Source of the DNA: a virus | Direction: 5' to 3' (one strand) | Length of the DNA stretch: 27,584 nt | Virus record (IMG/VR): IMGVR_UViG_3300044858_001713 | Span: 1-27,584 of that record | Shown here: positions 1 through 27,584 of the stretch, piece by piece | Layout of the letters: each line of letters starts with the position of its first letter | How positions within the stretch are numbered: position 1 is the stretch's first letter | Position numbers and translations under genes: made by a program | Notes under the pieces: model-generated | The model's input: the letters and a program-made list of their open reading frames with translations, nothing else | What the model was told of the DNA's origin: nothing | The model's database searches: none

Positions 1-104
1 GCGTAATGCTTAAAAAGTTCGTTAGCGCTTACTATCGTGCCGTCCGATTCGGTTACAACGTAAAATAGGTCTAAAGAATTTTCGAGTATGTACACCGTTG
101 ACAC
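1..104 (-). CDS. Possible PAS-domain protein, N-terminal fragment
   Basis: The frame runs off the left edge; about 34 residues are visible. They read as an opening PAS-like segment: a hydrophobic stretch LDLFYVV, then an acidic turn ESDGTIVSANELF, the pattern at the start of many PAS sensor domains. No ATG lies in this frame after the upstream in-frame TAA; the best start is GTG at 104-102, four bases after a TAAATTTG promoter box, so the mRNA would be nearly leaderless. It follows the lysis genes with its own promoter-like box, suggesting an accessory gene. The PAS call is inference from a short stretch; any protein with a similar beta-hairpin would fit. Confidence 0.4.
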   Translation of the reverse strand, partial: MSTVYILENSLDLFYVVTESDGTIVSANELFKHY

Positions 105-140
105 ATTGCAAATTTAAGCAATAGTGTTAAATTATACTAA
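102..140 (-). promoter_or_regulatory. Candidate Bacteroidetes promoter before the PAS-like gene
   Basis: On the minus strand TAAATTTG (positions 116-109) matches the Bacteroidetes -7 element TAnnTTTG. The -33 side has only TTTA about 21 bases upstream, so it is imperfect. The box is 4 bases from the only usable start codon (GTG 104-102), which would give a leaderless or near-leaderless transcript. Confidence 0.35.
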
Positions 141-144
141 ATGT

Positions 145-540
145 TTAAACGTTTCGCAAATCGGCAATAAGCGAACGCCACGCAGCGCCGCAACCCATTA
201 AATACTTAGCAGAAAGCCACAGCGTAAAGCTAAATACAACTCCGTTTAAAAGTATATCGTAGTTCATAGGCATCTCCAAATCTTGGGTATTTCTTACGGG
301 CTGAGGTTTCGCGGTGTAGTACGTTGGGGCTGCTAACAAAGATACATCGCATGGCTGAATAGTGTCGAATGCGGTTAAAACTATTTCGGGCTTTGGGTGA
401 ACATAAGCCCCCGAAATAACAGCCTCATAAGATTCTTTATTCGCATTCACTAAAGTAGTGTCCACGTCCCAGCTCATAGTATCGAGATTTACCTTGTTAT
501 GGCGCACGGTCTTTATTGTATCTCTACGAACTTGCTGCAT
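145..540 (-). CDS. Unknown membrane protein in the lysis cassette
   Basis: 131 residues, not recognised. The N-terminal two thirds are polar with no signal peptide; near the C-terminus a hydrophobic segment (about residues 95-117, LLNGVVFSFTLWLSAKYLMG) could cross the membrane once, followed by a short basic tail. It overlaps the end of the holin-like gene by 17 bases and is the last gene of the endolysin-holin run. Position suggests a role in lysis, for example a spanin-like or antiholin-like accessory, but no lipobox or classical spanin feature is present, so this is inference from neighbourhood only. Confidence 0.55.
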   Translation of the reverse strand: MQQVRRDTIKTVRHNKVNLDTMSWDVDTTLVNANKESYEAVISGAYVHPKPEIVLTAFDTIQPCDVSLLAAPTYYTAKPQPVRNTQDLEMPMNYDILLNGVVFSFTLWLSAKYLMGCGAAWRSLIADLRNV

Positions 541-730
541 CGTCTTTGGCTTTTGGAATATACCCGGCAGCTATTAGTGCTGCAATTATGGCTGTTAATG
601 TTTCGGCTGTTATCACTTTAAAGATTAGTAAAAAGATGGATACCAAAATCATCAGCGAGCCGATTGTTCCACGCCAGTGCTTGACAACAATATCTACAAC
701 TCGCCTCGGTTTGGTAGCACGTTTTCGCAT
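524..730 (-). CDS. Holin-like small membrane protein
   Basis: 68 residues. A basic N-terminus (MRKRATKPRR) is followed by two hydrophobic stretches, roughly residues 24-41 (GSLMILVSIFLLIFKVIT) and 44-57 (LTAIIAALIAAGYI), then a short charged tail. A small protein with basic start and one or two membrane segments directly after an endolysin fits a holin, which permeabilises the inner membrane to release the lysozyme. It lies 46 bases after the lysozyme stop and overlaps the next gene by 17 bases. Family membership cannot be fixed from sequence because holins are very diverse. Confidence 0.65.
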   Translation of the reverse strand: MRKRATKPRRVVDIVVKHWRGTIGSLMILVSIFLLIFKVITAETLTAIIAALIAAGYIPKAKDDAASS

Positions 731-776
731 AGGTTAAATTACGCGAAAGCATACCGAACGTTGGAGCAATAGTGGC

Positions 777-1235
777 TCAGAAATTACAAAGTGAGAAATA
801 CAGATTCGCTTCTTCGCGCCTGCGATTGGTTAGCCCTGTAAGCACTTTGCCCCCTGCCTTGTTCCACTTCAGGAACTCATCCAGTATGCTTGGGTCGGCT
901 GCGTTTACTTTGGCTTTCTTCAGCAATGTGGATTTAATCAGAGCACCCGTGCCGACATTATAGCTAAATGCCACCAACGCATCGAACTGGCATTGATTCA
1001 AATTCGGTAGGTGCTTATTTACCGCCGCTTCAAACGGCTCAAGTGTGGCAAGTAAAAGCTGCGTTGCTTCCTTTTCGCTTGCGAGCTTTTCACCGAGTAG
1101 AATCTTCTTGCCGTTCGGGTAGCGAGTGCTGCCATATCCAATTGTCGGCACTCCAGCAGGGCAGAGGTATGAACTAAGCCGCAATCCCTCGTACTTCTTA
1201 ATCAGGTTCAGACCGAGAAGCGAGGTGCTGCGCAT
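777..1235 (-). CDS. Endolysin, GH24 lysozyme (T4/P1 type)
   Basis: 152 residues, the usual size for phage lysozymes. The N-terminus carries the GH24 active-site pattern: Glu16 in KKYEGLRLSSY, Cys25 nine residues later and Thr31 six further, within the PTIGYGST motif. The family triad is E-8aa-[D/C]-5aa-T; here Cys takes the place of T4 Asp20, as in phage P1 Lyz. LVAFSYNVGTGAL and the C-terminal GLTNRRREEANLY are further lysozyme hallmarks. It cuts the glycan strands of peptidoglycan at the end of infection. No signal-anchor is visible, so export should depend on a holin, and a holin-like gene follows. The ATG directly abuts the stop of the upstream gene (TAAATG). Confidence 0.93.
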   Translation of the reverse strand: MRSTSLLGLNLIKKYEGLRLSSYLCPAGVPTIGYGSTRYPNGKKILLGEKLASEKEATQLLLATLEPFEAAVNKHLPNLNQCQFDALVAFSYNVGTGALIKSTLLKKAKVNAADPSILDEFLKWNKAGGKVLTGLTNRRREEANLYFSLCNF

Positions 1236-1730
1236 TTAGAGAATGATGTATTGGATGTTGGCAACAACGGTTATTGCATCATCTGGTACTGAAACCTCAA
1301 CCACGATACTAATTTGATTGGAGGCAGTATCTGCTGCAACTATTGTACTAATTAATTCAGAAAACGGGTTTGTAATTGGCGTTATAACACCAAAGGCATC
1401 ACGTGGGCTTGTGAAAGTTGAACCAACTGGTGGGCTAATATTGAAGCTGCCTGTTGTAAATGTGGGGTCTAAATCAACACTTAAATAAATACTCATCGTT
1501 ACGATGTTATCTACACGGCTATAAAGCGCACGCAATACCGTAGGAGTGCAATCATTCGCACCGCTTATTGTTGGCGTGTAGTTACCACTACTAAACTGCG
1601 GCATACCTGAATAAATATCTTGCACCTCAATCTTTTTAGATTGGTCAGCGGTGGTATCTACGATGTATAGTATATCGTTAGCATCTGCCGTGCCTAATGC
1701 TAATAAATCAGTTACTTTAACGCCTGCCAT
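1236..1730 (-). CDS. Small virion fibre/decoration-like protein
   Basis: 164 residues. The N-terminus VTDLLALGTADANDILYIVDTT is a motif seen in many Bacteroidetes phage fibre or decoration proteins, followed by a beta-rich domain of alternating hydrophobic and Thr/Ser residues ending in a hydrophobic strand (IQYIIL). It lies between the long fibre gene and the endolysin, where small fibre-tip or appendage proteins often sit. No enzymatic motif is seen. Role as a virion surface or host-contact protein is inferred from composition and position. Confidence 0.55.
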   Translation of the reverse strand: MAGVKVTDLLALGTADANDILYIVDTTADQSKKIEVQDIYSGMPQFSSGNYTPTISGANDCTPTVLRALYSRVDNIVTMSIYLSVDLDPTFTTGSFNISPPVGSTFTSPRDAFGVITPITNPFSELISTIVAADTASNQISIVVEVSVPDDAITVVANIQYIIL

Positions 1731-1755
1731 AAGGGTAGTTTTTAGTTTGGTAAAT

Positions 1756-1974
1756 TTACAAATTATTCAGATACTTTAATGCCTCTTCTGAACTCTTAAA
1801 CTTTTGCGCATTTAGTTTGTGTTCTGTTACTGTGATGCAGAACACGCCCTGCTCAGTTATTACGTGAAAGGATGTTTCATCCACAGCCTCCCAGCGCGGC
1901 TCGATTAGATTAAGCCACGGCAAGCCCGTTGAGGTGAACTCGATATTTGTGGATGTGATGTTTACGTTTGTCAT
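1756..1974 (-). CDS. Small unknown protein downstream of the fibre gene
   Basis: 72 residues, not recognised. Its ATG overlaps the stop of the long fibre gene by four bases (ATGA), so translation is probably coupled. The sequence is mixed beta/alpha with a C-terminal SSEEALKYLNNL helix. It might be a fibre chaperone or accessory, but nothing in the sequence shows this. Confidence 0.6.
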   Translation of the reverse strand: MTNVNITSTNIEFTSTGLPWLNLIEPRWEAVDETSFHVITEQGVFCITVTEHKLNAQKFKSSEEALKYLNNL

Positions 1975-4538
1975 TTGATTTCAATTTGATAGTATGATAG
2001 AACAGTCGAATCCCCGTTTGCGCCGTTCTGAATTGCGAAAATTAAATACTGGTTTACCGTCCAATCGATGTTTGAATTGGTTAGCGATGCAATACCTATC
2101 GCTGCATCAATTGGAATCGATGCGTTGGCTTGTGCTGTTTGCGTATTGGTTGCTGTTTTTACTATGGCGGTTCTGTCAATACCCATATAGGTTTGTCCAA
2201 TTGAACCCAAAGCAGTTGTAAGTAACAACGTTGGTGCAGGGCTTACAATTGAATCGGCTGTGTTGGCATATACTCGCAGCGTTGAAATGCCAGCCCCTCC
2301 CGTCTTCCCTAACCTTGCCTTGAATTCGATAATGTTTCCAACTGTTATCGTGTTGGCAGGGATTAGCACAGAAACAACTTTGTTATTATTGGTATTTCCT
2401 GTTACTGCCGTTTGGTTGTTTACGTCTTTGTAAATCAGCGGCACAGTTGGAAAGGTTGCAAGAGAACCATCGCCTCTCACATATTGCGCTGTCGTACCGC
2501 TTGGTGTGTTGAACTTGCCATTGAATGTAGTCCAATCGGTCGAGCTTAATGCACCTCTGTTGCTTGCGCTGGCAGTTGGTAGATTGAATGTATGCGTGCT
2601 GCTTGCCGAGCTTATGCCGAAATCCGTGCCACTTGTACCCGTTGCGAAGTTTTGCACTTGGGCAGTCAAGCCGTTCAATGCGTTAAGCCCTGTGGTGAAA
2701 GTTGTGATTACTTGGCAGAGGTTGTTGTCCTCAGTGTGCAGCGTAATGTTTCGCCCCGAAGTAGTTACGAAAATGCGTACTGCAAGCCTATCAGTTGCAA
2801 GCAAAGTTGTGGAAGGTACTGCAAGCGCACTTACATACAAATCGACTACCGTGCCGCCTGTAATCGCTTCGGGGTTTGTAGAGCCTGAAGATATGAGCGT
2901 AAAGGTTGCGCCATCGTACTTGTAAAGCTCCATGTAAAAGCTCGGATTGCCGCCGCCACTCGAAGCGTTAAAGTAGGTCTCGAAGTTCCAATTGCCTGAA
3001 GGGATTGCCAAAAGGTTTGGGTCGCCTGCATCGGTTATAAATTGCGCGATGTATCCATTGCCTTGCGCGTTTGTGCGTGTAAAGTTCGTGCCACCTCCGA
3101 GCACTGGAGTGCGGCTCATTTGAAAATAAGCATTGCCTCCAATCGTGCCCTGACTTATCGAGCCGTTGAGGTAATAGTTAACCGATGCGCCACCGCCACC
3201 GCCCAAAGGGAAGTTAGCTAAAGAACCATCGCCACGCACGTACTGGCTCACTACTCCGTTGGCAGTTATGTCAATGCTTGGCGTAGTGGTTGGGTCATTA
3301 ACGTTAACGCTGAATGCAGGGTTTGTCGGGTTTGGTACTGTTGCTGAAACCGATGTTACCGTGCCGTTTGTAAGCGTTGGGAAGGTCTGAAGTGCACCCG
3401 TGCCATCGATATACTCCGAGCTCGTTCCCGTTGGTGTATCGAATTTGCCGTCAAAGGTGTTCCAATCAGCCGAGCTGAGGTAGCCATCTGTTGTGGTATC
3501 TGCTTGTGTGATGCTTATGTCGGGAGTTGCCCCACCACTTGAGGAAATTGGGGCTGTGGCTGTTACGGATGTAACCGTTCCTGTTCCGCCTGTCGCAGCA
3601 ATTGTGAAGTTTGGATACGTTCCAGTTATATCAATGCCAGCACCTTCAGTAAGCACTACAGTCTGGTCGGGCAGCGTATTGGCAATTGTGAAGCTCGGAT
3701 ATGTACCAGTTATATCTATGCCAGTGCCTTCCGTCAATTGTACTTCTTGAACATCGATATTAACAGAGCCGGGCGTGCTGCTATTCGCATTCACAGCACC
3801 GCCGCGAAAGTTCATATTTACAACACCTGAAGCCACAACAGTGCCTTCATCGCGCACGGTTAAGCTACCGCCCCCACCGCCACCAACTGCGATTAACGGG
3901 TCGGAGGGTGTACCATTTCCGACTATTGTAACGCCATCCACAGCAACCTCGGTTAAGCAAGGGTTACACGGCAAAAAGTCGGGCGGCAATGGTAGGTCGC
4001 CCGTGTCGCAAATATCGTAGCACGTATCTTCCGAGCCGCTTACTATTTCAACCTCAACATCGATTACAACGGTTGCAAATTCGAAGTTAGGCGGTAACGT
4101 TTTGTCGCCTACCGTGTACCCGTTCGGGATTACTTCGTAGCTTACAACGTCGATAATATCTTTAAAACCATAATCGCGCCCGCTTACTAACTTAAAAACT
4201 CGAGAGGCTACCCAGTCGCCCGCATCCTCGCTATCGCATGGTAAATTATTTTTACGAACTACGGCATAAGCTGAAAGGTTAAATTTCGTCGAATACATTT
4301 GCTTGCATCCGCTTACCCTTAAATTTTCAACTTTTGAAATATTTACTTTGCCGCGCTTCGCCCAAAATAGCGTACCTACTTTAGCGTCGTAATCCGTAAC
4401 GGGTAGCGCTTGCCCGTCGCCTATGTAGTAAATCCAACCTTTGTCGCCTGTAAGCTCACATAAACCGTAAATGCGGTCGAATATATTACTTACTTCTACT
4501 CGTTGGTTTAAACGGTCTATAATGGTTTTTAAAATCAT
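1971..4538 (-). CDS. Long repetitive tail/host-contact fibre
   Basis: 855 residues. Residues about 1-195 form a distinct N-terminal domain with several Cys (C173, C177, C191, C194), probably the virion attachment part. A glycine run (218-224) then leads to a repetitive beta-rich shaft: the unit EGxGIDITGTYPxFTIA occurs at about 268-286 and 297-315, and a WxTFxGKFxTPxGT...G(D)GxLxxFPT unit occurs near 359-388 and again near the C-terminal half, with a partial copy near 427-450 ending in GGGGG. The last ~150 residues form a non-repetitive domain. Such proteins bind the host surface. Codon use in the shaft is less CG-rich than in the N-terminal part, as expected for a modular, recombining fibre. 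Confidence 0.8.
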   Translation of the reverse strand: MILKTIIDRLNQRVEVSNIFDRIYGLCELTGDKGWIYYIGDGQALPVTDYDAKVGTLFWAKRGKVNISKVENLRVSGCKQMYSTKFNLSAYAVVRKNNLPCDSEDAGDWVASRVFKLVSGRDYGFKDIIDVVSYEVIPNGYTVGDKTLPPNFEFATVVIDVEVEIVSGSEDTCYDICDTGDLPLPPDFLPCNPCLTEVAVDGVTIVGNGTPSDPLIAVGGGGGGSLTVRDEGTVVASGVVNMNFRGGAVNANSSTPGSVNIDVQEVQLTEGTGIDITGTYPSFTIANTLPDQTVVLTEGAGIDITGTYPNFTIAATGGTGTVTSVTATAPISSSGGATPDISITQADTTTDGYLSSADWNTFDGKFDTPTGTSSEYIDGTGALQTFPTLTNGTVTSVSATVPNPTNPAFSVNVNDPTTTPSIDITANGVVSQYVRGDGSLANFPLGGGGGASVNYYLNGSISQGTIGGNAYFQMSRTPVLGGGTNFTRTNAQGNGYIAQFITDAGDPNLLAIPSGNWNFETYFNASSGGGNPSFYMELYKYDGATFTLISSGSTNPEAITGGTVVDLYVSALAVPSTTLLATDRLAVRIFVTTSGRNITLHTEDNNLCQVITTFTTGLNALNGLTAQVQNFATGTSGTDFGISSASSTHTFNLPTASASNRGALSSTDWTTFNGKFNTPSGTTAQYVRGDGSLATFPTVPLIYKDVNNQTAVTGNTNNNKVVSVLIPANTITVGNIIEFKARLGKTGGAGISTLRVYANTADSIVSPAPTLLLTTALGSIGQTYMGIDRTAIVKTATNTQTAQANASIPIDAAIGIASLTNSNIDWTVNQYLIFAIQNGANGDSTVLSYYQIEIK

Positions 4539-5041
4539 GCTCCCAGTTGTTTGTTTATTTGCTCGATTACTAACTCCGTATGTATGCGCAAAAATTCCTT
4601 TTCTTCTTCTTCAGTTGGTTCGAATATAATACCGTAACCCCTGAAAGAATCGTAACGCGGGTTTACCTCTTTACCGAATTGTAAGCCTTGCGCCTTTTTA
4701 TATTCTAAATCGTTAAGCATTAATGCAGCGGCTAACCCTTGCTCGAGTATTGGTTCGTTTAAAAAGTTACGCCGCAAAAATCCCGTTAATTCGAGCGGTA
4801 TAGGGCGGCGCTGTTTTTTTATTATGTAGCCGGGCGAATAAGGTGTTTCATAATTACCGCCACGCCTTGCGGGTAATGGTATCTTTTCGCCCGCCGTGTT
4901 GAGGTTACCGCCCGAAGTTTCAAATATTCGATTGTACATTAAGCGGCGTAATTCGATAGCGGCTAAGTACAAAGGTTCGAAATTATCGAGCCATTGATTG
5001 TATAGCGCGTCGGTTCGTTTTTTAGCCTCCTCGGGTGTCAT
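4535..5041 (-). CDS. Head-tail connection/neck-like protein, unassigned
   Basis: 168 residues, no family recognised. The sequence is helical and highly charged, with an internal segment rich in Arg/Pro/Gly and a C-terminal amphipathic helix (EEEEKEFLRIHTELVIEQINKQL). It overlaps both neighbours by four bases, so it is translated with the Cys-rich structural protein before it and the fibre after it. Size and position are compatible with a tail-completion or neck protein, but this is inference. Confidence 0.6.
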   Translation of the reverse strand: MTPEEAKKRTDALYNQWLDNFEPLYLAAIELRRLMYNRIFETSGGNLNTAGEKIPLPARRGGNYETPYSPGYIIKKQRRPIPLELTGFLRRNFLNEPILEQGLAAALMLNDLEYKKAQGLQFGKEVNPRYDSFRGYGIIFEPTEEEEKEFLRIHTELVIEQINKQLGA

Positions 5042-6084
5042 GGCAGCGCCGTAACGTATTTAATGTTTTTACGGCAATCGAAGCAATGGTTATCGTCGGG
5101 TAGTCGCATATTTTGAAGCATTGCCGTTAACTCATTATTGTATTGGTCGGCTGCAATATCGCGAGCCGCAACGATACCCTCAAACGCCGCCGCCGTTGCA
5201 AATGGTTTGTTACCTTTATTTACAAATACGGTAGTGTTTGCCCGTTGGTTAGGGCTAACCGTTAACGCGTAGTTATAAATTTCAACAGCCGTAGCGTAAG
5301 CCAAAGCTAAACTCATTTGATTACCGATTGAACAAAGCCAGCCGCGGCGGTCGCAGCTTACCGAGTAATTCAAACTCATTCCCGTTGTGTACTTATTATT
5401 TGAACTACTTAACACGCTTACGCCGTCCGTTGTTATGTTAATGCCTATTGCATCGACAAAGGGGCAAATATGCGCTTCACGAACCGCGCCGCCGCAATCG
5501 TAGCAACTGCCCTTTTTTGGAATGAATTTAACCGTGTTCATAGTTGATTCATAAACGAAAGCTAAATCCAACTTGCGGCGCTTAGCTGCGAACTCCTTAC
5601 CGATATAATACTCGATGCCGCCCGCCGTGTACGTGATTGTATCGATTAGCTGAAGCGTAGTCATATCGAAAACCAATATCGGCACGTTCGTATTACTCGA
5701 ATCAATTGCGAGCGTTAAATCGCTTATAAATAGATTTAGATAGCTTAACGTGTTCGGGCTTATCTTTACACGAATGCCGCCGTAATTTCCAGCCCCTAAC
5801 GCGGTTTGAATGTTAGCGTAATCGGTAACAACTTGACCTACCCTTTTCGATTCAATAATGGTATCGGCTTTCATCATTGGGCTAAGCCGCGTTAGAACGT
5901 CGCTGCTAAGTTTCTTCCAAGCGAAGGCGCGTTTATCCTCGAATAGTTCAACCCCGTTATTATATTGGTCGGTTATTAGCTGCCCTAAAAAGGTGTTATT
6001 TATACCGAGTTCGTCGATATATAAGCCCGTCGTAGGTTCTGCGACGTTGCAATCGCGTAAGCCCAAAAGTGATTCGTAGCACAT
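5038..6084 (-). CDS. Cys-rich structural protein following the capsid gene
   Basis: 348 residues. The N-terminus (GLYIDELGINNTFLGQL...) resembles the opening of head-proximal structural proteins in Bacteroidetes phages. A central Cys cluster (SCYDCGG ... HICPF) and a C-terminal HCFDC look metal- or disulphide-related. The gene starts just after the capsid terminator, and a TATCTTTG box lies only 4 bases before its ATG, so it may have its own near-leaderless transcript. It overlaps the next gene by four bases. Candidate roles are minor head, neck or tail protein; none is proven by motif. Confidence 0.6.
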   Translation of the reverse strand: MCYESLLGLRDCNVAEPTTGLYIDELGINNTFLGQLITDQYNNGVELFEDKRAFAWKKLSSDVLTRLSPMMKADTIIESKRVGQVVTDYANIQTALGAGNYGGIRVKISPNTLSYLNLFISDLTLAIDSSNTNVPILVFDMTTLQLIDTITYTAGGIEYYIGKEFAAKRRKLDLAFVYESTMNTVKFIPKKGSCYDCGGAVREAHICPFVDAIGINITTDGVSVLSSSNNKYTTGMSLNYSVSCDRRGWLCSIGNQMSLALAYATAVEIYNYALTVSPNQRANTTVFVNKGNKPFATAAAFEGIVAARDIAADQYNNELTAMLQNMRLPDDNHCFDCRKNIKYVTALP

Positions 6085-6088
6085 AGGA

Positions 6089-6096
6089 CAAAGATA
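6089..6096 (-). promoter_or_regulatory. TATCTTTG box at the start of the Cys-rich structural gene
   Basis: The minus strand reads TATCTTTG, an exact TAnnTTTG match, four bases before the ATG at 6084. The expected -33 position falls in the terminator stem-loop and offers TTTT rather than TTTG. If used, transcription would start at or very near the ATG. It overlaps the terminator T-run, so the match could be partly chance. Confidence 0.3.
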
Positions 6097-6122
6097 AAAA
6101 AAAGAGGGGTAAAAACCCCTCT
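6096..6122 (-). terminator. Intrinsic terminator after the capsid gene
   Basis: On the minus strand an 8-bp stem AGAGGGGT/ACCCCTCT with a short T/A loop is followed by a run of T. It lies directly after the TGA (6124-6122) of the -1 frame that continues past the capsid stop, and before the next structural gene. A terminator here would make capsid mRNA a separate abundant transcript. Confidence 0.85.
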
Positions 6123-6205
6123 CATTCTGTTACAAGATTATCTAATCCATTTTGCGTCAATAGGTCTTCATCGGCTTGCGATAATAAACCTACCGACGCT
6201 ATGAC
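6122..6205 (-). other. Putative -1 frameshift extension of the capsid protein
   Basis: The capsid frame ends ...AAC CCG TCA TAG. The seven bases A AAC CCG (6211-6205) have the X XXY YYZ form of a -1 slippery site. Shifting to AAA CCC leads into an open frame of 27 further codons (VIASVGLLSQADEDLL...) ending at TGA 6124-6122, immediately before the terminator. This frame has no ATG, GTG or usable upstream start of its own, since it is closed by TGA just upstream. T7 gene 10B is the classical precedent for an extended capsid protein. CCC is not a favoured shift codon, so the call is tentative. Confidence 0.4.
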
Positions 6206-7248
6206 GGGTTTACAATCTCAATACAGTTAACGTAATTGATACCAGCGTATTTGTCGCCTGCTTGATAAATATCGTCAGGCAATGTAACGAGTTTACCTGT
6301 GTGAGTTAATACGATTGACAAATTACCGCAATCGTCCTTCATGGTTAAATCAACTGGCAATCCAGCAGGGGTGAAAGCAATTGTTTTGCTGTAATTGCTA
6401 CCCGCTACAGGTGTAATACCCGCGTTCCATTCAGCCATGTTAAACGATAACCATTGCATAGCGCCCGCGGTCGTTGCTAAGTTCTTTAGCTGCGAACCTT
6501 GTGCGGCTGCCAAACGTGCGTCGTAAGCGAAGCCGAAACCGTTTTGCTGCGAAATCGCTAACAAGTCGATGCCGAACTGGGTGCAGCAACCAGCTTGCAC
6601 AGCATTAGCATAACGCTGCATCTCAGCGCCACCAAATACCACAGGCGCGCCCGGATAGTTAGCCATGCGAGTAGCTTGTAAGATATCTGCCAAAGCAAAC
6701 TCGTTCAATGCTTGCCCGCCTGTTTGACGTGTTGCAATGCGTAAACAGTCGCCCGATACGGTATAGTAACCGCTAACCTCAGTACCCCATTTGCCGATAG
6801 CGGCAACGGCTTGAGTAGCGGCGGCGCTTGCTACTTTTCTATCCATTACGTCCATTAAACGCATGATAGACTCGAGAACGTAACGGCTGTTTTCTTGACA
6901 ATGACGGGCGATAGCATCAGCCTCAATCAATTGTTCAGCAATGTACGTGTCGGTAGTTTCAAGCGTGTACGTAGTGGTGCTATCACCGTAATTGTTAGTA
7001 GCCGTACAAGTAAGGATATTACCGCCTTCTTCTACTTCCGTTTCGGGTAGGCGCTGAATCCAACGAGCCTCAACCGTCTTTAGCTTACCGCGTCCCGGTG
7101 AAACTTCTTGACGGATTAACTTTACGTTTTCAGGTGAATTAAGAAATTCGAGAAAGGGCAACTGTTCGCGCTGACCTACTTCGATAAAAAGCTCCGAAAG
7201 GCTCATTTGCACATTCGGGCATTCGGATAAAATGCGAGAAATTGACAT
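6199..7248 (-). CDS. Major capsid protein (HK97-fold type, inferred)
   Basis: 349 residues. Position (after scaffold, own promoter region, own terminator) and composition fit the major capsid subunit: a charged N-terminal arm, a long helix around residues 120-140 (VLESIMRLMDVMDRKVASAAATQAV, like the HK97 spine helix), a Gly/Ala-rich middle (VVFGGAEMQRYANAV...), and a beta-rich C-terminal half. It is preceded by a long non-coding leader with a candidate promoter and followed by a strong terminator, as expected for the most abundant virion protein. A possible -1 frameshift near the stop would add 27 residues to a fraction of copies. No motif is diagnostic, so the call rests on context and overall pattern. 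Confidence 0.75.
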   Translation of the reverse strand: MSISRILSECPNVQMSLSELFIEVGQREQLPFLEFLNSPENVKLIRQEVSPGRGKLKTVEARWIQRLPETEVEEGGNILTCTATNNYGDSTTTYTLETTDTYIAEQLIEADAIARHCQENSRYVLESIMRLMDVMDRKVASAAATQAVAAIGKWGTEVSGYYTVSGDCLRIATRQTGGQALNEFALADILQATRMANYPGAPVVFGGAEMQRYANAVQAGCCTQFGIDLLAISQQNGFGFAYDARLAAAQGSQLKNLATTAGAMQWLSFNMAEWNAGITPVAGSNYSKTIAFTPAGLPVDLTMKDDCGNLSIVLTHTGKLVTLPDDIYQAGDKYAGINYVNCIEIVNPS

Positions 7249-7332
7249 TTTGTTTTTAGGTTTTAGAGTTTACGTTTGCACTTAACAGGCGGCAAACATT
7301 CACGCCTAAAAAAATTTGTCATTTGAGCGCTG

Positions 7333-7362
7333 TAAATTTACGAATTGTTTTTGTAATTCAAA
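7333..7362 (-). promoter_or_regulatory. Candidate leftward promoter for the capsid gene
   Basis: Minus strand TTTG (7362-7359), 18 bases, then TAAATTTA (7340-7333), one base off the TAnnTTTG consensus. It lies 85 bases before the capsid ATG. The DNA overlaps the opposite-facing promoter at 7350-7379, so the two would compete for polymerase. Confidence 0.4.
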
Positions 7363-7379
7363 AAGTCGTTTTATATTTG
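7350..7379 (+). promoter_or_regulatory. Rightward promoter of the non-coding RNA
   Basis: The plus strand has TTTG (7350-7353), an 18-base spacer and TATATTTG (7372-7379), a full match to the Bacteroidetes TTTG/TAnnTTTG promoter. It points away from all genes into a region with no plus-strand reading frame, and an intrinsic terminator follows about 100 bases downstream. Expected transcription start is near 7385. Confidence 0.65.
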
Positions 7380-7385
7380 CTCTCG

Positions 7386-7486
7386 AAACTTTGTGCCGAT
7401 TGTTTCGTTATAAACGATATTAAGGAAATCTAACACTCCTTAAAATATCCCCGAGCAAACGGCACTTTGTTTCGGGGTTTTTTTAT
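7386..7486 (+). ncRNA. Structured small RNA on the plus strand, unknown family
   Basis: About 100 nt lie between a consensus promoter and an intrinsic terminator, opposite in direction to every gene. The RNA can form a closing stem GTGCCG-a-TTG (7393-7402) with CAA-a-CGGCAC (7456-7465), enclosing two hairpins: TCGTT/AACGA with a 3-nt loop (7405-7417) and ATATTAAGGA paired to TCCTT-aa-AATAT (7417-7448). The 3' arm of the closing stem lies in the loop of the terminator hairpin, so the two structures could form a pseudoknot or exclude each other. Candidate roles are a regulatory RNA acting in trans, a host-RNA mimic, or transcription interference with the capsid promoter. I recognise no family. 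Confidence 0.6.
7449..7484 (+). terminator. Intrinsic terminator of the plus-strand RNA
   Basis: CCCCGA (7449-7454) pairs with TCGGGG (7472-7477); inside, CAAA can pair with TTTG. Seven T follow at 7478-7484. On the minus strand the stem is preceded by A, not followed by T, so it works only in the plus direction. Confidence 0.75.
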
Positions 7487-7779
7487 GCCCCACCCGTTCG
7501 AGCTATTGACGGGATTAGTCGCATACCTTTGGATAGGTTAGGCTAAATGCGGGGGCGATGCAAAGCAGGTTTTACATCAATTCAAAATACTTTTAAATCT
7601 ATTGCCACGGGCTGCAAAACACCTTCCCGAATAGAGCCAAACTGCGAACGAGCGATTCTCAATGAGAATGTTTTGGTAAGGGGTGTTTACAATTCTTAAG
7701 GGGGTTGGGGGTTGTAAACACCTTTTACTTACCCTCATGCTCACTCACTCAAACTCATAAGAATGTTTTGAATTAGCGC
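7486..7779. other. Non-coding stretch between small RNA and 97-aa gene
   Basis: About 290 bases without a convincing gene; the longest ATG frame is 53 codons on the minus strand (7738-7577) with no sign of selection. It contains a perfect 7-bp dyad ATTCTCA-A-TGAGAAT at 7655-7669 (operator-like), a near-repeat xAGAATGTTTTG at about 7664 and 7758, and the long hairpin at 7676-7728. Capsid-gene transcription from the right may cross it only if the terminator at 7780-7807 is leaky. Confidence 0.5.
7676..7728. repeat. Long inverted repeat with G-rich loop
   Basis: Arms GTAAGGGGTGTTTACAA (7676-7692) and TTGTAAACACCTTTTAC (7712-7728) pair over 17 positions, with two G-T wobbles when read as plus-strand RNA. 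The 19-base loop contains GGGGGTTGGGGG. A partial alternative register (GGTAAG 7675-7680 with CTTACC 7728-7733) also exists. TTTT lies within the 3' arm, so it is not a standard terminator. It could be a protein-binding dyad or part of a structured transcript. Confidence 0.6.
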
Positions 7780-7807
7780 AAAAAAAAGCCTACTTGTTAG
7801 GTAGGCT
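7780..7807 (-). terminator. Intrinsic terminator of the 97-aa gene
   Basis: Minus strand: stem AGCCTAC/GTAGGCT (7807-7801 with 7793-7787), 7-base loop, then a run of T (7787-7780). It follows the stop of the 97-aa gene by about 20 bases and closes a single-gene unit. Confidence 0.9.
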
Positions 7808-7826
7808 CGAAGGTTAGGTTAATTAA

Positions 7827-8120
7827 TTACAGGCTCGTGTATAAGCCCGTAACCTTTGTGAATATTGATTGCAGCATATCGCAATAAACATTTTCAAACT
7901 TTGCTTTTGTTTTGATGTTAAACTCTTTGTCGAATGTATAGAAGTGTACATCGTAAAGGTCTAATGAATTAAGCTCGATGCTTAGTTGCTTTGCTTGTGC
8001 GATGTTTCTGCGTAGGTTCATTCTCAAACCGTTTCCAGTTGCTACGAAGTTATTTGAGCCTGTCATGGCTACGAATTTGTTACCGCCTAACTGATTCAAG
8101 ATTTGTGTCGCTGTGTTCAT
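7827..8120 (-). CDS. Small conserved phage/plasmid-type protein of unknown function
   Basis: 97 residues. The opening (TATQILNQLGGNKFVAMTGSNNFV) and the end (FENVYCDMLQSIFTKVTGLYTSL) match a pattern I know from many phage hypothetical proteins; no function is established. It forms its own transcription unit: promoter in a 51-bp repeat upstream, terminator downstream. Base composition is AT-rich relative to the structural genes. Together with the similarly organised 120-aa gene this looks like a moron, an accessory gene with private control inserted between structural genes. Confidence 0.8.
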   Translation of the reverse strand: MNTATQILNQLGGNKFVAMTGSNNFVATGNGLRMNLRRNIAQAKQLSIELNSLDLYDVHFYTFDKEFNIKTKAKFENVYCDMLQSIFTKVTGLYTSL

Positions 8121-8136
8121 AGTGTGAATGTTTAAA

Positions 8137-8187
8137 TGTTTAACAGCACAAATATAAAAACTCTTTTTGAATCTGCAAACTATTTCA
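8137..8187. repeat. 51-bp promoter repeat, copy 1
   Basis: This 51-base stretch is identical to 10111-10161. It covers a complete promoter and the first bases of the leader upstream of the 97-aa gene. Flanking bases differ except for loose similarity (both run into A/T-rich sequence). Confidence 0.95.
8149..8179 (-). promoter_or_regulatory. Consensus Bacteroidetes promoter of the 97-aa gene
   Basis: Minus strand TTTG (8179-8176), 19-base spacer, TATATTTG (8156-8149): a perfect TTTG-N19-TAnnTTTG promoter. The ATG lies 28 bases after the box. The identical promoter drives the 120-aa gene. Confidence 0.85.
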
Positions 8188-8232
8188 TAAAAATATTTAA
8201 ACTTTTTTTTGTAAGTGCTTAATTTACTGCAT

Positions 8233-8264
8233 AAAAAAAAGGACTGGAAGCGACCCCAGCCCTT
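8233..8264 (-). terminator. Intrinsic terminator after the scaffold operon
   Basis: Minus strand stem AAGGGCTGG/CCAGTCCTT (one G-T pair, loop GGTCGCTT), followed by T8. It lies 40 bases after the stop of the 90-aa gene and upstream of the promoter of the 97-aa gene, separating the two units. Confidence 0.85.
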
Positions 8265-8296
8265 TTGTATTCGCCTTAAATTATCTATGAACTATA

Positions 8297-8328
8297 CAAA
8301 GATATTAAGGTAATTCTATTTTACCAAA
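8297..8328 (-). promoter_or_regulatory. Possible promoter just before the scaffold-operon terminator
   Basis: Minus strand TTTG (8328-8325), 20 bases, TATCTTTG (8304-8297). Any transcript would begin near 8290 and meet the terminator at 8264, giving a short RNA of about 55 nt unless it reads through. The match may be chance in A/T-rich DNA. Confidence 0.25.
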
Positions 8329-8577
8329 AAAAGGTTTATCGCTTACCGACCTTCTACCCTCACAGCTCCAAAGTTGACGCGCCCACCAATTAGCAGAACC
8401 TTTCGGCGAAGGGATGCCATTACTACGAGCGCAGTAAGAATTACCTGCATCCGTGCCGGGCTTAATCCTAAACCCTGAAGCGCCAAAATGAATCTCGTTG
8501 CCTTCATAGTCTACGGCTTTGTATTTCTTGCCCTCGCGCTCGGAAGCCGTTACATTATAACCTTCATACTGTGGCAT
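8305..8577 (-). CDS. Small basic protein of unknown function in the head operon
   Basis: 90 residues. The pattern KKYKAVDYEGNEIHFGASGFRIKPGTDAGNSYCARSNGI, with two Cys (SYCARS, WSCEGR), recurs in phage head regions; the HFG...YCARS arrangement resembles small phage proteins with a compact basic fold. Net charge is positive. It is the last gene of the scaffold operon before a terminator, overlapping the 53-aa gene by 14 bases. Function unknown; a head-stabilising or DNA-contacting part is possible. Confidence 0.7.
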   Translation of the reverse strand: MPQYEGYNVTASEREGKKYKAVDYEGNEIHFGASGFRIKPGTDAGNSYCARSNGIPSPKGSANWWARQLWSCEGRRSVSDKPFFGKIELP

Positions 8578-8725
8578 AGTTGCTCTGAATTAATTTATTT
8601 TCCAAATATGTTAAAACAACCTCGAGGGCTTTAGTTAATTGAGATGCTTCTAACATTTCACTATTTAAGCCTTGCCGCCATTCAGCATGATGCTTTAAAA
8701 TTTTATAGGCTTGCTTAATTGTCAT
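8564..8725 (-). CDS. 53-residue helical protein in the head operon
   Basis: The frame begins MTIKQAYKILKHHAEWR and runs 53 residues to TGA 8566-8564. Its ATG overlaps the scaffold stop (ATGA) and its end overlaps the next gene by 14 bases, the tight coupling of a real operon gene. The pattern (T-I-K-x-A-Y-K-I-L-K-x-H-x-x-W-R-x-G, then a helix ending LEVVLTYLENKL) is familiar from small phage proteins with no known role. It is helical throughout. Confidence 0.75.
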   Translation of the reverse strand: MTIKQAYKILKHHAEWRQGLNSEMLEASQLTKALEVVLTYLENKLIQSNYATV

Positions 8726-9546
8726 TTAACAAAGAAACGAGGGTTAACGCCTTTAATCCTTTTTTCAGCCTGTGATTCGAGCGGCGGTAAAATAGCCGCG
8801 CCTTGCCTGTTTAATGGCTTCCCAGCGTGTGGGTTCTTTTGAATGATACCCGCCGCAGTTGCTTCAGCAATCAGAACATCGTTAACACCTAAAAACGCGC
8901 CCGCCTTATCCTTAGATTTTAAGCGTTCGCCCGTCTTACGGTCTTTTACAAACGCGCTGCCATCATCTTCTAAGTCGATAATAAACTTTTCGTTAATCGC
9001 CGATTTAAAGCCTTTAATCGTATATTCATTCACGGTCGGGTCTAACTTCAATGCTCCGAGTTCGCGCTCAAATACGCTGCTTACCTTAATTGCTTTTTGT
9101 TCTTCAGCGGCTTGCGTTTTGTAGCTTTCGAATTGCGTTAACGCTTCCTGACGTGCTTGCTCAACTTCCGAATATTTACGCTCAAGTTGTTTATGTTTCT
9201 TTTCCCATTCGGCTACTAATTCAGCCGCGCCGTTACCAGTTGCTTTTTTCTCCCATTCATCGCGCTGCTTTTCGTATTCGGTTTTAGCGCGTTCGGCTGC
9301 GTTGCGAATTACATCTAAGCTCTTTTGCTCTTTAAAATCTTCGTCCGTTAACGTAACGCCAAACGGTTCGAATGCACGCTTTACAACGTTCGCAATCGAG
9401 CCGTTAAGTTTACCGAGCGTCGCGGCGTGTTCTTTTTGGTCTATCCAATTCGTTTGAAATTTCTCCTTCGCCGTTTCGAGGCTTTCGGCTTCGTCGAGGT
9501 TTAAGAACTTTATCAGCTCCATCGCCTCCTCGGGTTTCATTGCCAT
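8722..9546 (-). CDS. Capsid scaffolding protein
   Basis: 274 residues, strongly charged and mostly helical. A coiled-coil-like region spans about residues 85-155 (repeated Glu/Lys/Gln heptads, EKQRDEWEKK ... AEWEKKHKQLERKYSEVEQAR). The C-terminal part is less charged with a final basic tail (IKGVNPRFFVK), as in scaffolds of the phage GP20 type that bind capsid protein through their C-terminus. It lies upstream of the capsid gene and downstream of the portal and Mu F-like genes. It directs procapsid assembly and is then removed. The start is overlapped for 137 bases by an 85-aa frame. Confidence 0.75.
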   Translation of the reverse strand: MAMKPEEAMELIKFLNLDEAESLETAKEKFQTNWIDQKEHAATLGKLNGSIANVVKRAFEPFGVTLTDEDFKEQKSLDVIRNAAERAKTEYEKQRDEWEKKATGNGAAELVAEWEKKHKQLERKYSEVEQARQEALTQFESYKTQAAEEQKAIKVSSVFERELGALKLDPTVNEYTIKGFKSAINEKFIIDLEDDGSAFVKDRKTGERLKSKDKAGAFLGVNDVLIAEATAAGIIQKNPHAGKPLNRQGAAILPPLESQAEKRIKGVNPRFFVK

Positions 9547-9667
9547 AAATTATAGGGGTTTCTATTTGTTTTAATTTCAACTCACGCGCCCCGCGTGTCA
9601 TTAGGTTACTTGCCACAACGTCGGATGCGTGTATAATCTTGCCGTCTGAAAGTAGTAAGTACCTCAT
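9410..9667 (-). CDS. Small protein overlapping the scaffold start
   Basis: 85 residues. The first 40 (MRYLLLSDGKIIHASDVVASNLMTRG...) look like a real compact domain and resemble short head-region proteins of Bacteroidetes phages. The last 45 lie over the beginning of the scaffold in another frame and are simply Arg/Lys/Gly-rich. A TATCTTTG box lies six bases upstream of the ATG. It would be the first gene of the scaffold operon. Alternatives: a truncated ancestral gene whose stop was lost into the scaffold, or a leader peptide coupling scaffold translation. Confidence 0.55.
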   Translation of the reverse strand: MRYLLLSDGKIIHASDVVASNLMTRGARELKLKQIETPIIYGNETRGGDGADKVLKPRRSRKPRNGEGEISNELDRPKRTRRDAR

Positions 9668-9673
9668 TCAGCA

Positions 9674-9705
9674 CAAAGATAGTTAATTTGAAATTGCAAA
9701 ACAAA
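9674..9705 (-). promoter_or_regulatory. Promoter of the scaffold operon
   Basis: Minus strand TTTG (9705-9702), 20 bases, TATCTTTG (9681-9674); the next bases TGCTG match those after the box in the two moron promoters. The ATG of the 85-aa gene is six bases after the box, so the mRNA should be nearly leaderless. It overlaps the end of the terminator of the 120-aa gene. Confidence 0.6.
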
Positions 9706-9727
9706 AAAGCCGCTTTTTAGGGCGGCT
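9701..9727 (-). terminator. Intrinsic terminator of the 120-aa gene
   Basis: Minus strand stem AGCCGC/GCGGCT (9727-9722 with 9713-9708), T/A loop, then a run of T. It lies directly after the 120-aa gene stop at 9732. Confidence 0.88.
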
Positions 9728-9731
9728 CTGA

Positions 9732-10094
9732 TTATCTTGTTAATGATTTAACATTAAATTTTTTTGCAGATTCTTGTCGTAAATTTTTTATTTTAATAAA
9801 AATAACATCCCATTCAGGATTAGTAAAATGATATTTATCTATTTCTTCATTTAACTGCAAACCGCCCATTTGTACAAAGTATTCATTTGCTTTAGCTAAA
9901 TTAATCGCATATTGCTTTTTAACCTCTGCGTTTACTTCAGAATCTTTTTTTAATCCCAAATTTCTTTTAACGCAAGTTGAGCCGTAGTGTAAAAGGGTAT
10001 CGTTAATTTCAACTGCGTATGTACCTTTTAATTCTGTTTTGCCGCAGCATTCGCATTCGTTAACCGAGTCTGTAAAAGCTATTATTCGTTTCAT
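9732..10094 (-). CDS. Zinc-binding-like accessory protein (moron)
   Basis: 120 residues. The N-terminus has a Cys cluster CECCGKTELKG and a further Cys in HYGSTCVKRNLG, a layout like small zinc-ribbon domains; the rest is Lys-rich and helical. The gene is AT-rich, flanked by its own promoter (in the 51-bp repeat) and its own terminator, and inserted between the Mu F-like and scaffold genes, breaking the head operon. This is how moron genes are organised. Function unknown; such small zinc proteins often bind nucleic acid or protein. Confidence 0.75.
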   Translation of the reverse strand: MKRIIAFTDSVNECECCGKTELKGTYAVEINDTLLHYGSTCVKRNLGLKKDSEVNAEVKKQYAINLAKANEYFVQMGGLQLNEEIDKYHFTNPEWDVIFIKIKNLRQESAKKFNVKSLTR

Positions 10095-10110
10095 GGTGTA
10101 AGTGTGTAAT

Positions 10111-10161
10111 TGTTTAACAGCACAAATATAAAAACTCTTTTTGAATCTGCAAACTATTTCA
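10111..10161. repeat. 51-bp promoter repeat, copy 2
   Basis: Identical over 51 bases to 8137-8187 and placed at the same distance range before the 120-aa gene as copy 1 before the 97-aa gene. Confidence 0.95.
10123..10153 (-). promoter_or_regulatory. Consensus Bacteroidetes promoter of the 120-aa gene
   Basis: Minus strand TTTG (10153-10150), 19-base spacer, TATATTTG (10130-10123). It is sequence-identical to the promoter of the 97-aa gene. The ATG is 28 bases downstream of the box. Confidence 0.85.
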
Positions 10162-10186
10162 GAAAAAAAGTAAAAATATTTTTTCG

Positions 10187-11098
10187 CTAATCAATATAAC
10201 CCTCCGCCCTTGCGCGAGCCTTAACCGTTTCGGGAACTTTAGAAGCTGGTACGGGTACTAAATCATGGCGGCAATTCCACCCGCCAACAAACGTAAAAAT
10301 AGTTCTGCTATCCGTTCCGTCGATTTGCCCCGCCCATGTACCATTTTTAATATCGTTTATACCCGCGCTGTTTTGACCATTACCCCACGCCTCGATTTCT
10401 TTTCTATGGAATATTTCGCCTTGCCTATGTTCACAAAAAGGGCGCGTCGTAGGTATTTCGCCGCCTAAGTATTGAAACCATTGTATGCCGACTTCCTCGT
10501 TAACTGCTGCGCTAAAACTTCGGTCTGCAATTGCCTGAGCCGTCGAAGCGGTTGTTTTAATATGACCTAATAAATTACCGTCGAGTTTACTATCCCCTAT
10601 TATCGTTGCGCTTAATGCTTTGACGGCTTGATTAAGCGGCGCGCGTGCTGCGATATTGCTCGTTAGCTGTTCTAAAAAAGGCTGCGTTACGCGCTCCCTT
10701 AATCCACTACCGAAAAAAGAATTGATTGCGTTCTGTTGGCTTATTTGAACTAAACGGCGTTGCGCTTCGGTAGGCTCAAAACCCGCTTCAAACTTTTGCG
10801 CTATTTCAGTCGATAGGTTTACGCCCTCCTGAATCTGAGTAAGGAACTTTGAAACCGCATCCTTGTATTCGCCACCCGCTAAAACCTTATTGAGTTCGTC
10901 GGCTATTAATCCGATTCGGTTTATGTTCGCATCGGTTTGAGTTATATTCCCGTCGCTATCTACGTCCATATCACGAAGCAACGGCTCAACGGTTCGCCAC
11001 GCGTCGAGCTGCGCACGTTCGGCGCTCGTTGCCATATCCTTCGGTATCTGTTCAAATAGCCGAATCTTTTTTTTAATCAGTTCGTCAAGCGATGCCAT
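10187..11098 (-). CDS. Head morphogenesis protein, Mu F-like
   Basis: 303 residues. A helical N-terminal part is followed by the C-terminal Mu F-type motif: TTRPFCEHRQGEIFHRKEI (about residues 217-235), then WAGQIDGTD and GGWNCRHDLVPVP near the end, with the conserved Cys/His pairs. Family members are minor head proteins injected or attached at the portal vertex. It follows the portal gene, overlapping it by 14 bases, which is the usual order. The end of the gene lies close to the upstream promoter of the inserted 120-aa gene. Confidence 0.85.
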   Translation of the reverse strand: MASLDELIKKKIRLFEQIPKDMATSAERAQLDAWRTVEPLLRDMDVDSDGNITQTDANINRIGLIADELNKVLAGGEYKDAVSKFLTQIQEGVNLSTEIAQKFEAGFEPTEAQRRLVQISQQNAINSFFGSGLRERVTQPFLEQLTSNIAARAPLNQAVKALSATIIGDSKLDGNLLGHIKTTASTAQAIADRSFSAAVNEEVGIQWFQYLGGEIPTTRPFCEHRQGEIFHRKEIEAWGNGQNSAGINDIKNGTWAGQIDGTDSRTIFTFVGGWNCRHDLVPVPASKVPETVKARARAEGYID

Positions 11099-12995
11099 TC
11101 AATAAATCGCGTTGCGCGGTTTGTATAGGGTCTAATTGCTCACGAACCTTCGAGGCTGCAATATTACGCAGCGCTACGACTTGTTCTTGTTGAGGTAAAT
11201 CAGTAAACCTCGGCGCGTCTTCAGTTGGTATATAATTACGTATTAACTCCATTACTAACTGCGGGGCGCTAAAGTGTAAAACGTCCTGCCATTTTTCAAC
11301 CGTTCCGTTTGCAACCCTCGCAGCAATATCGGCGCTACTCATTAACAAAAGTTCGTCCGCGTTTATAATCAAATCGTAAACCGCGCTCGTTTCTTCGTCA
11401 GTGTAGTGGATTGCCTTAATGTAATTGTAAACGTTAGAGAAAGTAACCGAAGGCGGAACACCCGCCGCGATACCTTCACCGATTACCGCTAAATAGTCGC
11501 TCGGTGTGCTAACATCAAAGGTCGTAGGATATACCAACGTAACACCCCCGAATAAGTCGCCGTAACGCATTTTCCCCGTCGTTACAAGTATAAACTCATA
11601 CAAGCTAAATAACTGGTCTGAAATAGGCTTTAAAAACGCATATAAGCTACGCATCTTATTTAGACTACCCGTAGCCGTTACACCTTCGCCAACGCCTGCC
11701 AAACTATCACTCGTTGGTAGGTGTAAAATTGCGCGGGCTTTTTTCATTTGGTTATCTATTTCAACGCGCAAAAAGTTGAGCGTATCCATAGGCGGCGAAA
11801 CAAACTTTAAGTATTCGCCACTTATGCCGCTATCGCCTTCACTTACCGAGGTTTTAGGCTTAATCAAAAGCATACCCGTAGGGCTAAAGCGCGACTTTAA
11901 ACCGCCACCACTACACGACGGGCAAGTACGGTAACCGCCGTTAATAGGGTCGAACAATTGCCCGTCTACGCACTTATTACCTTCCCGGTCAATGAAGTCG
12001 CAAACCTCGCCCAACGCAACCATAAACGGGAACGCGCTCGTTGCTTTGCTTATTTGTAAATAGCTTTCATCTAATACCACTTGGTCTAAGAAAGGAACGG
12101 CGGTAATAAAAGGGGATTGAAACGCTATTTCTTCGTTAATGAGTTGAGGCGTACCCATTAGCTTATGACATGGCACGTAGCCCAAATTATGCTGAAAGTA
12201 TAGTACGGGTTCGCTAAATTCCATATCGGATTTTTTACCAGTTTGGTAAATCTTCCAAATATTAGTATCGTCGTAAAGCTCTAAAACGATACCGCTTTTT
12301 TCCATCTTAGAACCGCTTTTAACGTTGCTGTAATCGTCGGTAATAACTAAGTAGTATTCGCCGAAACTTTGCCCTACAATCGACTTACATGAATAGTAAT
12401 GCGGCATCGGCTTTAAAAGCTCGTTGCTTATTACCTCACTATCGTCGCTTTCACTTGTTACCGTTTCTACGTCCTCGGGTTCAACTGCGATAATGCCGTT
12501 CGGGTCTACCAGCTTTAAAGTCGGTAGCATCGTTTTAACGAACGCCTCAACGCTGCCAAATTTCTTTATTTCTTCGTTAACGAAACGCTGGAAACTATCT
12601 TCGCCGAAACGTTCGTCTAACTCAGGATAGTATTTAATACTCCAATTTTGGTCGGCGAATGCGCGGCTTACCGTTGCTTTAAAATCCTCGAATACGCTTA
12701 AGGTAGTGGGCTTATAATTCGCCTTTATGTATTGCGCTTGTACTTCGGTTTGGTTCGGAGCGCGAACGCTTAACAAATGTTCAGGGTAAACATCGGGACG
12801 CGTATGCGGTAAAATACTATCGTACATCTTAGCAGCGTAGTTATACCCGTCCCAATACTCGGGGTACTGGCTTACGCCTTGCCGCTGTTTTGTTATTGGG
12901 TTTAACGGCGAACTGCGACTTGCTTCGCTCCAGCCCTTAAACTTAGCTGCAAAACGATTTACTACTTTGTCGATTTCCTCGGGTGTCAATGCCAT
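11085..12995 (-). CDS. Portal protein with a Cys4 insert
   Basis: 636 residues. Length, position before a Mu F-like gene, and the general layout (mixed N-terminal region, long helices late, LDPIQTAQRDLLNGIA tail) fit a portal, the twelve-subunit ring through which DNA enters the head. Residues about 328-368 contain paired Cys motifs (C...C, CPSC) that look like a small zinc-binding insert seen in some Bacteroidetes phage portals. A GVGEGVTATGSLNKMRSLY segment precedes the long helical region. Its ATG overlaps the stop of a 25-codon microgene (TAATG). The portal call is inferred from context and pattern. Confidence 0.75.
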   Translation of the reverse strand: MALTPEEIDKVVNRFAAKFKGWSEASRSSPLNPITKQRQGVSQYPEYWDGYNYAAKMYDSILPHTRPDVYPEHLLSVRAPNQTEVQAQYIKANYKPTTLSVFEDFKATVSRAFADQNWSIKYYPELDERFGEDSFQRFVNEEIKKFGSVEAFVKTMLPTLKLVDPNGIIAVEPEDVETVTSESDDSEVISNELLKPMPHYYSCKSIVGQSFGEYYLVITDDYSNVKSGSKMEKSGIVLELYDDTNIWKIYQTGKKSDMEFSEPVLYFQHNLGYVPCHKLMGTPQLINEEIAFQSPFITAVPFLDQVVLDESYLQISKATSAFPFMVALGEVCDFIDREGNKCVDGQLFDPINGGYRTCPSCSGGGLKSRFSPTGMLLIKPKTSVSEGDSGISGEYLKFVSPPMDTLNFLRVEIDNQMKKARAILHLPTSDSLAGVGEGVTATGSLNKMRSLYAFLKPISDQLFSLYEFILVTTGKMRYGDLFGGVTLVYPTTFDVSTPSDYLAVIGEGIAAGVPPSVTFSNVYNYIKAIHYTDEETSAVYDLIINADELLLMSSADIAARVANGTVEKWQDVLHFSAPQLVMELIRNYIPTEDAPRFTDLPQQEQVVALRNIAASKVREQLDPIQTAQRDLLNGIA

Positions 12996-13072
12996 TACGC
13001 GATTGCTTTAGAACTTGGGTTAACGATAACGTGCGAACCGCACGACTTTGAACGGCAAATTGTAGGTTTCAT
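12995..13072 (-). CDS. 25-residue microgene before the portal
   Basis: The frame MKPTICRSKSCGSHVIVNPS... ends TAA at 12997-12995. Its ATG overlaps the stop of the GT2-like gene (ATGA), and its TAA shares a base with the portal ATG (TAATG). Coupling at both ends argues for real translation. Two Cys and a His (C6, C11, H14) are present. It may be a leader that carries ribosomes to the portal start, or a real small protein; no homology is known to me. Confidence 0.5.
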   Translation of the reverse strand: MKPTICRSKSCGSHVIVNPSSKAIA

Positions 13073-13740
13073 AATAGCTTAATTATTTTGTCGTGTTGAC
13101 TTTGCAAAAATACTTTATTATCCATTTGCTTACGCCAAAGGGCGTTAGATTGAATCTTTAAATCTGCGATGTGCTGCGCAATATTAGAAGGGTGCGCAAT
13201 TTTAAATTGTTCGATTTTATTAGCTAAACAATATACAGCTAATTGAACATCTACGTAATTATTACGTTCGAACTGAACATCTTTTAAATTTAAAATTGAT
13301 TCATTCCAAATTGACAAACCAACGCCCATCATTAAACATTTAATATCTGTTTCAAAGGTTTTCCATGATTCGAGATTAGCCCACGATTTAAAATAGTTAT
13401 TGTCATTCAAAAAACGATAGCCCCAAAATGAACAATATGCGTTAGGGTTGCGTTCTAAGCCCTTTAAAGCGGTTTCAATGTATTGGTTAGATGCTATAAA
13501 GTCATCGTCAATAATTAAGTTAACGCCATTACCAACGTGCTTTAATCGTTCAGCAGAGCCTTTATTCGTATCGTTGTAAACATAGCTTAGCTTAATATCG
13601 CTTTTAAATTCGTGCCGAAAGCCCTGCAATATAATAGTAATCAAATCAGGCTTAATCGATTGTTTGTTTAACGAATCAATTAGCCTCTGAGCTACGTTTA
13701 TTCGGTTGCGCTGAACTGCTATGTTAACTTGTATGTTCAC
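13069..13740 (-). CDS. Family-2-like glycosyltransferase
   Basis: 223 residues. The fold pattern of a GT-A/GT2 enzyme is visible: an N-terminal beta-strand with NIAVQRNRINVAQRLIDSL, a GSAERLKHV helix, and the metal/nucleotide-sugar motif IIDDDF with DDD at 78-80. A GVGLSIWNE segment follows. It would transfer a sugar from a nucleotide donor. It overlaps the methyltransferase gene by four bases and lies in a three-gene cassette with a GT8-like enzyme, inside the structural region. Target unknown: virion protein, host glycan or DNA are all possible. Confidence 0.7.
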   Translation of the reverse strand: MNIQVNIAVQRNRINVAQRLIDSLNKQSIKPDLITIILQGFRHEFKSDIKLSYVYNDTNKGSAERLKHVGNGVNLIIDDDFIASNQYIETALKGLERNPNAYCSFWGYRFLNDNNYFKSWANLESWKTFETDIKCLMMGVGLSIWNESILNLKDVQFERNNYVDVQLAVYCLANKIEQFKIAHPSNIAQHIADLKIQSNALWRKQMDNKVFLQSQHDKIIKLL

Positions 13741-14372
13741 GCCTTGCGATTCATAATTGTTAAACCGTTTGCCGCTGGGGTATCTAAAGTTACCGACTTA
13801 TAACCATAAACCCTCGCATAATTTACAAGGCGCGCCATATCAGGAAACTTAATTGTATCATGATAAATGAGGGTAGAGCCTTTGGTAATTAGGTTTTCAA
13901 CAGCCTTAAACTCGGGCAAACAATAACCCCAATGGTGAACCGTATCAATGTAAACCAAATCGAACCCGCCACCCTTTAAAGAGTTACACGTTTTAATTGA
14001 ATCACCTAAAATAAATTCAACTAAAGGGTTCGCCTCGGTTAGTTGCTTAAACGCTTCACTACGGCTATCTTTAATATCTACCGTAACAAGTTGACCGCCC
14101 AAAGGCAAAGCCCTTAACATTGCAGTAGATGTTTTGCCCTTTAGCGTTCCAAGCTCTAAAACTTTTTTAGCGCCTGTTAGCTTAATTAATGCAGCAATAA
14201 TCTCGCCTACCTCATCCTCTGAATCCCACGGGTGCGATTCATCTTTAATTGGTAGTGGCTCAAGCCCGTAAATTTTAATAGGCTCAACCTCTTCGGCTTT
14301 TACTTTTGTTGCTTTCTTTGTCGGTTTTTCGGCTTCGGCTGAAACAACCTTTTTACTTTTTGTTTCCGGCAT
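13737..14372 (-). CDS. SAM-dependent methyltransferase (class I)
   Basis: 211 residues. After a Lys/Ala/Glu-rich low-complexity N-terminus (1-30) the class I methyltransferase core is clear: motif I VLELGTLKGKTS (71-82), an acidic end of strand 2 (VTVDIKDS, 97-103), GDSIKT (123-128) and DLVYIDTVHHW (138-148). The last matches the Methyltransf_24 / O-methyltransferase style, in which Asp and His may bind metal. Overlaps its neighbours by 20 and 4 bases, so it is co-translated with two glycosyltransferase-like genes; methylation of a transferred sugar is plausible but inferred. Confidence 0.75.
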   Translation of the reverse strand: MPETKSKKVVSAEAEKPTKKATKVKAEEVEPIKIYGLEPLPIKDESHPWDSEDEVGEIIAALIKLTGAKKVLELGTLKGKTSTAMLRALPLGGQLVTVDIKDSRSEAFKQLTEANPLVEFILGDSIKTCNSLKGGGFDLVYIDTVHHWGYCLPEFKAVENLITKGSTLIYHDTIKFPDMARLVNYARVYGYKSVTLDTPAANGLTIMNRKA

Positions 14373-15321
14373 ACTTATTCGATGTTATTCGGTTTATGAA
14401 GTGTATATGTTGTTTACCACTTTCGGCAAACCATTTTTTTAAAAGTCTATCGAGCCACTCAACATAAAACAGGGGCGTAAATCCTTGCCCGCCGTAATAC
14501 GATTGTAAATAAAACCGCTCGGTTATTTGTTCAAACGATAAACGGCGCTGCATTGCAAAATGAATATAACCGTTTTCGCTCCCGTCGGTATGCCCTACGC
14601 TAATAATCGCGGGGTCTATTCCTAACTTAGCCATCGCGATATTCATGTAAAGTTCGTCGGGCTGCCCGCCGCCCCACTTCATACGCAGCTTATTAACTGG
14701 CAAAGGGTTGTTATAATAAAGGTCTTTAGCCGTGTCGTATAAACGTTTGGAGGCTTCACCCTTATGTATGTATTGAATCGAACTATTAATCGCTGGTAGC
14801 GTAGCCGTATCGCTTAATTCGAAATGCTGCCATATATCGTCTGCCCACGCCCATTGCATTGACGGTATTGCGCGCCCTTGCTGTATGGTGTGGTAGCCGA
14901 CCGTATGGCTTATGTAGTGTTTACCCGCGTTAATTAATTCGTTAACCATAGGCTGTAAATCCTTTAGCGCTACGGCATCAACATCGAGGTAAATGTTATG
15001 TTCAAATGGTAGGTAATCGTAAAGATTAATTTTCAGTTTAGCGGGGTCTAACTTACCGTCAGTTGTTAGGTGTTCAGGGTTAATCTTATTTATTGAATTA
15101 ACGTAATCGGCAAGCCCGTGAGCGTAGCCGTTTGTCTTATCTATGTCGTCAACAAAAAGAGCAACGTTAATCGCGCTATTGAATCGCTTAATAGAAAACG
15201 CTAAGTTATAAGCCGCGCCGTAATAGTGCGGCTTGCCAAACGCAAAAAGCACAACCCCGAAGTTTAACGGGGCGTGCTTCTGTTGGTTTGACAAATTAGC
15301 TGAAGATTCCAGCTGGTGCAT
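14353..15321 (-). CDS. Glycosyltransferase, GT8-like
   Basis: About 322 residues. LNFGVVLFAFGKPHYYGAAYNLAFSIKR opens like a GT8/GT-A fold, with the donor motif HNIYLDVDAVAL (DVD about 113-115), a later YIHKGEASKRL and a GGGQPDELYMN segment typical of this group. Start: ATG at 15321 overlaps the previous gene by 26 bases; an ATG at 15348 and a TTG at 15294, just after the previous stop, are alternatives. The conserved part begins shortly after all of them. It likely transfers a hexose as part of a virion or surface modification cassette. Confidence 0.7.
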   Translation of the reverse strand: MHQLESSANLSNQQKHAPLNFGVVLFAFGKPHYYGAAYNLAFSIKRFNSAINVALFVDDIDKTNGYAHGLADYVNSINKINPEHLTTDGKLDPAKLKINLYDYLPFEHNIYLDVDAVALKDLQPMVNELINAGKHYISHTVGYHTIQQGRAIPSMQWAWADDIWQHFELSDTATLPAINSSIQYIHKGEASKRLYDTAKDLYYNNPLPVNKLRMKWGGGQPDELYMNIAMAKLGIDPAIISVGHTDGSENGYIHFAMQRRLSFEQITERFYLQSYYGGQGFTPLFYVEWLDRLLKKWFAESGKQHIHFINRITSNKYAGNKK

Positions 15322-15835
15322 TGTACTGAGTTGGGATATCTTTATCACGCCATGAGAAAGTTACCTCGTAGCGCTGAAGCTCATTATTCTGCTCGGGCAA
15401 AATAAAGTTAGCGCTCGTTGTAATACCCACGGGCGGGTCGATAAAAATAATCTTACCACTATCACACATATACGCCATAATCCAACCGACGCGGCGGTTG
15501 TTTACATCGTTCCAAAACAAGTTATTCTCGTCCGTTACGTTGGCATCGTATAGCGTGGCGGTGCGGTCTTCATTAATACGAATCGGTGTACCGCAACCGA
15601 TAGGAGAATCTACCGTTACAGGCGAACCAGCAGGCAGGGCGAAACGAATATCCTCAATTAAACGGGCTTCTCCGCTATCTAAGTAGCTTTGTATTTCTGT
15701 CGCATTTTCAGGGTCAGCCACAGTTACATTACAAGCTCCTACGATAATCGCAGAAACACCGCCGAGTTTATACTCGTTGCACTCCACCAAATTATGTTCG
15801 AGTAGCGATACATCGCAATAGGAAACGCATCCCAT
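15296..15835 (-). CDS. Probable tail tube (major tail) protein
   Basis: 179 residues, beta-rich, with a Cys-rich start (MGCVSYCDVSLLEHNLVEC). The C-terminal YEVTFSWRDKDIP resembles the final strand of tail-tube subunits. The gene has its own leader and promoter, as expected for a highly expressed structural protein, and no other gene in the window is a better tail-tube candidate. Position after the distal tail genes is unusual. Alternative: a head-decoration protein. Confidence 0.45.
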   Translation of the reverse strand: MGCVSYCDVSLLEHNLVECNEYKLGGVSAIIVGACNVTVADPENATEIQSYLDSGEARLIEDIRFALPAGSPVTVDSPIGCGTPIRINEDRTATLYDANVTDENNLFWNDVNNRRVGWIMAYMCDSGKIIFIDPPVGITTSANFILPEQNNELQRYEVTFSWRDKDIPTQYNAPAGIFS

Positions 15836-15843
15836 AATTTAAA

Positions 15844-15893
15844 AGGTGTTTATTGTTTCGGCTTCGGTTTGATAGGTCGTAAGCCTGACACCT
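15844..15893 (-). promoter_or_regulatory. Structured leader of the tail-tube-like gene
   Basis: The minus-strand leader can fold into nested stems AGGTGT/ACACCT (15893-15888 with 15849-15844) and GGCTT/AAGCC reading inward (15885-15881 with 15864-15860). This lies between the promoter box and the ATG at 15835. It may protect the mRNA or gate translation; no T-run follows the inner stem. Confidence 0.35.
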
Positions 15894-15918
15894 AAAAAAG
15901 GATTGCTCAAATGTTCCC

Positions 15919-15947
15919 CAAATATACGAATTTATTCTTGATACAAA
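15919..15947 (-). promoter_or_regulatory. Promoter before the tail-tube-like gene
   Basis: Minus strand TTTG (15947-15944), 17 bases, TATATTTG (15926-15919). The -33 half lies in the end of the 544-aa gene, the box in the 96-base gap. It starts a transcript for the tail-tube-like gene, the sugar cassette and the head genes. Confidence 0.6.
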
Positions 15948-17566
15948 TTGATATTGTCTTGAGTCAGTAGCCTATCGCCATCCTGTGCAAGTATAAAAGG
16001 CTCAGTATCTAAATCGAGTATAGAAGGTAGGCAATTAGCATCCACGCCAATACAGACCGTCTTACGCACCTTATCGAGCTTATTATATAAGTCGATTGTT
16101 AACGCGCCTAAATCGTCGGCGTTATCGTATTCAATAGTCGGGAACTCGTTATCGGCTGGGAAAACCGTGTCGCCGTTTATGTAGCAATTATCAAAATAGA
16201 AAACAATCGAAAGGAAATCGAAAACGTATTCGGGCAAACGCCCAAAATAATAACTCAATTTCTTTTTGCGGTCTACGTATGAAGCCTGCCAACGCCCCGA
16301 AGCATATCTAAATAAATCGGTATCGGTATCGTATTGCGCCTGAAAGCGTCGCCCCTCTAAACGAATGCCGGGTAAAAATGATGTACCATTGAAGCCTAAA
16401 CCAAATTGATTTTCGCCGTTGCACCCTTCAATCTTAAAGAATCTGCAATCGTCTGAATAATCCCCTATGCTGATTAGGTCGCTGTACATATCGTACTTAG
16501 CTGAGTTCTTATCTACGCGAACGGTTATACGCTTAACCGTTATTTCGCCATTGAGCGAAGCACCGAACTGAGAGCCAAACAAGCCAACCGCTCCGCTTTG
16601 AGTTACTGTGATTGTGAAATTATAAGTTCCCGCCGTGCTTATTGAAGTGCCATAGTTAATGCCGTCAACTTGCAAACGAAGCCTTGCATTGATTATTGAT
16701 TCGACTTCAATCTCTACATAGTAAGTCGTGTCCTCGCATAGCTCTGTAATGGATACAAGCTCGGCTGCATTGCCTATTACAGTCAAATCAATTTGAGCCT
16801 CACCATTGCCAACGTTCCAATCGTCCGAGCCCACAACGGGTGTAGATGTCCAGCCTACTGGAATGCGTGGTACGCTATTGAAATATGGATTGTAAATGAA
16901 ATATTGACCGCACGTGTTGGTACAATAGTCCGCAATCGCTAACCGATAGCAGCCGGGCTCGATTTCATAATCAGCTAAGTTGATTGCACTGGTTAGGTAT
17001 TGGTTATTAACAGTACCAGTTAAGTCGAGCCTTTTAACTACTGCCAACGTAGTCGCATTCACAATACCAGCGAATAATGCGCCGTTTGGAATAGGCTGAA
17101 AGTTGTCAACTGAGAATGAACCATCGAACGGCTGTGCGCCGTTTGTAAAAAGAATGCCTACAATCCCAGTAGTTAAATCGAATGTGGTTAAGTATATTTT
17201 GTGAGTTCCTTGTGTTGTTATGGTTTGGCTTGTACCTGAAACCATTAAAACATTCAGCTCCCCAACAATATCGTAAACGGTTACAGTAAGCAAAAAATAT
17301 TGCACCACATCAAACCGAGCATAAAAAGCCGCATAACCTCCAGTACTTGTTCCATTCGCAGTTATTGTCGAACCGCTTTGAGTCCAGTCAGCAATAACCG
17401 ATTCAAGAGTCCTATCGGCAAATTCACATTGACCAGCTTCGAGCTGCCAGAATAATTGGTCATTGAAATCCACCAACTGCGAATATTCCGAGCCACAGCC
17501 CTCGCAGCCTTCAGGCAAAACAGAATTGAAGATAATCGGTTGATTAGGTATCGAGGTATAACTCAT
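15932..17566 (-). CDS. Distal tail / baseplate protein, carbohydrate-binding-like
   Basis: 544 residues. A short N-terminal attachment part with a Cys motif (EGCEGCGSEYSQLV) is followed by two beta-sandwich-like regions (about 50-160 and 225-350) rich in Thr, aromatic and Gly, resembling carbohydrate-binding modules; the second includes CEDTTYYVEIEVES. The C-terminal 180 residues are different again and end LLTQDNINLYQE. It lies after the tape measure and the 657-aa tail protein, where baseplate hub or receptor-binding proteins sit, and overlaps the latter by four bases. Binding to host sugar is inferred. Confidence 0.6.
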   Translation of the reverse strand: MSYTSIPNQPIIFNSVLPEGCEGCGSEYSQLVDFNDQLFWQLEAGQCEFADRTLESVIADWTQSGSTITANGTSTGGYAAFYARFDVVQYFLLTVTVYDIVGELNVLMVSGTSQTITTQGTHKIYLTTFDLTTGIVGILFTNGAQPFDGSFSVDNFQPIPNGALFAGIVNATTLAVVKRLDLTGTVNNQYLTSAINLADYEIEPGCYRLAIADYCTNTCGQYFIYNPYFNSVPRIPVGWTSTPVVGSDDWNVGNGEAQIDLTVIGNAAELVSITELCEDTTYYVEIEVESIINARLRLQVDGINYGTSISTAGTYNFTITVTQSGAVGLFGSQFGASLNGEITVKRITVRVDKNSAKYDMYSDLISIGDYSDDCRFFKIEGCNGENQFGLGFNGTSFLPGIRLEGRRFQAQYDTDTDLFRYASGRWQASYVDRKKKLSYYFGRLPEYVFDFLSIVFYFDNCYINGDTVFPADNEFPTIEYDNADDLGALTIDLYNKLDKVRKTVCIGVDANCLPSILDLDTEPFILAQDGDRLLTQDNINLYQE

Positions 17567-19536
17567 GGCAGTAGCTTATTTGAACGTAATTCGAATTGTG
17601 CGCCTTTGCGCATCACTGATTCAATCTGAATGTTTTTAATGTAGGTAGGTGAAACCGCAAGCGCGTCGTCTTTGCGCCCTAATAAGATAGGCTTGGATGT
17701 TTCGCTTGTGATAGCGTTTATTTCTGCCATGCTTAACGGGCGTTTAAACTTGTATAGGTAGGCTTGCACGTCGTTAATATCTACGGGCTGTAAATCGGGG
17801 CTTTGAAAATTTGAACCCGAGCCGCTGAATAATGTAGAATTTGCAAAGCCCGAAAGGATGCGCATATACATCGGACCAACCGTAGAAGCCCCCGTTACAT
17901 CGGTGTAAATTCTTTCGCCTTGATTACAATAAAAAGTAGCGGTTGCCGTAGCTAATAAATTTACATTGCCTGTTACGGGCGTTCCGTTCACTTCTTGAAT
18001 AACAGCCGAACCGTCGGGTTCGTATCTTTTGATTTGTGCTATTATTGTTCTGTTTCCAAACGCCCCCGTAAGTTGGTCAAGAAAAAACGAAACGTTAAAC
18101 GTATAAATACCGCTAAATGGTATGCGATAAAATTGACCGTTTAAATTGTTTCCAGCATCTAATAACTCGTTATTCCAATCAGGGAAAACGCCGTTAAACT
18201 CACTAAATGAAGTTGCGGTTGTGTTTATAATTTCCCAATCTTGAACGGGCAGAACAAATACAGTAGCACTAAATGGCGTTAGAGTTGGGTCGCCTTGATT
18301 AAAAAAACCATTCAGCGAATTAGGAAAGCCATTTAACCAATTACCCGAAACGCTTTCATTCGAAAAGTTTAGGTTATAAAATGGAATCGTTAGCCCCGGC
18401 AAATTATAGAAACGAGCCGAAAACGAATTAGGCGAAAAGCCGCTATCGTAATTACTTTGAATTATTACGGGCGCTAATTCATGGTCTTGACTATTGTAAC
18501 GTAATATATCTTCAATAACGTTATGGTCGAATATTACGTCGCTCGTTTTTAAGTTAAGTACGTTCGATGTATTGCACTCTCCAACGAATCCAAATGTTTC
18601 ATCTCTAAAGCCTAAGAATTGCGGCTGTGGAAATAGGCAAAAGCCTTCACCGCCGTTGCACTCATTCGGGAATAGGTAAGGGTTCGCGCCAAAGTTTACG
18701 GAAGCATATAGCCGCGTTGTATCGAACTTCATTTCGATATCGGGTTGGTCGTATAAACTAACCGAAGGCGTGCTTTGTTGGAAGTAGCTAACGGGTTCGA
18801 TACGTAACAAAGGGCGACCGTTCGCTTGCCTTTCGAAACCCATTCCGAGGTTTAACTTTTGCTTCAGCACTAAATAAACTTGCTCGAACGTGGCGAACAT
18901 TTCTAAATCTGTTTTCGTGCGCAATACATTACCCTGCGTATAAACAGTCGTATTGAAATTCGGATTCGAATAAGCGAATAGGTTAGAATCGAAGTCTATT
19001 AACCCGTCGCTCATGCACGCTACCAAATGCGCAAACACATCGTAAATGCCATAACCAAAAGCCCAGCTCGTATAATAACTACCCGTTCCGGGGTCAAACA
19101 CGTAAAGCCTTCTAACAGTTGGCGGTACTATTGGTGTATCGTTCTTTGACCTTGTTAGGCGTAGCGAAAACGGTATGCTCTTATTGTTATTTATCTTAGT
19201 GCTGAACGTTTCATCGTACATTTTCGTTTTAACCTGACAGCGGTCTAAAATAAAGTTGCATTCGGTAACAATCAAATAGCCGTCAACTAAACGCTCCCAA
19301 GTACCCGAACTGCATAAGTATTGAACCGATAAGCGCACTAACTCACAATAGCCCGAGGTTGCTAACTTATCGTACAAATAGCTGAATACATCGCCGCCAA
19401 AGATTAACTCATTATCAAAGGAAACAATACGCGCTCCTATCGCATCGTCCTCGGTTATATTTATTCCGAAATCTTCGGGGTTTAAAGGTTGCCCCCTATC
19501 GAGGTTATCGATTAAAAACTTTAATTCAGATGCCAT
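17563..19536 (-). CDS. Large distal-tail protein
   Basis: 657 residues, beta-rich with frequent Asn, Phe, Tyr and Gly. The N-terminal third has a layout (GARIVSFDNELIFGGDVFSYL ... VRLSVQYLCSSGTWERLVDGYL) like baseplate/distal tail proteins of Bacteroidetes siphoviruses. The middle is low in charge and strand-rich, and the end basic (MRKGAQFELRSNKLLP). It follows the tape-measure gene with a 16-base overlap. It should form the tail tip; exact role (Dit-like or Tal-like) is not shown by any motif. Confidence 0.6.
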   Translation of the reverse strand: MASELKFLIDNLDRGQPLNPEDFGINITEDDAIGARIVSFDNELIFGGDVFSYLYDKLATSGYCELVRLSVQYLCSSGTWERLVDGYLIVTECNFILDRCQVKTKMYDETFSTKINNNKSIPFSLRLTRSKNDTPIVPPTVRRLYVFDPGTGSYYTSWAFGYGIYDVFAHLVACMSDGLIDFDSNLFAYSNPNFNTTVYTQGNVLRTKTDLEMFATFEQVYLVLKQKLNLGMGFERQANGRPLLRIEPVSYFQQSTPSVSLYDQPDIEMKFDTTRLYASVNFGANPYLFPNECNGGEGFCLFPQPQFLGFRDETFGFVGECNTSNVLNLKTSDVIFDHNVIEDILRYNSQDHELAPVIIQSNYDSGFSPNSFSARFYNLPGLTIPFYNLNFSNESVSGNWLNGFPNSLNGFFNQGDPTLTPFSATVFVLPVQDWEIINTTATSFSEFNGVFPDWNNELLDAGNNLNGQFYRIPFSGIYTFNVSFFLDQLTGAFGNRTIIAQIKRYEPDGSAVIQEVNGTPVTGNVNLLATATATFYCNQGERIYTDVTGASTVGPMYMRILSGFANSTLFSGSGSNFQSPDLQPVDINDVQAYLYKFKRPLSMAEINAITSETSKPILLGRKDDALAVSPTYIKNIQIESVMRKGAQFELRSNKLLP

Positions 19537-21995
19537 GAGTAACGCGAATCATTGCCGTTAATATTTACAATAGTACGCTGTTTGCTCATTGTCTTATTCA
19601 GCCTATCGAGTTTTTTCTCCATGCCTTTGCTATTCAATGAAGCGTTAACAATTACGTTTTTATCCTTTTTACCCATGTAGTAATTTAATGCAGGGCGAAC
19701 GTATCTTTCATCTATTAAACGCTTAAACGCCGCGCTCGATGTATTTAAAGCATCGAGTTCAGAACGGTGGCGCGTTACTGCATTGCGGTTAACTACAAAC
19801 TCACCGCGTTCGGCTTCGATTAACGTACCGCCCGCTTCATGGCTTTGCCCGCCTACCATACCGCCTCGTTTAAACTTCGGTATCGGTTGCGCTGCAATAA
19901 TTCCTATTTGAACTAAACCAGCGGCGGCGGCTATACCTGCCAAAATTGGATTTTTAAGGTTTTGAGTAACTGCGACAGCCGTTGCAATAGTAGCCTCAAA
20001 AATAGCGTTAACCTTTTCGAGCTTTGCTTGTTTAGTTCTTTCGGCTGCAATTTGCCTATTTGTTCTTAAACGTAAAGCGTCGAGCTGGCGCTGTTTTACT
20101 ATTTCAGATTGTGCGCTTTTTTGAATTGCTAATTGTTCGGCTTCAGACGCTTCATTAATTGATTGAATACGTATATCCGATTGCTCTTGAAAAATTCCTA
20201 TTATATCGCTTACCAAACTTGCAGAGGCTTCGACTATATCTACAACGTTTTGTATTTGTTCGTCGCGCGTTCTTTTTTCTTCTTCTCTTATTTTTTGCTG
20301 CGTTTCCGCATTGATTAACTCGATTGCGCTTGCTCGTTCCTTTTCGTCTTTAATTGAATCTATAACCGCTTTTTTACGTTGGTCGGCTTCTAAATTAATA
20401 AATTCAATTCGCCTATCAAATGTACTACCCTCGCTTGCTTCTAAAGCTCTAATAGTATTTATTCGTGTATTTATTTCACTTTGAGCTTGGTCGCGTTTTA
20501 AATCTGCGATTTGTTCGGCGTATTTCTTTTCAATATCGTAGGTTAATTGCCCCGCTTCCTCGGCGGCTGCTATCTCGATTGCCTTTTGTTTTTCGAGGCT
20601 TTCAATCTTTAATGTAAAGCTGGCATCTTCAGCAACCGCAACGGCTTGTAATTGTTCTTGTAAATCGGCTTCACGCGATGCCGCGATTGAATCGTTAGCG
20701 GCTTTTTGGTTAGCAAGCCGTTTAGCTAATAAATCCTTTCTATCCTTTTCAAGTTGCTCGAGTTCTTTCTTTTCAGCTTCGGCGGCTTTCTTTGCTTCTT
20801 CTTTAGCTTTATCTGCGGCTTCCTTTGCGGCGGTTGTTTTAATTACGAGAATATTGTTTTCAGCTTCTATAATTGCATCTCGCGCCTCTTTTGCTGCATC
20901 AATAGCCTTTTGTTTTTGTTCTTCGTCGAGCTTAATTAATTCAGTAGATTTCGACTGATAGTCCTTTAAAATCTTTTTACTCGCTTCTATTACCGCCTTT
21001 TCGCGTTCAATCTCTAATTGTGTGGTATTGCGACCCGCTGCCTTTTCAACTTCGATACGGCGATTATACCCGTCTACTATTTGTTTAGTTGCGTCGGCTT
21101 GCCGCTTAGATGCTTTCTCAAATGCAGCACCAGCGCGTTCGGCTTCATCGGATGCACCTACCCACTCTTTAATAGTATCAACTACGTCGCCTATCGCGTT
21201 GCTCACGGTCTTAAAGCCCGGTATTGAATTTTCGAGCGCGGCTTTAACCTTATCGAAGTTTTCAATTAAAGCAATCAAACCCACTACCAACAAGCCCACT
21301 CCAGTAGCCGCTAAAGCTATTCTAAAGGCTTTTACCGCGCCCGTAGACGTTCCGACTACCGTTGTATAGATTGCCTGCTTTGCTGTTAATATAGCGGTTT
21401 TAATTGCGCTTTCCTCAAGTAGTAAATTTGCTATTTGCTGAACGCCGTTAGCGACCGCGATAGCGCCCTGAACTTTTAAAATAGCCTTTTGTAAATCTTC
21501 GCTCTCAGAACCAAACAACGCCGCCGCGCCTTGCGCAACCTCAAACCCCGCCGCTAAACCTTGCGTAGCTTGCACCGCTGCATCGAACTTAAACGTATCA
21601 GCGGCAAGGATTTTAACCCGTGCGCGCGTGTCGCCTATTTGGTCTTCGAGCCGTGAGGCTGCTATTAATAGCTGGTTAAACTCTTTGGTGTTATCCTTAC
21701 CTTGTTGCTCGAGTAGTGTTAGTTCCTGTTTTAAGCCGCGTAGCTGACCAGTTAAGCTCTTGCCACTTTTGGCTAACTTTTCGATAGCCGTCGTATTACT
21801 ATCGAGCGCCTTTTTAACTTCGCCCCCACTAAATGCAGCGGCGGCGCTTTTGGCAGCATCTTTAAACTCGGTTGCAATCTTATCCGAAGCCTTTTGAGCC
21901 GACTTAACCGCCTCATTGTTTACTTCGTTTATCTTATTAACCGTGGCTTCGAGGTCGCCAGCGTCGGCTTTGTACTTAATTAAAACTTCAGCCAT
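19521..21995 (-). CDS. Tail tape-measure protein
   Basis: About 824 residues. Very helical, with an N-terminal coiled region, a hydrophobic segment near residues 228-250 (IALAATGVGLLVVGLIALIENF) and long Ala/Glu/Lys coiled-coil stretches from about 290 to 640. This is the standard layout of tape-measure proteins, which set tail length and fill the tube. By the usual 0.15 nm per residue the tail would be roughly 120 nm. I chose ATG 21995 (MAEVLIKYKADAG) over 22022, because it overlaps the preceding stop by eight bases and begins the conserved part. Confidence 0.9.
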   Translation of the reverse strand: MAEVLIKYKADAGDLEATVNKINEVNNEAVKSAQKASDKIATEFKDAAKSAAAAFSGGEVKKALDSNTTAIEKLAKSGKSLTGQLRGLKQELTLLEQQGKDNTKEFNQLLIAASRLEDQIGDTRARVKILAADTFKFDAAVQATQGLAAGFEVAQGAAALFGSESEDLQKAILKVQGAIAVANGVQQIANLLLEESAIKTAILTAKQAIYTTVVGTSTGAVKAFRIALAATGVGLLVVGLIALIENFDKVKAALENSIPGFKTVSNAIGDVVDTIKEWVGASDEAERAGAAFEKASKRQADATKQIVDGYNRRIEVEKAAGRNTTQLEIEREKAVIEASKKILKDYQSKSTELIKLDEEQKQKAIDAAKEARDAIIEAENNILVIKTTAAKEAADKAKEEAKKAAEAEKKELEQLEKDRKDLLAKRLANQKAANDSIAASREADLQEQLQAVAVAEDASFTLKIESLEKQKAIEIAAAEEAGQLTYDIEKKYAEQIADLKRDQAQSEINTRINTIRALEASEGSTFDRRIEFINLEADQRKKAVIDSIKDEKERASAIELINAETQQKIREEEKRTRDEQIQNVVDIVEASASLVSDIIGIFQEQSDIRIQSINEASEAEQLAIQKSAQSEIVKQRQLDALRLRTNRQIAAERTKQAKLEKVNAIFEATIATAVAVTQNLKNPILAGIAAAAGLVQIGIIAAQPIPKFKRGGMVGGQSHEAGGTLIEAERGEFVVNRNAVTRHRSELDALNTSSAAFKRLIDERYVRPALNYYMGKKDKNVIVNASLNSKGMEKKLDRLNKTMSKQRTIVNINGNDSRYSWHLN

Positions 21996-22098
21996 TATGG
22001 TGTTGCTTATAGAACACCTCAAATTTAATCAAAAAAACGTCAATATCGGATTGCATCAATTCTTTAAACTCGAGAACATTACCGCCCGCGATGTGCAT
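21988..22098 (-). CDS. Short second tail-chaperone-like frame
   Basis: 36 residues (MHIAGGNVLEFKELMQ...). Its ATG overlaps the stop of the 220-aa gene (TGATG), and its stop overlaps the tape-measure start by eight bases. This is the position of the second half of tail assembly chaperone pairs, as in lambda G/GT. The frame is open further upstream (an ATG at 22209), lying in -1 relative to the 220-aa frame, so a G-GT type fusion is possible, but I see no classical slippery heptamer in the 112-base overlap. Coupled re-initiation is the simpler reading. Confidence 0.5.
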   Translation of the reverse strand: MHIAGGNVLEFKELMQSDIDVFLIKFEVFYKQHHNG

Positions 22099-22760
22099 CA
22101 CTTGTTCGCGGAACTTGTCTTGCGCTTGCTTTGCCCTTCGTCCCGGTGAGAACTCAGCGCCGCTAAGGTTTCGTGTAGCTTTTGTATTTGCACTCGGTTG
22201 TAATCCCATAATGTCGTTAACTCTTCGGGCGACAAACGTAACAAGGGTTTCAGCGGCTCTATATCCAAACCTGTAAAAAAATCGTGCGACCCCTCCTCTG
22301 CCATCGCTTCAAATAGTTTTAGTTTCGATTGGTGAATATCTGGATTAATAACCGCGGGGTTTTCGTCCGAACGTATTACCCACGTTGCGGCAATGTTCAA
22401 CAATAGGTCGCGGTGTATTACCGTATTTTGCCTTTCACGGATTACGTGTATGTATGTAGCAACTAAAGCGGCGTTGCGTGGGTTCGTTAAACCAGCGCCT
22501 AAAGCCTTTTCCATTTCGGTTAGTATTGCTTCCATTTCAGAACCCGATAAACCGCTACTCAAGCGCTCAAGTAAACTCATGCTCATGGCAAAGCGTTCGA
22601 GTGGTAACGATGTTTCTTTAGGGAATCGATAGTAGCTAAAGCCGTCCTTTGTGAATAGTTGTACTAAGTTGTATTTCGGTAGTTCGGGGTTCGCCTTATT
22701 GCGCGAAAAAATTAATCGCAGTCGCGCGCCTAATTTGCTGAATGATGTGGTCAATGTCAT
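22098..22760 (-). CDS. Tail-assembly-chaperone-like protein
   Basis: 220 residues, mostly helical, with no recognised domain. Immediately before the tape measure is the usual place of the first tail assembly chaperone, and a short overlapping -1 frame follows, as in that gene pair. Segments LERLSSGLSGSEMEAILTEMEKALGAGL and AALVATYIHVIRERQNTVIHRDLLLNIAATW are clear amphipathic helices; the C-terminal tail is charged. It overlaps the 96-aa gene by 65 bases; no later ATG before residue 58 is available, so the start is kept. Function inferred from position. Confidence 0.55.
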   Translation of the reverse strand: MTLTTSFSKLGARLRLIFSRNKANPELPKYNLVQLFTKDGFSYYRFPKETSLPLERFAMSMSLLERLSSGLSGSEMEAILTEMEKALGAGLTNPRNAALVATYIHVIRERQNTVIHRDLLLNIAATWVIRSDENPAVINPDIHQSKLKLFEAMAEEGSHDFFTGLDIEPLKPLLRLSPEELTTLWDYNRVQIQKLHETLAALSSHRDEGQSKRKTSSANK

Positions 22761-22986
22761 TGTTTACTTTTATGATGCTACCGCTACGTAGCTGTATTAT
22801 ACACTTTTCATCTTCACCGCTGAATACGTGGCTTATATCGTTTACGTTAACAAGCACCTCAACGAATCCAATATCGCGCTCACTTAATTCGCGTAGGGTT
22901 TCATCCTCGGTATCGAGCGATTCGGTCAGGAACGCTTGGCAGAGGATGAACCCAGTCATATCTAACTCCAATAGTCGTGCGGGCAT
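22696..22986 (-). CDS. Small unknown protein
   Basis: 96 residues, not recognised. Mixed beta/alpha, acidic in the middle (ESLDTEDETLRELSERD), with a C-terminal helix. It overlaps the genes on both sides (25 and 65 bases), so it belongs to the same operon between terminase and tape measure. It could be a tail or packaging accessory. Confidence 0.6.
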   Translation of the reverse strand: MPARLLELDMTGFILCQAFLTESLDTEDETLRELSERDIGFVEVLVNVNDISHVFSGEDEKCIIQLRSGSIIKVNNDIDHIIQQIRRATAINFFAQ

Positions 22987-23180
22987 TCTGCATCTTTTAC
23001 GCGCGTCTTAGCTGGTAGAAAACAACCGCACGCCGTACAAAGGTTTAAAGCCTTATTGCGATGCTGGCATAGGTTACAAATAGGCGTGCGCGTTTCGCTT
23101 AACTCGTTCGCTTCCTTGTTCGATGTTACCCAAAGATACCAGCCGTGAATTATTGATTTTATCCGTTGCATTCTACGCAT
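22962..23180 (-). CDS. Small zinc-ribbon-like protein
   Basis: 72 residues. Four or more Cys in zinc-binding spacing: CNLC (35-38), C48, C51 and C53 (CTACGC), and a final CPHDYW (66-71). A short basic helix precedes. Rubredoxin-like or zinc-ribbon phage proteins of this size are frequent in late operons and probably aid assembly or bind nucleic acid. Overlaps neighbours by 22 and 25 bases. Confidence 0.65.
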   Translation of the reverse strand: MRRMQRIKSIIHGWYLWVTSNKEANELSETRTPICNLCQHRNKALNLCTACGCFLPAKTRVKDAECPHDYWS

Positions 23181-23512
23181 TCCATTAAGTTAACTACTTC
23201 GGGTTCTTCGCTGATTATTTCAATGTTAGCCACGCTAAAGCTAATACAATCGTATTCCACTTCACAAATCGTAAACTTATTGCACCCGGCTAACTCGAGC
23301 GTGTAGCCTTGCCCGTTATCTATCTTAGCTCCCGTAATGGTTAACAGCCCGTCAATATCGGATTCTGCGTTAAACACTTGCAGCTTATTCGTGGCATTGC
23401 TCTTTAACGTTATGGTGTAGTTTGTTTCGGGTTCTACAAATCCGAACGCTATACCGCCATTACAGTAAGCTACTTGAATGCCTGAATCGAAACAAGGTGA
23501 ACAAACGCTCAT
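23159..23512 (-). CDS. Cys-rich small protein after the terminase
   Basis: 117 residues, beta-rich with scattered Cys (SVCSPC, CNGG, AGCNKFTICEVEYDC, ECVECNG). The start overlaps the terminase stop by four bases (ATGA), so it is translationally coupled to it. Not recognised; position between terminase and tail genes and its beta content would fit a head-tail or decoration protein. Confidence 0.55.
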   Translation of the reverse strand: MSVCSPCFDSGIQVAYCNGGIAFGFVEPETNYTITLKSNATNKLQVFNAESDIDGLLTITGAKIDNGQGYTLELAGCNKFTICEVEYDCISFSVANIEIISEEPEVVNLMECVECNG

Positions 23513-24825
23513 AGGTATCTTTTAAGTATTGCGTTCACAAAGTAACGAAAACAATCTAAAAAGTCGGCACGCTCTGAAATGTTTTTTCGATTGCTCTTTA
23601 TTATTTGCCCTTCAGCGTTACACTGCACTTGCTTTGCATCAAATACAAACCCTTTGCAGTTTTTACTATTTACGCGAATATCGAGTTTCTTTAGCGCGGT
23701 ATTGCAATCAATACGGCTATTAACGTGGCGCGGGTTCGCTGGTATTATAATTTGATTATCGGCTAACTTGAGGCGGCGTTTAATCTGAATGTATGCGCTC
23801 GAGTTATCGCGTTCCTGTATTGTACCGCCTTTGCCCATTGCGTCGCCCGTTATGCGTATTAAGCCCGTTGGGATGTTCAACGCCTCAACCGCATCGCAAA
23901 ACGCATCTATCGAGCCGCGCTCTATCTTTATTTCATCCACTACCATAGCCGAGCTGCCAACGTTTTGAATAAGTAAAGCGCATAACGGGTTAATGTTAAA
24001 ATCGACGCTTATAAACGTCGGTAAGTGCGCGTTGTGCGTTACACTATCGTCGATATGCTTTTCGTCGCTCCACGCGTATAAGAACGGGTTAGCAACGTCA
24101 TCGAGTACATCCCAGTCGCCCTCAACAAATCGAGCGTATTGAATAGGCGGCAATTCTTTTAACGCGTCTAAGTATTCGGGCGCGATGTGTGGGTTATCAG
24201 TTATGCGGCTCGGTATGTACGCCCAACGCTCGGGTAATGTGTTTTCGCGGTATCGGTTGTATATAATCGACTTAACCCAATTTTGCGCAGGATTGCACGT
24301 TGCGAGGCAAACGATAGGCGGCTTACCGTGCGCCTTATTCCATGAGCCTATACGTTCCTGAACTTTGTAGAACGTTACTTCCTGCAGTTCGTTTACTTCA
24401 TCTAAGCCCGCCCCGTTAATCTCTAAACCTCGAAAGCGATTTAAGTCTTTATCATCGTCAAACGATTCTGCCATAAAGATAAGCTCAGAGCCGTTTGTAA
24501 AAGTTATAACGTTCGTTTCCCTATTCCAGTTCTTAACGTAGCTACTTACCCCGTCCATCATTATCGAGGCAAAGCTCGGAAACGTTGTGCGCTTTAGGTC
24601 GGGTAGGCTTTTACGAATAACCGCCCACCGGCTGCGCGGATAGTTTAAACAAAGCGAGGTTAGCGTTAAAAGTAACCAATAGGTTTTACCGCCGCGAATC
24701 TTTGCCCCCGCCGTTTCCAGCAGGGGCGGTTATCGTATAGCGCCCCCGAAGACAATTACTCTTTTGTCCCCGTTGGTCGCCATGTCGAAGGCTGTTGTTT
24801 GTGTTTCAGTTAGCGTAAATTGCAT
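23509..24825 (-). CDS. terL: Terminase large subunit, interrupted at Walker A by a 39-base stop-containing insert
   Basis: Motor of DNA packaging: ATPase plus nuclease. ATG 24825 overlaps the HNH gene by 20 bases. Codons 1-31 end ...VFGGAIR, followed by TAA and a 39-base segment (24732-24694), after which the same frame continues GGKTYWLL... . Without the segment the protein has 425 residues, normal for this family, and reads GGAIRGGKT (27-35), a perfect P-loop. Walker B is GLDEVNE (D129, E130), the coupling motif TCNP is at 163-166, and nuclease Asp candidates are D262 (SVDF) and D315 (TGDA). The first ATG after the insert (24561) would remove the P-loop. Ribosome bypassing is the most economical route to a working enzyme; readthrough would also stay in frame but spoil the loop. 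Confidence 0.88.
24694..24732 (-). other. Candidate translational bypass segment in terL
   Basis: 39 bases, about 64% GC, in frame length (13 codons), beginning with TAA. It folds into a 10-bp stem (24727-24718 with 24713-24704, two U-G pairs) closed by a GAAA tetraloop. The codon before it is CGA (Arg, after ATA Ile) and its last codon is CGC (Arg, after ATT Ile), so a peptidyl-tRNA-Arg leaving CGA can re-pair on CGC, where the 3-base downstream frame resumes. A competing 6-bp stem GGGGCG/CGCCCC (24746-24741 with 24728-24723) would hold the CGA and TAA in its loop. Take-off codon, adjacent stop, hairpin and cognate landing codon are the elements of T4 gene 60. Confidence 0.7.
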
Positions 24826-25330
24826 ATCCTTTATTTAGCCTCTTTACTGATGAAATAGAACAGTTATATAAATCGGCTATTATTTGGTTTTTAACGCCTT
24901 CAGATTTTAGTTTTACAATAGCCTCAATACTTTCTTTAGTTTGCTTACAACGGCTGCTTTCGTGTAGGCGCTTTGGCTTTGATAGCCCGTTTTCATATGC
25001 GTGCTTTACGTTTTCTGAATTATTAACCCACTCTAAATTATTTATGGCGTTATTCAACTTATTGCCGTCTTTATGGTTTACTTGAGGTTTATTATTAACG
25101 TTTTCAATGAACGCCATAGCAACAAGCCTATGTACTTTTAAAGTACTTAGTTTACCATTAATCATTATCGCTACGCGCTTATAACCTTTCTTATCGATAG
25201 CTGGTTTCAATAGTTTGCCTTTTAATTTTAAAGGCTGCTTTCGCGTTTCTACTATCCTATCAATACTGCGAACGTTTCCTAAATTAGAAACCTCGTATCC
25301 GCTTTCAAATACTTTCCAAATTTCAATCAT
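24806..25330 (-). CDS. HNH homing endonuclease (NUMOD4-HNH-HTH)
   Basis: 174 residues. Residues 4-25 form a NUMOD4 DNA-binding motif (IWKVFESGYEVSNLGNVRSI); 65-112 form an HNH_3 nuclease core (VHRLVAMAFIENV ... VNHKDGN ... NLEWVNNSENVKHAY); 130-168 resemble a DNA-binding helix-turn-helix. Such free-standing enzymes cut intron-less or insert-less alleles and spread by repair. The gene is AT-rich (about 32% GC by count of two lines) compared with roughly 45-50% in its neighbours, a sign of transfer. It separates the two terminase genes, overlapping the small one by 8 bases and terL by 20, so it also supplies the terL ribosome-binding region (AAAGGAT). Confidence 0.93.
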   Translation of the reverse strand: MIEIWKVFESGYEVSNLGNVRSIDRIVETRKQPLKLKGKLLKPAIDKKGYKRVAIMINGKLSTLKVHRLVAMAFIENVNNKPQVNHKDGNKLNNAINNLEWVNNSENVKHAYENGLSKPKRLHESSRCKQTKESIEAIVKLKSEGVKNQIIADLYNCSISSVKRLNKGYAIYAN

Positions 25331-25637
25331 TCTTTTCTTTTGTTTCGGTGCGAATGATAACCAACGGCTCGGTCGTGGTTATGGTATTATCAATGCTTTG
25401 CTTCGGTTTACCGTATGCGCGGTCTAACAATAGCTCCGCAGCCCTTACGTCGCCCTTTGCTGCGCGTGCGCGGATTGCTTTCAATATCGCTTCGCCTGCT
25501 GTTACGCCGTCCTTTTCTTCGCCTAACACGTCTGCTAACAACTTGTCAAGTTCGGGTAGCTTACGCGGTCGCCCGTTAGGGTTTCCCGTTTGCCCTTTCT
25601 TAAACTTATGCGGTATTACGTTTTCAGGTTTTGGCAT
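25323..25637 (-). CDS. Terminase small subunit-like protein
   Basis: 104 residues from ATG 25637 (MPKPENV); an ATG at 25670 would add 11 residues that lie over the methyltransferase end. The N-terminus FKKGQTGNPNGRPRKLPEL is the Gly-Arg-Pro motif of the DUF5681 family, common just before large terminases, followed by a helical region (DKLLADVLGEE ... AILKAIRARAAKGDVRAAELLLDRAYGKP). It would recognise packaging DNA. Its stop overlaps the HNH gene start by eight bases, as if the HNH gene had been placed exactly between it and terL. Confidence 0.75.
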   Translation of the reverse strand: MPKPENVIPHKFKKGQTGNPNGRPRKLPELDKLLADVLGEEKDGVTAGEAILKAIRARAAKGDVRAAELLLDRAYGKPKQSIDNTITTTEPLVIIRTETKEKND

Positions 25638-26862
25638 CGCTGTTTTTTCGCTGTAAATACGGTTGCCCATTGCGCTTAATCGTAAGCGTTGGGTCGAGTT
25701 TAATCATGCGGTCTATTATTACTTGGCAGTACTTCGGGTCGAGTTCCATGCCGTAGCATTTGCGTTTAAGTTGGTGTGATGCTACCATTGTTGAGCCGCT
25801 GCCGAGAAATAAATCAGCAACTATATCGCCTTGCTTTCCCCATTTATTAAAAAACCATTGAGGTAACAATGAAGGCTTTTGTGTAGGATGATGCCTTTTA
25901 TGGTCAAACTCTTTTTCTGTTCCAAATATTCCTGCCCATTTTACCCTTGCTATATCTCTTTTATGTTTTGTTTTACTCCAGCATAATTCAAAACAACTTC
26001 CGTACATTTTATCAGAATTATCATCTGCTTGTAAATCATCATTACCATTTGCTCTTTTATCCCATACTACCCAACTACCTTCATTTTTATTAGGAAGCAA
26101 CTCTGCAAAATAATCTGCACCCCATATAAAAATTTCTTTGGTATCTGAAAAACAAGCAAAAATTGTATTAATAAGTTCAGGTGTAAAATCATCATGGTCT
26201 CCTATAACATTATCATATTTTTTACCTCCCTTAACTCCTTTATCTCCAAAAAAAGATAAACTACTTTTAGCTCCACTATAATCTGCATTTAGTTTCATTC
26301 CATATGGCGGGTCAGTAAACACCATATCCGCCTTCTGCCCATCCATTAACTTTGCCACTGCATCGCTATCAGTCGAATCCCCACAAAGCAAACGATGCTC
26401 ACCAATCTCGAATATGTCTCCAAGTACGATGTCGGTTTGTATTTCATCAGGTACTTCGTAATCGTCCTCAACGGCTTCGAGTGCTTGCTCTGTTTCGAAG
26501 CTTGGAATATCCAAGCCCCACGCATCGAGCTGCTCGGTGTCCCATTCGTTTTGTAGCATCGCCCAATCCCACTCGCCGCCGCTTACGTTATCCTTAATTA
26601 TAAATTCGCGCTTTTGAGCCTCTGTAAGCTCGCTTGCCTTCATAACGTGTACTTGCTTTAGCTTAGCAGCTTTGCACGCCTTAAAACGCATATTACCGCC
26701 TAAAATAACGTTATTCTCGTCCACGACTATCGGGCGATACTTTAGCATATCGGGAAACTCCTTAATCGATTGCACCAGCTTATCGAACTTTTCATCTTTT
26801 ATAATGCGCGGGTTATTCGGGTTAACCGTTAGCTCGGATATGTTTATTAGTTGTACGCTCAT
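25624..26862 (-). CDS. ParB-like domain fused to a beta-class DNA methyltransferase
   Basis: 412 residues. Residues 1-100 are a ParB/sulfiredoxin-like domain (INISELTVNPNNPRI ... RPIVVDENNVILGGNMRFKA). Residues 145-390 are an amino-methyltransferase with the catalytic motif IV DPPY at 184-187 before the SAM-binding motif I DLFLGSGS at 350-357, the order of beta-class enzymes; HPTQKP lies at 325-330. It would methylate adenine or cytosine amino groups in DNA, protecting phage DNA from host enzymes. The segment between motifs, about residues 189-335 (26298-25858), is clearly different in base composition: about 32% GC with almost no CG dinucleotides. This covers the target-recognition part and suggests it was exchanged. 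Confidence 0.9.
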   Translation of the reverse strand: MSVQLINISELTVNPNNPRIIKDEKFDKLVQSIKEFPDMLKYRPIVVDENNVILGGNMRFKACKAAKLKQVHVMKASELTEAQKREFIIKDNVSGGEWDWAMLQNEWDTEQLDAWGLDIPSFETEQALEAVEDDYEVPDEIQTDIVLGDIFEIGEHRLLCGDSTDSDAVAKLMDGQKADMVFTDPPYGMKLNADYSGAKSSLSFFGDKGVKGGKKYDNVIGDHDDFTPELINTIFACFSDTKEIFIWGADYFAELLPNKNEGSWVVWDKRANGNDDLQADDNSDKMYGSCFELCWSKTKHKRDIARVKWAGIFGTEKEFDHKRHHPTQKPSLLPQWFFNKWGKQGDIVADLFLGSGSTMVASHQLKRKCYGMELDPKYCQVIIDRMIKLDPTLTIKRNGQPYLQRKNSDAKT

Positions 26863-27002
26863 TTCTTGTTTCGTGCTTTGCGGTATTTCTCGGCTTCGGC
26901 GTATGCTATCGCGGCGGCTTGCTCAGGTGAATAACCTTCGCCTATTAGCTTGCGAATGTTCATGCTTATAATCGTTTGCGTATCTCCTTGAAATAGTGGC
27001 AT
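26859..27002 (-). CDS. Small conserved phage protein, 47 residues
   Basis: Begins MPLFQGDTQTIISMNIRKL and continues with GEGYSPEQAAAIAYAEAEK, a pattern I recognise from short proteins in many phages (I-S-x-N-I-x-K-L-x-x-E-G-Y-x-x-x-Q-A-x-A-I-A). Function unknown. The stop overlaps the methyltransferase ATG (ATGA), and it lies 12 bases after the 127-aa gene. Confidence 0.8.
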   Translation of the reverse strand: MPLFQGDTQTIISMNIRKLIGEGYSPEQAAAIAYAEAEKYRKARNKK

Positions 27003-27014
27003 AGTATTACAAAT

Positions 27015-27398
27015 TTACAAATTATAAGTGTCGATTCGTTTCTTAACCATTTCAATAAAGCGCTCCATCATTGCCGCGTAAAAGCCGTTAAAATCCTTAT
27101 GACCTTCGGGCGCGTGTTCAAAGAGAACGTAAAGCGTTGAGCGTAGGCGCTGGCTCGGTGTTTTGCTTCCGAGTTCTGCGGCATCGAGTTTAAGGTTATT
27201 TAAAAGCTGTTCGTCGTTATAATTGAATTGCTCGCCCTTAAACGCCATAACACCCACGCCGCCCATCCATTGACTAAATAGCGCGCTCGTTTGTTCAGGC
27301 GTTAGTTCCTGCGTTCCGATTGTTACCTTAATCGTTTTATCGCGGCGCGTGGCTACCGATTCAATTGCACACGGTATGGTTAATAGTTTAGCATCCAT
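27015..27398 (-). CDS. Unknown phage protein, 127 residues
   Basis: An N-terminal beta-rich half (LTIPCAIESVATRRDKTIKVTIGTQELTPEQTSALF) is followed by helices, ending with an amphipathic helix (FYAAMMERFIEMVKKRID). Not recognised as an enzyme. The ATG overlaps the stop of the upstream basic protein by 11 bases. Adjacent genes suggest a DNA-related late or middle operon. Confidence 0.65.
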   Translation of the reverse strand: MDAKLLTIPCAIESVATRRDKTIKVTIGTQELTPEQTSALFSQWMGGVGVMAFKGEQFNYNDEQLLNNLKLDAAELGSKTPSQRLRSTLYVLFEHAPEGHKDFNGFYAAMMERFIEMVKKRIDTYNL

Positions 27399-27582
27399 AC
27401 TCAGGGTCGTGTTTCTTTGATTTGTATTCGAGCTTTAACCCTTCGAGGTATGCGCGAACCATTGCCGTAATTTTTTCGCGGTGCGTTTGCGGTACGCGAA
27501 AGCATAACGTCGATGTTTGTTCGCCGTATTGCTTCGACCTACCAGCACCTTCACGGCGACCACCACGCTTCGAAATAGGTTT
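27388..27582 (-). CDS. Basic GxGR-type protein, C-terminal part (cut by the window)
   Basis: 64 residues are visible before the TAA at 27390-27388; the start lies outside the window. The visible part opens PISKRGGRREGAGRSKQYG, the glycine/arginine start seen in many small phage DNA-binding proteins, followed by FRVPQTHREKITAMVRAYL, which resembles a ribbon-helix-helix strand plus helix. A regulator or DNA-organising protein is plausible. Confidence 0.6.
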   Translation of the reverse strand, partial: KPISKRGGRREGAGRSKQYGEQTSTLCFRVPQTHREKITAMVRAYLEGLKLEYKSKKHDPEYGC

Positions 27583-27584
27583 CG

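Follow-up and report, generated by a model that had tools for sequence, protein, structure and literature searches.

The window analysed here, the whole 27,584-nt stretch of the IMG/VR virus record IMGVR_UViG_3300044858_001713, carries on its minus strand a gene for the terminase large subunit (terL) that is interrupted in its P-loop (Table 1). Translated, it reads MQFTLTETQTTAFDMATNGDKRVIVFGGAIR, TAA, PPLLETAGAKIR and GGKTYW..., all in one frame, and the coordinates (24694-24732) and the frame VFGGAIR/TAA/39 bases/GGKTYW that an earlier note on this DNA had given for the interruption are exact. The start of terL, at 24825, is located within the 3' end of an HNH gene. The mechanical ORF list for the window lets terL begin only at 24561, and the insert locus shows that gene calling can misplace the start of a phage terminase. 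The 10-bp stem with a GNRA-type loop, also described in that note, is confirmed as GCCCCTGCTG / CGGCGGGGGC with the loop GAAA, is present in the minimum-energy fold, and the 161-nt region around the insert folds with a z of -4.36 against 200 shuffles. A second stem-loop lies in the coding sequence upstream, with a lower stem ATGGCGACC/GGGCGCTAT and an upper stem CGGGGACAA/TTGTCTTCG, and ends one base before the take-off codon. That note mentions neither this 5' stem-loop nor the link to the upstream HNH gene.

Table 1. Features of the interrupted terL locus, in positions of the window
Feature	Position	Strand	Evidence
terL 5' part, 31 aa, from start to take-off codon, last residues VFGGAIR; overlaps the end of the HNH gene	24733..24825	-	translation; conserved in relatives
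Take-off codon CGA (Arg)	24733..24735	-	CGA in 46/46 insert loci; no other in a scan allowing any CGN
TAA stop immediately 3' of the take-off codon	24730..24732	-	translation; immediate stop in 15/46 inserts
39-nt insert, putative coding gap, landing codon included	24694..24732	-	absent from 89/135 distinct terL regions
Gap hairpin, 10-bp stem, GAAA loop	24704..24727	-	fold; covariation
Landing codon CGC (Arg)	24694..24696	-	CGA 21, CGT 14, CGC 11 among 46 inserts
terL 3' part, GGKT onward, 394 aa, terminase large subunit	23509..24693	-	Pfam Terminase_6N; PHROG terminase large subunit
5' stem-loop within coding sequence	24737..24783	-	RNAalifold; pairing, covariation, synonymous recoding
NUMOD4/HNH homing-endonuclease-like gene, immediately upstream, overlaps terL start	24806..25330	-	Pfam NUMOD4 + HNH_3

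The fold was named with the help of an AlphaFold model of an uninterrupted relative (L015), which has a low confidence (pLDDT 56) and was used only for this purpose; it places a strand-loop-helix around GGAIRGGKT, and its best matches are solved terminases. A sequence search of the same protein against solved structures gave no match. On the same strand, positions 25624-26862 of the window encode a DNA methylase (N6_N4_Mtase) whose N-terminus matches ParB_N just below the curated cut-off.

Relatives were collected by terL homology searches, the best 80 being kept from each, and by a DNA pattern scan. In 89 of the 135 distinct terL regions obtained from IMG/VR the P-loop is uninterrupted, with VFGG[ASG]IR directly before GGKT, and in 46, the window included, an insert occupies the same site; a third arrangement is found in none. 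This is the alignment of terL genes with and without the 39 bases that the earlier note had suggested. The pattern scan enriches inserts, so that 46:89 is not a prevalence; in one homology search alone, the insert was present in 19 of the best 80 loci. The window was counted once, merged with a locus identical to it over the compared stretch (L002). Rows that were chance pattern matches (L084, L096, L099, L105, L106 and L262) were dropped, as was L107, whose contig ends within the hairpin, and L090, whose 11-bp stem is unalignable, was excluded from the covariance model and retained in alignment A2 and in every count. The insert regions share ancestry and form 10 clusters when their 75-nt upstream sequences are grouped at 90% identity, so the counts given below are not independent. 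Apart from the window, the contigs with an insert derive from 43 sequencing datasets. Given an interruption at this one site in 46 of 135 regions and across these datasets, the insert is neither a chance event nor an assembly slip: in many uncultivated phages the DNA-packaging gene has a hairpin insert of about 40 bases midway through its ATP-binding site.

When insert records are searched with the covariance model, each gives one strong match (16/16), and no strong further copy was found elsewhere in the 25 phage records searched, the best match in nine insert-free records having an E of 0.013. Among 50,697 records of isolated phages, blastn of the region found no match, and the terL protein matched 157 records, all at less than 60% identity. 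A pattern-limited scan of GTDB contigs returned one terL relative (29%), in Fibrisoma montanum, and in a search of 395 genomes of its phylum the same genome was the sole match (E 1e-30). Among the open-access papers listed by literature searches, none describes this terL element. In one record of 52,227 bases (IMGVR 3300044695_002763; L005 and L020) an uninterrupted terL and a second terL with a 39-nt insert occur together; either two phage genomes have been joined here or the gene is truly present twice. In the insert-bearing locus L169, about 150 extra bases lie between a DUF5681 gene and terL, about 132-279 bases before GGKT, and repeat the first terL codons near their end. In four other insert-bearing loci (L088, L092, L102 and L115) a different gene precedes terL, by eye possibly a small terminase subunit and without a DUF5681 match, and therefore the element occurs in differing gene neighbourhoods.

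The earlier note had read the segment as a candidate ribosome bypass, and the comparison of relatives gives the rules by which such a gap would have to operate. The inserts are 39 nt (19 loci), 40 nt (1) or 41 nt (26) long, comprise 26 distinct sequences and are all followed by GGKT immediately 3' of the landing codon. Directly before the insert stand the codons ATA CGA in 46 of 46 loci, as opposed to ATA in 33, CGA in 40 and both in 12 of the 89 uninterrupted genes (Fisher p 2e-12 for CGA alone, uncorrected for kinship). A relaxed scan permitting any ATN CGN returned 48 stretches, of which one was a chance match and the other 47 were known to carry an insert, and no take-off codon other than CGA. 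As for landing, CGA (21), CGT (14) and CGC (11) are used, and CGG, AGA and AGG never; AGA or AGG stands in 8 of the 89 uninterrupted genes, so that avoidance at landing reaches only p 0.05, which was counted against the bypass reading. The inosine tRNA-Arg decodes CGA, CGT and CGC, and pairs most weakly with CGA, through inosine-A wobble. Take-off and landing codons would thus be readable by one tRNA-Arg, the features of tRNA and ribosome being assumed. Two elements of the earlier description hold in part. The pairs of Ile and Arg codons said to bracket the segment are constant on the take-off side, where ATA always precedes CGA, but on the landing side the preceding bases differ between inserts. 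The layout of a take-off codon followed at once by a stop is true of the TAA in the window, but the first in-frame stop comes later in 31 of 46 inserts (15 inserts have it at codon 1, 8 at codon 2 and 23 at codon 8); the 23 inserts that run without a stop until codon 8 were also counted against bypass.

The gap hairpin has a stem of 9-11 bp that begins 5-6 nt past CGA, and a GNRA loop in all 46 inserts (GAAA in 39, GCAA in 6 and GTAA in 1), with one internal mismatch, judged by eye, in the stem of 8. Its covariation was assessed on the 37 distinct rows of alignment A2, in which 93.5% of cells are paired, compared with at most 58.1% when partners are slid, and the covariation score is 0.469, compared with at most 0.076. 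Cells with a double change number 61, against 23.6 after shuffling, and both cells and score exceed shuffling in 500 of 500 cases; 5 of the 10 pairs change on both sides, a count with a shuffled mean of 4.6 that is as high in 314 of 500 shuffles.

Applied to the insert alignment, RNAalifold added a long hairpin in the coding sequence 5' of CGA, whose lower stem extends to just short of the take-off codon and whose upper stem is about 12 nt upstream of it. Over its 18 pairs, 95.6% of cells are paired, compared with at most 55.1% when slid (37 rows), the covariation score is 0.200, compared with at most 0.100, and 31 cells show double changes, against a shuffled mean of 6.1. Three pairs carry double changes (shuffled mean 1.9; 96 of 500 shuffles as high), and column 40/57, a third codon position, is seen as G-C, A-U, U-A and G-U. 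All 27 distinct insert-bearing regions fold better here than their synonymous recodings (z from -2.31 to -4.90, mean -3.58), compared with a mean z of 0.15 in 81 uninterrupted regions, of which the lowest has -2.35 and eight are below -1; a second random recoding run over uninterrupted loci left ten below -1. The N-terminal part of terL is conserved, yet RNA pairing alone could be a sufficient explanation. In the second run, two uninterrupted loci, L165 (z -2.14) and L167 (z -2.49), have a 5' terL region that still folds better than its synonymous recodings, and these may be sites that have been cured of the insert or are ready to receive it. A 3' stem-loop was looked for in the first 60 nt past landing, where no folding excess over synonymous recoding was found (mean z 0.70 in 45 insert genes and 0.14 in 89 uninterrupted ones).

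It could be argued that the insert is instead excised from the RNA, as a very small intron or by an enzyme-made excision that restores the P-loop, and that the stem-loops are splicing signals. Such an excision would be compatible with all three insert lengths and with selection on both sides. However, it predicts neither the invariant CGA before the insert and the CGN at its end, nor a 5' stem that touches CGA; RNAalifold gives only five long-range pairs across the insert (columns 16-22 with 115-120), with no double changes; and no Rfam family matches the window at the gathering score, on which ground a group I or group II intron was rejected. We know of no phage intron as short as 39-41 nt. 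Excision is therefore considered improbable.

It has also to be weighed whether a selfish insert has inactivated terL, these phages being defective or helped by another terminase. Two of the 39 insert-bearing terL genes that are full length have a further break downstream (in L112 a nonsense codon follows ...DFNINPL, and L133 has lost about 41 codons and is frameshifted), compared with none of the 89 uninterrupted genes, and this was counted against bypass; the remaining seven of the 46 are cut by contig ends. Nevertheless, pN/pS over the first 44 codons past landing equals that of uninterrupted genes (0.203 versus 0.207), and over the last 25 codons before the insert it is 0.265 versus 0.333. 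Moreover, among 16 insert records searched whole, 15 hold a single terL, in one case split over contig ends, the exception being the 52-kb record with two. The inserts occur in many lineages, and have kept a covarying hairpin and a matched codon. A broken gene is thus very improbable, and the earlier note, too, had held that this terminase does not look like a decayed gene. Equally to be considered is that the locus encodes two separate proteins, or that translation restarts past the insert, for which a TTG or GTG is the first in-frame start, before codon 45, in 23 of 46 loci, and an ATG comes before codon 45 in 3. The earliest candidate start is codon 7, past GGKT, so that no restart product would contain the whole P-loop; in 43 of 46 no ATG occurs before codon 45, and restart would not predict the codon rule or the 5' stem-loop, which leaves it with a very slight chance indeed. 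Readthrough of the stop, or an altered code, which would add 13 residues to the P-loop, fits the in-frame 39-nt insert of the window, but is next to inconceivable there and ruled out for the insert family, since the 40 or 41 nt of 27 of the 46 inserts would cause a frameshift, the three lengths making the re-entry frame differ between loci through all three frames, and since TAA, which ends 10 of 27 counted window ORFs (TGA 14, TAG 3), functions as a stop.

The neighbourhood of the insert points to its mobility. A NUMOD4/HNH gene ends inside the terL start in 21 of the 43 insert loci that have 700 nt or more of upstream sequence, and in 0 of 88 uninterrupted ones (Fisher p 1e-12, uncorrected for kinship). 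In a tree built by a quick method from the downstream part of terL (132 rows, L093, L094 and L115 being too short), with 39 of 129 inner branches weak, the state of the insert changes at least 25 times and that of the HNH gene at least 17 times. Third-position identity over the last 60 nt up to take-off, compared in pairs that are 60-80% identical downstream, is 0.61-0.73 between insert-bearing genes and 0.27-0.33 between uninterrupted ones, and directly past landing it drops to about the uninterrupted level; therefore, what moves seems to comprise the insert as well as the 5' part of terL. In sum, the sequence comparison indicates that the insert spreads between phages, often beside a homing-endonuclease-like gene. 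Among more distant HNH relatives (at least 80 loci), the same element was seen in none of the 18 downstream regions viewed, L192 being cut at the contig end; downstream of one of these relatives (L199) there is a 7-bp GNRA-like hairpin that is AT-rich, far downstream and unlike the terL element. In L102 the usual HNH gene is absent, and an ORF with paired Cys and His, about 1089-1470 bases before GGKT, looks HNH-type by eye.

On these grounds, the 39 bases are very probably a programmed ribosome-bypass gap of the T4 gene 60 kind, within a mobile cassette in the ATPase loop of the terminase. Comparison of the relatives establishes the site, the lengths in all frames, the codon rules, both stem-loops, the coding constraint on two sides, the HNH association and repeated gain or loss, which together make the sequence evidence for programmed bypass strong. 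The ribosome bypass that the earlier note had proposed is supported at this level by the three lengths, the CGA/CGN rule, the covarying GNRA hairpins, the 5' stem-loop, the coding constraint and the HNH link, and would explain in one reading the 39-, 40- and 41-nt inserts, the invariant CGA, landing at CGA, CGT or CGC, both stem-loops, the coding constraint, the single terL and the HNH association.

What the model proposed here infers beyond this is the bypass itself and its efficiency, the tRNA involved, the motor step, and cleavage and protection by the HNH enzyme. The ribosome would translate 31 codons and arrive at CGA with peptidyl-tRNA-Arg in the P site, where the GC-rich GNRA hairpin, 5-6 nt ahead, would block the A site or make it pause. 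The upper 5' stem would already be at the mRNA exit when the ribosome sits on CGA, and once the weak CGA pairing breaks, the lower 5' stem may close and pull the mRNA, as proposed for T4 gene 60. The same tRNA-Arg would then re-pair with the CGN codon 36-38 nt downstream, and GGKT would be decoded in its own frame, giving the complete Walker A loop GGAIRGGKT. At the level of the genome, recombination would transfer the insert and the 5' part of terL from phage to phage, and in many of these phages the adjoining HNH endonuclease, whose target the insert probably protects, would drive the transfer. More broadly, there is probably a family of mobile translational introns in environmental phages, each composed of a 5' stem-loop, a CGA take-off codon, a GNRA gap hairpin and a CGN landing codon, skipped by the ribosome and carried by an HNH gene into the ATP-binding motif of an essential gene, in any frame and with any codon of one inosine-reading tRNA. 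This suggests that mobile elements can persist in essential genes through being skipped in translation.

The bypass of T4 gene 60 employs similar parts in the portions of the published accounts drawn on here (PMC11194080, PMC5009743, PMC3014915), with a stem-loop 5' of the take-off site for which a pull on the mRNA has been proposed (PMC5009743, PMC11194080) and the HNH gene mobA between genes 39 and 60 (PMC3014915). Both systems have a gap hairpin close to the take-off codon, an upstream 5' stem-loop and a linked HNH gene. They differ, as far as these portions go, in that gene 60 belongs to a topoisomerase, whereas the terL insert lies in the P-loop of a terminase; in the codons, which are Gly GGA to GGA in T4 and Arg CGA to CGN in terL, where landing need not match take-off; and in the gap, of 50 nt in T4 and 39-41 nt in terL. 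The stop often does not adjoin take-off in terL, unlike in gene 60, and no 3' stem-loop was detected past the landing codon. Likewise, mobA is separated by ORF 60.1, whereas the terL HNH gene is directly upstream, and T4 gene 60 is known from one phage, in contrast to 46 distinct loci with the terL insert.

Three other systems invite comparison, again from portions of the cited papers. In mitochondria of Magnusiomyces capitatus, inserted nucleotide blocks at 81 sites are passed over in translation (PMC5009743); these elements seem independent of mRNA context, whereas terL has one strong site per record and a strong context. A bypass has been suspected in the terminase of Streptomyces phage Hau3, with a much shorter gap (PMC5009743), which is linked to UUA decoding and not to the skipping of a harmful insert; a suspected bypass in a phage terminase gene is what both have in common. 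In mycobacteriophage Corndog, an HNH gene adjoins a tape-measure gene with a suggested bypass (PMC4351075); an ACG start and a bypass were both considered, the portion drawn on makes no mention of a hairpin family, and the likeness resides in the HNH neighbour (PMC4351075).

The terL element offers a natural variation that comprises three gap lengths, 26 inserts, three landing codons, ten upstream clusters, presence or absence of the endonuclease gene, and insert-free close relatives as controls. To our knowledge, T4 gene 60 is the only well-proven long programmed bypass in a bacterial system and, as the sole such case, does not allow general rules to be separated from its own history. Through the variation of the terL element, in turn, the roles of the 5' stem-loop, the stop codon, the codon match and the nascent peptide become directly testable.
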